Shown: positions 1 through 64,000 of the stretch, piece after piece
Numbering within the stretch: position 1 is the first letter of the stretch
Layout: every line of letters starts with the position of its first letter
DNA from: Winogradskyella schleiferi
GTDB lineage: Bacteria; Bacteroidota; Bacteroidia; Flavobacteriales; Flavobacteriaceae
DNA length: 64,000 nt
Direction: 5' to 3'
Assembly (NCBI RefSeq): GCF_013394655.1
Contig: NZ_CP053351.1
Span: forward strand, 1,054,001 to 1,118,000
Notes under the pieces: model-generated
What the model was told of the DNA's origin: nothing
Database searches by the model: none
The model's input: only the letters and a program-made list of their open reading frames with translations
Made by a program: the position numbers and the translations under genes

Positions 1-191
1 AATTTTTCAACATCAGTCGTAAGTTTAGATGTTAGATGATGCGCCAATACAGGTAAATTATCTAAACTCTGACCCTCATGCAGTTTAGCGATATTATCTG
101 CTTTTGTAAAATCGATAGTCTTAAAATCTGATATTTGAGCATTAGAAATAGTAATGCAAAAAACTATGAAAAGGACGAAAAGATTTCTCAT
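1..191 (-). CDS. Partial secreted protein, N-terminus only (possibly transglutaminase-like)
   Basis: The ATG is at 191-189 on the minus strand and the frame stays open to the window edge, so only 63 residues are visible. It begins with a signal peptide (MRNLFVLFIVFC, cleavage likely after SNA). The stretch LAHHLTSKLTTDVEK near the end resembles the segment ahead of the core of flavobacterial transglutaminase-like proteins, but the catalytic Cys-His-Asp part lies outside the window, so this assignment is a guess. It starts 12 bases after the stop of the four-cysteine protein at 204-881 and is probably cotranscribed with it. Confidence 0.65.
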   Translation of the reverse strand, partial: MRNLFVLFIVFCITISNAQISDFKTIDFTKADNIAKLHEGQSLDNLPVLAHHLTSKLTTDVEK

Positions 192-203
192 AAAATTGAT
201 AGA

Positions 204-881
204 TTAATCTCTTCTGGATTTATAGACCTGTTTTACGGCAACTTTCCCCATTACGATACAAGAATCGGCTTTCATATCTATGTTGAGTTCAATTTTTGAA
301 GCTGAATCTTTATTTTCAATAACAATTTTTTGTGATGCCATACCCACATAACTGACAATCAAAACATCTCCTATTTTTAATTTTTCAGGAAATTCAAAAT
401 TTCCATCAAAATCGGTTGCAATACCAATTGTTGATCCTTGTAAAACTACATTTGCACCAGGAAGCGGTAGATCGCTTTCCATTACAGTCCCATTTACAAT
501 AATATTGTTTTCGAATTTTGAAGCTTTAATTTCAGAGGTGTTTTCTTTAGGTTCAATATTTTTTTTGATTTCCTGTGCTTGAGCCGTAAAACTTGTAAAG
601 ATTGCTAAACATGCTAATCCTATACCGCTTAAAAAGCTAATGCTTTTGTTTGTTTTAGCTTCTACTTTGTAGGTTTTTAACTGGTTGCTGTTAAATCTAC
701 CACAGGTGTTTTGAGTGGATTTGTTTTTAAAGAACGCCACTATGTCTTCGGTATTCATTTTTGTAAAGTCGATGACTTCTTTTTCACAAGCGCCACAAAA
801 ACCACCTTTGGAAGTTGGGTTAAATTGATTGAAGTTTTCTGAACATGGCGTTTTGATGTCTAAGTTAAATTGATTTTTCAT
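204..881 (-). CDS. Membrane protein with N-terminal four-Cys motif and carboxypeptidase-like regulatory domain
   Basis: A 225-residue protein in three parts. Residues 1-78 are hydrophilic and carry four cysteines: one in TPCSENFN, two in the CGAC of GGFCGACEKEVIDF, and one in NTCGRF. Residues about 80-102 form a hydrophobic segment ending in TAQAQ that looks like a signal anchor or a late signal peptide. Residues about 125-200 form a carboxypeptidase-like Ig-fold (NGTVMESDLPLPGANVV, IATDFDGNFEF, YVGMASQKI), the domain usually found at the N-terminus of TonB receptors. By topology the cysteine part should stay in the cytoplasm and the Ig domain should face the periplasm. The cysteine spacing suggests a metal or redox site; no function is known to me. 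It probably forms an operon with the downstream secreted protein at 1-191. Confidence 0.85.
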   Translation of the reverse strand: MKNQFNLDIKTPCSENFNQFNPTSKGGFCGACEKEVIDFTKMNTEDIVAFFKNKSTQNTCGRFNSNQLKTYKVEAKTNKSISFLSGIGLACLAIFTSFTAQAQEIKKNIEPKENTSEIKASKFENNIIVNGTVMESDLPLPGANVVLQGSTIGIATDFDGNFEFPEKLKIGDVLIVSYVGMASQKIVIENKDSASKIELNIDMKADSCIVMGKVAVKQVYKSRRD

Positions 882-1008
882 GATATAAAGTTTTAATGTT
901 AGTACACTTCAAACCTAATCATCAATTAAGGGATTAAAAATGAGAAATTAGTAAAGTCCGCTTTTTGGTGAGTGTAATGTCGTTTGTATTGAGTTTGTAA
1001 AAAACAAA

Positions 1009-1032
1009 ACCACTTAGAACTAACTAAGTGGT
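1009..1032 (-). terminator. Intrinsic terminator of the serine hydrolase gene
   Basis: The 9-bp stem accacttag / ctaagtggt has a 6-base loop and, read on the minus strand, is followed by a T-rich run (complement of 1001-1008). It lies 26 bases past the stop of the hydrolase gene at 1058. The stem is almost the same as those of the next two upstream minus-strand genes. Confidence 0.8.
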
Positions 1033-1057
1033 CGTACTTTTGGGTCAAAATTGTTGA

Positions 1058-2710
1058 CTATTCCATTTTTTTTGCAAGTGTTTCATTGCCACTTTGATAA
1101 ATTGTAAAACTCTCTACTTTTCCAGAAGTGTCTTTATTAAATTTGATTTTTATCGCGGCAACTTTCGCAAAAAACTCAGTCTCATTTTCCGCAAAGATTT
1201 CAAATTGACCTTGCCCTGTGGCTTGGGCAAAAATTTGATTATTATCAACCGTAATCTGAACATTAAAATTTGGGCCTAACTGGTATTTGCCTGCATACGA
1301 TTGTAAAACCGCATTGGTCAGCGTCACTTCTTTTTTGGCTTCAGGAATTGGTTTGTCAACTTCCTTTCCTACACTTTCTGTGCCTGTGATAAATATGGTT
1401 TCACGTTTTCCGTTTTCGGATTTTGAAAACTCGTACTCAATTGTTCCATCCTTAAACATAAAACGGTTTTCGGAAAGTGGATAAATATCAAAAACCGTAT
1501 TCGATTCTGATTCGCGCATACTTTTAAGTTGACCATCTTCCATAAATATATGTCGAATGACGTCATCTTCAAATTCATAAGCACCAACCCATTGTTTCAT
1601 TTTAGCTTCAGATAATTTAACTACATCCTTCATTGTTGGAAACGGTTTTCCAATAGCCGTTGCAGCGAGAGATTGAGTGACTGCGCCAATGTCCTTGCAG
1701 CTACAATTACTCAAGCCTATAACATAGATACCTTCGTCAATAAGATATAATCCATTGGTAGAGGTGCCAAAAATACCACCACTATGTGTATAGCCTTTAG
1801 ACCCTTTGAGGTTCATTTCGCCCAGACCATAACCATAAGTAATGTGCTCACCATTATTAAGGGTTGAGCCATTAATAGCTTTATCCAAAGTTGTTGCTTT
1901 GATCAATGTGTTATTGGTTAGCGCATTTTGCCACTTTAGCATGTCATCAACGGTAGATGTCAATGAACCAGCAGCTTGAGGCAAGGTCATACTTAAATAA
2001 CTGGCATTGACATAGCCATTGTCATTTTGTTCATACGGTCTAACTCTGTTTTTAACTATTTCACTGGTGTTTCCATAACTTGAATTCGTCATACCTAAAC
2101 GCTCAAATATATTGTTCTCAATAAAATTTTCGTAGGTGTCTTCAGAAATAACTTCAATGATTTTACCGAGTAAGATATAACCCGAGTTATTGTATTTAAA
2201 GGCTTCTCCTGGATCAAAATCCATAGGTTCGTTTTTAAAAGTCGCGATTAATTCATCTAGCGTTTTATCGATACGTGCAAAATCCCTAAAATTTTCATTA
2301 TCGGTATAGTTTTTTATTCCAGAGGTGTGATTAAGTAGATGATGAACTGTTATGGTTTTGCCGTGCGTTGGATAATCTGGAATAAACTTTGTAATGGAAT
2401 CATCCAAACTTAACTGGCCTTGTTCTTCGAGCATTAAAATGGCAACTGCCGTAAATTGTTTGGTAATTGATGCCAACATAAATACGTTTTCAGGAACCAT
2501 ATCGACATCCAATTCTAGACTCGCTTTTCCGATGGCCTTTCTGTAAATGGCTTTACCATCTTTGGCTACTAAAATGGTCGCACCTGGTTCATCTGGCTTG
2601 TAAGATTCAGATACAATAGCATCAAATTGTTGAGTTAAATCTTGTGCGTTGCTAGTTGTGATATAAAGGCAACTAAATAGCAATAAGGCAAAGGTGTGGT
2701 TGGTTTTCAT
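1058..2710 (-). CDS. Secreted serine hydrolase, class C beta-lactamase family
   Basis: A 550-residue periplasmic or secreted enzyme of the beta-lactamase / penicillin-binding (S12-like) fold. The nucleophile motif SxxK is SITK at about residues 81-84, the second motif is YNN in FKYNNSGY, and the third is HSGG in GYTHSGGIFG. A long C-terminal part (about residues 370-550) has two lipocalin-like repeats that are common in this family. A start at 2788 is possible in the same frame, but it would lie inside the terminator of the neighbouring gene; the Met at 2710 gives a clear signal peptide ending in TSNAQ and is preferred. The substrate cannot be told: such proteins include peptidases, esterases and real beta-lactamases. 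It has its own terminator at 1009-1032. Confidence 0.9.
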   Translation of the reverse strand: MKTNHTFALLLFSCLYITTSNAQDLTQQFDAIVSESYKPDEPGATILVAKDGKAIYRKAIGKASLELDVDMVPENVFMLASITKQFTAVAILMLEEQGQLSLDDSITKFIPDYPTHGKTITVHHLLNHTSGIKNYTDNENFRDFARIDKTLDELIATFKNEPMDFDPGEAFKYNNSGYILLGKIIEVISEDTYENFIENNIFERLGMTNSSYGNTSEIVKNRVRPYEQNDNGYVNASYLSMTLPQAAGSLTSTVDDMLKWQNALTNNTLIKATTLDKAINGSTLNNGEHITYGYGLGEMNLKGSKGYTHSGGIFGTSTNGLYLIDEGIYVIGLSNCSCKDIGAVTQSLAATAIGKPFPTMKDVVKLSEAKMKQWVGAYEFEDDVIRHIFMEDGQLKSMRESESNTVFDIYPLSENRFMFKDGTIEYEFSKSENGKRETIFITGTESVGKEVDKPIPEAKKEVTLTNAVLQSYAGKYQLGPNFNVQITVDNNQIFAQATGQGQFEIFAENETEFFAKVAAIKIKFNKDTSGKVESFTIYQSGNETLAKKME

Positions 2711-2770
2711 TTTTTCTGTGGATTGATTACTACTTATATGACGATTCTTAAAAGGATAAGTTACAAAAAA

Positions 2771-2794
2771 ACCACTTTGGAATTTCAAAGTGGT
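2771..2794 (-). terminator. Intrinsic terminator of the Tim44-like gene
   Basis: The stem accactttg / caaagtggt with a 6-base loop is followed on the minus strand by six T (complement of 2765-2770). It lies 31 bases past the stop at 2826 and overlaps the longest possible start of the hydrolase gene, which argues for the shorter start at 2710. Confidence 0.8.
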
Positions 2795-2825
2795 ATTAAA
2801 AGATATTTATAATGTTGAAAAAAAA

Positions 2826-3560
2826 TTATTTTGTCGTTAAGTTCGCAGTGGTTTGGAACTCTGGTATTACATTTTTCATTTTGGCAAAAGCCAAACTGAA
2901 TTTTCCTTCTCTAATATCGTCCAAAAGCCACTTACCATTGGTGTATTCCATAATCCAGATTTTCTCTTCATCACCAAATTCATTTTTTCCTTGTACAATA
3001 CGTTGTGTTTCTTTGTCTTTTAAATAATCCTTAATGTTAGCAGAAATTACGAATGCAATTTTTGAACCTTCAAGATTTTCGTTCTCTGTTAGTTCTAAAT
3101 AGAGTGGTTTTACACTTTTGATTTTATCTAACTTACAGACGTTTTTTAGGTTTTCCTGTTTCCATTTATCTAAATGAACGGTCTGTTGGTTCTGCCAATA
3201 CCAATGATTAACATATTCTGAAACTTCTTTCATGTCTTCGTTGTCCCAAGCCAGATAAACGCGTGTAAACACATTACGTACGTTTTTATCAAGGTTTAGC
3301 CATGAAAAATCCTTGTGCTTTAGCCCAATTTGATTGAGCTGCTTTTTAGTTTTCTTAACCGCAAAAAATTCAACGGAGTAGGTATAAACGATTAAAGGAA
3401 AGAACACAATGACAATTGCAAACAAAATTAATTTTCCCCACCAAGTTTTAAACAGACCTTTGGCTATAGTGCCACCAGGACCTGCATAAACAGGATCGAT
3501 ATAGAATAAGAAGCCAATAATAAGTATGGTTAATAGTATTTTTTTGTGAAGCGGTTTCAT
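2826..3560 (-). CDS. Membrane-anchored Tim44-like domain protein
   Basis: A 244-residue protein. It has a signal-like N-terminal segment ending near VYA-GPGG, then a transmembrane helix at about residues 42-62 (LILFAIVIVFFPLIVYTY), then a soluble domain of about 160 residues. The soluble part has the features of the Tim44-like fold: a helical region with a VYLAWDNED segment, then a beta sheet with FVISANIKDYL and a closing WIMEYTNGKWLLDDI strand. In mitochondria this fold binds membranes in protein import; in bacteria the role is not established. The gene stands alone between two terminators, between htpG upstream and the serine hydrolase downstream. Confidence 0.75.
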   Translation of the reverse strand: MKPLHKKILLTILIIGFLFYIDPVYAGPGGTIAKGLFKTWWGKLILFAIVIVFFPLIVYTYSVEFFAVKKTKKQLNQIGLKHKDFSWLNLDKNVRNVFTRVYLAWDNEDMKEVSEYVNHWYWQNQQTVHLDKWKQENLKNVCKLDKIKSVKPLYLELTENENLEGSKIAFVISANIKDYLKDKETQRIVQGKNEFGDEEKIWIMEYTNGKWLLDDIREGKFSLAFAKMKNVIPEFQTTANLTTK

Positions 3561-3596
3561 ATCATTCAGTTTTAAGAGCTAAAGTTAATAAAAAAA

Positions 3597-3620
3597 ACCA
3601 CCTAGATATTTCTAAGTGGT
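3597..3620 (-). terminator. Intrinsic terminator of htpG
   Basis: The stem accacctag / ctaagtggt (one G-U pair in the minus-strand RNA) has a run of seven T after it on the minus strand (complement of 3590-3596) and four T on the plus strand, so it could act both ways. It lies 45 bases past the htpG stop. Confidence 0.75.
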
Positions 3621-3625
3621 TTTTA

Positions 3626-3660
3626 GTCTTGACTCTTGGCTCTAAAAGCGAAGCGGTCTT
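3626..3660. repeat. Dispersed intergenic repeat, copy 1 (core agcgaagcggtct)
   Basis: This 35-base segment matches the copy at 49301-49335 at 31 of 35 positions and shares its core with the shorter matches at 26933-26966 and 10611-10642. It abuts the stop of htpG. Three of the four copies sit immediately 3' of a minus-strand gene. Confidence 0.7.
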
Positions 3661-3664
3661 TTGT

Positions 3665-5575
3665 CTACTTTATCATATCGTAACTACGTTTAATAAAGTT
3701 TGTCAACTCTTCACCTTTTAAAAGGCCTTGAGATAAACGTGCCAAATCTAAACTTTGGTTAATTAAACGTTCTTGTTTCTTTTTGGTCTTCGTACCTATA
3801 ATTTCACCAACCAATTCAGAATTTGTATTCACGATGAGGTTGTACATTTCTGGCATGTTGCCAAACATGTTCATTCCGCCACCACCTGTCTGCTGCATTT
3901 CTTTCATTCTACGCATAAATTCTGGTTGCGTAATAATAAAAGGCGAGGCGTCACTATCCATAGCTTCTAATTGTACCGTGAATTTTTCAGAAGGAATCAC
4001 TTCTTTAAGTAACTCATCTAATTTCGTTATTTCTTCATCAGATAATTTCGAAATCGTGGTATCTTCTTTTTTGATTAAGTTATCAATATGGTCACCATCT
4101 ACACGAGCAAAAGAAATATTTTCTTTGGTCGTTTCCAATTTCTGGATTAAATGCGATACAATAGGTGAATCCAATAACAGCACTTCGTAGCCTTTTGCTT
4201 TTGCAGATTCTATATACGAATGTTGCTCATCTTTATTAGAGGCATAAAGAATCACCATTTTATCGTCCTTGTCCGTCTGCTTTGCTTTTATAGCATTGGT
4301 CAATTCTTCAAATGTGTAGTATTTGCCATCAACCGTTGGGTATAACGCAAAGGCATCTGCTTTTTCGAAGAATTTTTCTTCAGATAACATACCATATTCA
4401 ATCACGATTTTAATATCGTCCCATTTCTTTTCAAAATCTTCACGATTCGCATTAAATAAGGATTTCAACTTATCAGCTACTTTTCGAGTGATGTAAGATG
4501 AAATTTTCTTTACAGCACCATCTGCTTGTAAATAGGAACGCGATACGTTTAATGGAATATCTGGCGAATCAATAACACCACGTAACATCGTTAAAAATTC
4601 AGGAACTATACCTTCCACATTATCGGTTACAAAAACCTGGTTTTGGTACAATTGAATTTTATCTTTCTGCATGTTCATATCCGTCGTCATCTTAGGGAAA
4701 TACAAGATTCCTGTTAAGTTGAACGGATAATCTACATTAAGATGAATATGGAACAATGGTTCTTCAAATTGCATAGGATACAATTCTCTGTAGAAACTAC
4801 TGTAATCTTCGTCCTTTAAATCTGTCGGTTGTTTTGTCCAAGCCGGATTTGGATTGTTAATGATATTATCAACCGTAATTTGTTTGTGCGGCTCCGTGGT
4901 TTCTTTACCATCTTTATCCTTTGTTGTTTTTGGTGTAAACTCAGGATCGTTTATTTCCTTGGTTCCAAATTTAATTGGAATAGGCATAAACTTGTTATAC
5001 TTCATCAAAAGCTCACGGATTTTAGCTTCTTCTAAAAATTCAGTAGAATCTTCCGCTATATGAAGAATAATTTCTGTGCCTCTGGTTTCCTTTTCAGCTG
5101 GTTCTAATGTGAATTCCGGAGAGCCATCGCAAGTCCAATGTGCTGCAGGTTCGTCTTTATAAGATTTGGTAATGATCTCCACTTTTTCTGCCACCATAAA
5201 AGCCGAGTAAAATCCAAGACCAAAATGACCAATGATGCCTGTGTCTTTTCCAGAATCTTTATATTTATCTAGAAATTCCTCAGCACCAGAAAAGGCGATT
5301 TGGTTGATGTATTTTTCAACTTCTTCAGCTGTCATACCAACACCTTGATCGATAATATGAAGTTTCTTACCTTCCTTATCAACCTTAACCTCGATGATTG
5401 GATTACCATATTCAACCGTGGCTTCACCAATACTGGTTAAGTGTTTTAATTTTAGAGTCGCATCCGTTGCGTTACTAATTAGCTCACGTAAAAAGATTTC
5501 GTGATCGCTGTACAAGAACTTTTTAATTAACGGAAAGATATTCTCTACCGATACATTAATGTTTCCTTTTGTCAT
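3665..5575 (-). CDS. htpG: Molecular chaperone HtpG (Hsp90)
   Basis: A 636-residue cytoplasmic ATP-dependent chaperone that helps fold and stabilise client proteins. The N-terminal GHKL ATPase domain is clear: FLRELISNATDA (the ATP/Mg Asn), the IDQGVGM loop and the IGHFGLGFYSAFMVA lid region. The middle domain has the RGVIDSPDIPLNVSRSYLQ segment with its conserved Arg. The C-terminal dimer domain follows. An ATG eight codons upstream (5599) is in frame, but the Met at 5575 (MTKGNINVSVENIFPLIKKF) matches the usual start of flavobacterial HtpG. It is monocistronic, with a terminator at 3597-3620. Confidence 0.97.
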   Translation of the reverse strand: MTKGNINVSVENIFPLIKKFLYSDHEIFLRELISNATDATLKLKHLTSIGEATVEYGNPIIEVKVDKEGKKLHIIDQGVGMTAEEVEKYINQIAFSGAEEFLDKYKDSGKDTGIIGHFGLGFYSAFMVAEKVEIITKSYKDEPAAHWTCDGSPEFTLEPAEKETRGTEIILHIAEDSTEFLEEAKIRELLMKYNKFMPIPIKFGTKEINDPEFTPKTTKDKDGKETTEPHKQITVDNIINNPNPAWTKQPTDLKDEDYSSFYRELYPMQFEEPLFHIHLNVDYPFNLTGILYFPKMTTDMNMQKDKIQLYQNQVFVTDNVEGIVPEFLTMLRGVIDSPDIPLNVSRSYLQADGAVKKISSYITRKVADKLKSLFNANREDFEKKWDDIKIVIEYGMLSEEKFFEKADAFALYPTVDGKYYTFEELTNAIKAKQTDKDDKMVILYASNKDEQHSYIESAKAKGYEVLLLDSPIVSHLIQKLETTKENISFARVDGDHIDNLIKKEDTTISKLSDEEITKLDELLKEVIPSEKFTVQLEAMDSDASPFIITQPEFMRRMKEMQQTGGGGMNMFGNMPEMYNLIVNTNSELVGEIIGTKTKKKQERLINQSLDLARLSQGLLKGEELTNFIKRSYDMIK

Positions 5576-5695
5576 ATTTAATTTATTAAATGTTCCCATG
5601 AAGGTGGGAAACTGATTAATTATAGTTTTAATTGCTCTTTAACCTCTATTCAAATAAAATACCAAGACTTAAAATGTGACAAACTGACACAACTA

Positions 5696-5709
5696 TTATG
5701 CGTGCATAA
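5696..5709. promoter_or_regulatory. Palindrome TTATGC-GT-GCATAA, possible MarR-type operator
   Basis: A perfect 6-bp inverted repeat with a 2-base centre lies in the divergent gap between htpG and the ketoacyl synthase gene, 145 bases before the synthase start and 121 bases before the htpG start. The shape (TATGC/GCATA halves, short spacer) is like operators of MarR-family repressors. No MarR gene is present in the window, so this is inference from the sequence pattern only. Confidence 0.35.
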
Positions 5710-5853
5710 CGAATATAAAATGGATTAAAAATTTATTGTACCTTAAAGTTTAAATTCGCAAGACTAAATAATAAGATTTCCTATCGAAGCTTCGGAATTG
5801 GAAACTAAAATAAAAGGATTCCCATTTTCATGGGAAATAAAACAAATGTTTAT

Positions 5854-6858
5854 ATGTACAACTCAAAAATAATAGGCTTAGGAAAATACCTGCCAGACAA
5901 CGTGGTTACAAACGACGATTTGTCTAAACTAATGGATACTAATGACGCATGGATCCAAGAACGAACCGGTATAAAAGAACGTCGTTGGATTAAAGACGGC
6001 TCTGAAGACACGTCTTCCGTAATGGGAGCGAAAGCTGCAAAAATTGCTATTGAGCGTTCAGGTTTAACCAAGGATGATATTGATTTTATAGTGTTTGCGA
6101 CCTTAAGTCCAGACTATTATTTTCCAGGTTGTGGTGTACAAATACAGGATATGTTAGATATGCCAACCGTTGGAGCATTAGATGTTAGAAATCAGTGCTC
6201 TGGTTTTATCTATGCGATTTCTGTGGCAGACCAATTTATAAAAACAGGAATGTATAAAACTATTTTGGTTATTGGAGCTGAATACCATAGTAATGGTTTA
6301 GACAAAAGTACAAGAGGTCGTGGCGTTTCGGTGATTTTTGGTGATGGCGCAGGAGCCGCAGTTTTAACAAGAGAAGAAGATACTTCCAAAGGAATTTTAT
6401 CTTCGCACTTGCATAGTGAAGGCAAATATGCCGATAAGCTCATTGTAGCATCACCAAGCATAGCGCATTGGGTACCGGAAATTATAGAAGCAGGCGAAGA
6501 CGATGTATCGTACTTTCCTTATATGGATGGTACGTTTGTATTTAAAAATGCCGTTGTGAGATTTAGCGAAGTCATCATGGAAGGCTTAGCGAAAAACAAT
6601 TTGAAACGCGAGGATATTGATATGTTGATTCCGCACCAAGCGAATTTACGTATAGCACAATTTATACAAAAGAAGTTTAAATTAACTGACGACCAAGTTT
6701 TTAATAATATCCAAAAATACGGCAATACCACAGCCGCTTCAATACCAATAGCTTTAACTGAAGCTTGGGAAGAAGGTAAGGTAAAAGAAGGCGATACGGT
6801 TGTATTAGCTGCTTTTGGCAGTGGGTTTACTTGGGGAAGTGTGATTATGAAATTTTAA
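5854..6858 (+). CDS. 3-oxoacyl-ACP synthase III family protein (FabH-like)
   Basis: A 334-residue thiolase-fold enzyme that condenses an acyl-CoA primer with malonyl-ACP, normally the first step of fatty acid chain making. The Cys-His-Asn triad is visible: Cys at about residue 115 in RNQCSGF, His in IPHQANLRIAQF, and Asn in YGNTTAASIP. The Met at 5854 starts the conserved MYNSKIIGLGKYLP; the ATG at 5830 is less likely. The gene is not next to plsX or rpmF as the main fabH usually is, so this may be a second synthase with another primer or a special lipid role. A 5-bp hairpin (cccat/atggg) lies just upstream at 5821-5834. Confidence 0.9.
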   Translation: MYNSKIIGLGKYLPDNVVTNDDLSKLMDTNDAWIQERTGIKERRWIKDGSEDTSSVMGAKAAKIAIERSGLTKDDIDFIVFATLSPDYYFPGCGVQIQDMLDMPTVGALDVRNQCSGFIYAISVADQFIKTGMYKTILVIGAEYHSNGLDKSTRGRGVSVIFGDGAGAAVLTREEDTSKGILSSHLHSEGKYADKLIVASPSIAHWVPEIIEAGEDDVSYFPYMDGTFVFKNAVVRFSEVIMEGLAKNNLKREDIDMLIPHQANLRIAQFIQKKFKLTDDQVFNNIQKYGNTTAASIPIALTEAWEEGKVKEGDTVVLAAFGSGFTWGSVIMKF

Positions 6859-7020
6859 GGGGGTACAAATGCTTCTTAAGTGTTTGTACTCATCTATAAC
6901 TGTTTAAAACCACTTATTCCATGTTTATAATTGAATTGATATGAAATTATGGCTATTTTTGGAAAAGTTGTTTTGAAACGAGTTATGCTCAAGTTAAACG
7001 AACAACTTAAAATCAATATA

Positions 7021-8334
7021 ATGCGAATCAGAAACAATCAATTATTTTACTTTTTTCTCATCATATTAAGTATCCAAGCTTGCTCAAAAAAAGAAAATAC
7101 ACCAGCCTTAACAATTGGTAATACAGATAACTTAGATAAAATATTGGATGATTACGTTGAGAATGACTTTTACCCTTTTATCTATGCAAGGCTAGAAGAT
7201 TTGGATGGGAATGTTCTCTATGAACATAGTTCTGTAAATAACGATTTACTTCCAAATACTAAAATAGATGGAGATTCTTGGATTAGAATTTGGTCAATGA
7301 GTAAAATAGTAACCATTTCTACTGTTTTGGATTTGATAGAAGATGGATTATTAAAAATTGATGACCCAGTTGCAAAATATATCCCTGAATTTGAAAACCT
7401 TAAAGTTGCAATCTCTGATAATGGCACGAGTTTATTGGAAATTAAAGCGGGCGAAGGAAATGATGCCTGTCCGGTAAAATTAGTTACTAATGATTCTGTA
7501 ATGACTGTAAAACATCTTATCAATCATCAAGCAGGATTTTATTATGCAACCACAGGTTTCCCTTGTATTGATTCATTGATTGTTGAACAGAATTTACCAA
7601 TGGCAAAAAACTCTGATGAATTAATAAATAAAATGGCAAATCTACTTTTAATTCAGCATTCTGGCACAGATTATTTTTATGGTACAAATACTACTGTTTT
7701 AGGATTAGTGGCAGAATGAGCAACGGGCAAAAAATTAAATCAACTCGTTGAGGAAAGAGTAACTAGACCTATGAAGATCAAAGGGTTACAATTTAGACTA
7801 CCAGTAAGTGAAAAACTACTGCCAAAATTTACAGGTAGAGATTCCACTTTGCGTAAAGCTAAAAGAGGTGAGTTAGATATTTTTGGTCCCGATGTTCCAG
7901 ATTATGATTACAACCATCAATTATATTTAGGTGGTGAAGGTATGGTTGCTACCGCAGATGGATATACAGATTTTGTGAGAATGCTTTTAAAAAGAGGAGA
8001 ATTAAATGGACATAGGTTTTTAGAAAAAGCAACTGTGGAAGATATATATGCGCCTCATACCCAAAAAGATAGCCCTTATGGGTATAATGGCTATAATCTA
8101 TGGATTAGCGGTGATTCAATGAAAACAAAAAAACAAGGAGAAGCTGGACTTTGGATTGGTGGTGGATATGAATGCACTTACTTCTGGGCAGACCCAAAGC
8201 GAAATTTTGTAGGAATTATTATGTCTCAAAACAATGAAGTAAGAGAACCAGGTTATGAATTGAATGATAAGTTTCGTGGTGCATTATATCAACAGATTTG
8301 GGCAATTGAGGAAGAAAATCAAAAAAGTAAATAA
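7021..8334 (+). pseudogene. Lipoprotein serine hydrolase (beta-lactamase family) broken by one in-frame TGA
   Basis: 438 codons in one frame encode a class C beta-lactamase-like lipoprotein, interrupted by TGA at 7717-7719. The lipobox is LSIQAC at about residues 16-21 of MRIRNNQLFYFF; the SxxK motif is SMSK in the WSMSKIV segment. The reading runs GLVAE-stop-ATGKKLNQLVEERV with no shift of frame; in this family that place usually holds an Arg, and CGA or AGA to TGA would be a single change. The downstream part keeps good family features (GGGYECTYFWADPKRNFVG). So either the gene died recently or the strain reads through the stop. It follows the synthase gene on the same strand after 162 bases. 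Confidence 0.85.
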
Positions 8335-8806
8335 AACCAGAGCATAGCGTTATACTGAGCTAAAATACAAGTAAAAACCCGTTAATTTTTCACTAACCTA
8401 CTTTTATATTCTCCATATATATTAATCCTGATTTAGCTATTGCAAAGGCCTGCTTTGCTCTTACGCTTAGCCATAATTCGCTCGTATAAATCTCCACAAG
8501 ACATAACTAAAAAAACACTAATGGATCACTGCTCTTTCGACCACTGCTGCCATAACAGGGTTCACATTTTCTATTCGCTTTGTATTTGCTAAATTAGTTG
8601 CTGAAACACGTAAGAAAATCATACATAAGACCGTCAGGCTGTCTCAAAAGCTATGATTTTGGCTAGCCTATTCGGGCAAGTACCTTTAAAAAAATCCAAG
8701 TACGGCATTCACAAATGAGTTTTGAGACAGACTGCCGTTATGTGCAATTTGAGAAAAATTTACTTTTATACCAATTATTGGTATATTTGATAAAATTAGT
8801 AATCAA
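8335..8806. other. Gene-free accessory stretch
   Basis: These 472 bases between two broken genes hold no open frame of note on either strand. The only structure I can support is the 119-bp inverted-repeat element at 8624-8742. The two halves of the region look unrelated to each other, which suits a patch built by insertions and deletions. Confidence 0.6.
8624..8742. mobile_element. Small inverted-repeat element (MITE-like or insertion-sequence remnant)
   Basis: The outer arms begin with cataa and the inner 11 bp are a perfect inverted repeat (ctgtctcaaaa at 8639-8649, ttttgagacag at 8720-8730); the outer bases match in part. The tip gtctgtctcaaaa resembles terminal repeats of several transposase families (for example IS1182-type ends). 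There is no room for a transposase in 119 bp. A clear target duplication was not seen. Confidence 0.45.
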
Positions 8807-9058
8807 ATGAATAAAAACACATCAATATCTCTAGGAAATTATTTTGACCAATTCGTGCAAAAAAGCATAAGCGAAGGAAGATTTAAGAATGTAAGCGAAG
8901 TTATACGTGCAGGATTAAGATTATTAGAGGAAGAAGAAATCAAAGTGATTGCTTTGAAAAATGCAATCCAAGAAGGAGTCGACAGCGGAATGGCCCACGA
9001 CTTTGACCCTAAAAAACATCTTGAATCCCTGAAAGCGAAAAAACACTCGATTGGCTGA
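8807..9058 (+). CDS. parD: ParD-like antitoxin (type II toxin-antitoxin)
   Basis: An 83-residue ribbon-helix-helix antitoxin of the ParD/CC2985 family. The N-terminal DNA-binding part is NTSISLGNYFDQFVQ, followed by the typical GRFKNVSEVIRAGLRLLEEEE helices; the C-terminal half (about residues 50-83) is the usual toxin-binding tail. It is expected to bind its own promoter and neutralise the ParE partner that starts inside its last codons. The partner is broken here, so the antitoxin now appears to be an orphan, perhaps kept to neutralise ParE toxins made elsewhere. A -7-like sequence was not clear. Confidence 0.9.
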   Translation: MNKNTSISLGNYFDQFVQKSISEGRFKNVSEVIRAGLRLLEEEEIKVIALKNAIQEGVDSGMAHDFDPKKHLESLKAKKHSIG

Positions 9059-9356
9059 ATATAAGTTGACCAACAAAGCTGTTGCCGATTTATCAAAAAT
9101 TTGGGATTATACATTTGAGGTCTGGTCTGAACAACAAGCGGACAAATATTACGATGGGTTAATTACCAATTGCCAAGAAATAGCAGAAAATCTAAATTAA
9201 AGAAAAAACTACGAATCAAAGCAACTTCTCGGAATGAAAACAAAATGGCATATCATATTCTACAGAACTTTAAACAAAAATTATATTGAAATAACGAGAA
9301 TACTGCACGAAAGGATGGATTTGAAAGGAAGAATAACCGAATATATCCGAAGATAA
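9051..9356 (+). pseudogene. parE: ParE-like toxin, inactivated by an in-frame TAA
   Basis: The frame starts with TTG at 9051, overlapping the parD stop by 8 bases, the normal coupling for this pair. It reads MAEYKLTNKAVADLSKIWDY, the opening of RelE/ParE-fold toxins, to codon 49, then TAA at 9198-9200. Without any frameshift the same frame goes on with NYESKQLLGMKTKWHIIFY and ITRILHERMDLKGRI to a second stop at 9354-9356, which is the normal ParE C-terminus with the HERMD motif. The stop replaces a residue in the usual NLGKNYE turn. The visible product would be 49 residues and lacks the active-site half, so the toxin should be inactive. Confidence 0.85.
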
Positions 9357-9370
9357 CTAATAAAACAATC

Positions 9371-9408
9371 AACTCTCATCGCTAACGAACAGCTGTAAGA
9401 TGGGAGTT
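9371..9408. repeat. Hairpin after the broken parE
   Basis: aactctcatc (9371-9380) pairs with gatgggagtt (9399-9408), 10 bp with one G-U pair and an 18-base loop. There is no T run, so it is not a plain terminator. It may be the edge of a lost mobile unit. Confidence 0.4.
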
Positions 9409-9532
9409 ACTTTCCAACTCAACTCACAAATTAATTTTAAATATGAGTTAAGATAAAAACCAGCTAAGAATCCTCCACAACCTAAATTACAAAGTCCACT
9501 ATCCCAATAATTTCGTATTTTTAAACATACAA

Positions 9533-10288
9533 ATGACGCGCGCAACCACCATACAAGAGGTTATTAATCAGTTAGATATAATAATAGATAATGCCATTGA
9601 AAGCAACAGCCGACTTGGGTTATTTGCATACGTATATCGAAGAACTACGGCAGAAATACTTAAAGAAGTTCAAAAGGGAAGTTTTGAAAACAACGTACTC
9701 TTAGAACAATTGGATGTGGTTTTTGCTAACTTGTATCTCGATGCTTATAAGCAATATCAAAACAATGAACCTATAAGTAAATCGTGGTTGTTTGCCTTTA
9801 CGCATAGTGAGAAGTCTTTAACTATTTTACAACACGTTATGTTGGGCATGAATGCGCATATCAACTTGGATTTAGCCATTGCTACGAGCAAGGTTATGAC
9901 AGGAAAAGAGATTCAATCCGTGAAAAATGACTTCGATAAAGTCAACGCTATTCTTTTTAGTATAGTTAATGAGATACAAGAGCGACTAAGCAGAGTATCG
10001 CCGATTTTATTTTTATTGGATTGGGCTGGAAAAAACTCAGATGAAAAGGTCATAGATTTTAGTATGCGAAAAGCGCGTCAGCAATCTTGGAATAATTCCA
10101 ATCTGCTTTGGGGACTTGGACCAGAAAATCAAGTCAGTTCAATAGATATTATTGATAAAGTAACATTAGAGCTTAGTAGAATGATCGCAGCGCCTAAATC
10201 GCGAATCATAGGCTTTTTGCTTAAAGTCATTAGTAAATTTGAAAACAAAAATGTAGGGCAGATAATATCTAAACTGAAAACGGATTAA
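9533..10288 (+). CDS. DUF5995 family protein
   Basis: A 251-residue, mainly helical soluble protein with no signal peptide or membrane segment. It matches my memory of DUF5995: an N-terminal region TIQEVINQLDIIID, a LFAYVYRRTTAEIL helix, the HVMLGMNAHINLDLAIA motif in the middle (the best-kept part, with two His), and a C-terminal WNNSNLLWGL segment. The paired His and Asp residues of HVMLGMNAHINLD could bind a metal, but no activity is known. It stands alone and ends in a terminator at 10311-10342. Confidence 0.85.
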   Translation: MTRATTIQEVINQLDIIIDNAIESNSRLGLFAYVYRRTTAEILKEVQKGSFENNVLLEQLDVVFANLYLDAYKQYQNNEPISKSWLFAFTHSEKSLTILQHVMLGMNAHINLDLAIATSKVMTGKEIQSVKNDFDKVNAILFSIVNEIQERLSRVSPILFLLDWAGKNSDEKVIDFSMRKARQQSWNNSNLLWGLGPENQVSSIDIIDKVTLELSRMIAAPKSRIIGFLLKVISKFENKNVGQIISKLKTD

Positions 10289-10310
10289 ACGAATCTTACA
10301 TAAAAAATAA

Positions 10311-10342
10311 AAAAGCCCAGATTATTACGCATCTGGGCTTTT
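10311..10342 (+). terminator. Terminator of the DUF5995 gene
   Basis: aaaagcccagat (10311-10322) pairs with atctgggctttt (10331-10342), a 12-bp stem with an 8-base loop; the trailing T run is part of the stem. It lies 22 bases past the stop. The A run on the left side would also serve the minus strand. Confidence 0.8.
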
Positions 10343-10476
10343 CAGCTATTAACCAACTTAACTAACACTCTTGTAAAAATTAATTTACAATAACTATTAC
10401 TTAAAACTTATTACACCTATAGACGTAAAATGTTCTGTTTTATTTCATGACTTTTTACATTTAACGTGTATTTAAC

Positions 10477-10516
10477 AAAAATCCTGACCGTCAAAAAGAA
10501 GACGCATCAGGATTTT
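10477..10516 (-). terminator. Terminator-like double hairpin
   Basis: aaaatcctga (10477-10486) pairs with tcaggatttt (10507-10516), and inside it cgtc pairs with gacg. The U run on either strand makes it plausible for the minus-strand receptor gene that ends at 10646, though it is 130 bases away. The rest of 10289-10645 shows nothing else I can name apart from the repeat at 10611. Confidence 0.55.
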
Positions 10517-10610
10517 CTTAATTTAATAGTCTAACATGTTCACTAACCATCAACTAATAATGTTATACCTATTAAATTTTATTTTCAGTTTTATTTAACC
10601 AATTCTAGTT

Positions 10611-10642
10611 TCTAGATACTTAGAGCAAAGCGATCTAATCTC
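10611..10642. repeat. Dispersed intergenic repeat, diverged copy 2
   Basis: The core gagcaaagcgatcta resembles aagcgaagcggtctt of copies 1 and 4 with a few changes, and flanking tctagata/ctaatctc matches the style of copy 3. It abuts the stop of the receptor gene at 10646, as copies 1 and 4 abut their genes. Confidence 0.45.
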
Positions 10643-10645
10643 ATG

Positions 10646-13093
10646 TTAAAACATCCCTCCACCTTCTTTAACATCGTTATCACGTTGTTTACGTGATTTC
10701 GCTCTGTATTTTCCACCACCAAAACGGTAAGACAATCGTCCTGAAATTTGTTGACTTTCCCAGTTAAATTGTCCACGTTGTGCATAAGGTCTCTGACCAT
10801 CAAATTGTGCGTACATGGTATCGAAAATGTCATTGTAACTTAGACTAAAGCTAGCCCTGTTATCTTCAAGAAAACTGTAGCGCATGCCTAAGTTGACCAT
10901 AAGCATATCACTCATTTCAAACTGTATGTTCTTATTTTTTCCTCTATACATTCCAAAAGCGGAAAAACTTAAACTTTTGCTTACTTTAAAATTGTTGAAC
11001 GCTCGTAGGTTATAAGATACATTATCGACTTCAACCGTATTCAAAACAATATCTTGATTGGTATCAAAAGATTCGGCAACGCTTTTTTGGGTTTGTGAGA
11101 ATAAATCGAAACTCGCATTAATACTCCACCATTTAGTCGGTCTGTAGTTTGACGATAATTCCACACCATAAGCTGAGGTGTTATCAAAATTCAAATTCGT
11201 AAGGATTAAGCGGTGAAGATCGGTTCTATCTATTAAGATAGCCTGTTGGATTTCATCTTCTATGAGTCTGTAAAATACACCTGCCGTAATACTACCTTTT
11301 TCCAATTGTCTGGTATAATTTACTTCCATGGAATTGGTAAACTGAGGACGCAATTCTTGATTTCCAAATTGTGAAATCAAGGGCGTATTCCATTCTGGTA
11401 AGGGATTAACTTGCCCAATACCAGGTCGATCAATTCTACGGCTATAACTTAATTGATACGAATTTTTTTCTGAAGGTGTGTAGGTAAAAAATGCGGAAGG
11501 ATATAATTCAAAATAATCATTTTCAAATGGAATGTTCAGTGCTTCACTGGCAGCCAAATCTCTTTTAAAAGCATCAGAATCCACGGCAACTGTTTCTGCT
11601 CTTAAACCCACTTGGTAACTCCATTTCTCCATCTTTTTACCATAGGTGGCATAGGCGGAATAAATATCCCTTGTATAATCAAAACGTGTGGTGGTTGGGA
11701 TGTAATCGCCAGCTTCGTTTCGTTCTCTGGCATTCGATTCATAAAAAATACTAGTATCAAATAAACGTGCCTGGAGGCCTAATTCGAGTTTTACAGATTC
11801 GGATAATGGATTTACATAATCTAAATTAACCGTAGTTTGATTTCGTTCCGTATCTGTATCTTCTATAAAATTTGGGCGTTGCGAACTGAAAAATATATTA
11901 TTAGTGTCGCCAATGCCATCAAATAAATTATAATCGACTTCGAGTTCTATATTGTGACCTTCGTCATTAAAATCGTGCTTATAATTAAAGTTGTATTGTT
12001 GCGAATCGTTCTCATTATCACCACCCGTAAATTGTGATTCATTAAGCGATGGATTTGTAAGATAGTCGATGCCAGAATCTACTTTTGTCCGACCATCAAA
12101 ACTGTTCTGATTGGTAAACACTGAAATCGTATTCCTGTCATTTAAGTAATAATCGAGTCCAATTTTATAGAGATGAGACTTGTTATTGTTTAGAATATAG
12201 AAGTTTTGCTCAATTTCTTGTTCAATTCTATTAATCTGTCCGTAATTGACATTTTTTGTAAAACCATTACTATAAGAACCATATAAGTTGAATTTACCAT
12301 TACGGTAATTGGCATCAATGGAACTGTTGAATTTTGGTTCAATATCATAGACCAATGCCAAATTAAGATTCCCGTTAAAACCGATTTGGGTGTTTTTATG
12401 AAGGACAATATTAATAATGCCGCTCATGCCTTCAGGATTGTATTTTGCTGAAGGGTTGGTAATTAATTCAACACTTTTTATGGACGTTGAAGGAATTTGT
12501 TTTAGCAATTGATCTGCTGGAATGTTCGACAATTTTCCATCGACCATAACACGGACATTTTGGTTGCCACGTAAACTGATAGAGCCTGTTTGCTGATCAA
12601 CGCTAACTGATGGTAAGTTGTTCATAATCTCACTTGCTGTGGCACCAGCGGTTTGTAGATCTTTACCAATGGTAATAACTTTGCGATCTACCTTTTGCTG
12701 AATGGTGGACACATCCGCAACTACGGTAACTTCATCCAAACCAGTAGATTCTTCTCGAAGTTTTATATCGCCTATATCAACTTTGTAATTGCCTTTACCT
12801 AAAGTGATGTTTTGGTCAATAGTTTTAAAACCGACAAATTGAATAGAAACTATAATCTTACCTTCAGGAATATTTTTAACTTCAAATCTGCCATCCGCAC
12901 TGGTAATGCCACCTGTAATAATTTTATGGTCCGTATCTTTAATAACAATATTTACATAAGGTAAGGGTTCGTTGAGTTCTGCGTCGATAACACGACCAGA
13001 GATGGAACCGCTTCTAATTTCTGAATTGGAATTGGGTTGTGCACTTAAAATGGCTGATGAGACCATCATAAGCATTAGGAATAAATGCTTCAT
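10646..13093 (-). CDS. TonB-dependent outer-membrane receptor family protein
   Basis: An 815-residue outer-membrane protein. After a signal peptide (MKHLFLMLMMVSSAILSAQ) come a carboxypeptidase-like domain (about residues 30-115, SGRVIDAELNEPLPYVNI), a TonB plug (about 125-230, with NLPSVSVDQQTGSISLRGN and MVDGK) and a beta barrel of the OMP_b-brl_3 type (about 370-800), typical of the outer membrane beta-barrel family of flavobacteria rather than of classical siderophore receptors. The C-terminus is basic and Gly-rich rather than ending in an aromatic residue. The substrate is unknown and no binding-protein gene is adjacent. Upstream is a 21-bp tandem repeat. Confidence 0.9.
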   Translation of the reverse strand: MKHLFLMLMMVSSAILSAQPNSNSEIRSGSISGRVIDAELNEPLPYVNIVIKDTDHKIITGGITSADGRFEVKNIPEGKIIVSIQFVGFKTIDQNITLGKGNYKVDIGDIKLREESTGLDEVTVVADVSTIQQKVDRKVITIGKDLQTAGATASEIMNNLPSVSVDQQTGSISLRGNQNVRVMVDGKLSNIPADQLLKQIPSTSIKSVELITNPSAKYNPEGMSGIINIVLHKNTQIGFNGNLNLALVYDIEPKFNSSIDANYRNGKFNLYGSYSNGFTKNVNYGQINRIEQEIEQNFYILNNNKSHLYKIGLDYYLNDRNTISVFTNQNSFDGRTKVDSGIDYLTNPSLNESQFTGGDNENDSQQYNFNYKHDFNDEGHNIELEVDYNLFDGIGDTNNIFFSSQRPNFIEDTDTERNQTTVNLDYVNPLSESVKLELGLQARLFDTSIFYESNARERNEAGDYIPTTTRFDYTRDIYSAYATYGKKMEKWSYQVGLRAETVAVDSDAFKRDLAASEALNIPFENDYFELYPSAFFTYTPSEKNSYQLSYSRRIDRPGIGQVNPLPEWNTPLISQFGNQELRPQFTNSMEVNYTRQLEKGSITAGVFYRLIEDEIQQAILIDRTDLHRLILTNLNFDNTSAYGVELSSNYRPTKWWSINASFDLFSQTQKSVAESFDTNQDIVLNTVEVDNVSYNLRAFNNFKVSKSLSFSAFGMYRGKNKNIQFEMSDMLMVNLGMRYSFLEDNRASFSLSYNDIFDTMYAQFDGQRPYAQRGQFNWESQQISGRLSYRFGGGKYRAKSRKQRDNDVKEGGGMF

Positions 13094-13109
13094 TTTTGAT
13101 TGATTTTTT

Positions 13110-13151
13110 GATTGATTTGATAGTTAATTTGATTGATTTGATAGTTAATTA
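13110..13151. repeat. 21-bp direct repeat upstream of the receptor gene
   Basis: gattgatttgatagttaatt occurs twice head to tail (13110 and 13131), 20 of 21 bases alike. It lies 17-58 bases before the receptor start, where regulatory or slippage effects on expression are possible. Confidence 0.7.
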
Positions 13152-13217
13152 GTAGTAAGACGACTACTTTTACATTATGTTACTTCAATTAACACAACTT
13201 AACATCTTTTTAACAAC

Positions 13218-13580
13218 ATGAAGAAAAATACATTAGTTATAGGCGCATCGTTAAAGCCACAACGCTATTCCCATATAGCCATTAAACGTTTACGGCAACA
13301 TAACCATGAGGTAAAAGCCATTGGTCTAAAATCAGGTAAAGTTGCTGACGTTACTATTGATACGGAATTAATGTCTTATAAAAATATAGATACCGTAACC
13401 TTATATCTTAATCCGCAACGGCAAAAAACGTATTATGATTACATTCTTGGGTTGCATCCAGAACGTGTTATTTTTAATCCAGGCACAGAAAATTCCGAAT
13501 TTTATAATCTTTTAAAACAAAATAATATTGATTATGAAGCAGCTTGTACTTTGGTGCTGTTGAGTACCGGTCAGTATTAG
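13218..13580 (+). CDS. CoA-binding domain protein
   Basis: A 120-residue protein of the CoA_binding_2 (YccU-like) family with a Rossmann fold. It has the N-terminal nucleotide loop VIGASLKPQRYSHIA, the KAIGLKSGKVADV strand, and the closing motifs VIFNPGTENSEF and YEAACTLVLLSTGQY; this is the family's usual length. The family is thought to bind coenzyme A, but its role is not settled. It is divergent from the receptor at 10646-13093, so the two genes may share the control region 13094-13217. Confidence 0.9.
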   Translation: MKKNTLVIGASLKPQRYSHIAIKRLRQHNHEVKAIGLKSGKVADVTIDTELMSYKNIDTVTLYLNPQRQKTYYDYILGLHPERVIFNPGTENSEFYNLLKQNNIDYEAACTLVLLSTGQY

Positions 13581-14141
13581 GAATTGGCTTGATATTTTTT
13601 GGATTATTTCATTAATTTAAAAGGATTCATTTTTGTTAGAAAATCAAAAACTGAGATGTTTAGAGTTTTCAAGAAGTTCAATAAAGAAAAGTTGAAGCCC
13701 AAGAATTTCAGATTATAATATGCAAATCAAAAACTAAGTTAGAACTCAACATCTAACTTCCGACAATGTCGGAAACAACGATTTTCAGAAATAATGAGCA
13801 AGAAGGGTAATTATAAAAATAAATCTAGGATTGGAATTACTGGTGATTTAATTTTCTATATCAATCATGTATTAGCGAATGGCGCTTCAGCGATTTCCTA
13901 ATAAATCGTTTTGATTTTTTGGTTCGTTTTGCATCAATGCAAAATGAACAAATAAAAAAGCAACAACTAAATTAATAGTAGGTTATTCCAGTTTTCCCGA
14001 TGTTTTAGACAATTTAAAAATCGATTAATTTTGGCATGTTCGGAGTAGGTGTTTTGTAACAAATAATGATATTTTAATCATTTATGAATTTGTATGCAAT
14101 AATTTGTCATAAACAAGGTATAATCTCAAATAATTAATGGA
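13581..14141. other. Gene-free region with two strong hairpins
   Basis: These 561 bases between the CoA-binding gene and the symporter hold no credible gene. A perfect palindrome ttccgaca-a-tgtcggaa is at 13758-13774, and a 12-bp stem (one G-T pair) is at 13923-13948 around gcatcaatgc, followed by an A-rich tail. The latter resembles terminator-like hairpins found near old gene remnants in flavobacteria. No reading frame of a lost gene was recognised. Confidence 0.6.
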
Positions 14142-15671
14142 TTATTTTTTCTTCTTAATAAACCATAAACCTAAAAAGGTAATCAACCCATTTAAGGGTA
14201 ATATTTCCCAATGGAAATTATAGTAATGTTTTTGGGCATATACAGCAGCACATTCCCAAGTTGATTTTGTACAGTCATCCAATGACAATCCAAGATTATA
14301 AGCATAATAGGTTGGTGCTAGCGTTATAAAGTAGGTTGCGAGTATAGCAACGAGCCCAACAATCCAAACATAGTTATCTTTTATCGATTTTTTCGTTAAA
14401 ATTCCAAAAGCGAAAAGCCCGAGTAAAGGACCATATGTAAAGGTGGCGAATTTAAAGAGGTTACTTACCACACTACCTTCTAATGAATTGAAAATAATAA
14501 CCACAATTATTAAAAGTAAAGAGACTGCAATATGTACTTTTTTACGTAACGGTTTTTGCGCTTCAATCGGTTTTTTTTCAATGTTCAAAAAATCTACGGA
14601 AAAAGAGGTTGTTAAAGAGGTTAAAGCAGAATCCGCACTACTATATGCAGCAGCAATTAAACCAATAATAAACGTAATAGCCAGACCTTTGCCAAGCCCT
14701 TGATTCATTGCTATTTCAGGAAACAACAAATCGGTTCTGGTAACACCATCTAACTTAGGAATCGCAATGTTGAATTGTTCAGCATATATGAATAATAAAG
14801 CACCAAGCGTTAAGAACACGAGGTTGACGATAACGAGTAGAACCGACATGGATAGCATGTTCTTTTTAGACTCATTGGCGTTTTTACAAGTCAAGTTTTT
14901 TTGCATCATATCTTGGTCCAAACCGGTCATTGCAATAGTTATAAAAATCCCGCCAATAAAATATTTCCAAAAATTAATAGAACTATTGATATCATCGAAA
15001 TAAAAAATCTGACTCTTATTTTTAAAGGTTTCTTTGGTAAATGTTTCGGCTAAAGTCCAATCCAGTTTATTCAGAATTAAAATAATTCCAACTACAACTG
15101 AAGTGAGCATAGCAATGGTTTGCAAGGTATCCGTCCAAATAATGGTTTTTATACCGCCTTTATTAGTGTACAACCAAATGAGTAAGATTGAGATAACGAC
15201 AGTGACCCAAAAAGGAACACCCAAACTTTTGAACACAATGTATTGCATCGCTAAAGCCACGAGATACAACCTGAAAGAAGCACCTGTCACTCGTGATAAT
15301 AAAAAGAAAAAAGCACCAGTTTTGTAACTTATAAAACCAAAACGATCTTCTAAATATTGATAAATAGACGTTACATTTAGGCGATAATACAACGGAATCA
15401 ATACAAACGCAACTACAAAATAACCCACAAAAAAGCCTAAAACGCCTTGCATATAGGCAAACTCTTGGCCTGCAATCAAACCAGGAACAGAAATAAAAGT
15501 GACTCCAGACAAAGAGGCACCTATCATTCCGAATGCCACCAAATACCATGGTGCGGATTTATTCGCCTTAAAAAAAGCAGCATTAGAATCTTCCTTACCA
15601 GTGAAATAAGAAATTAAAATAAGCAAGCCGAAATAACACGCAATTAATAAAAGTATTGATGTTGGAGACAT
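14142..15671 (-). CDS. Sodium:solute symporter family protein
   Basis: A 509-residue integral inner-membrane transporter of the SSS family with 13 or so predicted helices in the LeuT-type fold. Family marks are GMIGASLSGVTFISVPG near residue 55 and the stretch AAYSSADSALTSLTTSFSVD near residue 350, with the Na-binding Ser residues. Substrates in this family include sugars, amino acids, sialic acid and vitamins; nothing here decides among them. It sits head to head with the T9SS BNR-repeat protein, the two starts lying 76 bases apart. In many flavobacteria symporters of this type lie near recR, as here. Confidence 0.93.
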   Translation of the reverse strand: MSPTSILLLIACYFGLLILISYFTGKEDSNAAFFKANKSAPWYLVAFGMIGASLSGVTFISVPGLIAGQEFAYMQGVLGFFVGYFVVAFVLIPLYYRLNVTSIYQYLEDRFGFISYKTGAFFFLLSRVTGASFRLYLVALAMQYIVFKSLGVPFWVTVVISILLIWLYTNKGGIKTIIWTDTLQTIAMLTSVVVGIILILNKLDWTLAETFTKETFKNKSQIFYFDDINSSINFWKYFIGGIFITIAMTGLDQDMMQKNLTCKNANESKKNMLSMSVLLVIVNLVFLTLGALLFIYAEQFNIAIPKLDGVTRTDLLFPEIAMNQGLGKGLAITFIIGLIAAAYSSADSALTSLTTSFSVDFLNIEKKPIEAQKPLRKKVHIAVSLLLIIVVIIFNSLEGSVVSNLFKFATFTYGPLLGLFAFGILTKKSIKDNYVWIVGLVAILATYFITLAPTYYAYNLGLSLDDCTKSTWECAAVYAQKHYYNFHWEILPLNGLITFLGLWFIKKKK

Positions 15672-15681
15672 GAAGTGTAAC

Positions 15682-15715
15682 TTTTTAGTAATATTTTTGA
15701 AAAGTAGTACTTTTG
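15682..15715 (+). promoter_or_regulatory. Candidate promoter of the BNR-repeat gene
   Basis: TACTTTTG at 15708-15715 matches the Bacteroidetes -7 element TAnnTTTG, with a T-rich -33 candidate (TTTTTAG, 15682-15688) about 19 bases upstream. It lies 32 bases before the start codon at 15748. Confidence 0.4.
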
Positions 15716-15747
15716 AAAAAAAAGCGTGCTTTAAAAAAGAATTATTT

Positions 15748-18744
15748 ATGAAAAAGATTATCTGCTTATTTACATTTATGATGTTTAGCTTGGGACTCTT
15801 TGCTCAGGATTATAAAGAACTTATTGCCGAAGGAACGACTACTGTAGAAGCTATTGTTGAGGTTGCAGAACGTCACTTTGATACCGTAGGAAGAGAGCGA
15901 GGAACAGGTTATAAGCCATTTAGACGTTGGCAGTATTTTGCTGAACGTGCCATGGATGAAACAGGAAAATTGAAATCCCCCGACTTTTATTACAATGAAC
16001 TTCAAAATTATAATGCACGACTGAATAATGAAGGTTTAGCAGCAAGAACAGTTGTTGGCACTTGGGAAGAAATGGGACCAACCTATTGGAATGCAACTTC
16101 TGGTTATAATCCAGGTGTTGGTCGTATCACATCAATCGCCACAGAAAACGGAAATCCAAATCATATGATTGTAGGTAGCCAAACAGGTGGTGTCTGGAAA
16201 ACGCTAGATGGTGGAACGACATGGTCAGTGCTTACCGATAATTTAGCCAATATGGATGTATATGCATTGGCTATAGATCCGTTAAATAGTTCAACCTATT
16301 TTTGGGGATCTTACAGTGGTACTGTATTCAAATCTAGCGATGGTGGATCGACGTGGTCACTTCATAGTAATTTGCCTGGAGGTGGATTTGTAAACAAAAT
16401 TCTAATTCATCCTACGGATACATCTATAATGTATTGTAGTGCCCAGGGTAACGGACTATTTAAATCTGTTGATGGAGGTTCGTCTTGGTCTATAATTCAT
16501 TCCACTGTGACAAATGGTTTCGATTTTGAATTTAAACCAGGAGACCCAAATACGGTTTATGCTTCGGGAAATAATTTTTATAAATCTACAGACGGCGGGC
16601 TCACCTTTAGTTCTCCTAGTGCATCAGACGATTTGAATCAAGAGTTTGTAACCGGTTCAAATTCTTGGAGCATAAGTAACGCAAATAGCAATAATTCCGT
16701 AACTCCAAGAACAGGAAGTGCTATGGCATTTTTCTTTATAGATAATTTTTCTAGTCCAACAACAAGATTACTTAGTCCGTCATTAGATTTAGCTGGCGCA
16801 GTATCGCCAGAGCTAAAATTTTCTTTTACGCAAGTAAGTTGGGACGGTGATATTGATGCCTTAAGAGTTTTATATAAAACATCAGCTTCAGGAGATTGGA
16901 CGGAACTCGCAAATTATACGGACGAGGTGACAAGTTGGTCGGATATTACACTTAGCTTACCAAATCCATCATCAGATTATTATGTAGCGTTTGAAGCAAC
17001 AGCAAATTATGGAAGAGGAGTTACTTTAGATGATGTTTCGGTTGAAGACAGCACTTTAGGCCTTGTCTATTCTGAAGGTTTTGAAACTATTTCGAATGAA
17101 TTCGGTACTGGTCCAAAAATGATTGGGGTTTCTACAGATGATCCTTTAGCAGTATATGTTTTGGAAGCTGAAGATGGCAAGTTTGGAGGGTTGTATAAAT
17201 CTGCGGATAGTGGTTCGAATTTTAATATTTTGAATCATACAGATAAAAACTTTTTCGGGTACGAAAGTTTAGCTGATGATGAAAGAGGTCAAGCGCCAAG
17301 GGATATGGATATCGCCGTAAACCCAAATGATGTTAATGATGTTCATATTGCAGGTATTAATACGTGGCGATCAACTAATGGAGGCGTCGATTTTAATATT
17401 ACATCACAATGGACTCCTTTTAGCGCTAATAATGAAAATATTGGCTATTGTCATGCCGATGTGGACATCATGGAATTTGTGGGCACTGGAGTTGATACGA
17501 AACTTTTGGTGGGAACCGATGGCGGAATTTATCGCGCAGATAATCCAACACTTGTAAATAGTAGTTATTATACTGATCTTACTGCAGGACTAGGTATAAG
17601 ACAGTTTTATAAAATAGGCGTAAGTCAAACCGAACCAGTATTGGTAACTGGTGGTTCACAGGATAATGGGTCATCTATATTAGGTACTGACGGAAATTGG
17701 ACTGATTGGTGGGGCGCAGACGGTATGGAAGGCTTTATAGATAAAACGGATTCACAGGTTATTTACGGTACGTCCCAATATGGTTCTTTTGTGAAGAGTT
17801 TTAATGGTGGAGCAAACATTGCATTTCTAACCCAACCAGATGATAAAGGAGGCGATTTTAATTGGAATTGGATAGTGCCTTATGAGCAAGATCCAATAGT
17901 TCAAGATGTCATTTATTGTGCATTTGATGAGGTTTATAAATCCCTTGATGGTGGAATAAATTGGACATCTATTTCTCAGGAATTTGCTAACGACGTAGAT
18001 CATTTTAAAGTGGCACCAACAGATAACAGTAAAATGTATTTATCCATTAACGGCGCCTTTTGGTACACGTCTAATGGCGGAACGTCGTGGACACAATCAT
18101 CGCTTAATTTGGGTGGCGGAAGAATTAATGGCATTGCTGTACACCCTACCGATCCAGATAAAATAGCTATTGCAACTACAAACGGCCAAAAAGTATATGT
18201 AAGTACAGATAATGGCGAAAACTGGACATCTATACGATGGAATCTACCAAATTTCTCTGCACAAGCGGTAACGTGGCAAGATAATGGAGAAGATGGTCTT
18301 TATGTCGGTATGAACTACGGCATATATTACACCGATAATCAATTGGGTGAGACATGGACGCCGTTCAATAATGGATTGCCAAATGTAAGGATTAATGAAC
18401 TCGAAATTAATGCCGTAGATGGTAAGTTATACGCTGCCACCTATGGAAGAGGTTTGTGGAGATCTGATCTGTATAATGAAACCTTAAGTGTTTCTGATTT
18501 CGAATTGGATAATTTCACCTTATATCCAAATCCCACTAAGGACAGCGTAAATTTAAAATGGAATACTTCAGAAGATGTTACAGTACGAATTTATAGTACA
18601 CTGGGAAAATTGATGTTTTATGCTAAAAACGTGAACTTAGCGAACGCTTATAGCATTGAAACATCATCTTATGAAACCGGAGTTTATTTTGTGAAATTAA
18701 ATACCTCTAATGGTGAAATAACCAAAAAATTGATTTTAAAATAA
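15748..18744 (+). CDS. Secreted BNR/sortilin-like repeat protein with T9SS type A sorting domain
   Basis: A 998-residue extracellular protein. It has a signal peptide (MKKIICLFTFMMFSLGLFAQ), a beta-propeller body with at least eight Asp-box (BNR) motifs such as TLDGGTTW, SSDGGSTW, SVDGGSSW, TSNGGTSW and STDNGENW, and a MAM- or jelly-roll-like insert at about residues 300-420. The last 75 residues (YPNPTKDSVNLKW to ITKKLILK) are a T9SS type A sorting tail. This fold is known in sortilins and sialidases, but there is no sialidase catalytic set I can see, so it is probably an adhesin or a binding protein. The true start is the Met at 15748; the longer frame from 15670 would overlap the symporter start. 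Confidence 0.9.
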   Translation: MKKIICLFTFMMFSLGLFAQDYKELIAEGTTTVEAIVEVAERHFDTVGRERGTGYKPFRRWQYFAERAMDETGKLKSPDFYYNELQNYNARLNNEGLAARTVVGTWEEMGPTYWNATSGYNPGVGRITSIATENGNPNHMIVGSQTGGVWKTLDGGTTWSVLTDNLANMDVYALAIDPLNSSTYFWGSYSGTVFKSSDGGSTWSLHSNLPGGGFVNKILIHPTDTSIMYCSAQGNGLFKSVDGGSSWSIIHSTVTNGFDFEFKPGDPNTVYASGNNFYKSTDGGLTFSSPSASDDLNQEFVTGSNSWSISNANSNNSVTPRTGSAMAFFFIDNFSSPTTRLLSPSLDLAGAVSPELKFSFTQVSWDGDIDALRVLYKTSASGDWTELANYTDEVTSWSDITLSLPNPSSDYYVAFEATANYGRGVTLDDVSVEDSTLGLVYSEGFETISNEFGTGPKMIGVSTDDPLAVYVLEAEDGKFGGLYKSADSGSNFNILNHTDKNFFGYESLADDERGQAPRDMDIAVNPNDVNDVHIAGINTWRSTNGGVDFNITSQWTPFSANNENIGYCHADVDIMEFVGTGVDTKLLVGTDGGIYRADNPTLVNSSYYTDLTAGLGIRQFYKIGVSQTEPVLVTGGSQDNGSSILGTDGNWTDWWGADGMEGFIDKTDSQVIYGTSQYGSFVKSFNGGANIAFLTQPDDKGGDFNWNWIVPYEQDPIVQDVIYCAFDEVYKSLDGGINWTSISQEFANDVDHFKVAPTDNSKMYLSINGAFWYTSNGGTSWTQSSLNLGGGRINGIAVHPTDPDKIAIATTNGQKVYVSTDNGENWTSIRWNLPNFSAQAVTWQDNGEDGLYVGMNYGIYYTDNQLGETWTPFNNGLPNVRINELEINAVDGKLYAATYGRGLWRSDLYNETLSVSDFELDNFTLYPNPTKDSVNLKWNTSEDVTVRIYSTLGKLMFYAKNVNLANAYSIETSSYETGVYFVKLNTSNGEITKKLILK

Positions 18745-18764
18745 GTCTTGCAATAGATTCAAAA

Positions 18765-18801
18765 AGTCCAATTACAAAGAATACGTAATTGGACTTTTTT
18801 T
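18765..18801 (+). terminator. Intrinsic terminator of the BNR-repeat gene
   Basis: agtccaattac / gtaattggact is an 11-bp perfect stem with a 9-base loop followed by a T run (18795-18801). It lies 20 bases past the stop. Confidence 0.92.
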
Positions 18802-18992
18802 ACAGAAGTGATTTTAGCTTTTTACGTTTGCTAAAAAATCGCCCTTTTTCGTCCATTCTTCGTCTTTTTTTATTTCCGTAACAATGCTATGCAAATCAAA
18901 AAAGCCTTCAACTAGCCAAAAAATCGCTAATTTTCGCTTAAATGTTAAAAGTTTAAATAACTTCATGTTCAAAAATCTGTACCTTCGCAGTC

Positions 18993-19610
18993 ATGGAATT
19001 TTCATCAAAACTTTTGGAAAACGCAGTCAACGAAATGTCGCAGTTACCAGGAATCGGTAAGCGAACTGCATTGCGTTTGGTTTTGCATTTATTGCGTCAA
19101 CCAGAACATCAAACCTTTCAATTGGCAGATGCTTTATCTAAGGTGCGACGTGAAATTAACTTTTGTAAATCGTGCCATAATATCAGTGATAAAGTGTTGT
19201 GCGAAATCTGCGAAAACCCAAATAGAAATAGCGAATTAATTTGTGTGGTGGAAGATATAAGAGATGTAATGGCTGTGGAAAATACCAGCTCCTTTAAAGG
19301 TCTGTATCACGTTTTAGGCGGAAAGATATCACCAATGGATGGGATTGGGCCACAGGATTTGAATATTTCTACTTTAGTTGAAAAAGTGAAATCAGGAAAA
19401 GTCAAGGAATTGATTTTTGCCATGAGTCCAACGATGGAAGGAGATACCACCAATTTTTATATCTTCAGGCAAATACAAGATTACAATGTAGCCATGTCCA
19501 CGATTGCGAGAGGCGTTGCAGCTGGAAACGAATTGGAATATACCGACGAAATTACTTTAGGTCGTAGCATAATTGATCGTGTGCCTTTTGAAGCATCACT
19601 AAAATCATGA
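18993..19610 (+). CDS. recR: Recombination mediator protein RecR
   Basis: A 205-residue protein that works with RecF and RecO to load RecA at gaps in single-stranded DNA. The helix-hairpin-helix near the start ([18 protein letters not shown]) binds DNA, a four-Cys zinc finger is [16 protein letters not shown] at about residues 57-72, and the Toprim domain follows with [13 protein letters not shown] and [16 protein letters not shown]. Length and order are as in the family. A short leader with TACCTTCG (18980-18987), close to the TAnnTTTG -7 form, ends only five bases before the ATG. The GT2 gene starts four bases after its stop. Confidence 0.97.
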
Positions 19611-19614
19611 TGTT

Positions 19615-20715
19615 TTGAAGTTATCTGTCATCATATTAAATTATAATGTGCGCTACTTTTTGGAATTATGTCTGAAAAGCGTTCAAGAAGCCATTGTCAA
19701 TATCGATGCCGAAATAATTGTGATAGATAACAATTCTCAAGACGATAGTTGCGCTATGGTAAAGCAACTATTTCCTACTGTAAAACTTATAGAAAACAAC
19801 GAAAATTCAGGGTTTTCGAACGGTAATAACATTGGTGTTGCTCACGCTAAAGGCGACTATCTTTGTATTCTAAATCCAGATACGGTTGTCGCTGAGGATA
19901 CATTTACTAAACTTATCCAGTATGCGGATTCAAAAGAGAATCTTGGTATTATTGGTTGTCAACTCATTGATGGAAAAGGTCAATTTCTTCCAGAAAGTAA
20001 ACGAAATGTGCCAACGCCAAAAGTGTCTTTAATGAAAATGTTGGGAAGAACTAAGGGTTACTACGCAAACGATGTTCAAATTGAAAGTAAGGGTAAAGTT
20101 GATATTTTAGTGGGCGCATTTATGTGGCTCAAAAAAGACGTATATGAAGCTGTTGGAGGTTTTGATGAAGCTTATTTCATGTATGGAGAAGATATCGATT
20201 TATCGTATAAGGTTGTAAAAGCTGGCTACGATAATTATTATTATGGCGACACAACCATTATACATTTTAAAGGGGAAAGCACACTCAAAGATGCGAAATA
20301 CGCCAAACGCTTTTATGGAGCGATGCAAATTTTTTACAAAAAGCATTTCAAACAAAATCTGTTTTTTAATGTCATCGTTTGGCTAGGAATTAAATTGGCA
20401 TATGTGATGAGTAAGTCTCCAGAGACATTGGAAACAACAACGAAAAGATCATATGTATATTCTAAAACTCGAGACCAATCTTTAGAAAAACAATTACCAA
20501 AACCAGTAGAGTTTTTAGATTCACTAGAAGATAAAATTGAAACTCATAGTATGGTGGTTTACGATTTTAATATGCTGAACACTACGACCGTGATCCGTGA
20601 CATGAAACAGAAATCGAAACAAGAAAATATTGTTTTTAGATTTCTACCAAAAAACAGTAAATTTATCATCGGAAGTGATAGCGCTCTCAATAGAGGTAAA
20701 GTATTACATTTCTAA
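19615..20715 (+). CDS. Glycosyltransferase family 2 protein
   Basis: A 366-residue GT-A fold enzyme, probably transferring a sugar such as rhamnose to a surface glycan in the cytoplasm. The N-terminal nucleotide-binding strand is SVIILNYNVRYF, the metal motif is PDT in CILNPDTVVAE, and the acceptor part includes GAFMWLKKDVYEAVGGFDE and MYGEDIDLSYK. The C-terminal 100 residues are less typical. The start is TTG at 19615, four bases after the recR stop; the nearby ATGs are out of frame. It is very likely translated by coupling to recR. Confidence 0.92.
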   Translation: MKLSVIILNYNVRYFLELCLKSVQEAIVNIDAEIIVIDNNSQDDSCAMVKQLFPTVKLIENNENSGFSNGNNIGVAHAKGDYLCILNPDTVVAEDTFTKLIQYADSKENLGIIGCQLIDGKGQFLPESKRNVPTPKVSLMKMLGRTKGYYANDVQIESKGKVDILVGAFMWLKKDVYEAVGGFDEAYFMYGEDIDLSYKVVKAGYDNYYYGDTTIIHFKGESTLKDAKYAKRFYGAMQIFYKKHFKQNLFFNVIVWLGIKLAYVMSKSPETLETTTKRSYVYSKTRDQSLEKQLPKPVEFLDSLEDKIETHSMVVYDFNMLNTTTVIRDMKQKSKQENIVFRFLPKNSKFIIGSDSALNRGKVLHF

Positions 20716-20806
20716 AGTTGTATTAATTGAATAAAAATCAACGATTCATCTGTTTTTTTATTAATTTTGCAATCGATTTTAAAATAAAGACCTTCAAATT
20801 ATAGAT

Positions 20807-22300
20807 ATGGCAAAGTTCGAACTTAAGTTACCTAAAATGGGTGAAAGTGTTGCAGAAGCAACCATAACCTCATGGCTTAAAGATGTTGGCGATACAATTG
20901 AAGCAGATGAAGCTGTTTTAGAAATTGCTACAGATAAAGTAGATAGCGAAGTACCGAGTGAAGTCGATGGCGTTTTAGTCGAAAAACTATTTGATGTTGA
21001 TGATGTAGTACAAGTAGGGCAGACTATTGCCATAATTGAAACTGAAGGCGGAGAAACCACAGAAGTGAAAGCTCCTGAAGCAGAACCAGAACCACAACCA
21101 GAACCTATTGCTGAACCAGAAGCTCCTAAGGCCGTTGCTGATGTTGCACAAACTGTAGTGGCAGCAAAAACAGCGGTTGAACCAGTGGTGTCTACAGAAG
21201 ATCGGTTTTATTCTCCTTTGGTTAAAAACATAGCGAAACAAGAAGGTATTTCCCAATCCGAATTAGACACTATTCCAGGAACAGGAAAAGACAATCGTGT
21301 CACTAAAAACGATATTAAAGCCTATTTAGAATCGCGTAGGTCTGCACCAAGTCCTGCTCAAGCATCTACTTCTCAGCCTGAAACGGATGAAACACCTAAG
21401 GCAGAACCTGTTTCAGCTACGAAAGATGATGACACAAAGCGTTTGGATGCTGAGCGTAGACAAAGTTCAATTGAAGCTCCTAAGAAAGAAGTGGACACCG
21501 AGCATAGTCAAAGTACAGAAAAATCTAAATCAGAAAAATCAGTAGATAAATCAGCCGAGAAATCTAAAGAAAAACCAATTGAAGTTTCAAATGGTGACGA
21601 GATTATAGAAATGACCAGAATGGGGAAACTCATTTCAAAATATATGGTAGACTCGGTGCAAACGTCTGCCCATGTGCAATCGTTTATTGAGGCTGATGTA
21701 ACCAACATCTGGAACTGGAGAAAGAAAGTAAAAAACGACTTTATGAAGCGGGAAGGTGAAAATCTAACCTTCACTCCAATCTTTATGGAAGCTGTAACAA
21801 AGGCTTTAAAAGAATTCCCAATGATGAATATTTCCGTTCAAGGCGATAAAATCATTAAAAAGAAAGCCATAAATGTTGGAATGGCAGCTGCTTTACCAGA
21901 CGGTAATTTAATTGTACCAGTCATTAAAAATGCTGACCAGTTAAATTTATTTGGGATGGCAAAACGTGTTAACGATTTAGCCAATAGAGCACGAACCGGA
22001 CAATTAAGTCCAGATGATATACAAGGAGGCACTTACACCGTAACCAATGTTGGTACTTTCGGTAGTATCATGGGAACACCAATCATTAATCAACCACAGG
22101 TTGGTATTTTAGCATTAGGTGCTATTAGAAAAACGCCTGCAGTGATTGAAGGGCCAGAAGGTGATTACATTGGCATCCGTTATAAAATGTATTTATCCCA
22201 TTCTTACGACCATAGAGTGGTTAATGGTGCTCTCGGTGGACAGTTTGTAAAAGCGGTCAAGGATTATTTGGAAGCTTGGGATTCTGATCGGGAAATTTAA
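20807..22300 (+). CDS. 2-oxo acid dehydrogenase E2 component (acyltransferase)
   Basis: A 497-residue core subunit of a 2-oxoacid dehydrogenase complex. In order: one lipoyl domain (residues 1-80, lipoyl Lys at about 44 in EIATDKVDSEV), a charged linker, a peripheral-subunit-binding domain (about 132-172, FYSPLVKNIAKQEGIS to VTKNDIKAYLESR), a second linker rich in Ser, Lys and Glu, and the catalytic acyltransferase domain. The active-site motif reads SYDHRVVNG near residue 469: the His is present, but the Asp of the usual DHRVVDG is Asn. The E1 and E3 genes are not adjacent, so the substrate (branched-chain, pyruvate or oxoglutarate) stays open. TAATTTTG at 20762-20769 may be its -7 element. 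Confidence 0.92.
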   Translation: MAKFELKLPKMGESVAEATITSWLKDVGDTIEADEAVLEIATDKVDSEVPSEVDGVLVEKLFDVDDVVQVGQTIAIIETEGGETTEVKAPEAEPEPQPEPIAEPEAPKAVADVAQTVVAAKTAVEPVVSTEDRFYSPLVKNIAKQEGISQSELDTIPGTGKDNRVTKNDIKAYLESRRSAPSPAQASTSQPETDETPKAEPVSATKDDDTKRLDAERRQSSIEAPKKEVDTEHSQSTEKSKSEKSVDKSAEKSKEKPIEVSNGDEIIEMTRMGKLISKYMVDSVQTSAHVQSFIEADVTNIWNWRKKVKNDFMKREGENLTFTPIFMEAVTKALKEFPMMNISVQGDKIIKKKAINVGMAAALPDGNLIVPVIKNADQLNLFGMAKRVNDLANRARTGQLSPDDIQGGTYTVTNVGTFGSIMGTPIINQPQVGILALGAIRKTPAVIEGPEGDYIGIRYKMYLSHSYDHRVVNGALGGQFVKAVKDYLEAWDSDREI

Positions 22301-22368
22301 ACAAATCCCTTTGAAAAAAGGGATCTCATTAAGAGATACTCTCTTTTCAAATTATAAATCAAAAAGCG

Positions 22369-22400
22369 AAAAGCACAGTTTTAGGACTGTGCTTTTTTTT
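22369..22400 (+). terminator. Intrinsic terminator of the E2 gene
   Basis: aaaagcacagt / actgtgctttt with a 6-base loop and a run of eight T on the plus strand (22393-22400). A very similar hairpin lies at 23595-23630, on the other side of the oxidoreductase gene. Confidence 0.92.
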
Positions 22401-22413
22401 CTGCTATATAATT

Positions 22414-23499
22414 CTAGTTGCTCTCCTCAACAAAACCATCCCAACGTCGCATATAAGTGATAAACGTATCACTTAAGCCTTCGTTTTTCAAATAGGATTC
22501 AGTTACAGGCGTTTCAATAGGCGTAAAATTAGGGTGGTTCATAACTTTCAAGGGGAAATCATGATGTAGAATTGCTGAACGACCGATGGTAACAAAGTCA
22601 ACTCCTAAATCTAATACTTTTTGGACCTGCTTAGCAGTTTCTATTTTACCAGCCACAGTAAGTTTTACATTTTTATAATCGAGTTGTAGAATATGTTCTA
22701 ATAGGCTAAGTTCACTTTCAGGATATTCTTCTGGCCTTTTAAAACAATCCCAAAGCGATATATCTAAAAAATCAATTTGATTACTATCAATCAGTTGTTG
22801 CGAAATCAATTTTATTTCAGATAGTTTCATGCCAAATCTTTCCGGTGATAATCTAACACCCAATAAAAATTCCAGACCACATTGGTTTCTAATTCCATCT
22901 ACAATTTCAAATAATAATCTTGAGCGATTTTCAAGAGAGCCTCCATAATCATCGGTTCGTTTATTGATCTCTGAACTTAAAAATTGCGTTAAAATATAAC
23001 CATGAGCACCATGAACTTCTACGCCATCGTAACCACAACGCTTAGCTCTTACGGCTGCAGCTATAAAATCATTTTTTAGCTCTTTTACTTCTTTTAGACT
23101 TAAAGCTCTGGCATTATGTTTTTCGCTGTCAGAAGGACAAACGGCTTTTTCACCAATAACATCTTTAGGAGATCGCATACCTGCATGATGCAATTGTATT
23201 ACGGCTAAACTACCTTCAGCTTTAATGGCTTTGGCAAGTTTGGTATGGCCTTCAGTCAAATTATCCGAAAATATGCCTAACTGTCCTGGAAAACCTTTAC
23301 CTATTTCTTGCACATGTGAAGCACAGGTCATCACTAAGCCAAATCGCCCTTTGGCACGCATTGTCAACCAACGAAATTCATCCTCGGAAAGTTGCCCATC
23401 CTCATAGCTTTGTCGGTTGGTTAATGGTGCTAGCATAAATCGATTTTTTTGGGTTTTACCACATTTAAATATAATTGAATCTTTAGGGTCGTTTTTCAT
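22414..23499 (-). CDS. NADH:flavin oxidoreductase (old yellow enzyme family)
   Basis: A 361-residue FMN-dependent TIM-barrel enzyme that reduces activated C=C bonds. Family marks are MLAPLTNRQS at the N-terminus, AVIQLHHAGMRS, the AVRAKRCGYDGVEVHGAHGYILTQFLS strand with the conserved His and Asn-type FMN contacts, NKRTDDYGGSLENRSR, and VTIGRSAILHHDFP near the C-terminus. No signal peptide is present, so it acts in the cytoplasm. Substrate is not decidable. The gene is alone, with near-identical terminators on both sides. Confidence 0.95.
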   Translation of the reverse strand: MKNDPKDSIIFKCGKTQKNRFMLAPLTNRQSYEDGQLSEDEFRWLTMRAKGRFGLVMTCASHVQEIGKGFPGQLGIFSDNLTEGHTKLAKAIKAEGSLAVIQLHHAGMRSPKDVIGEKAVCPSDSEKHNARALSLKEVKELKNDFIAAAVRAKRCGYDGVEVHGAHGYILTQFLSSEINKRTDDYGGSLENRSRLLFEIVDGIRNQCGLEFLLGVRLSPERFGMKLSEIKLISQQLIDSNQIDFLDISLWDCFKRPEEYPESELSLLEHILQLDYKNVKLTVAGKIETAKQVQKVLDLGVDFVTIGRSAILHHDFPLKVMNHPNFTPIETPVTESYLKNEGLSDTFITYMRRWDGFVEESN

Positions 23500-23594
23500 T
23501 TAATAATGATGGGTTTTTATGAGAGCGAAGTTCGGTTATTTGTTTTTAAAGTCAAACCTTTCTGTTTTGTTATGGAATCTCATTATAATTACTT

Positions 23595-23630
23595 AAAAAG
23601 CACAATCTCAGGATTGTGCTTTTTTTTTTT
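23595..23630 (+). terminator. Strong hairpin terminator between two minus-strand genes
   Basis: aaaaagcacaatc / gattgtgctttttt with the 4-base loop tcag and a run of eleven T (23620-23630) on the plus strand. On the minus strand five T follow the stem, so it can end the peroxiredoxin transcript at 23700, but its stronger side faces plus-strand RNA, where no gene precedes it. The small plus-strand frame at 23506-23736 reads through the hairpin and is not credible. Confidence 0.8.
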
Positions 23631-23699
23631 ATTCTGTTTGAAAACTTCAGATCTAAAACACCAGAAACCATTACTGGAACTGCGTAAAATAGCTGCGTT

Positions 23700-24341
23700 T
23701 TATTTCAGGTTTGGTTGTGGTGTCATCCTTAAATAAGGCTTAACTTCGGTATGTCCTTTTGGGAACAAACCAGGAATGTCTTCATTCGCAACAGATGGTA
23801 CTATAACACAGTCATCTCCGGTATTCCAATTCGCAGGTGTCGCGACTTTATGATATGCAGTTAATTGCAAAGAATCTATGACTCTCAATAATTCGTCAAA
23901 ATTCCGTCCAGTTGATGCAGGATACGTAATGGTCAATTTTACCTTTTTATCTGGATCTATAACAAACAAAGATCTCACCGTAAGTTTACTGTCAGCATTG
24001 GGATGAATCATATCATATAATTCAGCTACTTTTCTATCTTCATCTGCAATTATAGGAAAGTTTACCTCAGTGTTTTGTGTTTCATTAATATCCTTTACCC
24101 AGCCTTTATGTGATACCAAACCATCTACACTTAGTGCAACTACTTTAACGTTTCTTTTGTCAAATTCAGTTTTATATTTGGCTACGGTTCCTAACTCAGT
24201 TGTGCAAACTGGCGTATAATCTGCAGGATGGGAAAATAGAATTCCCCAACTTTCACCAAGCCATTCATGAAAATTAATTTCGCCTTCTGTGGATTGTGCT
24301 GTAAAATTAGGTGCTTCATCACCTAGTCTAATCGTGCTCAT
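23700..24341 (-). CDS. Peroxiredoxin, 1-Cys (Prx6) type
   Basis: A 213-residue cytoplasmic thiol peroxidase that reduces hydrogen peroxide and alkyl peroxides. The active site is SHPADYTPVCTTELG, with peroxidatic Cys about residue 46 and Thr 43. The C-terminal arm of Prx6-type enzymes is present (DDCVIVPSVANEDIPGLFPKG). The length is normal for the Prx6 group. Reductant genes are not nearby; low-molecular-weight thiols are possible, and a bacillithiol gene (bshC) occurs at 52 kb. It ends at the terminator at 23595-23630. Confidence 0.95.
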   Translation of the reverse strand: MSTIRLGDEAPNFTAQSTEGEINFHEWLGESWGILFSHPADYTPVCTTELGTVAKYKTEFDKRNVKVVALSVDGLVSHKGWVKDINETQNTEVNFPIIADEDRKVAELYDMIHPNADSKLTVRSLFVIDPDKKVKLTITYPASTGRNFDELLRVIDSLQLTAYHKVATPANWNTGDDCVIVPSVANEDIPGLFPKGHTEVKPYLRMTPQPNLK

Positions 24342-24552
24342 ATTTTTTTTAATTTAAGATTATTAATTTCTTGTCTTATTACTCAAATTAAAGCAAGAAT
24401 CGCCAATTTTATGGCATTAAAACTAAGTTAGTCTATTTTTTTCATAAAGCCAAGGTTCAAAAATGAGTTTAACGTGAGTATAACATTATTACCCTTTAAT
24501 GTCAAAAAGTCTGTAGAGTTTCAAGTGCAGACCTTTCGGGTATTTGAAGCTG

Positions 24553-24804
24553 TTAATCTAATTCTTCACAGGAAAACCCCATAAGTTTCACTTGATTAAT
24601 AATATCGATTTGGCTTAAGTTTTTACGGGAATCTACCCTTAAAACTTTGTCAATATCTTCTAAATCTACGGACCATTCAATTATATTTCTGTTAGCGTTA
24701 AACAATAATTGTAACATATCTAAGTCGAGCATAGTTTCGATATTTGTTTTAAAGATATGAATCTGCATGTCGTTTTGCGATGTTTTATAAATTGTGCTGC
24801 TCAT
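24553..24804 (-). CDS. Small protein, third gene of the ECF sigma operon
   Basis: An 83-residue soluble protein (MSSTIYKTSQNDMQIHIFK) with alternating strand and helix, rather like a ferredoxin-type fold of the heavy-metal-associated kind but without a CxxC motif. The two segments NIETMLDLDMLQLL and NQVKLMGFSCEELD give the best-kept outline. It overlaps the end of the membrane-protein gene by 20 bases (24785-24804), a strong sign of translational coupling. A longer frame up to 24972 exists but lies inside the neighbour and is rejected. Its function is unknown; position suggests a partner of the membrane protein and the sigma factor. Confidence 0.75.
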   Translation of the reverse strand: MSSTIYKTSQNDMQIHIFKTNIETMLDLDMLQLLFNANRNIIEWSVDLEDIDKVLRVDSRKNLSQIDIINQVKLMGFSCEELD

Positions 24805-25195
24805 TTGTTTCTTCTTTAGAGGTTTTACGATTGATATAGGCTTCATAAGCTTGATTTCCTTCTTCTTTCCAAAAGTCATCATAATGTTTCCATTTTGAGA
24901 ATTCACCCTTAGTATTGTGGTCACATTTCGATGATTTGGATGCTTTTTTATCTTTGCCTCCAAAGCCACCACAACCGCCTAAGAGAATTTTTAATAGAAT
25001 AAAAATACCAACGGATTCCCAAAACGTAAGTGTTGTGAGGCCAAATATCATTGGCATTAACCAATTCCATAGCCACATAATAATAAAGCCAAACAATATG
25101 GCTAATCCTGTAATAAATAGGGCACCAAAAAGTATCATTCCAATAATTTCCCCTGGTGATTTGCCTCTCATTTTATGCTTAAAGTAATTTGACAT
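24785..25195 (-). CDS. Small two-helix membrane protein, second gene of the ECF sigma operon
   Basis: A 136-residue protein. Residues about 16-42 form one membrane helix (IIGMILFGALFITGLAILFGFIIMW), about 45-75 a second (PMIFGLTTLTFWESVGIFILLKILL), then a Gly-Cys-Gly-Gly turn and a basic, hydrophilic tail with FSKWKHYDDFWKEEGNQAYEAY. The tail is on the same side as the N-terminus, probably the cytoplasm. It follows the sigma gene after 11 bases and overlaps the next gene. It lacks the FecR- or zinc-finger-type anti-sigma features I know, but its place makes an anti-sigma or sensing role possible. Confidence 0.8.
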   Translation of the reverse strand: MSNYFKHKMRGKSPGEIIGMILFGALFITGLAILFGFIIMWLWNWLMPMIFGLTTLTFWESVGIFILLKILLGGCGGFGGKDKKASKSSKCDHNTKGEFSKWKHYDDFWKEEGNQAYEAYINRKTSKEETNEQHNL

Positions 25196-25206
25196 GTTCT
25201 TTTATT

Positions 25207-25749
25207 TTAAATGTTTGTTTCTTGTTTTGATTTTAGATTTTTATACAAATATGAAATAGCTCTGTGTCTCCTAGACATTAGGGTACCCATGGGAATTCCT
25301 GTCTCTTGTTCAACCTCTTTGTAGGTGTAACCTTCAAAGTCTATAGCGATTATAATAGCCCTATAATTAGGTTTAAGGTTAATGATTGCTGTTTTTAATT
25401 CTTGCTGTAAGTGTTCAGAATAAAAATTTGATTGACCATCATAAATCATGGACGCAAATTCCAACAATTTAGCTTCGTTCTGCGATTCATATTCAACTTT
25501 GGTTCTTTTGGATGCTCGCATCACATCTATAAGTTTATTTTTAATAGCGCGATATACAAAACCCGCGACGTTATTTATAGGTGAATACCGATCAGCACCA
25601 GTAAATAGTTTTAAAGCTACATCTTGAATTATATCCTCAGGGTCTTTGTTGACACTGGCTTTAAGATTTGAGCTCACATAATTTTTAAGAGAAGTATATT
25701 CCTCATTAAAAAATGTGTTTAACTTTTTACTGTTTTCTGATTGGTTCAT
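25207..25749 (-). CDS. ECF-type RNA polymerase sigma factor
   Basis: A 180-residue sigma-70 family protein of ECF size. Region 2 covers about residues 10-85 (YVSSNLKASVNKDPEDIIQDVALKLF and the FVYRAIKNKLIDVMRASKR DNA-melting part). Region 4 covers about 120-172 with the helix-turn-helix YKEVEQETGIPMGTLMSRRHRAISYLY. It heads a tight three-gene operon with two small unknown proteins, so it likely responds to a signal handled by them. Upstream, the minus strand carries GTTACGTCTTTATAAA (about 25774-25790), which could be an autoregulated promoter; that is only a guess. Confidence 0.95.
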   Translation of the reverse strand: MNQSENSKKLNTFFNEEYTSLKNYVSSNLKASVNKDPEDIIQDVALKLFTGADRYSPINNVAGFVYRAIKNKLIDVMRASKRTKVEYESQNEAKLLEFASMIYDGQSNFYSEHLQQELKTAIINLKPNYRAIIIAIDFEGYTYKEVEQETGIPMGTLMSRRHRAISYLYKNLKSKQETNI

Positions 25750-25937
25750 TTAAAAGTGCTTTTTTGCAGCTCTCATTTATAAAGACGTAACTTTTTTAAT
25801 CTATTGCATTTTTCTTTATTAATTAAAGACGAATTATAATTGAATATGTTTCAATAGTATTAGCTAAAGTCAGCTTTTTCAATCCTACATCGTCAATTCA
25901 GAGATTTCTAATTACCTTTGCACAAATTCAAAAACCA

Positions 25938-26714
25938 ATGCAACTTAATCTCGCAAAACCCATCTGTTTTTTCGATCTGGAAACCACAGGTGTCAACATT
26001 TCAAAAGACAGAATCGTAGAAATTTCAATCCTAAAAGTACATCCTAATGGTAAGGAAGAGGCCAAAACTTGGGTCGTGAATCCGGAAATGCCAATTCCTG
26101 CAGAGGTCACAGCTATTCATGGAATTTCAGATGCTGATGTTGCGGATAAACCCACTTTTAAAGAGTTATCTAAAGAAATCTATAATCTCATTAAAGATTC
26201 TGATTTGGGTGGATTTAATTCTAATCGGTTCGATATTCCACTATTGGCAGAAGAAATGTTGCGTGCAGAAGTTGATTTCGATATGAAAAACACACAATCT
26301 GTAGATGTTCAAACCATTTTTCACAAAATGGAACAGCGTACTTTAGTGGCTGCCTACAAGTTTTACTGCGATAAAGACTTAAGTGATGCACACAGCGCAG
26401 AGGCAGATACCAAAGCGACTTATGAAGTGTTGAAAGCACAATTAGATCGCTATGAAGATTTAGAAAACGACACTAAGTTTTTAGCAGAATTCAGCTCACG
26501 TAAAAAATTCGCGGATTTCGCAGGGTTCTTGGTATTTAATAAAGAAGGGGAGGAATGTTTTTCTTTCGGTAAGCATAAAGGAAAGCGAGTAGTAGATGTG
26601 TTGGACAAAGAGCCTGGTTATTTTGGGTGGTTGCTGAATGCTGATTTCCCATTGTACACTAAGAAGGTTTTGACTGCCATAAAGTTGCGTCAGTTTAATA
26701 ATAAGCTCAGTTAG
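25938..26714 (+). CDS. DnaQ-type 3'-5' exonuclease domain protein
   Basis: A 258-residue protein with a DEDDh exonuclease domain in residues 1-170: Exo I is FDLETTGV (Asp and Glu), Exo II is NSNRFDIPLLAEE, and Exo III is DAHSAEADTKAT with the His and last Asp. The C-terminal 65 residues (FSFGKHKGKRVVDV to FGWLLNADFP) form a small conserved domain often joined to such nucleases. It probably degrades or proofreads nucleic acid ends. TACCTTTG at 25913-25920 fits the Bacteroidetes -7 element, giving a leader of only about a dozen bases. Confidence 0.93.
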   Translation: MQLNLAKPICFFDLETTGVNISKDRIVEISILKVHPNGKEEAKTWVVNPEMPIPAEVTAIHGISDADVADKPTFKELSKEIYNLIKDSDLGGFNSNRFDIPLLAEEMLRAEVDFDMKNTQSVDVQTIFHKMEQRTLVAAYKFYCDKDLSDAHSAEADTKATYEVLKAQLDRYEDLENDTKFLAEFSSRKKFADFAGFLVFNKEGEECFSFGKHKGKRVVDVLDKEPGYFGWLLNADFPLYTKKVLTAIKLRQFNNKLS

Positions 26715-26746
26715 GCATGAGGAATTGGGCAATAGGTATGAGGCCT

Positions 26747-26802
26747 GAAGCTCGAAGTTTGAAGTACGAAGTAAAAAGTATAAAGTAAGAAGTAAAAAGT
26801 AA
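26747..26802. repeat. Seven-base periodic repeat (gaagtaa type)
   Basis: Eight units of seven bases lie head to tail: gaagctc, gaagttt, gaagtac, gaagtaa, aaagtat, aaagtaa, gaagtaa, aaagtaa. The unit rAAGTnn is kept while the last two bases drift. Such heptameric tracts are spread in intergenic DNA of flavobacteria. Confidence 0.85.
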
Positions 26803-26877
26803 AAAGGGATCTTATAGACTACTTTGAAAATAGATTTTTAAATGATGACACACTTTAATGAACATTCCCGTTTAAAG

Positions 26878-26905
26878 AACTATAAACCACAAACTACAAA
26901 CCAAT
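26878..26905. repeat. Second seven-base periodic repeat (aactaca type)
   Basis: Four units of seven bases: aactata, aaccaca, aactaca, aaccaat. It lies 75 bases from the gaagtaa tract in the same intergenic gap but has another unit. Confidence 0.7.
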
Positions 26906-26932
26906 AGCAAAAATTAATTTAAATCGACTAGC

Positions 26933-26966
26933 GTCTAATCTCTAACAGCGAAGCGGTCTAGATTCT
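26933..26966. repeat. Dispersed intergenic repeat, copy 3
   Basis: Shares the core agcgaagcggtct with copies 1 and 4, with gtctaatctctaac before it and agattct after it. It lies 16 bases before the FAH gene start; unlike the other copies it is 5' of a plus-strand gene. Confidence 0.6.
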
Positions 26967-26981
26967 ATTATCTTTTTCAAC

Positions 26982-27593
26982 ATGAAACTAATCTGCATAG
27001 GTCGTAACTACACCGATCACATCAATGAACTAAAAAACGAAAAACCGACAGATCCAGTTATCTTTTTAAAACCGGATACTTCGATTTTGTTAAAGAAACA
27101 ACCATTTTTTATTCCAGATTTTTCTGATGATGTGCATTACGAGGTTGAAGTTTTGGTAAAAATCAGTAAAGTAGGGAAGTATATCGATAAGAAATTTGCA
27201 CCTAAATATTATGACCAAATCGGACTTGGCATAGACTTTACCGCAAGAGATCTTCAAGCGCAACTAAAAGCCAAAGGCTTACCTTGGGAAAAGGCCAAAG
27301 CCTTTGATGGCGCTGCTGTAGTTGGGAAATGGTTGCCAAAATCTAGTTTTGAGAATGTAGACCATATCAATTTCAGATTAGAAAGGAATGGAGCCATCGT
27401 TCAGAATGCAAATACAGAGTTAATGTTATGGAAAATTGATGAAATTATAGAATATGTGTCAAAATATTTCACTTTAAAAATTGGAGACATTATATTTACG
27501 GGCACACCAGCCGGAGTTGGTAAAGTTTTTGCAGATGATCAATTAAAAGGCTATCTTGAGAGCGAGGAAATGTTCTCCATAAAAATTAAATAA
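26982..27593 (+). CDS. Fumarylacetoacetate hydrolase (FAH) family protein
   Basis: A 203-residue metal-dependent hydrolase or decarboxylase of the short FAH type (YcgM-like). The N-terminus IGRNYTDHINEL, the metal ligands in HYEVEVLVKI (two Glu) and the Asp in GLGIDFTARDLQ, and the loop GTPAGVGKV are as expected. Family members act on acylpyruvates and oxaloacetate. It opens a three-gene set with an Hpt protein (no gap) and cinA (13 bases), so the three are very likely cotranscribed, though no shared pathway is clear. Confidence 0.95.
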   Translation: MKLICIGRNYTDHINELKNEKPTDPVIFLKPDTSILLKKQPFFIPDFSDDVHYEVEVLVKISKVGKYIDKKFAPKYYDQIGLGIDFTARDLQAQLKAKGLPWEKAKAFDGAAVVGKWLPKSSFENVDHINFRLERNGAIVQNANTELMLWKIDEIIEYVSKYFTLKIGDIIFTGTPAGVGKVFADDQLKGYLESEEMFSIKIK

Positions 27594-27935
27594 ATGTCAC
27601 AACATTATAAATTACATCGCGTGCGAGAAATGGCTGATAATGACGAAGATTTCGTCGCAGCACTGGCAGCCGCTTTTTTAGAGGAAGTACCAGAAGATGC
27701 GGAACGTTTAAGAACCGCAGTACCAGCAAAAGATTATAAAGAAGTGTATCAAGCGGCACATAAAATGAAACCAACTATAGATTTGTTCGAACTTGGAGTT
27801 TTAGACACGTTGATCGAAGTACAAGATTGGGGAAAGTTTGAGCAAACGGACAAAAATATAGACCAACAACTCATGACGGTGTTATCTGCGGTAGATAATG
27901 CGGTCAATGAAATTAAAGCCGATTTCGGTCTTTAA
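27594..27935 (+). CDS. Hpt domain histidine phosphotransfer protein
   Basis: A 113-residue helical bundle protein that would carry phosphate between the receiver domains of a phosphorelay. The phospho-acceptor motif is AAHKMKPTIDLFEL at about residue 60. The gene follows the FAH gene without a gap (TAA then ATG). There is no histidine kinase or response regulator in this window, so its partners lie elsewhere. Confidence 0.9.
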   Translation: MSQHYKLHRVREMADNDEDFVAALAAAFLEEVPEDAERLRTAVPAKDYKEVYQAAHKMKPTIDLFELGVLDTLIEVQDWGKFEQTDKNIDQQLMTVLSAVDNAVNEIKADFGL

Positions 27936-27948
27936 ACGGGTTTAATAA

Positions 27949-29193
27949 ATGCAAGCAGAAATCATTACCATTGGAGATGAAATTCTCATTGGTCAGATTG
28001 TAGATACAAATTCGGCATTTTTAGGTAAAGAATTTAATAAGGTCGGTATATCAATCTATCAGATAACCTCTATTCAAGATGACAAATCGCATATTCTAAA
28101 AGCCCTTAAAGAAGCTGAGGAAAATGCAGATATTATTATCATCACTGGAGGATTAGGACCTACCAAAGATGATATTACCAAACACACTATTTGCGAATAC
28201 TTTAATGATACATTAGTTGAAGACAAAGCCGTTTTGGCAAATGTTGAAGCTATTTTTTCAAAATATGACATACCACTTTTAGAGGTTAATAAACAACAAG
28301 CCCTAGTGCCGTCACAATCAAAAGTATTGATGAATTATAATGGCACTGCACCAGGCATGTGGTTAGAGAAAAATGGAAAAGTTTTTGTATCGCTTCCTGG
28401 TGTACCTTATGAAATGAAAGCTTTAATCACAGAGCAAGTCATCCCAAAGTTAAGAGTGCAATTCAAGTTTCCTTATATTATGCACAAAACTATGTTGACA
28501 TATGGTCTTGGAGAGAGTTCATTGGCAGAACGTATTGAAAAATGGGAAGATAATTTACCGAACTTTATAAAATTAGCTTATTTACCAAGTTTGGGTCGTG
28601 TAAGATTACGATTGTCAGGGAAATCTTTTGATAGAAAGATGCTCGAAGACGAAATTCAAAATCAAGTCAATTTAGTATTACCGCAAATAGAAGATGTATT
28701 CGTTGGTTATGAAGAAGACGAATCTATAGAAGCTGTAATCGGAAAACAATTGACCATAGCAGGAAAAACATTAGCCATAGCAGAAAGTTGCACAGGAGGG
28801 CGAATTGCGGAATCGTTTACAGCAATTGCAGGAGCTTCAGCCTATTTTAAAGGCAGTGTGGTCACTTATGCCACGGAAACTAAAGTGAAACTATTAAACG
28901 TTTCGGAAACGGACATTCAAACCCATTCTGTTGTTAGTAAAGAAGTGGCAGAAGCCATGGCAAAGAATGTGAGAATTTTATTCAATAGCGATTATGCCAT
29001 AAGTACCACTGGCAATGCTGGTCCTTCAAAAGGAGATTCAGATGCTGAGGTCGGTACCGTTTGGATTGCTATTGCCACAAAAGATAAGGTTTATTCTGAA
29101 GTTTTTAACTTTGGAAATCATCGGGAAAAAGTCATTGGCAGAGCTACAAATAAAGCGTTTGAAATGCTGCAGAAACTTTTTTTGAAAAAGTAG
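27949..29193 (+). CDS. cinA: CinA family protein (nicotinamide mononucleotide deamidase type)
   Basis: A 414-residue two-domain protein. The N-terminal MoCF-like domain (residues 1-170) has IITIGDEILIGQIVDTN and ITGGLGPTKDD; the C-terminal domain (about 255-410) has AIAESCTGGRIAESF and TGNAGPSKGD, the deamidase part that recycles nicotinamide mononucleotide. It carries the same order as known CinA proteins. Third gene of the FAH-Hpt-cinA set. Confidence 0.96.
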   Translation: MQAEIITIGDEILIGQIVDTNSAFLGKEFNKVGISIYQITSIQDDKSHILKALKEAEENADIIIITGGLGPTKDDITKHTICEYFNDTLVEDKAVLANVEAIFSKYDIPLLEVNKQQALVPSQSKVLMNYNGTAPGMWLEKNGKVFVSLPGVPYEMKALITEQVIPKLRVQFKFPYIMHKTMLTYGLGESSLAERIEKWEDNLPNFIKLAYLPSLGRVRLRLSGKSFDRKMLEDEIQNQVNLVLPQIEDVFVGYEEDESIEAVIGKQLTIAGKTLAIAESCTGGRIAESFTAIAGASAYFKGSVVTYATETKVKLLNVSETDIQTHSVVSKEVAEAMAKNVRILFNSDYAISTTGNAGPSKGDSDAEVGTVWIAIATKDKVYSEVFNFGNHREKVIGRATNKAFEMLQKLFLKK

Positions 29194-29201
29194 AGTTTTA
29201 T

Positions 29202-29233
29202 GTTTGTTGAAACGTAAAGTTTTATTAAATTTG
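29202..29233 (+). promoter_or_regulatory. Promoter of the rpmB-rpmG operon
   Basis: TTTG at 29202-29205 and TAAATTTG at 29226-29233 are exactly the Bacteroidetes -33 and -7 elements, spaced by 20 bases. It lies 130 bases before rpmB and just after cinA. Confidence 0.85.
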
Positions 29234-29363
29234 CACCCTGTTTAAAATATCCATGTTCGGATTTTAGATTCTTAATACCACTGTTTACAAGGATTACCCT
29301 AAAAAACAATAACAAAATTAGGAATTAGCAGAAAAACAATAATAGACCTAAAGAAAGAAAACA

Positions 29364-29600
29364 ATGTCAAGAGTTTGTGAACTTACTGGGAAAAAAGCGA
29401 TGGTTGGAAACAATGTTTCTCACGCTATGAATAAAACAAGACGTACATTTGATGCTAATTTGATCAAAAAACGTTTTTACATTCCTTCAAAAGAGAAGTG
29501 GGTAACATTAAAAGTTTCTACATCTGCATTAAAGACTATCAATAAAATTGGTATCGAAGCGATGTTAAAAGAAGCTAGAGCAAAAGGATTTTACAAATAA
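29364..29600 (+). CDS. rpmB: 50S ribosomal protein L28
   Basis: A 78-residue ribosomal protein of the large subunit. It starts MSRVCELTGKKAMVGNNVSHA, with the KTRRTFDANL segment typical of L28. Length is normal. It is the first gene of a three-gene operon with rpmG (27 bases later) and a DUF4295 gene, the usual order in Bacteroidetes. Confidence 0.98.
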   Translation: MSRVCELTGKKAMVGNNVSHAMNKTRRTFDANLIKKRFYIPSKEKWVTLKVSTSALKTINKIGIEAMLKEARAKGFYK

Positions 29601-29627
29601 TAGCGTTTACGCTTAAGTCAATTTACA

Positions 29628-29810
29628 ATGGCAAAAAGAGGAAATAGAATACAAGTGATCTTAGAGTGCACAGAGCACAAAACTTCTGGTCAACCAGGAA
29701 CTTCAAGATATATCACAACAAAAAATAAGAAGAATACGCCAGACCGTATGGAGATTAAGAAATTTAATCCTATCCTTAAGCGTATGACAGTTCATAAAGA
29801 AATTAAATAA
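29628..29810 (+). CDS. rpmG: 50S ribosomal protein L33
   Basis: A 60-residue large-subunit protein ([21 protein letters not shown], then [14 protein letters not shown]). It has a single Cys and lacks the zinc-ribbon CxxC pairs, so it is the zinc-independent form. Middle gene of the rpmB operon. Confidence 0.97.
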
Positions 29811-29819
29811 TTAGGAGAC

Positions 29820-29972
29820 ATGGCAAAGAAATCAGTAGCGTCTTTACAGACAGGATCAAAGCGTTTGACAAAAGCGATAAAAATGGTAAAATCACCTAAA
29901 ACTGGAGCTTACATGTTTGTAGAATCAGTAATGGCACCAGAATTTGTCAATGACTTTTTAAACAAAAAATAA
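29820..29972 (+). CDS. DUF4295 small basic protein
   Basis: A 50-residue basic protein (MAKKSVASLQTGSKRL ... EFVNDFLNKK). It begins nine bases after rpmG. This short protein is nearly always found after rpmB-rpmG in Bacteroidetes and may be linked to ribosomes, but its role is not known to me. The frame is too short for the usual length cut-offs. It is followed by a terminator at 29998-30028. Confidence 0.9.
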   Translation: MAKKSVASLQTGSKRLTKAIKMVKSPKTGAYMFVESVMAPEFVNDFLNKK

Positions 29973-29997
29973 GCTGTAATTAATTTACAGCGATTAC

Positions 29998-30028
29998 GAA
30001 ACTGCTTTCCTTTGAAAGCAGTTTTTTT
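29998..30028 (+). terminator. Terminator of the rpmB operon
   Basis: actgctttc / gaaagcagt with a 4-base loop and a run of seven T (30022-30028). It lies 25 bases after the DUF4295 stop. Confidence 0.92.
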
Positions 30029-30084
30029 GTTATATTTTGTTTTAAAAGTTGTGATATAACACATTAAAGCCATTGATTGAATAA

Positions 30085-30105
30085 ATCCCGCCATTGTAGC
30101 GGGAT
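30085..30105 (+). terminator. Second hairpin, possible back-up terminator
   Basis: atcccgc / gcgggat with a 7-base loop, followed by ctttt. The stem is strong and GC-rich for this DNA, but the T run is short. Confidence 0.5.
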
Positions 30106-30217
30106 CTTTTACATATATACCCAAAATATTAATTATATTTGAGAATACCTGACATCTTAACAGTAAATTACTAGAGGCAAGATTGTTGTAATGTGGTAAT
30201 TGTAAATAATAGTCTCA

Positions 30218-30236
30218 CACTGAGCTTGTCGAAGTG
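30218..30236. repeat. REP-like palindrome cactgagcttgtcgaagtg
   Basis: A 19-base imperfect palindrome that ends 24 bases before ftsY. I recognise this short sequence as one that recurs in intergenic DNA of many bacteria, but it occurs once in this window and its function is unknown. Confidence 0.55.
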
Positions 30237-30260
30237 CTGATTAATAACCTAACAACCAAA

Positions 30261-31235
30261 ATGAGTTTTTTTAAAAAAATATTCTCCTCCGAAAAGAAAG
30301 AAACACTAGATAAAGGTTTAGAGAAATCTAAAACTTCGTTTTTCAGTAAACTAAACAAAGCCGTTGCAGGAAAATCTAAAGTCGATGATGACGTTTTAGA
30401 TAATCTTGAAGAAATCTTGGTAACAAGTGATGTTGGCGTCAATACAACCTTGAAAGTTATTGAACGTATTGAAGAGCGTGTCTCAAAGGATAAATACTTA
30501 GGAACCTCTGAGTTAAATCAAATTCTGAGAGAAGAAATCGCAGCCTTATTGTCTGAAACCAAATCTGGCGAAGAAACCGAATATACAATTCCTGAATTAC
30601 CAAAACAAGCTGATGGTTCTAAAACACCTTATGTACTTATGGTCGTGGGTGTCAATGGTGTAGGTAAAACTACGACGATTGGTAAATTGGCTTATCAGTT
30701 TAAAAAGAAAGGGTTGAATGTCGTACTTGGAGCAGCTGATACCTTTAGAGCTGCAGCCATAGACCAATTACAGGTTTGGGCAGATCGCGTAGAAGTGCCA
30801 ATGATAAAACAAAAAATGGGATCAGATCCTGCTTCCGTAGCTTTTGATGCTGTAAAATCTGGAGTTAACCAAAATGCAGATGTTATAATTATTGATACAG
30901 CTGGTCGTTTGCACAATAAAGTGAACTTAATGAACGAGTTAACTAAAGTAAAGCGTGTAATGCAAAAAGTGGTCAGCGATGCACCTCATGACGTGTTATT
31001 GGTTTTAGATGGTTCAACCGGACAAAATGCCTTTGAACAGGCCAAACAATTTACAGCTGCTACAGAAGTAACGTCCTTAGCAGTAACCAAATTGGATGGG
31101 ACAGCTAAAGGAGGCGTTGTGATTGGAATTAGCGATCAGTTTCAAATACCTGTAAAATATATTGGCGTAGGCGAAGGCATTGAGGATTTGCAAGTCTTTA
31201 ATAAGTATGAATTTGTGGATTCTTTTTTTAAGTAG
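30261..31235 (+). CDS. ftsY: Signal recognition particle receptor FtsY
   Basis: A 324-residue GTPase that docks ribosome-SRP complexes at the inner membrane. The N-terminal NG domain starts at MSFFKKIF (the longer frame from 30234 is less likely); the GTPase motifs are GVNGVGKTTTIGKLA, the DTAGR box and TKLDGTAKGG. The C-terminus GVGEGIEDLQVFNKYEFVDSFF is standard. It lacks the long acidic A domain of E. coli FtsY, as usual in this phylum. Confidence 0.97.
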   Translation: MSFFKKIFSSEKKETLDKGLEKSKTSFFSKLNKAVAGKSKVDDDVLDNLEEILVTSDVGVNTTLKVIERIEERVSKDKYLGTSELNQILREEIAALLSETKSGEETEYTIPELPKQADGSKTPYVLMVVGVNGVGKTTTIGKLAYQFKKKGLNVVLGAADTFRAAAIDQLQVWADRVEVPMIKQKMGSDPASVAFDAVKSGVNQNADVIIIDTAGRLHNKVNLMNELTKVKRVMQKVVSDAPHDVLLVLDGSTGQNAFEQAKQFTAATEVTSLAVTKLDGTAKGGVVIGISDQFQIPVKYIGVGEGIEDLQVFNKYEFVDSFFK

Positions 31236-31252
31236 ATTTAATTTGAATAGCT

Positions 31253-31966
31253 TTAAAATGCGACTAGCTCATTATTAATTTTTTCGACTATTGATATATT
31301 TCTATTTCTAATTGAACTAGTTATAGAAATTAAATATTTATGTGCTGCTATTTTATAATTAATTAAAGTATTCAATTTTTTTTTATTTAACTCATCTGTA
31401 ATAAAGGTTGTGTCTTGTATTATAAAATCTTCGTTTATAGGGACATTATTCTCAATGAGATATTTTTCGATATAATTCAGAACAAAATTTTCTTCCCATT
31501 TAGCATTGGTAGTTAAAGTGCCTAAACCATTTTCATAATATCTAATAATAGCAGATCTTAGCGAGTCACTAGATATGGATTTTATTTTATTACTAGATTT
31601 TAAACCTATATAACCAGCATTTCTGGGTTCAAAACCTTGGTATATATTTAATTTATAAAACAGCGAATCCAAGCTGGATGTAGGAATACTATTATTTTTC
31701 ACCTTATCAAAGTAAATCTTGGAGTGATTATGAGAACCTATTAAAAAATCAAAAGCTTGTTGTTCTTGTGTTAAATCTTTTTTGATTTGTATAAGGATAC
31801 TTTTTTCTTCTACTTTAGCTATGCGAGCTTCATTAAGATTATTTACTTTTAGAGCTAATAGTATACCTATCATAACTAAAAGTATTTCACCAAAGGCATA
31901 TATCAAGTATTTCCCAATCTGTTTTTTTAATAACATATTGAATCTGAATTTTCTGAATAGCTTCAT
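31253..31966 (-). CDS. DUF6090 family membrane protein
   Basis: A 237-residue protein. Near the N-terminus, after MKLFRKFRFNMLLKKQIGKY, lies a membrane helix (YAFGEILLVMIGILLALKVNNLNE), the hallmark of the flavobacterial DUF6090 family, followed by a charged helical domain with coiled-coil features. The function is unknown to me. It converges with ftsY after 17 bases. Codon use looks a little more AT-rich than that of its neighbours. Confidence 0.85.
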   Translation of the reverse strand: MKLFRKFRFNMLLKKQIGKYLIYAFGEILLVMIGILLALKVNNLNEARIAKVEEKSILIQIKKDLTQEQQAFDFLIGSHNHSKIYFDKVKNNSIPTSSLDSLFYKLNIYQGFEPRNAGYIGLKSSNKIKSISSDSLRSAIIRYYENGLGTLTTNAKWEENFVLNYIEKYLIENNVPINEDFIIQDTTFITDELNKKKLNTLINYKIAAHKYLISITSSIRNRNISIVEKINNELVAF

Positions 31967-32042
31967 TTGAAATTATATTTTTAAAAGATAGTCATTTTCT
32001 TAATTAAAAGGTATTATTAGTATTTTTATAAAAACATCAATC

Positions 32043-33716
32043 ATGCGCAATTATCTTTTTATCCTCGTTTTACTAATTATTTGTTCTTGTAAAAACAACC
32101 AATCCTCAGATCCTCGTACTGCAATTGAAGCATCAAAAACTAAGATTGATAACACTGATGTTGGAGATGATGATATAAGTGCCATTTCTACTAAAGATTT
32201 CAGGGACTTTAAAGTATTGGATTCTGAGAATTTAACTAATGCAGATATTTGGTATACTATAAATCCCCAACTAGAAAACTTTACAGAAGCGGACTACAAG
32301 TGCTTGAAACCTTATATTTTAGAGAAGGATATTACTGAGCTGCAAGTCAATCGAACTAGGAATAAATTTACCTATGAAGAACTAACGAAGTTCTATTTGT
32401 ACCGCATTAGGAAATTTGACAGAGAAAATCCGTCGTCATTAAATGCGGTAATTGCCATTCATCCTGATATAATAGATGAAGCAAAGCATAGAGACCAAGA
32501 ATTTTTGAATAAACAAATGAAACATCCAATCCATGGCATGCCGATTCTTTTGAAAGATAACGTAAATGCCTCAGGTATGGCAACAACAGCCGGCGCAATA
32601 GCTTTACAAGATAATTTTGCGGAAGATGCTACTATCGTCAAACAACTAAAATCAAAAGGCGCATTAATTCTTGGCAAAGCGAATCTAAGCGAATGGGCTT
32701 ATTTCTTTTGCGGTGATTGTCCTAGCGGTTACTCTGCTGTTGGTGGTCAAACTTTGAATCCTTATGGAAGGCGCATATTTGACACAGGTGGTTCAAGTTC
32801 GGGAAGTGGTGTTTCTGTAGCGGCAAATTTTTGTGCTGCCGCTATCGGAAGTGAAACAGCAGGATCTATTTTATCACCTGCAAGTCAGAATTCGGTTGTT
32901 GGATTAAAACCCACTGTTGGTTTAGTGAGTCGCAGCGGCATAGTACCTATTTCATCAACTTTGGATACAGCAGGACCAATTACGAGAACTGTAAGAGATA
33001 ATGCCATTGTACTCGATGCCATTTATGGTTATGATAAAACCGATTCAAAATCTGCTGATTTTAAAATATCACCAAGCTATTATAAAAAACCTTCGATGAG
33101 GGCTTTAGGAGGAAAACGTTTCGGCGCGCCCAAACGATTATTGGAAGATTCATTATATGCCAATGCGCTCAAAGTCTTAAAACATCAAGGTGCTGAAATA
33201 GTTGAAATAGAGGAAGAAAAATTAGAGCTTCCAAATTTCATTCGTTTGTTAAATCTTGATATGAAAAAGGATTTACCAGTATATATGGAAGGTTATACCA
33301 ATACAAATATTAAGCTAAGAACAGTTTCTGATGTCATGGAATTCAACCTTAAAGACTCTCTAAAAACAATGCCTTATGGCCAAAATTTATTTAAGGGTAT
33401 TGCAGAGGATGAGGGAGATGCTACTTATTTAGAACGCATTAAAGACACTTTGAAAACTAACGGTATTCAGTATTTCGATAAGCCAATGGTTGCAAAAGAT
33501 CTAGATGGATTCTTGTCAATAAATAATAATCATGCAGGTTTTGCTGCTGTTGCGGAATATCCTGCGCTAACGGTTCCTATGGGATATACGAATGAGGGAG
33601 AACCTAAGGGGTTAACGTTTATAGCGAGACCATTTCAAGAAAAACAGTTGTTAGAATGGGCTTATTGTTACGAACAAGCATCTAAAGCTAGAATTGCACC
33701 AAAAGGTTATAATTAA
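32043..33716 (+). CDS. Lipoprotein amidase (amidase signature family)
   Basis: A 557-residue enzyme carried as a lipoprotein: lipobox IICSC at about residues 13-17 of MRNYLFILVLL. The amidase signature is clear: catalytic Lys in PILLKDNVNA, cis-Ser and nucleophile Ser in DTGGSSSGSGVSVAA and GSETAGSILSPASQN. It would hydrolyse an amide outside the inner membrane; peptide amides or other small amides are possible. The gene overlaps the next one by four bases at their 3' ends. Confidence 0.93.
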   Translation: MRNYLFILVLLIICSCKNNQSSDPRTAIEASKTKIDNTDVGDDDISAISTKDFRDFKVLDSENLTNADIWYTINPQLENFTEADYKCLKPYILEKDITELQVNRTRNKFTYEELTKFYLYRIRKFDRENPSSLNAVIAIHPDIIDEAKHRDQEFLNKQMKHPIHGMPILLKDNVNASGMATTAGAIALQDNFAEDATIVKQLKSKGALILGKANLSEWAYFFCGDCPSGYSAVGGQTLNPYGRRIFDTGGSSSGSGVSVAANFCAAAIGSETAGSILSPASQNSVVGLKPTVGLVSRSGIVPISSTLDTAGPITRTVRDNAIVLDAIYGYDKTDSKSADFKISPSYYKKPSMRALGGKRFGAPKRLLEDSLYANALKVLKHQGAEIVEIEEEKLELPNFIRLLNLDMKKDLPVYMEGYTNTNIKLRTVSDVMEFNLKDSLKTMPYGQNLFKGIAEDEGDATYLERIKDTLKTNGIQYFDKPMVAKDLDGFLSINNNHAGFAAVAEYPALTVPMGYTNEGEPKGLTFIARPFQEKQLLEWAYCYEQASKARIAPKGYN

Positions 33717-34792
33717 TCAATCAACGCATTAAGCTTTGCCCAAAACTCGTCATCAAAATCGGATAATCCAAAATTCACATCATCAGCAGATTCTCCCATT
33801 CTGATGACCACTAAGTTTTTGCTTGGCACCACGTAAATCTTTTGGTCGTTCTTACCTAATGCAGCATACATATCAGTTGGTGCATTTGTGATGAGCTCAC
33901 CAGGAAATTCAAATTGAGATTGTGGTAAATGATAAGTTGATTTTCCGTTTAGCCACCACATATAACCATAGGCTTCATTAATGGGCTGTGAGGTGTTTGT
34001 AGCGTCGTTCAAATAAGATTCTGGTATAATCTGTTCCGTTTCCCATTTGCCATTTGCGGAAATTAATAATCCGAACCTTGCCATACTTCTGGTATTGCTC
34101 CAATAAACGCTTAAGCCTCCAATGGGTATCCAGCTTCCGGACATACCAATTTTATTTTTAAGATTGTCATCAAAATAAGCGTCCCAAGTTGTGTTGCTAG
34201 CTTGGGCCACAACATCCTGTAATTTCACATACACATTATGATAGGCCCAACGATTACCAGCATCTGCAACGTATTGCAAATTACTTGGAGAAACATCGTC
34301 GCCCAAGGTGTCATCCAAACCAGAATTCATGGACAATAAATTTTTGCAAGTAATGAGATTCTCTTTGTCCACTGGCGCACTCGTCCATCCAATACCCAAA
34401 TAATCTGACACTTTATTGTTAATGTCTATTAATCCCTGGTCTTGCGCAATTCCTGTAACTGCTGTGGTAAGCGTTTTTCCAGCACTAGCCCAATACCATG
34501 GTGAAGAACTTGTATGACCATTAAAATAATGCTCTTCAACTATTTTTCCATCATGAAGCATCATAAAGCTTTTGGTGTTCTTTTCTTCTAAAAAATCTAA
34601 AAGAGGTTGAAGTTCAGTTTCATTCCAATTTAATTCTGCAGCCGTTTTGGTTTCCCAAGTATCAGAATTTAAGGGTGGAAAGTAAATCGCTTCACTTTGT
34701 GGGTCTTGGTCTTCTGGAGCACTGTCGTCACTTGAACAGGATAAAACAATGAATAAAATCAATAAGATTGAAGTAAGTTGACGTGGTTTCAT
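33713..34792 (-). CDS. Lipoprotein serine hydrolase, beta-lactamase family
   Basis: A 359-residue lipoprotein (lipobox LFIVLSCS near residue 20). The SxxK motif is SAGK in WYWASAGKTLTTA, and the Tyr of the second motif lies in the WAYHNVYVKLQ segment. The fold is the class C beta-lactamase type and the length is short for the family. Its 3' end overlaps that of the amidase by four bases (33713-33716), so the two converge. It is the third protein of this type in the window, after 1058-2710 and the broken 7021-8334. Substrate unknown. Confidence 0.9.
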   Translation of the reverse strand: MKPRQLTSILLILFIVLSCSSDDSAPEDQDPQSEAIYFPPLNSDTWETKTAAELNWNETELQPLLDFLEEKNTKSFMMLHDGKIVEEHYFNGHTSSSPWYWASAGKTLTTAVTGIAQDQGLIDINNKVSDYLGIGWTSAPVDKENLITCKNLLSMNSGLDDTLGDDVSPSNLQYVADAGNRWAYHNVYVKLQDVVAQASNTTWDAYFDDNLKNKIGMSGSWIPIGGLSVYWSNTRSMARFGLLISANGKWETEQIIPESYLNDATNTSQPINEAYGYMWWLNGKSTYHLPQSQFEFPGELITNAPTDMYAALGKNDQKIYVVPSKNLVVIRMGESADDVNFGLSDFDDEFWAKLNALID

Positions 34793-34917
34793 GGTTAAGT
34801 TTTTATTTAAGACCTATAAATATACAAAAGGTTTAAAACCAAGAATTTTACAATCGTAAATCTACAATCATATATCGTAAATCATTCCGTATCTTTGCAA
34901 ACTGATTTATAAAAAGC

Positions 34918-36225
34918 ATGAGGACCAAAACTATAAAAAAGAATAGAATCAACGTTGTTACATTAGGCTGTAGTAAAAATGTTTACGATAGCGAAGTATT
35001 GATGGGACAACTAAAAGCAAGCGGAAAGGATGTTGTCCATGAACAGGAAGGAAACGTTGTGGTCATTAATACTTGTGGTTTTATTAATAATGCCAAAGAG
35101 GAAAGTGTGAATACCATTTTGGAATATATGCAGAAAAAGGAGGATGGCGAAGTTGATAAGGTATTTGTAACAGGGTGCTTAAGCGAACGTTACAAGCCAG
35201 ATTTACAAAAAGAAATCCCGAATGTAGATCAGTATTTTGGAACAACAGAATTACCTGGATTATTAAAAGCACTTGGTGCAGATTACAAGCATGAACTTAT
35301 TGGTGAACGTTTAACAACTACCCCAAAAAACTACGCTTATCTTAAAATTGCCGAAGGCTGCGATAGACCATGTAGTTTTTGTGCTATTCCAATTATGCGC
35401 GGAAAACACAAAAGTACGCCTATTGAAAACTTAGTAACCGAAGCAGAAAAACTGGCAGCCAATGGTGTTAAGGAATTGATCCTTATTGCACAAGATTTAA
35501 CGTATTACGGTTTAGATATATACAAAAAACGGAATCTTGCGGAATTATTGGAGAACTTAGTCAAAGTTGAAGGTATTGAATGGATTCGATTACATTATGC
35601 TTTTCCGACAGGATTTCCGATGGATGTGTTGGATGTTATGAAACGTGAACCGAAGATTTGTAACTATTTGGATATTCCGTTGCAACATATTTCAGATGAC
35701 TTATTAAAATCCATGCGTCGCGGAACTACAAAAGAGAAGACCACAAAATTAATTAAGGAATTCAGGGCTATCGTTCCAGAAATGACCATTAGAACCACAC
35801 TTATTGTTGGCTATCCTGGAGAAACAGAAGCCCATTTTGAAGAACTTAAACAATGGGTTTCCGAAATGCGCTTTGAACGTTTAGGCTGTTTCACGTATTC
35901 CCATGAAGAAAATACACACGCTTACAACTTAGAGGATGATGTGCCAGAGGATTTGAAAATGCAACGTGCCAATGCCATTATGGAAATTCAATCGCAAATT
36001 TCTTGGGAACTGAATCAGGCCAAAATAGGGCAGGAGTTTAAAGTGGTTATAGATAGAAAAGAAGGTAATTATTTTGTTGGTAGAACCGAATTTGATTCGC
36101 CAGATGTAGATAACGAAGTATTGATTGATGCGACCAGAACCTATTTGAAAACAGGCGAGTTTACTACCATTAGAGTTATTGAAGCTGAGGATTTCGACCT
36201 TTATGGCGAAGTAGTGGCATCGTAA
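34918..36225 (+). CDS. rimO: Ribosomal protein S12 methylthiotransferase RimO
   Basis: A 435-residue radical SAM enzyme that adds a methylthio group to an Asp of ribosomal protein S12. The N-terminal domain binds the first iron-sulphur cluster (TLGCSKN, VINTCGF, VTGCLSERY), the radical SAM motif is CDRPCSFC, and the C-terminal TRAM-like domain ends with EFTTIRVIEAEDFDLYG. TATCTTTG at 34890-34897 is a -7 candidate. A damaged copy of the last 35 codons lies at 40114-40224. Confidence 0.97.
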   Translation: MRTKTIKKNRINVVTLGCSKNVYDSEVLMGQLKASGKDVVHEQEGNVVVINTCGFINNAKEESVNTILEYMQKKEDGEVDKVFVTGCLSERYKPDLQKEIPNVDQYFGTTELPGLLKALGADYKHELIGERLTTTPKNYAYLKIAEGCDRPCSFCAIPIMRGKHKSTPIENLVTEAEKLAANGVKELILIAQDLTYYGLDIYKKRNLAELLENLVKVEGIEWIRLHYAFPTGFPMDVLDVMKREPKICNYLDIPLQHISDDLLKSMRRGTTKEKTTKLIKEFRAIVPEMTIRTTLIVGYPGETEAHFEELKQWVSEMRFERLGCFTYSHEENTHAYNLEDDVPEDLKMQRANAIMEIQSQISWELNQAKIGQEFKVVIDRKEGNYFVGRTEFDSPDVDNEVLIDATRTYLKTGEFTTIRVIEAEDFDLYGEVVAS

Positions 36226-36283
36226 GTGAAGTCTATGGATTGATTTTTATGGAGAGCTTGTAATGTAGATTACGTTTGAAAAT

Positions 36284-37408
36284 CTATTCTGTTTTCTTAT
36301 TTTTATAATTCCGACCATACCATAATAAAATACCGGTAACTGGAAGGGTTGCCGTTAATAAGCTAATTATAAAAGCTAGAATCTTGCCTGCAATACCTCC
36401 AATAGCACCAATATGGATGTCATAATTCATTCGGAGTATTTTATCTGCTAATTTGGCGTCTTTATATTTTCCATAAATACCTGGAATTTCAATTTCTTCT
36501 AAAGTATTTTGATCAAAAAATCTGAAATCCGTATCGTAGTATAGGCCTTTACTATTAGATACTTCCACATAAATACTTTCGTCTTTACTTTTTGGATAAT
36601 GTAGTTCGTAAGATTCTGCTTCAGGCGATTCTTTCTGTAGTTTTACAATCAATCTATCCATAGGTAAACCCTCAGTGCTGCTTTGATTTTTACTTTTGTT
36701 ATCAGGAATAATAAAGGCAGCTACTTTCTCTCCACCAGTAGATTTATATACAACATATTTTAACCAATTGTAAGACATAACGGAACCCGTAAATGCCAAA
36801 ACTAATGCTAAGGAACAGATATAAAAACCTACAATAGTATGTAAATCGAAGTTTTTACGTTTCCAACGTGTGGTTTTTTTCCAATCAAATTTTAGTCGTT
36901 GCTTTAAGTTTTTAAGTTTTTTGGGTAACCAAAGGATAAAACCTGAAATTATAATTAAAATAAAGATAAGAATTGACGCGCCCACCACTTGTTCACCAAA
37001 AGCTTTTGGTAACCACAATCTCGTATGACCTTTTAGAGTAAAAGCAAAAAAACCTGAAAGATGATCTTCTACTTGAATAACGCCGCCACTATAAGGATTC
37101 AAGAAAACACTCTGATAAAATTCTGGATCTGCATCATAAAAAATAACCTCAATAGCATCATCTGCCTTTTTAAAAAGTGTACCATGAACAGAATTATCTG
37201 GGAAAACTTCTTTAGCTAAAGCTTTTGCTTCAGTAGGTGTTAATATGGATTGTTCTTGTGGTATGACTTTTGTATAATCGTCATATAGACTTTCAATTTC
37301 ATCCCTAAAAGCCCAGCAACAACCGGTAATTGCAACTATAAAAACAACAATGCCTGTTACGAGACCTAATATTTTGTGTAATTGAAAAATAAATTTATTG
37401 AATGTCAT
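36284..37408 (-). CDS. PepSY-associated TM domain protein
   Basis: A 374-residue inner-membrane protein of the PepSY_TM family: an N-terminal helix (FIFQLHKILGLVTGIVVFIVAITG), periplasmic PepSY part, then helices around residues 145-165, 190-215 and 345-365 with the HTIVGFYICSLALVLAFTGSVMSYNW pattern. Such proteins work with iron-siderophore receptors, probably in reduction of the ferric siderophore. It is the second gene after the receptor at 37467-39890, separated by a hairpin, so the two likely form an operon. Confidence 0.92.
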   Translation of the reverse strand: MTFNKFIFQLHKILGLVTGIVVFIVAITGCCWAFRDEIESLYDDYTKVIPQEQSILTPTEAKALAKEVFPDNSVHGTLFKKADDAIEVIFYDADPEFYQSVFLNPYSGGVIQVEDHLSGFFAFTLKGHTRLWLPKAFGEQVVGASILIFILIIISGFILWLPKKLKNLKQRLKFDWKKTTRWKRKNFDLHTIVGFYICSLALVLAFTGSVMSYNWLKYVVYKSTGGEKVAAFIIPDNKSKNQSSTEGLPMDRLIVKLQKESPEAESYELHYPKSKDESIYVEVSNSKGLYYDTDFRFFDQNTLEEIEIPGIYGKYKDAKLADKILRMNYDIHIGAIGGIAGKILAFIISLLTATLPVTGILLWYGRNYKNKKTE

Positions 37409-37420
37409 TAGCCTAGAATT

Positions 37421-37454
37421 TAAATGAGCAACTCTTTTTCAGAGTCGCTCATTT
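37421..37454 (-). terminator. Hairpin between the receptor and PepSY genes
   Basis: taaatgagc / gctcattta is a 9-bp stem and an inner actct / agagt adds five pairs, with mismatches between them. On the minus strand there is no T run after it, so it may be an attenuator or RNA-stabilising element rather than a full stop; the T run (37455-37460) is on the plus strand. Confidence 0.5.
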
Positions 37455-37466
37455 AGTTTTTAATAA

Positions 37467-39890
37467 TTAAAATTTGTATGAAATATTCGCAAATAATGCC
37501 CTTGGAGTTTGTGGATTAATGGTTGTCCAACCTTTATAGTATGCTTTGTTAAAGGCATTGTTTAGTTTTAAACCAATTCTATAATGATCGCCTTGATAGA
37601 AAATAGATGCATTAGCAATAGTGTAACTTGGTAGAATAAACTCAACTGTAGATTCATAGTTTATGGCAAAGCGTTCACTTGCGCCATTACCTCCAAATCC
37701 AAGTCCAAAACCCTCTAAGATGCCCTCTTGAAATTCGTAATTTGCCCAAAAGTTGTAGAGTGTTTCAGGTCCTGCTTCCAAAGGTCTTTTATTTAAAATT
37801 TCAGTGTTGTCAGATACAGTTGTTTCACTATCGTTATTACTATAACCTGCTCTAATATTTAAGCCTTTAGTTGGGTTGGCATTAATTTCTATTTCAAACC
37901 CTTTACTTACAACTTCGCCACCTTGAATTTTGTTGAAAATTGATGACGGATCAGTAATGACGCGATCTTTAACGGTGATGTCATAGTAGCTAATTGTGGC
38001 ATTCAATCGGTTATTGAATAAATTCGTTTTAATTCCAAACTCTAGTTGGTTGGCCTGTTCTGGGTCAAAAGTTTTAAGGGTTTGTGGACCGTCATCAGGA
38101 TTACCAACCAATTGTGGGGCAACGTTTGTAAAGCCATTTTGGAAGTTTCCGAATACAGACAGTTTACCTTTTATCGGTTGATATACAATTCCGAATTTAG
38201 GTGATAGTGTCGTTTGGTTATAGTCATCGTCAGGAGTTACCAAATCACCTTCATTATCAAAATGATCGAGACGTAAACCAACCATAACTGAAAATTTTTC
38301 AGTAATATTTACAACATCTGAAGCATATAAGCTATAAATGTGGTACTTAGATTTAGCGTTACTAACGCCTTGGGAAGCTAAAGCTGCATCTACTCCAGAT
38401 GTGGATAATGGATACAAGTCTGTTTCAACTTCTGCCGTAAATGGGTTGTCGCCATTGGCACCACTATCCGGAGTGATGTTACCGTAAAATACATAACCAG
38501 TACTGTTGTTGGTTTGGGTTTCATTAAAGTAGTCTAATCCAATGACCACTCTATTTCTTAAAGATGCCACTTTAAAATCACCTATAAAGTTTTGCTGAAT
38601 ATCTGTGGTTTGCGTATTGGCATTTTGTTTATTGATATACCGTGAAAATGTATTGCCACCTAAAACACCATAATCAAATAAATAGGAATAATAACCTTTT
38701 GTAGAAGTGTTGCTTTTAGAAAGTAAGGTTTGCGATTGCCATGTATCAGACAATTTATAATCCATTTCTACTCTATAATTTTGGGTCGGATTTTCTAGTG
38801 CTAAATCGTTACTGGTAAAGGATAGTTTATTGTTATAGCTTAACTCATCAAGATTTGCAGCTTCTGTGGGTGCAGATCGGTTTAAAAACAAAAATGTTGG
38901 ATTGGTTTGCTCGGCTTGGGTGATTTCGCCATAAAAAGAAAAGGACAACCTATTGTTTACTTTATAAGATAACGATGGAGCGACAAAAAACGATTTTCTA
39001 AAGCCAGCATCTTGAAAACTTTGCTCAGTAGTATAAGCCGTATTTAATCTAAAATATAAATTGTCCGCTTTACTCAAGGCCGTGTTAAAATCGCCTACTA
39101 TTTGGTTTAAGCCATAGGTACCAGAAGTAAAAGATAGTTCACCGCCTGTCCCAACATAAGGTTTTTTGGTGACTACATTTATTAATCCACCGTACGAACT
39201 CACGGCATTTCCAAACAATGTGGCAGAAGGGCCTTTGAGGACTTCTATACGCTCGATATTTGCAGGATTAATTGTACCATTTGTCAAACCTGGTAGGCCA
39301 TTTACTAATTGTGGTTGTACAGAAAAACCACGAAGCGAATAATAACCAGCGCCATCGCCACCACGACCAGTAGAGGTCCAAAGTTGTTCTATACCTGTAG
39401 CATTTTTTAAAGCATCGTCAAAGTTTGTCACCACTTGGGATTGCAGCAATTCGTTGGTTATTGTACTGTAAACTTGTGTGTTTTCAATATCTTTTAAAGG
39501 AAGTTTTGAAACATAGGCTGTTTTCTTTCTTGAAAATTTGTTGCGACGTTCGCCATTAACAAGGACTTCACTTAAAATTTCGTTTCCTTCGTAAAGTGTA
39601 ATGGTACCTAAATCAACAGTTTGATTATTGGAAATTGTAATAGAAAATTCTCTGGTTTTAAATCCGACGTAAGATAATGAAATTATGTAATCTCCATGCT
39701 CTAAGTTAGTTATTTTAAATTCGCCATTTGCATTGGTTTGAGCGCCTTTATCTGAGTATTTTACAGAAACATTGACGCCTGAAAGCGATGCTATGTTAGC
39801 ATCGGTAACGTTTCCAATTACGTCTGCAGATTGGGAAAATGAGATGTTTATGAGTATAAGAAATGCTAGGGTTGTTATTAGTTTTGTCAT
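37467..39890 (-). CDS. TonB-dependent siderophore-type receptor
   Basis: An 807-residue outer-membrane receptor. A signal peptide (MTKLITTLAFLILINISFSQ), a carboxypeptidase-like domain (about residues 20-105, IGNVTDANIASLSGVNVSV), the TonB plug (about 125-240, with YYSLRGFSVQPQLVNGLPG and ERIEVLKGPSATLFG) and a 22-strand-type barrel ending in a C-terminal Phe (LFANISYKF). The plug and barrel resemble ferric hydroxamate receptors (FhuE/FoxA type). With the PepSY protein downstream, ferric siderophore uptake is likely. A Fur-like palindrome lies 9 bases before the start. Confidence 0.95.
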   Translation of the reverse strand: MTKLITTLAFLILINISFSQSADVIGNVTDANIASLSGVNVSVKYSDKGAQTNANGEFKITNLEHGDYIISLSYVGFKTREFSITISNNQTVDLGTITLYEGNEILSEVLVNGERRNKFSRKKTAYVSKLPLKDIENTQVYSTITNELLQSQVVTNFDDALKNATGIEQLWTSTGRGGDGAGYYSLRGFSVQPQLVNGLPGLTNGTINPANIERIEVLKGPSATLFGNAVSSYGGLINVVTKKPYVGTGGELSFTSGTYGLNQIVGDFNTALSKADNLYFRLNTAYTTEQSFQDAGFRKSFFVAPSLSYKVNNRLSFSFYGEITQAEQTNPTFLFLNRSAPTEAANLDELSYNNKLSFTSNDLALENPTQNYRVEMDYKLSDTWQSQTLLSKSNTSTKGYYSYLFDYGVLGGNTFSRYINKQNANTQTTDIQQNFIGDFKVASLRNRVVIGLDYFNETQTNNSTGYVFYGNITPDSGANGDNPFTAEVETDLYPLSTSGVDAALASQGVSNAKSKYHIYSLYASDVVNITEKFSVMVGLRLDHFDNEGDLVTPDDDYNQTTLSPKFGIVYQPIKGKLSVFGNFQNGFTNVAPQLVGNPDDGPQTLKTFDPEQANQLEFGIKTNLFNNRLNATISYYDITVKDRVITDPSSIFNKIQGGEVVSKGFEIEINANPTKGLNIRAGYSNNDSETTVSDNTEILNKRPLEAGPETLYNFWANYEFQEGILEGFGLGFGGNGASERFAINYESTVEFILPSYTIANASIFYQGDHYRIGLKLNNAFNKAYYKGWTTINPQTPRALFANISYKF

Positions 39891-39898
39891 TTGTTTTT

Positions 39899-39917
39899 AT
39901 TTAGACTTAATATAAAT
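39899..39917. promoter_or_regulatory. Palindrome with ATTTA/TAAAT ends, possible Fur-type operator
   Basis: The 19-base element ATTTAGACTTAATATAAAT is palindromic at 14 of 18 non-central positions, with perfect 5-base ends. It lies directly upstream of the siderophore receptor start, where an iron-responsive repressor would be expected. The match to any known Fur consensus for this phylum was not computed. Confidence 0.35.
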
Positions 39918-40113
39918 AGTTAATTTTTGACAAAAATATTTATGTCTTTTAAATAAAACAAATTATTTATAACAATTCTAAATAAAAATTTTTAGTGGCT
40001 TGATAATGAGATGCTGTGAAATGTATTTTTTCATTTAATTCTTCAAGATTTTAGGTTTTTAATTGAATTTTGAGCACTTCAATGCGTTCGTTAATGTGAG
40101 GTTTTAGCTATAA

Positions 40114-40224
40114 AATAAAGACGTTTTGATAGATACGATGAATGCTTATTTGAAAGCAAAGGAGTTTACAACTATTTAAGATGTTGCCCCTGAAAACTTC
40201 GACTTTTACGGAGAAGAAGTGTCA
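40114..40224 (+). pseudogene. Decayed 3' fragment of a second rimO-like gene
   Basis: This frame encodes about 37 residues that align with the last 35 of RimO: DVLIDTMNAYLKAKEFTTI, a stop (TAA at 40177-40179), then DVAPENFDFYGEEVS. By hand, 19 of 35 aligned places are identical to the intact RimO at 34918-36225 (VLID, YLK, EFTTI, FD, YGE and others). It has no start and an in-frame stop, so it cannot be functional. It lies 3.9 kb from the intact gene in a 454-base gap with no other gene (39891-40344). It may be the rest of a duplicate or of an old foreign copy. Confidence 0.7.
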
Positions 40225-40344
40225 TTTTTAGCGAAGTTGAAGGGCTTATTTTTATGTACAGCCAAAGCCAACCTAGTTTATAGCGGAAGACTTAAAATAT
40301 AGCGTAAAGTCGTAAAATTCAAAGTATATTTTGAAAATACGAAA

Positions 40345-41187
40345 TCAAACCCTATCTGGCCAAAAATTGGGATGCTCTCCGCTAAATCCGAATTCAGGTA
40401 GATTATTGATGAGATTCATTTCTTCATTAGATAACTCAAAATCAAATAGATTGATGTTTTCTTCAATGCGTTCGTCTGTGGTTGATTTAGGGATTGCAAT
40501 GACCTCATGTTGTACTATCCAACGAAGGCAAACCTTTGCTACAGAGGTGTCATGCGTTTTTGCTATTTCTTTTAAATGTTCATTTTCAAAAACTTCGCCT
40601 CTTCCTAATGGCGACCAGGATTCGACAGCAATATTTTGTTTTTTGCAATAATTGACCAATTCTTGCTGCCAATAGCCTGGATGAAACTCAATTTGGTTAA
40701 CGGCTGGCTTCACTTTGGCAGTCGCGAATAAAGCTTCAAGATGTTCTTGAAAAAAGTTGCTCACACCTATGGATTTTATTTTTCCATCAGCTTGTAACTC
40801 TTCCATAGCACGCCATGTCTCTGCATTCGTTTGTTGCCAATTATCATAATTTTTAGCATTGGCAGGCCAATGAATGAGGTATAAGTCAATATAATCCAAT
40901 CCCAATTTTTTGAGGGATTTTTCAAACGCTTCCTTAGCAGTTTTGTAACCTAATTCTTCACGCCATAATTTGGTGGTCACAAAAATTTCGTCTCTTGGAA
41001 TACCACTCGCTTTGATGCCTTTTCCCACAGCATCTTCATTACCATAAGCTGCTGCTGTATCTATTGACCGATAACCGTTTAAGAGCGCATGTTTAACAGC
41101 GTCAATGCCTTCTTGGTCCTTGGCTTTATAGGTTCCAAAACCGACAATCGGCATGGAATTCCCGTCATTTAAAAGTATGGTTTTCAT
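40345..41187 (-). CDS. Aldo/keto reductase
   Basis: A 280-residue NADPH-dependent TIM-barrel oxidoreductase. The family motifs are GYRSIDTAAAYGNEDAVG (catalytic Asp and Tyr), VTTKLWREE (Lys), YLIHWP (His) and IPKSTTDERIEEN in the cofactor site. It reduces aldehydes and ketones. It is the last of four genes read in the same direction (45915 to 40345); the gap to the alpha/beta hydrolase is 65 bases. Confidence 0.96.
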   Translation of the reverse strand: MKTILLNDGNSMPIVGFGTYKAKDQEGIDAVKHALLNGYRSIDTAAAYGNEDAVGKGIKASGIPRDEIFVTTKLWREELGYKTAKEAFEKSLKKLGLDYIDLYLIHWPANAKNYDNWQQTNAETWRAMEELQADGKIKSIGVSNFFQEHLEALFATAKVKPAVNQIEFHPGYWQQELVNYCKKQNIAVESWSPLGRGEVFENEHLKEIAKTHDTSVAKVCLRWIVQHEVIAIPKSTTDERIEENINLFDFELSNEEMNLINNLPEFGFSGEHPNFWPDRV

Positions 41188-41252
41188 AATTTAATCTTTA
41201 TTGAATTTAATGTTGCTGAACTGATAGTGAGTTCAATACATATAAAATAACA

Positions 41253-42254
41253 CTATTGATTTAAAAAGGTAATCAATGGTTTAATGAATTTATCAAATTT
41301 TTCAATATGAGGTAAATGGCCGACGTTTTCCAATTCCACTAATTGTGCATTAGGAATTTTCTCTTGTGTTTGTTTACCTAATTCGTCATATAATCCCATG
41401 GTTTTTCTTACATCTTCAGAAACAAGTCCTTTACCCAAGGCGGTTCTATCTCGTGTCCCAATTATTAAAAGCGTCGGAACAGTAATGTTTTGGAATTCAT
41501 AAACAACAGGCTCTGTAAAAATCATGTCATAGGTTAAAGCGGCATTCCATGCTATAGTTATATAGTTGGAATTTAACGTCCAACCTGCCAATAAGTTCAC
41601 CCATTGATCGTATTCTGGCTTCCATTTGTTATCATAATAATTATTCAACTGGTATTGTTTTATGCCTTCAGCAGTTTTTTTAAGTTCATTGTTATACCAC
41701 CATTCTATGGATTTGTATGGGACTTTGAGTTTCCAGTCTTCTAATCCTATAGGATTTTCCAAGATAAATTTTTCTACCGTGTTAGGATACATTAATGCAA
41801 AACGTGTGGCAAGCATACCTCCCATGGAATGGCCTAAAATAGTAGTTTTCTTAATTTTTAAAGTATCCAGAAGTGTTTTGGTATTTTGTGCTAATTGTTG
41901 GAAGGTATAATGGAAGTGCTCCGGTTTAGAAGATTTTCCGAATCCAATTTGATCTGGTACAATAACGCGAAACCCTTCTTTGGTCAACGCATCAATAGTT
42001 GTTTCCCAGTAGGCACCATTAAAATTTTTTCCATGAAATAACACAATGTTTTTTCCATTGTAATTTTCAGGCTTTACGTCCATATATGCCATCTTTAATT
42101 CTTGCTCTTGAACGTTCAATTCTAAGTTAAAAACAGCATATGGATATTTATAATTTGCTAATTCAATGTCTAACCATTGCAAACTATCGGTTTGTGCCTT
42201 GGTCATTTGAAATGCAGATAAGAATGTCAGTATTACTAAGAAATGTTTTTTCAT
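41253..42254 (-). CDS. Secreted alpha/beta hydrolase
   Basis: A 333-residue hydrolase with a signal peptide (MKKHFLVILTFLSAFQMTKAQ). The nucleophile elbow is GHSMGG, the oxyanion loop lies in LFHGKNFNGAYWE, and the acid and His lie in GTRDRTALG and GHLPHIEKF near the C-terminus. Proteins of this sort cleave esters, epoxides or C-C bonds, and the substrate cannot be named. It follows the receptor gene after 45 bases. Confidence 0.93.
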   Translation of the reverse strand: MKKHFLVILTFLSAFQMTKAQTDSLQWLDIELANYKYPYAVFNLELNVQEQELKMAYMDVKPENYNGKNIVLFHGKNFNGAYWETTIDALTKEGFRVIVPDQIGFGKSSKPEHFHYTFQQLAQNTKTLLDTLKIKKTTILGHSMGGMLATRFALMYPNTVEKFILENPIGLEDWKLKVPYKSIEWWYNNELKKTAEGIKQYQLNNYYDNKWKPEYDQWVNLLAGWTLNSNYITIAWNAALTYDMIFTEPVVYEFQNITVPTLLIIGTRDRTALGKGLVSEDVRKTMGLYDELGKQTQEKIPNAQLVELENVGHLPHIEKFDKFIKPLITFLNQ

Positions 42255-42299
42255 TTTGTATATGTTTAATTCATCAATTTTGGTCTCATTCTTCTACAA

Positions 42300-44591
42300 C
42301 TATATTTCGTATGCAATTTTAAAACCGGTAAACCAATTTCGTGGAATTCCAGGGTAATAATATCGTGGTTCGGAATTACCGAAACCTACGGCATTTATGA
42401 GTATAGACGAGGCATAATTTGCATCCAGAAAGTTATTAATACCAACATTGATTTCAATATCAAAATGCTTAGTAATTGCATTTTTATAGGCTACTTTAGC
42501 ATTAAATACGGTATAATCTTCTGAATATAATGTGTTGGCATCGGTTAAGGGCATCTCTCCAATATGAATAAAATTAGTGTTTAAATTTAAGTTTTTAAAC
42601 CCAAATTGAATACCACCATTCACTTTAGTATCTGGGACACCTGTTAGTTCATTTCCTGAATAATCATTTTGGTCATCTACAAAATCAATGAATCGGTGAT
42701 CTGTTAATTCGGCATTGATGTATGGTGAACATAAAAATTCACTGGCGAATTTATAGGTATAAGAAGCAGAAAGCTCAATACCTTTATGTTCAGTTTTACC
42801 TGCATTACGACCAATATATTGGTCATTGCCAACACGATCTGCCACGAGTAAATTATCAATATCAAGTAAATAGGCAGAAAGTTTTAGTCTTAGTTTCCTT
42901 TTGAATAAAAAAGCTTCACTTCCAATTTCATAATTGAAACCTGTTTCTGGTCCTAACTCAGGATTTATAACACCATCTGGCGTCAATGTTTCTTCAATAG
43001 AAGGATAGTTAAAACCTCTGCTTATATTGGCATATATATTAGAATTTGCAGTCAATTGATATAAAATATTCAAATTAGGAGCAATTATCGGATCAAAATC
43101 ACGATCTGCATTTTTTTTGTCTTCTCCGCTATTAAATTCATCTGTAAATTTGTAATTGGTCGTATTAAAATTGATACCCAATTGAGCTTTTAGTCTTTTG
43201 GAAAATGGTAAGGTTACAGTGGCAAAGGCGTTTAGGTTGTTTCGGTTTTCTATATTGTCACTAAGTAATTGTCCTTCTAGACTTCCTTTGTTATTGTTAT
43301 CTTCATATAAATTCTCTATGGTTTTCCAATTGTACTGATCGCTATAAAATTCACCTCCAAAACTAAGATTGGCTTTCTGATTTAAGAATTTAAAATCTTT
43401 TGCGAAGAGCGTTCTGGCGCCATAGCCATTTGTATATTCATCCAATATGTTAAACGGACGCGGTTCGTAATGATCGAGGTAACTGTAGAAAACAGATGTG
43501 GTATTACTAAAATTATCCGAAAAACGATGGGTATAATTAAGGCCAACTAATACTTGCTTGTTATCTTCAAATCCTTGTGCTGCGTTCCATGTAAATGCTG
43601 CTTGTGAAGAATCTTCATTAAATGCAGTTTCGCTTATGGAACTCGGTATCTGGGCAAAGTAATCCGTATAATTTATTAAAATGCCCAATTCATTTTTAGC
43701 GTTAAATTTATAATTGGAAGTCAGGAAAACCGCTTTTCGATTATAATTGCTGTTGTCACGAAATCCGTCTAACTTTAAATGGTCATAATTAAGATTAATC
43801 GCTAATTTTTCATCTGCAGTAGCCATGGAAACATTGTTTTTTAGCAATCCAAAACTTCCAACTGTAAGATTACTTTTAAAATAAGATTCACCTGCCGTAG
43901 CTTGTTTTGAGTTGAGTAGCAATGTACCACCCAAATTTGTGCCGTACTGCGTCGCTTTTGGGCCTTTTACGATTTCCAAATTTCCGATGTCCTCAGGGTC
44001 AAACGCATCGATCGACGTTTCTCCAATACCGTTTGTAATTGGAATGCCATTAAAATAAGCACGTATTTTATTGGTGCCATAAAGCGTACGTGATCCAACA
44101 CCTCTAATTACGATTCTATTGGTGTTAATAGCGCCACTCTGAATATAAACGCCAGGTGTTTCATTAATTGCGGCCACCAAATCCAAGGGACTATATTCTT
44201 CGAATTTTTGTGCTGAAATTTTGACTGTAGGAATAATAACCTGACTTTCTTTTTGATAAGTAGAAGAGATAATTACCTCCTCAAGATCTAAAGTTTTTTC
44301 TAAAGCAGACAGTTTGATTACTGAATTGTTTTCAGATAAAGTAACTGTTTTAATATAATAGTAAGGATGATTTAGTTCTATTTTTAAAGGTAAGTTCAGA
44401 TTTTCGGATAGGGTAAAAATACCGCTATCATTAGTTTCAGAAATCACTTCATCATTTAAAAGGATAGCGACACCAGAAATGGATGAGCCTGAATGATCTA
44501 TCACGCGACCGCTTATATTTTGGGTGTAGGAAGATTCAATTATGCCCATTGAGAACATAATTGCTATCATTTTCAACGTTATAAATTTCAT
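42300..44591 (-). CDS. TonB-dependent receptor linked to a PQQ-type dehydrogenase
   Basis: A 763-residue outer-membrane receptor: signal peptide, carboxypeptidase-like domain (about residues 22-105, SGRVIDHSGSSISGVAILL), plug (about 125-220, with RIVIRGVGSRTLYG and LEIVKGPKATQYG), then a barrel ending TGFKIAYEI. It resembles FecA/YncD-type receptors more than SusC. It lies 28 bases after the PQQ-type dehydrogenase gene. Given that pairing, uptake of the cofactor or of the dehydrogenase substrate is possible; this is inference. Confidence 0.95.
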   Translation of the reverse strand: MKFITLKMIAIMFSMGIIESSYTQNISGRVIDHSGSSISGVAILLNDEVISETNDSGIFTLSENLNLPLKIELNHPYYYIKTVTLSENNSVIKLSALEKTLDLEEVIISSTYQKESQVIIPTVKISAQKFEEYSPLDLVAAINETPGVYIQSGAINTNRIVIRGVGSRTLYGTNKIRAYFNGIPITNGIGETSIDAFDPEDIGNLEIVKGPKATQYGTNLGGTLLLNSKQATAGESYFKSNLTVGSFGLLKNNVSMATADEKLAINLNYDHLKLDGFRDNSNYNRKAVFLTSNYKFNAKNELGILINYTDYFAQIPSSISETAFNEDSSQAAFTWNAAQGFEDNKQVLVGLNYTHRFSDNFSNTTSVFYSYLDHYEPRPFNILDEYTNGYGARTLFAKDFKFLNQKANLSFGGEFYSDQYNWKTIENLYEDNNNKGSLEGQLLSDNIENRNNLNAFATVTLPFSKRLKAQLGINFNTTNYKFTDEFNSGEDKKNADRDFDPIIAPNLNILYQLTANSNIYANISRGFNYPSIEETLTPDGVINPELGPETGFNYEIGSEAFLFKRKLRLKLSAYLLDIDNLLVADRVGNDQYIGRNAGKTEHKGIELSASYTYKFASEFLCSPYINAELTDHRFIDFVDDQNDYSGNELTGVPDTKVNGGIQFGFKNLNLNTNFIHIGEMPLTDANTLYSEDYTVFNAKVAYKNAITKHFDIEINVGINNFLDANYASSILINAVGFGNSEPRYYYPGIPRNWFTGFKIAYEI

Positions 44592-44619
44592 GGTAATCTA
44601 ATTTCTGGCTTCCGAGATA

Positions 44620-45915
44620 CTACTTATTATAGCTCACTTTCCAAATGATATTTCCAGCATCATCATTTACTAATAAATCTCCAGAAGGCGTGACGGCAAC
44701 ACAAACTGGTCTTCCATAAACATCAGTGTCATCATCTTCTGCAATAAAGCCTGTTAGAAAATCTTCAGGTTTCCCTGTAGGTTTTCCATTTTCAAAAGGT
44801 ATAAAAACCACGCGATATCCAGAAAGTACGGAACGGTTCCAAGAGCCGTGTTGACCAACGAAAATACCGTTTTTATATTTCTCAGGAAAATTTCCGTCGT
44901 CGTAAAACGTGAGTCCAAGCGATGCCGTGTGTGGCCCAACAGAAACATCGGGAACTATGGTTTTTGCTACAAGTTCTGGTGCTTCGCCTTTTAATCGTGG
45001 ATCTTCAATGGCACCATAATACGCATAAGGCCAGCCGTAAAAGCCACCTTGCTTAACGCTTGTAACATAGTCTGGCACAAGATTGTCGCCAAGCTTATCA
45101 CGTTCGTTTACGGCGGTCCAAAGTTCACCGTTAACAGGGTTCCAATCCATACCTACCGGATTTCTCAATCCACTAGCGTATATTTTTTCATTGTTTCCAT
45201 TGAGATCTACTTCCAGAATATTGGCGCGACGAATTTCTTCTTCCATGCCATATTCACCAACATTACTAGCGGAACCGACCGAAATATAAATCCTATCTTC
45301 TGCATCATTGGTTATGATATTTCGGGTCCAGTGATGATTGTAGCCACCAGCAGGAAGATCCACTATTTTTTCGCCTTCGGAAGCGTTTAAAGACGTTTGA
45401 CCTACCTTATAAGGATATTTATAAAGGCCGTCTGTGTTGGCAACATAAAAATGATTTCCAATTATTAACATTCCAAAAGGTTGATTTAGGTCATCCAGAA
45501 ATGTTTCTCGAAGTTCTATCGTACCGTCATTTTCTTTATCTCTCAAAAGCGTAATAAGTCCTGCACTGTCTTTTGTATTTGCCTCACAGACAAATAGGTC
45601 TCCATTAGGACGAATGTACGTCCAACGTGGGTTTTGGAATCCGTCTGCTAATTTTGTGACCGTAAATCCTTCGGGTGCCATTGGTAATTTGCCTTCTGGC
45701 CAATCTATAAGATCATTTGCGTTCCTTACGGATTCTGTTGCATAAGGTGGAGGTAATATCAATTGACCTATTGCGGTCTGTACGGTATCGGGTGATTTAT
45801 CAGAGATCATCTCTTTTTTTTCTTCAGATACAGCCATTTCTTTTTCTCTGTTCGTTTTACAGGATAACAAAAAGACTATGGTCAATATTAATAAGAGGGA
45901 TTTTTGAGTTTTCAT
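44620..45915 (-). CDS. PQQ-dependent sugar dehydrogenase-like lipoprotein
   Basis: A 431-residue lipoprotein (lipobox LTIVFLLSCK near residue 18) with the six-bladed propeller of soluble glucose/sorbosone dehydrogenases: ITNDAEDRIYISVGSASNVG, YASGLRNPVGMDWNP, GGFYGWPYAYYG and VGQHGSWNRS are the standard blade motifs. It would oxidise a sugar or sugar alcohol in the periplasm with PQQ. No pqq biosynthesis gene is in the window. First gene of the block that runs to the aldo/keto reductase. Confidence 0.93.
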   Translation of the reverse strand: MKTQKSLLLILTIVFLLSCKTNREKEMAVSEEKKEMISDKSPDTVQTAIGQLILPPPYATESVRNANDLIDWPEGKLPMAPEGFTVTKLADGFQNPRWTYIRPNGDLFVCEANTKDSAGLITLLRDKENDGTIELRETFLDDLNQPFGMLIIGNHFYVANTDGLYKYPYKVGQTSLNASEGEKIVDLPAGGYNHHWTRNIITNDAEDRIYISVGSASNVGEYGMEEEIRRANILEVDLNGNNEKIYASGLRNPVGMDWNPVNGELWTAVNERDKLGDNLVPDYVTSVKQGGFYGWPYAYYGAIEDPRLKGEAPELVAKTIVPDVSVGPHTASLGLTFYDDGNFPEKYKNGIFVGQHGSWNRSVLSGYRVVFIPFENGKPTGKPEDFLTGFIAEDDDTDVYGRPVCVAVTPSGDLLVNDDAGNIIWKVSYNK

Positions 45916-46151
45916 AAACAGTGATTTTTTTTCAAAGCTAAGGCATTCCTTAAGATTCTTTTACCTCTATAGATTTATGAATGAACTCTAATCAATTCAT
46001 TAGGTAGAACTAGTATTTTAAATTTAGAGTTTAGAGATGCCATCATTTTGAGATTTCTATGACCAGAACAATTTACATATTAAACTCTGATTCGCTGTTT
46101 TTTTAGTCTTTTTATAACAATTCTTGGTATGGTTTGTGTTTATTTTTAAGT

Positions 46152-47273
46152 ATGAAATTCAACTCTAAAATTCTAATCCTTTTTCTGTTCTTAGCATCTT
46201 GTAAACAAGTACAGAAAGTTTCTGACGTAATTACGAAACCTTCAGCAAGAGAAGTTTTTGAGCGTACTTTAGATGATAACGATAGTCTTTTTAAACGGTA
46301 TGAAGAAACGTATACCAATGCGAAACAAAATCATTTAAAGTTAGAATTACCGTCTACTTTAAATTCAAAGTCCGATGCTTCGGATTTTAGGGTTCTCGCT
46401 TACACTTTAAACTTAAAGCGAGGAGAACGTTTCAAAATAGAATCAAATATCACGGCGGATAGTTTACAATTGGCAATCGATTTATTTGCGTTTGAAAACG
46501 ATTCGGTTATTTCAAAAAAAACAATCATTTCAAATCAACCAATGACAAATCGTTTAGAGTTTGATGTCACTAAAACAGGATCATACAAAATAGTAATTCT
46601 TCCCAATCGAAATAATAGTAGCAACTTTGGACTGAGGTTATTTACGGAATCTACTTTAGTATTTCCAGTGAGTGGAAAAGACAATGAGGCTATACAGAGT
46701 TTTTGGGGCGCATCGCGAGGTGGTGGCAGTCGTTCCCATAAGGGTGTTGATATTTTTGCAAAACGTGGAACGCCTGTTGTGGCTGCGACCAATGGTTTTA
46801 TTTCCAATACTGGTAATCGAGGCTTGGGAGGTAAACAAGTATGGCTGCGCGATGGAATTTTCGGTCAGTCCTTGTATTATGCGCATTTGGATAGTATTGC
46901 GGTTTCTACCGGAGAACGAGTGAAAGTAGGAGACACTCTAGGATTTGTTGGAAATACAGGAAATGCCAAAACCACGAGTCCGCACTTGCATTTTGGAATT
47001 TACACTAAAGGAGGAGCTGTTGATCCGTTGCCATTTGTAAAACTAACGGACCGAATTGAGTTTGAAAACCACTCTTTGTTTATGAAAGGTGAAACACGAC
47101 TGCGAAAAAATGAACTCAGAATTGGAGCCGCTGTCAAAACCGATAAACTTCAAGAATTAGAACAGAAAACCCAAGTTGAAATAATAGGAAAAACAGAACG
47201 ATGGTTTCATCTTCGAGTTAATGACAGCTTGCAAGGTTTTATGCATGAGTCCTTGGTAAAGGAAATAGAGTAG
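46152..47273 (+). CDS. M23 family peptidase lipoprotein with SH3-like tail
   Basis: A 373-residue lipoprotein (lipobox LFLASCKQ; start at the Met at 46152). The LytM/M23 zinc site is complete: HKGVDIFAKRGTPV (His and Asp), HLDSI and HLHFGIY. It cuts peptide cross-links of peptidoglycan or similar targets. The C-terminal 60 residues look like a bacterial SH3 domain (ELRIGAAVKTDK ... WFHLRVNDSLQGFMHES) that binds the wall. It converges on the DUF4287 gene after three bases. Confidence 0.95.
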   Translation: MKFNSKILILFLFLASCKQVQKVSDVITKPSAREVFERTLDDNDSLFKRYEETYTNAKQNHLKLELPSTLNSKSDASDFRVLAYTLNLKRGERFKIESNITADSLQLAIDLFAFENDSVISKKTIISNQPMTNRLEFDVTKTGSYKIVILPNRNNSSNFGLRLFTESTLVFPVSGKDNEAIQSFWGASRGGGSRSHKGVDIFAKRGTPVVAATNGFISNTGNRGLGGKQVWLRDGIFGQSLYYAHLDSIAVSTGERVKVGDTLGFVGNTGNAKTTSPHLHFGIYTKGGAVDPLPFVKLTDRIEFENHSLFMKGETRLRKNELRIGAAVKTDKLQELEQKTQVEIIGKTERWFHLRVNDSLQGFMHESLVKEIE

Positions 47274-47276
47274 TGG

Positions 47277-47819
47277 TTAGTCTGCTAGTTCATACGCTTC
47301 TTTCATCCATCCAATCAATTCATCATCAACGTCTTCAACTGACGTGATTTGAACGCGATGCGTGCACATCGTCCCAAAAGGTCCAGAATTACCTAATTTA
47401 TCTGTGGTTGGTTTGTTTGGCAATTTTAATCCTAGATCTATTCGGGTTTTTGTAGCTGGTTTTATCAATACAAATTGTCGTTTTCTAATGACGCTTACAC
47501 TGGTTTTTTTTGGTGTGATGGTAACATCGTCTCCAAAATTCTCTACGACCGAAATTAGTTTTTCATAGATAGGAACTAAGGTTTCTTTGCCTTTATATTG
47601 ATTAGATACCAAGTCGTCAGGAGAATCATTTCCGTCTTTAGAGAGGTTTACAATAGTATTGGCAAAGCCGTGTGTAACTCCATGTTCTTTTTTTAGAAAA
47701 TTGACGCCTTCAGAATGCTTTTCAAAGGCTTTTGTTTTCAGTATTTTTTTCCATTGGTCTAATGATTTACCAGTTTTCTCTGGCATATTATTAATCATGG
47801 TTTGTAGTGCTTGTTCCAT
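47277..47819 (-). CDS. DUF4287 and DUF5655 domain protein
   Basis: A 180-residue soluble protein. Residues about 1-60 are DUF4287 (MINNMPEKTGKSLDQWKKIL) and about 70-175 are DUF5655 (YEKLISVVENFGDDVTI, FVLIKPATKTRIDLGLKL). The function is unknown to me. It is the last of three closely spaced minus-strand genes: VOC protein, SET protein, this one (gaps of 29 and 26 bases). Confidence 0.9.
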   Translation of the reverse strand: MEQALQTMINNMPEKTGKSLDQWKKILKTKAFEKHSEGVNFLKKEHGVTHGFANTIVNLSKDGNDSPDDLVSNQYKGKETLVPIYEKLISVVENFGDDVTITPKKTSVSVIRKRQFVLIKPATKTRIDLGLKLPNKPTTDKLGNSGPFGTMCTHRVQITSVEDVDDELIGWMKEAYELAD

Positions 47820-47845
47820 TTGAAGATTGTTTAGCTAAATTAAAT

Positions 47846-48439
47846 TTACAAAGATTTTTCGTTGTAATAATTATGAAAGATGGAATCCATGGCTTCTTTT
47901 CCATTCGCTATACGTTCTATTTTTTGCCATAATTCGTGTTTTATTAAATCTTTTAACGGTTGATTGTAATCAACAATTTTATTGAAAACCTTTTTAAGTT
48001 GTGTGTCCCAAGTCTTATGGAAGTTCACTAAATCATCTGGATAGACCACCTTTCTATCTGTTCCTTCGTCAACAGGTTCGAACGGTTCGGTAATATTTAA
48101 ATAACCATAGTCATCGGTCAATTGTTCTCCTGGCTGAATATCTCTAATTGCAATTTCAAAATCATAAGCAGTGGTTAGGCAATTGGATTTAAAACTATGG
48201 TTTACAAAGCGTCCGTTGTCCCAACATAAAATAAAGTTTCCTTTGTTGTTTCTGTAAGAATACATATCTAAAATAGATTTGTAAATCGGATCCATGGCAT
48301 TAAATGTTTCAGGTGTAAATTCCCTATCCAATTTATCTAAAATCCAAGTTATAGTGCCGACAGGCATAAATTCCGTTGCTACAACACCATAGCCAATGTC
48401 TTCGCTTATAAATTTTAATTCCGTGTTTGGATGTATCAT
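47846..48439 (-). CDS. SET-domain protein (putative lysine methyltransferase)
   Basis: A 197-residue protein whose core is a SET domain. The S-adenosylmethionine and active-site pieces are present: GYGVVATEFMPVGTITW at the N-terminus, RFVNHSFKSNC (the NHS box) and GEQLTDDYGYLN (the GEELxxDY box). Pre- and post-SET cysteine clusters are absent. SET domains methylate Lys residues; in bacteria the targets are largely unknown. It lies between the VOC and DUF4287 genes, probably in one transcript. Confidence 0.9.
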   Translation of the reverse strand: MIHPNTELKFISEDIGYGVVATEFMPVGTITWILDKLDREFTPETFNAMDPIYKSILDMYSYRNNKGNFILCWDNGRFVNHSFKSNCLTTAYDFEIAIRDIQPGEQLTDDYGYLNITEPFEPVDEGTDRKVVYPDDLVNFHKTWDTQLKKVFNKIVDYNQPLKDLIKHELWQKIERIANGKEAMDSIFHNYYNEKSL

Positions 48440-48468
48440 AAGTTGCTAAAATAAAAGGCGATTTACTT

Positions 48469-48840
48469 TTATATATGTTGGTCAATTAAAATAGCATTGC
48501 CATCTGGATCCAGTACCACAAAACTTGCAGGACCTGTAGTGGTTTCGTCAGCTTCGTGTTCTAATGTAATCCCTTTTGATTTTAAATGCTTTTGAATCTT
48601 ACGGACATCATCAAATTTTTCGAGCGTATTGGCATCTTGATCCCAACCTGGATTGAAGGTTAGAATGTTATTTTCAAACATCCCTTGAAAAAGTCCTACG
48701 AGTGACGTTTCATTTTTCATGATGAGATAATTTTTGTCTAACTCTCCAGCAAAAACTGAAAACCCTAAGGTTTCGTAGAATGCTTTTGAGGCATTAATGT
48801 CTTTAACGGCAAGGCTTATAGAGAAGGCTCCTAGTTTCAT
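48469..48840 (-). CDS. VOC family protein (glyoxalase/bleomycin-resistance fold)
   Basis: A 123-residue protein made of two beta-alpha-beta-beta-beta units: ISLAVKDINASKAFYETLGF at the start and ASFVVLDPDGNAILIDQH at the end. The metal ligands are incomplete, so it may be a binding protein or an enzyme of another type. It leads the VOC-SET-DUF4287 set. Confidence 0.93.
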   Translation of the reverse strand: MKLGAFSISLAVKDINASKAFYETLGFSVFAGELDKNYLIMKNETSLVGLFQGMFENNILTFNPGWDQDANTLEKFDDVRKIQKHLKSKGITLEHEADETTTGPASFVVLDPDGNAILIDQHI

Positions 48841-48972
48841 AATGTTTTGATTATTTGTTAGTACTTTAAATATAATAAAACTAAACCTTACTTATGATAT
48901 GGTTTGCCTAAAAGTCAATTAATTAGTGTCTGAATCCACTGAAAATTATATTGTGTCTAAAAGGTTTTAGCT

Positions 48973-49251
48973 TCAATTTTCAATTGTTATAAATGCCTGC
49001 TTTTTTGTCTCATACTGCTTGGTATAATAGTTAACTCTTCTTGAAGACACTTGCCCATAATCCTCTTTGGGAATTAGGTCTTTAAATATAAAAAGATGAA
49101 TTTTTTATAGTTCTTTTTTAAGCATTAAATAACCGTACTAATCCTCAGAACCAAATGCTTTAAGCTCTAATTGATGTAGCAAACTTTTGTAATGTCTTAG
49201 TTGCGCATTTGTAATTTTGGATGGATATCTGTAAGAATGAGCGTTGGAAAT
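48973..49251 (-). pseudogene. Unidentified decayed gene, 93 codons in one frame with two stops
   Basis: Reading the minus strand from 49251, one frame runs for 93 codons and is interrupted only by TAG at 49140-49138 and TAA at about 49101, then ends at TGA (48975-48973). The pieces look like real protein: SKITNAQLRHYKSLLHQ, then YGYLMLKKEL, then LIPKEDYGQVSSRRVNYYTK and QYETKKQAFITIEN. There is no ATG at a likely start. I do not recognise the family. The surrounding gap (48841-49349, 509 bases) holds nothing else but the repeat at 49301-49335. Confidence 0.4.
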
Positions 49252-49300
49252 TTATATACTTCAATAAAAAACAGAATTATAATCAGTTAGTTACTATTAA

Positions 49301-49335
49301 GTCTTGATTCTTAGGTCTAGAAGCGAAGCGGTCTT
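49301..49335. repeat. Dispersed intergenic repeat, copy 4
   Basis: Matches copy 1 (3626-3660) at 31 of 35 positions. It lies 15 bases from the stop of the M14 peptidase gene at 49350. Confidence 0.7.
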
Positions 49336-49349
49336 AAGTCTTTTTATTT

Positions 49350-51839
49350 TCACAACTCATAAGTATTATTATTGACCAAGAAAACCGCATTTACCAGAAA
49401 TAACTTCCCATTTTCCCAAAAGCTTCTAAAAAGTGGATTATCTACCATATAAATAAAACTACCGTTGCCCATGCGTTCTTCACCAAAAATCAACGTCTCG
49501 TCAAGTTTTTGTAAAGCATTTTTACCTGCAAAACCTGAATATACCTTAGTGTCGTTTAAGTACGTTACATTATAGCCACTATCCAATAAACTGTATGCCG
49601 AACTTCCTAATTTGAGTGTGAAATAGTTATCGTCATAACCAAATGCCATAGGATGTGTGTAATCTACTTTGGCATTGAAAATCGCCCCTGTAATAAGATC
49701 GTTGCTGGATTCACGCTCACGATTTGCATATGCTGTTAGATTTTTGTTTTTTTCAACATTGTCAACAACGTCAAATGGTTTGAAGTTTAAATTAAAGCCA
49801 TCTTTACCAGCAAAACTTCTCAAGGCACCATCAACTGCAATCACTTTTCCGCCAGCATTTACCCACGTTTTCAATTTTGTTAGGTTTTCGTCGGTTAGTA
49901 CTTTTTCATAATCGCCGTTTGGTAGAATCAATACGTTGTATTTGTTTAGTTTGGTTTTGCTAAAATCATCGGTGTTTATTGATGTCAGTGGATAATGTAA
50001 TTGCTGCTCAAAGAAATGCCAAATCTCGCCATAACTTAAAGGGGATGTGCCGTCTCCAGAGAGAATAGCTACCTTTTGTTTGTTTACCAATTTAATGTCT
50101 GGAGAACCAATATCCGGAGTGGTTTGCGAAAACCCTGTATAAATTTCTGTCAATGGTTGTGCATGGTCTTGAGCAATGGTATTTAACTTCGACACCATTT
50201 TTTCAATGTGTTTATTGTCGCCTTTTGTTATGATTATAGAACCGCGTTCAAATTTTTTGTCTTTTGAAGTAAATGGTTTTTCGGTAAATCTAACTTTGAA
50301 ATCTTGCTTTAATAATTCAGCTAAAAACTTAGCATCTTCTATGGAATTCCATTTGCTCACATAACCGTAAGCATCTTTCAATATTTGAAGTGATTTGCGT
50401 TCGGCCAATTTACTGCTGCTCACTTTTGTGGTGCTCGCAATAGCGTCCAAACCGAAAGCATAAGGTAAAGACCATGCTGTAATATCGTAGGTTAATGAGT
50501 CTGAAAGCATGGTGTTGGGTTCAAACAAAACTTTCACCATTTTGCCTTTTGGTTGATCGCTGTGAATAACCATAGCACTTTCATCCACAGAAAGGCTACC
50601 TGGTTGACCTGTCGCATAATTAAAACCTGAAACTTTAGTGCTTTTTGGATTTTCGAACCTAATATCGTGCTTGTTTAAAAGTACTTTTAGGCTATTCAAT
50701 TTATCTTCATTGCCATTAACCACGTAGCTTTTATATTTTAAGTTGGAATTATTAAAGAACTTCCCAAATTCAGAATTAAGTTTTTTTGCATTTCTTGAAG
50801 CCATTTCAACGGTTGAAATTCCTGTGGTGGTGTGATGCGTCAAACGTTCCACTAAAGTTAAAACGTGTCCCTCATCATTCAGAATTCCTAATCCAGCCAT
50901 ACCGTGACCACCTTGTTCGTAGGTCATTCCCATGGCTCCCATAAATGTTGGATAGGTGTCGCCATAACTGGGATATAACAAATCGAAACGTTCCCTTGTA
51001 AAAAACAACCAACCTTCTGCATCAAAATATTGAGCGTGATTTTTTCCAATTTGTGTTTGAAAATCGCGTTGCCAATCCGTAATAATTTCATGAAACGGTT
51101 CTGCTGCAGGTGCAAAATAATAAGGTTCGTTGATGCCTTGCTCATGAAAATCGACATGCACATGTGGCATCCATTTATTGTAAACTTTCAGACGTTGTTG
51201 TGTTTCCACTTGCGTTGCCCAAACCCAATCCCTATTCAAATCGAAAAGGTAATGATTTGGTCGTCCGCTCGGCCAAGGTTCATTGTGCTCACTGGCTTGT
51301 CGGTCAATATCGTAAGCTGCACTCTTTGTTTCATTATACCAATTGACATAACGATCGCGACCATCTGGATTCACACTTGGATCAATAATTACAACTGTAT
51401 TTTTTAGTAAATCTTGGTGTTCGGTTAGCAACTTGTATAGTGTTAGCATGGATGCCTCTGTGCTCGATGCCTCATTGCCATGCACATTGTAACTTAACCA
51501 AACAATTGCGATGTCAGTTGAGCTTGGCTCTCCATCCAACAAACCTGTGTTTTTCAGATTGTTTTCACGAATCGTTTCAAGATTTTCAATATTAGCTTCA
51601 CTTGAAACATAAGCTAAATACAAACCTCTGCGCTCATTGGTTTTTCCATAGGTTTCGAGTTTTACCTGATTTGGAACAGTATTGGCCACTGATTTAAAAT
51701 AATCGATAACTTGATGATGACGACTAAATTGTGTTCCTATTTCATAACCTAAAAAGTCACTTGGAGATTTGATATTTTGAGCTGATGTTAAGGTGAAGCT
51801 ACCAAAAACCAACAAGAGCACTAAAACTACTTTTTGCAT
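49350..51839 (-). CDS. Secreted M14 family zinc carboxypeptidase
   Basis: An 829-residue exported metallopeptidase. After the signal peptide (MQKVVLVLLLVFGSFTLTSAQ) the M14 catalytic domain covers about residues 40-340: the zinc ligands are in YNVHGNEASSTE (HxxE) and VDFHEQG (His), with substrate Arg/Asn residues in DPSVNPDGRDRY. The C-terminal half (about 570-800) looks like a class I glutamine-amidotransferase-type domain without clear catalytic Cys. It stands alone; the strong palindrome and other short repeats lie upstream. Confidence 0.93.
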   Translation of the reverse strand: MQKVVLVLLLVFGSFTLTSAQNIKSPSDFLGYEIGTQFSRHHQVIDYFKSVANTVPNQVKLETYGKTNERRGLYLAYVSSEANIENLETIRENNLKNTGLLDGEPSSTDIAIVWLSYNVHGNEASSTEASMLTLYKLLTEHQDLLKNTVVIIDPSVNPDGRDRYVNWYNETKSAAYDIDRQASEHNEPWPSGRPNHYLFDLNRDWVWATQVETQQRLKVYNKWMPHVHVDFHEQGINEPYYFAPAAEPFHEIITDWQRDFQTQIGKNHAQYFDAEGWLFFTRERFDLLYPSYGDTYPTFMGAMGMTYEQGGHGMAGLGILNDEGHVLTLVERLTHHTTTGISTVEMASRNAKKLNSEFGKFFNNSNLKYKSYVVNGNEDKLNSLKVLLNKHDIRFENPKSTKVSGFNYATGQPGSLSVDESAMVIHSDQPKGKMVKVLFEPNTMLSDSLTYDITAWSLPYAFGLDAIASTTKVSSSKLAERKSLQILKDAYGYVSKWNSIEDAKFLAELLKQDFKVRFTEKPFTSKDKKFERGSIIITKGDNKHIEKMVSKLNTIAQDHAQPLTEIYTGFSQTTPDIGSPDIKLVNKQKVAILSGDGTSPLSYGEIWHFFEQQLHYPLTSINTDDFSKTKLNKYNVLILPNGDYEKVLTDENLTKLKTWVNAGGKVIAVDGALRSFAGKDGFNLNFKPFDVVDNVEKNKNLTAYANRERESSNDLITGAIFNAKVDYTHPMAFGYDDNYFTLKLGSSAYSLLDSGYNVTYLNDTKVYSGFAGKNALQKLDETLIFGEERMGNGSFIYMVDNPLFRSFWENGKLFLVNAVFLVNNNTYEL

Positions 51840-52139
51840 TTAATAAATTATTTTGATTGAAAACGAACTCGTTTAAACGTTTTTTGTTAAAGCGAACCTG
51901 CCTCGCCGTCAGACAGGAATTAGTCATTTTGTGACCAATTGAAGGCTTTTTTAAGATGCATAGCATCGCTACGGAACGAAAAAAAGACAATTACTGGGTG
52001 CAAAAGGGTAATCTTTTAGCTAATTGAAAATATTTAAATGAGTTCAGTGAGTAAAGATAGTTAGTGCAATTGAATTAACTAAAAATTAGTAATTAAAAAA
52101 TTGAAGAGCCTTATATTTATGCCATAATTTGAGATTAGT
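51840..52139. other. Intergenic gap with a GC-rich palindrome
   Basis: 300 bases between the divergent M14 and bshC genes. The palindrome cctgcct-cgccgtc-agacagg (51897-51917) is GC-rich for this DNA and looks like a recurrent flavobacterial intergenic hairpin. gatgcatagcatc at 51956-51968 forms another small hairpin. No gene was found. Confidence 0.5.
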
Positions 52140-53744
52140 ATGCCAACCGATTATATTCCATTTAGAGAAACGAATTATTTCTCAAATTTTATTTGTGATT
52201 ATTTAGACCAAAACCCTGAATTAAAGGACTTTTATCATCATTTTCCTAATTTGGAAAATTTTGAAGCGCAAATCGAGGAAAAGCGCCAGTCTGGTCATGT
52301 GTCAGAATCACATCGAAAAATTTTGGTAAATACATTAAAGTCACAATATAAAAATCTTGAAACTTCAGATTTAACTGCGGAACATATAGAACTTTTAAAT
52401 TCTGAAAATACCTTCACAATTACTACTGGTCATCAACTGAATTTATTTACGGGACCACTTTATTTTCTATACAAAATTATTTCAACAATAAACCTGACCG
52501 AACAATTAAAGGAAATTTATCCTAAAAATAATTTTGTGCCAATTTATTGGATGGCTTCTGAAGACCACGATTTTGAGGAAATCAATTATTTCAACTTTAA
52601 AGGCAAGAAGATACAGTGGAATTCTGAGCAAACTGGTGCTGTTGGTCATTTTAATACGGAAGGTTTAGCGGACGTTTTCGATGTTATTTCATCTGAATTT
52701 GGAGCAGGAAAGAATGCAGAACAACTAAAAACTTGGTTTAAAGAAGCTTATCTAAATCATGATGATTTGGCGGATGCCACTCGCTACTTAGCGAACGAAT
52801 TGTTTGGCGAATACGGATTGGTGATTTTAGATGCTGATGATAAAGAATTGAAACGTTTGTTCATTCCACAGATGAAAAATGAATTGCTAGAAAAAGTAGC
52901 TTTTGAAACCGTTTCAGAAACTAATAAAAACCTGGAAGCCTTAGGATTGAAAATTCAGGTTAACCCAAGGGAAATAAATCTGTTTTATATTAAAGACGGT
53001 TTACGGGAACGTATTGTTGAAATTGATGGCAACTATCAAGTTTTGGAAAGTGACATGAGTTGGAGCGAGGATGAGTTGCTTCAACATTTAGACGAGTTTC
53101 CTGAAAGATTTTCGCCCAACGTTATTATGAGACCGCTTTACCAAGAAGTTATTTTACCAAACCTCTGTTACATTGGTGGAGGCGGAGAACTCATTTATTG
53201 GTTACAATTAAAATCTAATTTTGAAACACAGAATGTTACGTTTCCAATGTTATTATTACGTAATTCAGCTTTAGTAAAATCTAAAAAGCAAGCTGAAAAA
53301 CAAGAAATATTAAATATATCAGATAAGGATCTGTTTTTAGATAGACATTCTTTTATCAATAAAAAAGTCCGAAAAATATCAAATATTGACATTGATTTTT
53401 CGGAGCAAATTGAACATTTAGAATCCCAATTCAAACATCTTTTTGAGTTGGCAGAACAAACAGATAAATCGTTTTATGGCGCTGTAAAAGCACAAGAAGT
53501 AAAACAGATTAAAGGTTTAAAACATCTTGAAAAGCGATTACTTAAAGCCCAAAAAAGGAAACTCGCAGACCAAATTGAACGCTCTACAGAATTACAAGAG
53601 CAATTATTTCCTAATCAGAGTTTACAAGAACGAACTATTAATTTTTCAGAATTGTATTTGGAATATGGAGCGGATTTGATTCCTGAATTGAAGAATGCCT
53701 TAACACCCTTAAAAGGAGAATTCCTAATTTTAAATTTAAAATAA
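52140..53744 (+). CDS. bshC: Bacillithiol biosynthesis cysteine-adding enzyme BshC
   Basis: A 534-residue enzyme that adds cysteine to glucosaminyl-malate in the last step of bacillithiol synthesis. The family outline is clear: YIPFRETNYFSNFI at the start, the TTGHQLNLFTGPLYFLYKI and IYWMASEDHDFEEINYFNF motifs (HxGH-type fold with the conserved metal- or substrate-binding His and Asp), the EVILPNLCYIGGGGELIYWLQ stretch, and a coiled C-terminal helix. bshA and bshB are not here. Its stop is three bases before the decarboxylase gene. Confidence 0.96.
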   Translation: MPTDYIPFRETNYFSNFICDYLDQNPELKDFYHHFPNLENFEAQIEEKRQSGHVSESHRKILVNTLKSQYKNLETSDLTAEHIELLNSENTFTITTGHQLNLFTGPLYFLYKIISTINLTEQLKEIYPKNNFVPIYWMASEDHDFEEINYFNFKGKKIQWNSEQTGAVGHFNTEGLADVFDVISSEFGAGKNAEQLKTWFKEAYLNHDDLADATRYLANELFGEYGLVILDADDKELKRLFIPQMKNELLEKVAFETVSETNKNLEALGLKIQVNPREINLFYIKDGLRERIVEIDGNYQVLESDMSWSEDELLQHLDEFPERFSPNVIMRPLYQEVILPNLCYIGGGGELIYWLQLKSNFETQNVTFPMLLLRNSALVKSKKQAEKQEILNISDKDLFLDRHSFINKKVRKISNIDIDFSEQIEHLESQFKHLFELAEQTDKSFYGAVKAQEVKQIKGLKHLEKRLLKAQKRKLADQIERSTELQEQLFPNQSLQERTINFSELYLEYGADLIPELKNALTPLKGEFLILNLK

Positions 53745-53747
53745 GTA

Positions 53748-55118
53748 GTGCATAAGATTGATATAGAGTTAATAGAAATGACTTTGGATGTCATGAAATA
53801 TGTGATTGGTAGAGTTTCTGCTACCGAGCATCCAATAGGAAAACCAAGAACAGCAGAAGTATTAAAAAGAGCGGTTGGAGAAACTATTACAGCCAAAGGA
53901 GTTGGCGGAGAATATGCTTTTAATTTATGGAAAGAACATTTGGCCAATGCCAATGTACCAGTGGATCACCCAAGGAATTTAGCTTTTGTGCCAGCATCTC
54001 CAACGCGAGCTGCTATAATGTTTGACCTAATTACATCGGCTTCCAGTATTCATGGTGCCTATTGGATGGAAGGTGCTGGAGGGATTTTTTGCGAAAATGA
54101 AGCGATGCGATGGATGGTGTCTTTAACAGGTTTGCCAGAAGGTGCGTTTGGCGTATTTACAAGTGGAGGCACAGCTGCGAATTTATCTGCCATTGTAACA
54201 GCTAGAGAACATTGGAGGGAAAATCCTGATTACAAAAGAGAAAAAGGATTAATAATCACATCTATCGGAGCACATTCCTCCATAAAAGCCATGGCTAAAG
54301 TGGCTGATGTTGATATCGTTTTGGTAGATTCCGAAGAACATTTAGATGGTGACGCTTTAAAAGAAACCATAGCTACTTTAACCGAACATCAGCGGAAATG
54401 CTTATTTGCGGTTGTAGCCACTGGAGGCACAACTAATGCTGGTATTATAGATGACTTGGAAAGTATTGCAAAAGTTTGTGAGGATGAAAAGTTATGGTTT
54501 CATGTGGATGCAGCTTATGGAGGAGGCGCTTTGGTTGCCGATTCAGTACGTCACTTATTTAATGGTATTGAAAAAGCAGATAGTATTACAATTGATCCAC
54601 ATAAATGGATGTTTTCGCCATACGATTGTGGAGCTGTGTTATACAAAAATATGGAATTGGCAAAAAATGCACATTCCCAACAAGGATCTTATCTTGAAAT
54701 TTTCAAGGACGAAGGCGCACATGGTTTCAATCCAACGGATTATCAAATTCAATTGACAAGACGTGTAAGAGGTTTGCCCTTATGGTTCTCTTTAGCTACA
54801 CATGGTACAGATAGTTATAAAGAGGCTGTGGAACGTGGTCTTGAATTGGCACAAATAGCTGGAAGAATGATTAAAGCTCATCCTAACTTAGAATTGGTTA
54901 GAGACCCAAGCTTATCTTGTGTTTTATACCGAAGAATAGGCTGGACACCTGAAGATTATACGCATTGGACCTACGAAAACCATCGTAAAGGTTTTGCCTT
55001 GGTAACACCAACGAAGTGGAAAAATGGAGATACGTTTGAAACCTGTTCGCGATTTTGTTTTATAAATCCAGATACTACGGAACGCGATATTGAAATGATT
55101 TTGGAAAGTATGGTATAA
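53748..55118 (+). CDS. Group II PLP-dependent decarboxylase
   Basis: A 456-residue PLP enzyme of the aromatic amino acid / glutamate decarboxylase superfamily. The cofactor Lys lies in TIDPHKWMFSPYDCGA; TSGGTAANLSAIVTA and WFHVDAAYGGGAL hold the PLP contacts. It starts with GTG (53748) three bases after bshC, so the two are probably cotranslated. The substrate (tryptophan, tyrosine, aspartate or another) cannot be read off. Whether it serves thiol chemistry with BshC or is a chance neighbour is unknown. Confidence 0.93.
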   Translation: MHKIDIELIEMTLDVMKYVIGRVSATEHPIGKPRTAEVLKRAVGETITAKGVGGEYAFNLWKEHLANANVPVDHPRNLAFVPASPTRAAIMFDLITSASSIHGAYWMEGAGGIFCENEAMRWMVSLTGLPEGAFGVFTSGGTAANLSAIVTAREHWRENPDYKREKGLIITSIGAHSSIKAMAKVADVDIVLVDSEEHLDGDALKETIATLTEHQRKCLFAVVATGGTTNAGIIDDLESIAKVCEDEKLWFHVDAAYGGGALVADSVRHLFNGIEKADSITIDPHKWMFSPYDCGAVLYKNMELAKNAHSQQGSYLEIFKDEGAHGFNPTDYQIQLTRRVRGLPLWFSLATHGTDSYKEAVERGLELAQIAGRMIKAHPNLELVRDPSLSCVLYRRIGWTPEDYTHWTYENHRKGFALVTPTKWKNGDTFETCSRFCFINPDTTERDIEMILESMV

Positions 55119-55643
55119 AAAAATCTTTCAATAGCTATCAGTAAGATTCGCTTTTTTCTAACACTCATACTCAGTCTTAATACCTATTGATTTCCATGTT
55201 TGAAAATTAGATTTCTTTTGCTAGCTTAAATATCTTAATTAAGCTGATAACATTTAAAAGTTTATTGGACTATAAGAAGAAAACCTTCAGGTTTCTAAAA
55301 AAAGGTTGTCATTTATACCCAATTATAGCTCAGTTGCTAATTCGTGGTTCGTGCTTTGATTTTTGTAAGCTCGGATAAGTAGGGTAATTAAGATGTAAAT
55401 TATCATATTAGAACAGTTTTTATTAAAGAAAAGAGTGTTATTTAGTTTTTGAAGTGACTTGCAACTGGATGTCTGCAGCCTAATCCAGCGCAAGGCACCA
55501 CAAAACTGGTTTGCCATTTTTCAATGACAAGACAAACGTACATCTAAAGTATTGAAGAATAGAAAAATAAGTACGGACAACAAGTGGACAAGTTGAAGTA
55601 TCTCTATGGACAATGAGTGGACTATTTTTATTAAATAGCTGAT
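55119..55643. other. Gene-free region with the box array at its end
   Basis: 525 bases with no gene that I can support (small frames in it have no family look). aaacct / aggttt at 55281-55294 is a small hairpin. The notable part is 55574-55624, the phased TGGACAA array described separately. Confidence 0.6.
55574..55624 (+). promoter_or_regulatory. Array of four phased TGGACAA-type boxes
   Basis: Boxes at 55574-55580 (cggacaa), 55585-55591 (tggacaa), 55607-55613 (tggacaa) and 55618-55624 (tggacta) all start at multiples of 11 bases from the first (0, 11, 33, 44); the place at +22 is occupied by aagtatc. Each pair keeps the 11-bp offset of the promoter boxes at 57604 and 58348. The array lies 20 bases past the stop of the TPR-LuxR gene. 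No -7 element follows at the same spacing. Confidence 0.7.
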
Positions 55644-57455
55644 TTATAGCTCTATAACCAATTCTTGTAATGAGTCTTCTGTGGTTAAATTGAGTTTTTT
55701 ACGCAGACGATAGCGAGCCTTCTTTACACCTTCCACTGAAATATTGAGAATATTGGCAATTTCTTTACTCGAAAGATTCATTTTCAAAAGCGACATTAAT
55801 CGCAAATCATTATTACTTACTTCTGGATAATTGCGCATTACCTTAGAATTAAAATCTTTATGCACATCTTCAAAATAGGTTCTAAACTGTTCCCAATTAT
55901 TATCATTATTAATATCAAGATTAATAGTATTGATGACCTTTTGGTAACTTCTAGAATTCGGATTTTGAGATTTAAGTTCTTTTAATTGTGATTTTAAATC
56001 GAGTAAAACTTCATTTTTATGTGCCAAATGTAACGCATGTGTTGTGAGTTCTTTTTCTTTAAATTCTAGATCGTTATCTAGTTTTTCGCGTTCTATTTTA
56101 TTGCGCTTCATTTTTTGACGTAATCCGTAAACTAGGGCAGCAGCTAATGCAATTGAACCAATAAGTGAAATAATAAGAAACAATTTCTCATTTTCAGCTT
56201 TTTGTTTTCGTTCATTTAAAAGTTTGATTTCATTTGCTTTGATGATGAGTTCTTTCTCTTTTTTTTCTGATTGGTATTGAACCTCTAACTCGTTCATGCG
56301 TTCAATATTTTCCTCACCTAAGATTTCGTCATGAAGCTCATGGTAGTCGGTGTGATATTCGTAAGCCTTTTTGTAACGCCCTAAGCCTGCATAAGCTTTA
56401 GACATTTCTAATAAGTCACCAATCATTTTTTTACGTGTGCCGGTTTCTTCTGCGTTTTCTAAAGCACCTTTCATATAGCGCAACGCTTTTCTGTAATCTC
56501 CTTTTTTATTGTAAAGTTCTCCAAGATGGCGCCAGTTCAATCCAATAAGGGAAGTTTCTCCATATTGTTCGCTAATTTCTAAAGATTTTTTATAGTAATT
56601 TTCAGCAAGGTCTAAACTGTCTTGTTGGGCATAAATCCATCCGATATTATCGTAGGCTCCAGCCAGATCGTTATTGTAGTTTTGTGCTTTGTAATAAGGT
56701 ACTTCTGCTAACATAAGTGATTTTGCTAACTCATATTCTTTTTGACCTTTTAAATTAATGGCCATGTTCATATTGATGCTAGATATGTCGTCAATCAGAT
56801 TTAGTTTTTCATATATAACTTTTGCCTTTTTATAGTAATTATTTGAAATGTCATAATTGCCAATATCACCTTGTATGTTTCCTATATTCCAATAGCTTGC
56901 CGCAAGACTTTCTGCTGTGTCACCGATATCTTCTTTGAGCTTTAAACTTTTCATGTGGACTTCCAAACATTCGTTGAATCTGCCTAAATTTCGCAATGCG
57001 ATAGCCTTATTGTTTAGGGCAGCACATACTTGAACCATATCATTGAGTTCAGTATAACTGGTTATAACTTTGTCAAAGGTTGGTAAGGATTTTTCGTATT
57101 CAGAAGTCATATTATAGTAGACACCTAAATAGTTAGTGGTTCTGGCAATAAAGTTTTTGTTATTTAATCGTTTTGCTAGCACAATGGTACTATCCAAATA
57201 AGGTTTTGATGCCAAAGGATCGACATAAAGATATTCTGCCCATAACATCGCATAAGTAATAATCTGGGTGGTATCGGTTTGTGTTGATACGGCTTGCAAT
57301 AAACTATCTACCCGTTTATGATCCTGACTTTGTCCAGAAAATGAATTCAGCATAAAAATTAAAACTAATAGATAAAACAAATTGTCCACCTTCTGGTAGA
57401 CAGATTTATTGTATTTAAAAAATCGGACATTAATTGACACTTTGGGAATACTCAT
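55644..57455 (-). CDS. Membrane-anchored TPR sensor with LuxR-type DNA-binding domain
   Basis: A 603-residue one-component regulator. Order: signal-like hydrophobic segment (about residues 25-41), tetratricopeptide repeats over about 45-400 (periplasmic), a single transmembrane helix (about 424-445, LFLIISLIGSIALAAALVYG), a coiled-coil linker, and a GerE/LuxR-type helix-turn-helix at about 545-595 (NLSSKEIANILNISVEGVKKARYRLRKKL) in the cytoplasm. No kinase, receiver or phosphorylation motif is visible. It is divergent from the OMP and secreted-protein cluster, and the box pairs nearby make it the likely binder. A single TGGACAA box on its own side (57549-57557) may give autoregulation. Confidence 0.88.
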   Translation of the reverse strand: MSIPKVSINVRFFKYNKSVYQKVDNLFYLLVLIFMLNSFSGQSQDHKRVDSLLQAVSTQTDTTQIITYAMLWAEYLYVDPLASKPYLDSTIVLAKRLNNKNFIARTTNYLGVYYNMTSEYEKSLPTFDKVITSYTELNDMVQVCAALNNKAIALRNLGRFNECLEVHMKSLKLKEDIGDTAESLAASYWNIGNIQGDIGNYDISNNYYKKAKVIYEKLNLIDDISSINMNMAINLKGQKEYELAKSLMLAEVPYYKAQNYNNDLAGAYDNIGWIYAQQDSLDLAENYYKKSLEISEQYGETSLIGLNWRHLGELYNKKGDYRKALRYMKGALENAEETGTRKKMIGDLLEMSKAYAGLGRYKKAYEYHTDYHELHDEILGEENIERMNELEVQYQSEKKEKELIIKANEIKLLNERKQKAENEKLFLIISLIGSIALAAALVYGLRQKMKRNKIEREKLDNDLEFKEKELTTHALHLAHKNEVLLDLKSQLKELKSQNPNSRSYQKVINTINLDINNDNNWEQFRTYFEDVHKDFNSKVMRNYPEVSNNDLRLMSLLKMNLSSKEIANILNISVEGVKKARYRLRKKLNLTTEDSLQELVIEL

Positions 57456-57548
57456 GATTTTTGGTTGTTAGCTTATCTCAGATAAAGTTAATTATTTTTA
57501 AGTAATAAAATATTGATAATCAAATAGATGTAAAAAATGTACTAGGTG

Positions 57549-57557
57549 TTGTCCACC
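57549..57557 (-). promoter_or_regulatory. Single TGGACAA box on the regulator side
   Basis: ttgtccacc on the plus strand is GGTGGACAA on the minus strand, 94 bases before the regulator start. It is inside a small palindrome (aggtg ... cacct, 57544-57558) and has no partner box 11 bases away. Confidence 0.4.
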
Positions 57558-57603
57558 TATAATAAATATCCTCAAAATTTTAAAATGTTGTTTTTTTTAG
57601 AGG

Positions 57604-57664
57604 TGGACAAAAGGTGGACAAACTAATTTTTATGGAAATCGAGGTGTTATTTTGTCTAAATTGC
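57604..57664 (+). promoter_or_regulatory. Box pair plus -7 element in front of the OMP gene
   Basis: TGGACAA at 57604-57610 and 57615-57621 (start-to-start 11 bases) is followed by 35 bases and then TAAATTGC at 57657-57664, which resembles the Bacteroidetes -7 element TAnnTTTG. The start codon is at 57684. The same set is repeated with the same 35-base spacer at 58348-58408. Confidence 0.75.
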
Positions 57665-57683
57665 TTCAACAAAAACTGGTTAA

Positions 57684-58331
57684 ATGCTTAAGAATTATAC
57701 AATTATCGTAGTTGTTTTATTGATGGGTTGGTCATGTTTAGGCCAACAACTCTACTTTGAATTGGGTACAACACTGTCCTCGTTTAATTATGAGAATTCG
57801 CAAGGTAGACCACTTGACAATCTATTGTCCCAATCGAAATCTTACTATGGCATGGGCTACAGGCAATCTATAAACACGAATAGAACCTTATTTCTATCAG
57901 TAGGTGCATCTTATAATAGTTATGGAGCCATTGGTAGTGAGAGTAGCATAGACAATTATTTTGAATGGGACGTCAGTTACTTAGGCCTAAAAGCTGGGTT
58001 AGGCATAAGACTATTTCAATTAAGGGATCTTACATTTTTGGCGAATGCTTCTATAGCGTCAGAATTCTTAATTCGAGGAACACAAACTATAAACAACGAT
58101 GTATATAACCTTGTTGGTGAGAAAGAATTCAACAATCAGATTTTTTTCGTTAGAGGAGGCATAGAAATGCAATATCCAGTTTCTAGGAGTACAGCAATTT
58201 TTGTGGGTTATACTTATGGAAAATCGGTTTTAATTAGTAGTGGAGAAAACAGTGAAACACTGAAGTTAAACGCACACCAATTTGGCTTGGGTTTTATTAT
58301 TAATCTGCCAAGATGTTATTGTAGTTATTAG
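57684..58331 (+). CDS. Small outer-membrane beta-barrel protein
   Basis: A 215-residue exported protein: signal peptide (MLKNYTIIVVVLLMGWSCLGQ) and then about eight amphipathic strands (QLYFELGTTLSSF, YYGMGYRQSI, LFLSVGASYNSYG, FVRGGIEMQYPV, AIFVGYTYGKS, HQFGLGFIINLP). No sorting tail is present, so it likely stays in the outer membrane as an OmpA-like or porin-like barrel. It is divergent from the TPR-LuxR gene and has its own box pair. Confidence 0.82.
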   Translation: MLKNYTIIVVVLLMGWSCLGQQLYFELGTTLSSFNYENSQGRPLDNLLSQSKSYYGMGYRQSINTNRTLFLSVGASYNSYGAIGSESSIDNYFEWDVSYLGLKAGLGIRLFQLRDLTFLANASIASEFLIRGTQTINNDVYNLVGEKEFNNQIFFVRGGIEMQYPVSRSTAIFVGYTYGKSVLISSGENSETLKLNAHQFGLGFIINLPRCYCSY

Positions 58332-58347
58332 AAAAATCGGGTTTTAG

Positions 58348-58408
58348 TGGACAAACGGTGGACAATAATCAAAATACTGTTATTAATAAAAATATAATTA
58401 TAAATTTC
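58348..58408 (+). promoter_or_regulatory. Box pair plus -7 element in front of the T9SS cluster
   Basis: TGGACAA at 58348-58354 and 58359-58365 (start-to-start 11 bases), then a 35-base spacer, then TAAATTTC at 58401-58408. It matches the arrangement at 57604-57664 in all three distances. The gene starts at 58453. Confidence 0.75.
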
Positions 58409-58452
58409 TAAATAGATAAGGAGTCAATACTAAAATTTAAAAAAGGATACAC

Positions 58453-58962
58453 ATGAAAAAACTAGCATATATTCTATTACTTTTTTCCTTTGGGCAAGTG
58501 CTTCAGGCGCAGGATAATTCAGGTTATCGAATAATTAGCTCGAATTTAGGAAGCAGTGGTTCATCACAAGAGGTTGTTACGGCGAAAGGCACTTATAAAA
58601 TTAGCCAAAGTATAGGGCAATCTAGCGTTATCGGAACCCACACCAAAAATGGGTATTATTTAAGACAAGGCTATCAACAACCTTCTGTTAATGTAAAAAC
58701 CTTTGAAGAGCTTAATTATCAGCTAGAGGCAAAAGTGTATCCGAACCCTTTCGTCAACGACATAATAATAGAGTTTAGTACCAAAATTTCAAAGGACATT
58801 GCTATTAGCATTCTCGATGTTAATGGTAGAATCATCCACTCTCAGATCTTTTTACCAAGCCAAGAGTTGGAGCTTCAAATTAATGATGTTGCAAATGGAA
58901 CTTACTTTTTGAAAGTAGTATCTGGTGAGCATCACTTCAACACAAAATTAATTAAGATTTAA
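58453..58962 (+). CDS. Small secreted protein with T9SS type A sorting domain
   Basis: A 169-residue exported protein. After the signal peptide (MKKLAYILLLFSFGQVLQAQ) there is a short beta-rich part (RIISSNLGSSGSSQEVV, GTYKISQSIGQSSVIG, GYYLRQGYQQPS) and a T9SS type A tail (about 95-169, KVYPNPFVNDIIIEF to HHFNTKLIKI). It is likely a subunit or chaperone-like companion of the big surface proteins that follow in the same transcript; the gap to the next gene is 31 bases. Confidence 0.85.
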   Translation: MKKLAYILLLFSFGQVLQAQDNSGYRIISSNLGSSGSSQEVVTAKGTYKISQSIGQSSVIGTHTKNGYYLRQGYQQPSVNVKTFEELNYQLEAKVYPNPFVNDIIIEFSTKISKDIAISILDVNGRIIHSQIFLPSQELELQINDVANGTYFLKVVSGEHHFNTKLIKI

Positions 58963-58993
58963 AATAGAAATAATAACAATAAAACCACCAAAC

Positions 58994-61297
58994 ATGAAAA
59001 AAGTCCTAACCTTAGCATTCTTCGTTTGTTCTATGTTGCAAGCTTTTGCACAAACCGATGGTATTAGTTATCAAGCGGTAATTATTAGCCCAGAAGATTT
59101 AGAGTTGCCTGGAGTAGATTCACCTGGAAATTATCTACCTAATCACAACATAGCCATTCGATTTACCATATATGATAGTGGAAATCAATTGGAATTTCAA
59201 GAAGTACAGACTACAATTACTGATGAATTTGGGCGCATTAATTTATTAATTGGTGACGGAAATCACGATTATTTTAAAGAAATGAATTGGGATGGCACAC
59301 CAAAGGATTTAAAAGTAGAAATCGATTTTGATGCAGGAAGTAATTTTACCGAAATGAGCAGGGAAAGACTCACATTTTTACCTTATGCTTATCACAGAAA
59401 TATAACCGCTACGGGAACATTGACGGTTGATGATAGATCATATTTAAATGGAGAGCTTCAAGTTGAAGGTCCGACCAATTTGAATAGTACCTTGGATGTA
59501 AACAATGGTAATGCGACAAACCTCTCTGGAACTTTAACCGTTGAAGGAGAAACAAATCTCAGCGATGCCTTCAATGTAAACAATAGCAGTCCATCGCATC
59601 TCACAGGTGATTTACTAGTTAACGGAAATAGCGCATTAGATGGCACTTTAGATGTTATAGGTCAAACCACATTGAATGATTTACAGGTCAATGGGGAAGC
59701 GAGTTTTGGCGATTTATCAGCGGAAACACTTATAGTTAACCAAAGCACCAATTTATTCGGAACTACAATTATTGATGGACAAGGTGCTCAGGTGAAAATT
59801 ACCTCTAATTTGCCAAATGCTGGCATAGAAATGGGTAACCATCCGCTTCTAATAGATGGTGGGAAAAATGGATTGGCAATTAAGGTCAATGGAAATAGAG
59901 CGCCTTCAAATAACTATATTTCTTTTTATGATGATAATCAAATGTGGGGACGAATAGAAGGGCAAAGAGAAGAGGATTTGGAAATTAATTATCTATATGA
60001 TTTAGAAAAACAAAACCGAGACTTAACAATTGCACGAGCGGTTACAAGTACCACAGTAAGTGTTATAGAGGCTGTTTTTTCTACAGCAGAGGTTGCAGGA
60101 GCCTTAAGTAGTTCTACAGCATGTATTGGAATAGGCGGTTGTGTAACCTTGCCAATTCCTTCGATGATAGCCAATAAAGGAGTAAAAACAGTTCTTAAGG
60201 TTGCGAAAGGTGTAACACTTGGGCTGGAAGTGGGATTGGCAATAAACGCACTAGCGCAATTTTTACAGGTTGAAGAAGATAATATTGGCGTTTCTTATAT
60301 GTCTGGTGCTGGTGATTATGCGGAATATTTATCTAAGGAAAATAATGCGGACAATTTTATACCTGGCGAATTGGTCGGCATTAAAAATGGCTTAGTCTCA
60401 AAAGATATTTGGGGAGCTGAAAAGGTCATGGTGGTTTCGACAAGACCGATTGTTTTGGGGAAAATGCCACAACCAAATGAGGAAGCTAATTCCGTAAAAA
60501 TAGCGTTTATGGGACAAGTGCCCGTACGAGTTATGGGCAAGGTAGAACCAGGAGATTATATCATACCACATTTAATGGCAGACGGCTTAGCAAAAGCTGT
60601 CAACCCAAAGGATATGGAAACAAAAGATTATAAAAGGGTTGCAGGTGTGGCGTGGAACATTATCGGTAAAGAAGCAGGAATAAGTAAAGTAAATGTAGCC
60701 GTTGGCATAAATACCAATGATTTAAGTGATGTGGTTTCCCAGCAGGAAAAAGAGATGAACGCGCTTAAAGAACAAGCTGTGCAATTACAAGCTCAAATGG
60801 AAAAGTCCAATTCAGTTTTGGCCAAGTTAGTGCCTGGTTATGCTGAGGCGACAGGTTTTGATAGTGCCAATTCAAATGGGCAACAAGACCATACTTTAGT
60901 AAAACATGAGGACGATAATCACAGCGATGACGCTTATGGAAATATTATAAATGATGATGCTTATGGTGCAGATGAGATCCTCTATTTTGAAGTGTCTAGA
61001 GCACAAATTGAAGCTTTTATTACAATGGCAAGGGACATCTATGTACAGGCACTTGAAGACCAAAGCTTTCTTACGCGATTGGGTAAATCATCAGCTGACA
61101 ATAAAGGTTTAACAGCAGTATTTGAAGACATGCCATTGCTCGCTATGGAAGATCATCCTTTCTGGAGTCGAATGGATAAAGATGCTGCATATAAGGAAGA
61201 AGTGATACAATTTTTGAGTTCAAAAATCAGTAAGGGTTATCATACACACAAGAAATATGAACATAACTTCAAGGATTATAAAATTGTAAGGGATTAA
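58994..61297 (+). CDS. Large tail-fibre-like surface protein
   Basis: A 767-residue exported protein (signal peptide ending near LQAFAQ). Residues about 20-140 form a conserved flavobacterial head domain (ISYQAVIISPED, GRINLLIGDG). Residues about 140-260 are short repeated units of the Nx6GxLxVxG type (GELQVEGPTNLNSTLDVN, GTLTVEGETNLSDAFNVN) that suit a triple beta helix. Residues about 430-560 resemble the intramolecular-chaperone or Peptidase G2-type region of phage tail spikes (DYAEYLSKENNAD, PIVLGKMPQPNE, IAFMGQVPVRVMGKVEPGDYI). A charged helical tail follows. Trimer fibre on the surface is inferred. Gene 16 bases before the LRR gene. Confidence 0.8.
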   Translation: MKKVLTLAFFVCSMLQAFAQTDGISYQAVIISPEDLELPGVDSPGNYLPNHNIAIRFTIYDSGNQLEFQEVQTTITDEFGRINLLIGDGNHDYFKEMNWDGTPKDLKVEIDFDAGSNFTEMSRERLTFLPYAYHRNITATGTLTVDDRSYLNGELQVEGPTNLNSTLDVNNGNATNLSGTLTVEGETNLSDAFNVNNSSPSHLTGDLLVNGNSALDGTLDVIGQTTLNDLQVNGEASFGDLSAETLIVNQSTNLFGTTIIDGQGAQVKITSNLPNAGIEMGNHPLLIDGGKNGLAIKVNGNRAPSNNYISFYDDNQMWGRIEGQREEDLEINYLYDLEKQNRDLTIARAVTSTTVSVIEAVFSTAEVAGALSSSTACIGIGGCVTLPIPSMIANKGVKTVLKVAKGVTLGLEVGLAINALAQFLQVEEDNIGVSYMSGAGDYAEYLSKENNADNFIPGELVGIKNGLVSKDIWGAEKVMVVSTRPIVLGKMPQPNEEANSVKIAFMGQVPVRVMGKVEPGDYIIPHLMADGLAKAVNPKDMETKDYKRVAGVAWNIIGKEAGISKVNVAVGINTNDLSDVVSQQEKEMNALKEQAVQLQAQMEKSNSVLAKLVPGYAEATGFDSANSNGQQDHTLVKHEDDNHSDDAYGNIINDDAYGADEILYFEVSRAQIEAFITMARDIYVQALEDQSFLTRLGKSSADNKGLTAVFEDMPLLAMEDHPFWSRMDKDAAYKEEVIQFLSSKISKGYHTHKKYEHNFKDYKIVRD

Positions 61298-61313
61298 TTA
61301 GAACTTAAACATC

Positions 61314-64000
61314 ATGAAGCGACATAATTTTATTGTTTTTATAGCGTGTATTTTAACGGTTTCTTTTGTTGATGCTCAAGATACAGCAATTCCAGATGCT
61401 AATTTTGAAAACTATTTAGAAACTCATGCGGCAGATGGAACTGTTGTAGCTATTGGTGATGCTTCCAGCATGGGAGATGGTTTTGCCAACAATGGTTCAG
61501 TGCCAACAAATCGAATAGAAAACGTTACAATTCTCGATGTTAGTAATTTGGATATTTCAGACCTAACAGGAACTGAAGATTTTACGGCTCTTGAAACATT
61601 AATCTGTAGTGATAATGCATTGTCAACGCTGAATGTTTCAAATAATACCAATCTAATAACCTTATTATGTGGCTCTAATTTCCTTACCGAATTAATGCTC
61701 AACAATAATTCAAGTTTAGAAACCCTTAATTGCTCGGATAACCAAATACAGAGTTTAGACATTCTCAATAACACGGCCTTAAAAAGTTTAACAGCTTCAG
61801 GTAATCAGCTTTCAGCAATAGACCTTTCTAGTAATCCAGAACTTTCCTTATTAGGCGTTTCAAATAATAGAATTGCAGGAGAACTCGTGGTAAGCAACAA
61901 TCCGGATTTGGAACGTTTGTTTTGTGCATCCAATCAAATTTTAACTTTAAACTTGGCTTCAAATCCCATTTTAAAAAACCTTGATGTATCAAATAATCAG
62001 CTGACGAGTTTAGATTTAAGTACTATCAATTCGGTTGTTTGTCCAGATCCACAAACGGATCCGATAACGGTTTGTCAAGATATGGCAACAATTGATGTAT
62101 CCAGAAATCAGTTGTCCTCTTTGGTTGTTAATAATGGCTATAACGAATTGTTTTCAATTTTTAATGCCTCTGACAATCCAGGTTTATTCTGTATTCAAAT
62201 TGATAATGGTTATACACCTTCGGGATGGATTAAGGATGATTGGACCTATTTCAGCGAGAATACCTGTGAAGATATTTACACTTATGTTCCTGACGATAAT
62301 TTTGAGCAAGCTTTGATTAACGATGGGCATGATGATATTTTAGATAATTTGGTTTTAACAGAAAATATAGATGTGCTCAAAAGTTTGGATGTTTCAAATG
62401 AATCTATTTCCAGTTTAGTGGGAATTGAAGATTTTTCAGCTTTGGAGATTTTGGATTGTAGTACAAATTCCATTGAGAATTTAGACGTTTCCAGCAACAC
62501 CGAACTAATCCAAATAGATGTTACTAATAACAATTTAATAGTTTTGGATTTAAGCACAAATACAGCGGTTACGACAATTTATTGTGCAAGTAATATGATT
62601 GAGCATCTAGATTTAAGCACAAATTTAGCACTGACTACACTCAATTGTTCCAATAACAACTTAACCAATTTGGACGTCAGTACTATTTCGTTGCTGAATA
62701 ATTTTGATTGTTCATTCAACCAAATGGAAAGTTTGAATCTTGTCAGTAATAACGCATTGGTAAGTGTATTGTGTAACGATAATAACTTGTTTGCCTTAAA
62801 TATTAACAACGGGAACAATACCTCAATTACCACGTTCAATGCCACAAATAATAACAATCTGTTCTGTATTCAAGTTGATGATGAAGCTTTTCCGGATACT
62901 GCAGGTTGGCAAAAAGATATGGGAGCATCCTACAATGTCGCTTGTGGTACTTATATTCCAGATGATAATTTTGAACAAGAATTAATTGATATAGGAATTG
63001 ATTCTGACGGCATTTTAAACAACTTTGTGGCGACTACAGATATTAATTCTGTGTTAGCATTAGATATTTCAAATCTCGCCATAGCTGACTTAACCGGAAT
63101 ACAAGATTTTGAAGATTTAATTGACTTAAATATTTCATATAATATATTAACAAATATAGATTTAAGTAATAATACAGACTTAGAAATTTTAGATTGCTCA
63201 AATAATGAAATCACGGATTTAGACCTTACCTTAAATGCCGCGTTAACCTCGTTGTTATGCAACGACAATAGCTTATTAACCATTAATATTGAAAATGGAA
63301 ACAATGGTGCACTGACGACGTTTAATGCTACAAATAATCCCAATTTATATTGTATAAATGTGGATGACGCTATTGTTGGGAGTATTCCTGGGAGTTGGCA
63401 AAAAGATGATTTTGCAGCCTATAATGGCGATTGTGATACGAATCGTGTAACGGCAATTCCAGATGGGTTTTTTGAACAAAGTTTAATTGACTTTGGCTTT
63501 GATGATGTTTTGGATGGCGAAGTAAAGACTGCTAACATTGAACATATCCAGAATTTGGATGTTAGTGACAAAAGTATTTCAGACTTAACAGGAATTCAAG
63601 ATTTTAAATCATTGGTGGAATTCGATTGTAGTGGTAATTTCCTGAATACATTGGATGTGAGCGATATGTTGTTTTTAGAACGTTTGAATTGTAGTTCAAA
63701 TTATCTACTCACAAATGATATTAACGATGAAGCTGGTTTATTCAATACAACAGGTACTATAAGTTTGAAAGCATTGTACTGCGCTGGTAACAATTTGAAT
63801 AATTTGGATATATCCCAAAACACCAATCTCGAAATATTGGATTGTGCGGATAATAATATTTCAGACCTAAATGTCAATAACAATGCATTGTTAAGAGTTT
63901 TATATGCATCTAATAATAATATGACCATTTTAGATTTAAGCAGCAATACAGCATTGGAAGATGTGAATTGCGATAGTAATCAAATTAGCGATTTAACAAC
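61314..64000 (+). CDS. Giant leucine-rich-repeat surface protein, partial (runs off the window)
   Basis: The frame begins with ATG at 61314 and is open through base 64000, giving at least 895 codons. A signal peptide (MKRHNFIVFIACILTVSFVDAQ) is followed by tandem modules, each opening with PDDNFEQ (or PDANFEN) and carrying BspA/internalin-like LRRs (LDVSNN, LNCSDNQIQSL, LDLSTN) and a closing half with CIQIDNGYTP-type and W-x-K-D caps with two Cys. Module starts are near 61390, 62285, 62955 and 63455. Sorting tail would be beyond the edge. Likely a T9SS-exported adhesin; last gene of the cluster seen. Confidence 0.88.
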   Translation, partial: MKRHNFIVFIACILTVSFVDAQDTAIPDANFENYLETHAADGTVVAIGDASSMGDGFANNGSVPTNRIENVTILDVSNLDISDLTGTEDFTALETLICSDNALSTLNVSNNTNLITLLCGSNFLTELMLNNNSSLETLNCSDNQIQSLDILNNTALKSLTASGNQLSAIDLSSNPELSLLGVSNNRIAGELVVSNNPDLERLFCASNQILTLNLASNPILKNLDVSNNQLTSLDLSTINSVVCPDPQTDPITVCQDMATIDVSRNQLSSLVVNNGYNELFSIFNASDNPGLFCIQIDNGYTPSGWIKDDWTYFSENTCEDIYTYVPDDNFEQALINDGHDDILDNLVLTENIDVLKSLDVSNESISSLVGIEDFSALEILDCSTNSIENLDVSSNTELIQIDVTNNNLIVLDLSTNTAVTTIYCASNMIEHLDLSTNLALTTLNCSNNNLTNLDVSTISLLNNFDCSFNQMESLNLVSNNALVSVLCNDNNLFALNINNGNNTSITTFNATNNNNLFCIQVDDEAFPDTAGWQKDMGASYNVACGTYIPDDNFEQELIDIGIDSDGILNNFVATTDINSVLALDISNLAIADLTGIQDFEDLIDLNISYNILTNIDLSNNTDLEILDCSNNEITDLDLTLNAALTSLLCNDNSLLTINIENGNNGALTTFNATNNPNLYCINVDDAIVGSIPGSWQKDDFAAYNGDCDTNRVTAIPDGFFEQSLIDFGFDDVLDGEVKTANIEHIQNLDVSDKSISDLTGIQDFKSLVEFDCSGNFLNTLDVSDMLFLERLNCSSNYLLTNDINDEAGLFNTTGTISLKALYCAGNNLNNLDISQNTNLEILDCADNNISDLNVNNNALLRVLYASNNNMTILDLSSNTALEDVNCDSNQISDLT

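Follow-up and report, generated by a model that had tools for sequence, protein, structure and literature searches.

In Winogradskyella schleiferi, a gene for a TPR-LuxR protein is accompanied on both sides by pairs of 7-bp boxes that stand at fixed distances from promoter −7 elements, and in related genomes the letters of such boxes follow the recognition helix of the adjacent regulator. The analysed DNA, here called the window, is a stretch of 64,000 nucleotides. Comparison with relatives establishes, at the level of sequence, the boxes, their fixed geometry, the fold of a structured RNA behind one of the promoters and the match between box and helix. As a whole, these observations are best explained by a membrane-anchored regulator that would use the paired boxes to recruit RNA polymerase to three local targets, a reading in which we place considerable confidence. 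The finding is larger than the preliminary description of this DNA had suggested: it comprises a regulator with a readable DNA address, a fixed geometry in both orientations and an RNA among the likely targets.

Results and discussion

The regulator and the genes facing it

The regulator gene (55644..57455, minus strand) encodes 603 amino acids. The protein consists of an N-terminal hydrophobic segment, TPR helices (Pfam TPR_12, 98.3 bits), a long helix with a second hydrophobic stretch and a C-terminal helix-turn-helix (HTH). Pfam GerE does not reach its gathering score in this protein (21.4 versus 23.5 bits); in an AlphaFold model (mean pLDDT 79.3; HTH blocks 70-83), helices are predicted at residues 548-558, 563-570 and 574-587, which points to the presence of a C-terminal helix-turn-helix with a recognition helix. 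The latter, at approximately residues 574-587, reads VEGVKKARYRLRKK, and the HTH is near-invariant in an alignment of regulators. The genome contains at least 21 matches to the regulator, most of them partial.

The TPR-LuxR gene had been described as directly divergent from the first box-bearing promoter, and it indeed adjoins four genes on the plus strand. These encode OMP, an outer-membrane beta-barrel protein of 215 amino acids (57684..58331; PF13505 at 27.0 bits, just below the cut-off of 28.7), a T9SS type A sorting-domain protein of 169 amino acids (58453..58962; PF18962, TIGR04183), a 767-aa protein with an apparent signal peptide and no Pfam family (58994..61297), which stands behind the T9SS gene in most 20-kb loci, and an LRR protein (61314..63998; PF12799), which continues beyond the window end and has 1889 amino acids in locus L084. 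The gene order recurs in most 20-kb relative loci with the regulator, with pairs before the OMP and the T9SS gene.

Two promoters with paired boxes

The first promoter, P1, carries the box pair TGGACAA-N4-TGGACAA at 57604..57621 of the plus strand (boxes 57604-57610 and 57615-57621) and its −7 element, TAAATTGC, at 57657..57664 (plus strand), 35 bases 3' of the pair. P2 repeats this arrangement on the same strand, with the identical pair at 58348..58365 (boxes 58348-58354 and 58359-58365) and the −7 element TAAATTTC at 58401..58408, again at a distance of 35 bases. Read from the letters of the window, the coordinates and the 11-bp offset of the boxes given in the preliminary description are correct, and the 35-base gap to a −7 element of TAnnTTTG type is exact at both promoters. 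The same holds for the absence of a −33 TTTG, as there is no TTTG 17-23 bases 5' of either −7 element. TAnnTT is kept in both elements, TAAATTGC being further from TAnnTTTG than TAAATTTC.

No exact pair other than those of P1 and P2, both with TAnnTT at +35, occurs in the window, and none was found in 200 dinucleotide-shuffled windows. When the whole 4.56-Mb genome was searched for GTGGACAA-N3-GTGGACAA with up to two mismatches, four matches were obtained (57603, 58347, 55573 and 55606), all of which lie in the window, within 2.8 kb around the TPR-LuxR gene; the reversed control pattern likewise gave four matches at this threshold. With up to three mismatches, the window contains 12 matches compared to a shuffle mean of 7.65, a number reached by 11 of 100 shuffles; since there is no enrichment at this level, only close matches to the pair were taken into account. 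A chance origin of the pairs was rejected on grounds of their genome-wide specificity and the 200 shuffled windows without an exact pair. Confinement of the motif to two promoters was rejected as well, as two more pairs and a third promoter exist.

Single boxes also occur near the start of the regulator gene: a reversed GGTGGACAA lies at 57549-57557 (minus strand) in its own upstream region, between regulator and P1, and a GGTGGACAA at 57382-57390 (minus strand) falls within its first codons. Autoregulation via these two boxes is possible.

A third promoter behind the regulator gene

Two further pairs, absent from the earlier account, are located just 3' of the regulator's stop codon and belong to a third promoter, P3. 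The promoter-proximal pair, CGGACAA-N4-TGGACAA (55574..55591, plus strand), is reversed with respect to its target and reads TTGTCCACTTGTTGTCCG in that direction. The second, TGGACAA-N4-TGGACTA (55607..55624, plus strand), is found 33 bases from the first and ends 20 bases from the stop codon. The −7 element TACGTTTG, of the form TAnnTTTG (55533..55540, minus strand), is separated from this proximal reversed pair by exactly 33 bases. The centre of the pair is therefore shifted by no more than about 2 bp relative to P1 and P2, and its polarity is opposite.

The same succession is found in relatives 3' of the regulator's stop: two reversed pairs, TAnnTTTG, about 80 highly conserved nucleotides and then usually a lipoprotein gene. 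A loose pattern yielded 93 candidate rows for P3, antisense and chance matches among them. A reversed TGTCCA pair with up to three mismatches is present in 56 of the 93, and in each of these 56 a TAnnTTTG (at least 5/6 letters) follows exactly 33 bases 3' of the reversed pair. In 46 of the 56 P3-type promoters, a second pair (up to three mismatches) is located 31-33 bases further 5'. Many genomes have pairs on both sides of the regulator and many loci the P3 type only; in genome G067, the RNA module with its pairs lies approximately 9 kb from the regulator.

Fixed promoter geometry

The geometry was assessed in 46 distinct promoters of OMP or T9SS-gene homologues that carry the pair (19 before OMP homologues, 27 before the T9SS gene); 13 further OMP or T9SS gene calls lack it, some of them having a mis-called start or an operon-internal position. 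A −7 element with at least 4/6 letters of TAnnTTTG is found at exactly 35 bases in 17 of the 19 OMP and 26 of the 27 T9SS-gene promoters, while the next best offsets account for 8 and 16 promoters, respectively. Thus, 43 of the 46 have the −7 element at 35 bases, 35 of them with at least 5/6 letters. Median identity amounts to only 0.46 (OMP) and 0.40 (T9SS gene) in the spacers, compared to 0.94 and 0.89 in the boxes. The fixed 35-base spacing that had been claimed as a feature of a promoter class is hence borne out in relatives, with spacer letters that drift. Among 64 forward sites, a −7 element with at least 5/6 letters lies at offset 35 in 36 cases and at any other offset from 9 to 73 in 0-5 cases.

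TTTG is not enriched 17-23 bases 5' of the −7 element, neither at the forward sites (2 of 71; shuffles 4.7) nor at the RNA promoters (5 of 76; shuffles 2.9). The shorter TTG precedes the −7 element slightly more often than in shuffles at the forward sites (15 of 71 versus 10.9 ± 3.0), and in 5 of 76 cases versus 6.8 in shuffles at the RNA promoters. Included in the 71 forward sites are those of AATTCTTG type. In many relatives, AATTCTTG lies 35 bases from the pairs behind the stop codon, as if an antisense forward promoter ran from these pairs into the 3' end of the regulator gene; this candidate was not adopted, since the letters of AATTCTTG fall in conserved codons for QELVI and are therefore uninformative.

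Pairs near regulators in related genomes

The preliminary description had proposed to scan related genomes for enrichment of the motif near TPR-LuxR genes. When an alignment of 17 regulators was used to scan GTDB genomes, 78 loci (from the best 80 of 225) were obtained in Flavobacteriaceae, Saprospiraceae and others, and the outcome was positive: among these 78 loci from the best 80 of 225, an exact TGGACAA-N4-TGGACA is present in 52 and the same pattern reversed in none. In the same set, up to one mismatch gave 118 matches in 61 loci, compared to 2 matches in 2 loci for the control. The exact pair is found in 11 of the 13 loci from genomes named Winogradskyella and in 41 of the 65 others, again among the best 80 of 225.

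Within the genus, a regulator match at E < 1e-70 is present in 15 of 60 genomes, all 15 of which have the pair (up to one mismatch); it occurs in 3 of the 45 genomes without such a match (G027, G029 and G053). Across 197 relatives, the pair (up to one mismatch) was detected in 34 genomes, part of these matches being away from regulators. One such sequence, GTGGACAAGAGGTAGACAA, is common to seven genomes of several genera (G027, G029, G072, G081, G083, G100 and G115) and may be conserved coding sequence that has nothing to do with the boxes.

Box letters follow the recognition helix

Some single loci contain several regulator-RNA modules with differing boxes, namely TGTCCA, TGTACC, GTATACC/TGTCTC and GTAACC/TGTCAC. 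A module scan returned 207 candidate rows, 77 of them with an adjacent regulator; one was dropped (an additional −7 call within the leader of L133), leaving 76 modules. Of the 130 rows with no regulator beside them, most are fortuitous matches to the loose pattern, but at least seven are true RNAs to which no regulator could be assigned (L020, L023, L024, L027, L098, L173 and L192). In all 76 modules, the box type is that of the adjacent regulator's helix type, while the best of 20000 shuffles reached 62; the box classes were first seen in 13 loci and then counted over all loci, so that those 13 do not constitute an independent test. Helices of the type EG/DG/AG..ARY go with the box TGTCYA (58 modules), DG..ARQ with TGTACC (9 modules), PG/AG..ARQ with GTATAC/GTCTC (7 modules) and VG..ARN with GTAACC/GTCAC (2 modules). 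Within the first class, L144 and L146 combine DG..ARY with TGTCCA, and the other DG/AG..ARY modules have TGTCTA. In the window protein, the positions that match the boxes would be E575 and Y582, which the model places two turns apart on one face of the helix.

A quick tree was computed with the helix left out, from up to 330 residues N-terminal of the HTH motif; 29 of its 73 inner branches have poor support. Along this tree, the type of helix and the type of box change 10 times each. In phylogenetically independent comparisons restricted to supported branches, helix and box agree in 6 of 6 cases for DG..ARQ (p = 0.031), as well as in 4 of 4 for PG/AG..ARQ, 3 of 3 for ARY and 2 of 2 for VG..ARN, each of the latter three being too few for significance alone. 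Since the P3 boxes and the HTH codons lie within about 250 bp, co-transfer by one recombination tract is possible; whether by co-transfer or by step-wise co-evolution, helix and box are kept as a matched unit. The claim that the TPR-LuxR regulator is the binder of the boxes is strongly supported by these comparisons, namely by the match in 76 of 76 modules and the ten changes of each type on the tree.

In a diverged paralogue group with the helix PDS..KSKYRL, in which the Y is kept, 10 of the 11 loci examined carry an exact TGGACAA pair 5' of the paralogue's start, on the opposite side of the gene, the exception being L030 of G053. Six loci with an HTH that fits neither pattern (L028, L029 and L031-L034) have no pair.

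A conserved structured RNA and the genes behind it

The conserved nucleotides behind P3 form a structured RNA (55445..55528, minus strand; covariance model 34.9 bits, E 4e-5) with a short hairpin and a long hairpin with a conserved apical CTGCAG; folding of single sequences likewise gives a short and a long hairpin. The covariance model was seeded with nine sequences of one length class. It matches the window copy only within this genome and, with stricter filters, 25 of 197 relatives. As the hairpin is nearly palindromic, antisense copies match the model too; these were removed before pairs were counted, which reduced 109 matches to 77 sense and 69 distinct sequences. In the alignment of these 69, which is fitted to the model, 94.5% of pairs are standard compared to a mean of 84% in shuffles and 30-51% in slid structures, and 22 of 25 pairs show compensatory changes on both sides, G-U included. 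At gathering score, the 4227 models of Rfam gave no match in the window or in L161, L125, L128 and L108, and a more permissive search (E up to 5) of three short stretches returned either nothing or one match far under the gathering score. A known RNA family was therefore rejected for want of an Rfam match, and within these searches the RNA is undescribed.

The RNA usually sits just before a start codon. Its arm GTTTTGTG is nearly invariant (window 55445-55528, minus strand, and loci among L085-L181), and the palindromic apical CTGCAG makes a loop-loop dimer possible. For the 5' arm there are two possible partners, the inner CACAAAAC and the ACCACAAAAC that immediately precedes the start codon. 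This alternative pairing of GTTTTGTGGT with ACCACAAAAC is seen in most leaders, and is beyond the reach of covariation because the 5' arm hardly varies.

At the place of the relatives' lipoprotein gene, the window has a small ORF of 27 amino acids, MIIYILITLLIRAYKNQSTNHELATEL (55323..55406, minus strand), with similar ORFs in G011 and G004. Ten loci without a lipoprotein gene were examined, eight of which have a short ORF of 23-36 amino acids behind the RNA, with none in L110 and L109. The small ORFs of the window, L112, L113, L138 and L156, which have 26-36 amino acids and a hydrophobic stretch, are of two unrelated kinds, MxIYILxTxLIRAY... and MNFSKNKSKRAKRSKERLAFTIFLILSAVFIF. Eight lipoproteins that follow the RNA were scanned against Pfam: three match Thiol_cytolysin and are thus pore-forming-like (L149 14014-15948, L157 14230-16215 and L153 11950-13872), and five match nothing.

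Proposed mechanism and alternatives

In the mechanism that we propose, the TPR-LuxR protein acts as a membrane-anchored one-component regulator whose TPR part would sense a signal outside the cytoplasm and whose C-terminal HTH would bind pairs of the 7-bp box TGGACAA with an 11-bp period. Once bound, it would most likely recruit RNA polymerase to promoters with a −7 TAnnTTTG and without a −33 TTTG. From P1, with its forward pair and 35-base spacer, OMP would be expressed, and from P2, with the same arrangement, the T9SS protein, the 767-aa protein and the LRR protein, probably as one operon. P3, where both pairs are reversed and the spacer has 33 bases, would direct synthesis of the structured RNA, which presumably serves as leader of the small ORF here and usually of a lipoprotein gene in relatives. 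Activation by the regulator is, we infer, the likeliest reading.

It is improbable, yet worth weighing, that the regulator binds the boxes to repress instead, or to loop P3 to P1 across its own gene. Such an arrangement would suit the pairs on both regulator sides in many genomes, the two pairs three helical turns apart that P3 usually has (46 of 56) and the reversed GGTGGACAA between regulator and P1 (57549-57557). However, the pairs do not overlap the promoter core but lie 5' of it at a constant distance, and a −33 TTTG is not enriched. The distant RNA module of G067 and the many loci that have the P3 type only also speak against this reading.

We regard it as very doubtful that another factor, e.g. 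a response regulator of OmpR/PhoB type, binds the boxes, although the 7-bp boxes repeated with an 11-bp period have just the geometry expected for such a protein, boxes without an orthologous regulator exist in G053 and some ARY regulators have no nearby pair. What decides against it is that the letters follow the helix of the adjacent TPR-LuxR protein in 76 of 76 modules, even among several modules in one locus; because of this covariation, a binder of OmpR/PhoB type was set aside. Reading by eye of the neighbourhoods listed likewise brought no gene of OmpR type to notice as a constant companion. Equally hard to credit is the idea that the hairpin 3' of P3 is a DNA element, such as a recombination or cassette site of which the P3 boxes are part. 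The nearly palindromic hairpin with its palindromic apical CTGCAG, the antisense copies that match the model and the varying genes behind the hairpin could be read in this way, but TAnnTTTG precedes it at a fixed distance from the boxes in 56 of 56 cases, it usually lies just before a start codon, 22 of 25 pairs show the compensatory changes, G-U included, and the window's genome holds a single copy.

Relation to known systems and wider meaning

The C-terminal HTH of the regulator resembles regulators of the LuxR/GerE/NarL type, with weak GerE similarity and weak sequence matches to the solved structures of EL222 and EsrB (E 0.19-0.52); two better-scoring structure chains, CAP REPEAT and C3HR3_9r_shift4, are apparently designed helical proteins. 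NarL-type sites are mostly inverted repeats. The present protein differs from the LuxR/GerE family in that GerE stays below its cut-off and the sites are 11-bp direct repeats in either orientation. Likeness to the NCBIfam families BT3442, FimS and SusR lies in the TPR part, and for BT3442 also in the C-terminal region, but the curated scores are far from reached (52.1 of 940, 84.7 of 600 and 30.7 of 480 bits, respectively). Housekeeping promoters of Bacteroidota have a −33 TTTG and a −7 TAnnTTTG. The promoters described here share the −7 element with this primary-sigma type, whereas a box pair at a fixed upstream distance is present and a −33 TTTG is not enriched.

Direct repeats of 7 bp + 4 bp with an 11-bp period are typical of the OmpR/PhoB family and its Pho-box type operators. 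The 7-bp half sites and the 11-bp direct repeat are present here as well, but the box letters follow a LuxR-like helix and no OmpR-type partner was noticed by eye. With leader RNAs and riboswitches of Rfam, the RNA has in common a structured 5' region before a start codon and a possible alternative pairing, and it differs from them in that no family reached the gathering level in the window or four loci. We know of no published operator for TPR-LuxR proteins. A limited literature search for GTGGACAA together with Flavobacterium, or for TPR, LuxR and Bacteroidetes, gave texts that, in the parts available, appear unrelated, those from the latter search without TGGACA; we do not claim that nothing has been published.

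Genomes of Bacteroidota frequently encode TPR-LuxR proteins. If box letters track two positions of the recognition helix, the targets of many such regulators might be readable from sequence. The geometry defines a promoter of presumably activator-dependent type for the phylum, and an undescribed structured RNA is exposed before surface and pore-forming-like proteins. We lean, with some reserve, towards a broader interpretation, in which marine Bacteroidota possess a family of mutually insulated modules that each combine a membrane TPR-LuxR sensor, an address in box letters (the helix code), a common switch RNA and an exported effector, which is either a lipoprotein, in some cases pore-forming-like, or a small membrane peptide. 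Several modules would then work in one genome without cross-talk, and the TGGACAA branch would also have captured the surface operon of OMP, T9SS and LRR genes.

Exceptions and box variants

A pair with up to one mismatch is lacking in 17 of the 78 loci (best 80 of 225). L117, L119 and L153, which have no TGGACAA pair, encode ARQ helices and carry their own box types, and in L172, L173 and L176 near-variants take the place of the box. In the stretch fetched, eleven ARY-type loci are without a pair at up to one mismatch (L111, L115, L116, L129, L142, L147, L151, L159, L165, L177 and L180), so that the pair is not always found beside an ARY-type regulator gene; of these, L115 and L129 are short contigs, and a GGGACAA-like pair is present in L159 and L165 when two mismatches are allowed. 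GGGACAA- or CGGACAA-like pairs 5' of ARY regulators without the usual pair were observed in L159 (9688), L165 (9767) and L173 (9962), and possibly represent a further box variant. An exact pair is present in L174 despite an HTH that lies outside the pattern used. In G053, P1 and P2 are kept at 35 bases and no ARY-type regulator is among the matches found; its nearest regulator relative is the KSKY-type paralogue that forms the one case in 11 without a pair. The regulator gene may have been lost recently, or the KSKY paralogue may be used instead.

G156, a genome of another family (loci L064-L081), contains 20 repeats similar to GTGGACAA-N3-GTGGACAA across the genome, compared to none for the reversed control, and only one weak match to the HTH part of the regulator. 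These repeats have periods of 11 bp and about 32 bp, and some lie in coding sequence near signal peptides (SGQxVD). In L084, at position 18995 and outside the window, a degenerate pair, CGGACAAAAGGCGGACAT, precedes the second ARY regulator of the same genome (helix NDGIKKARY); cross-talk with this paralogous regulator is possible.
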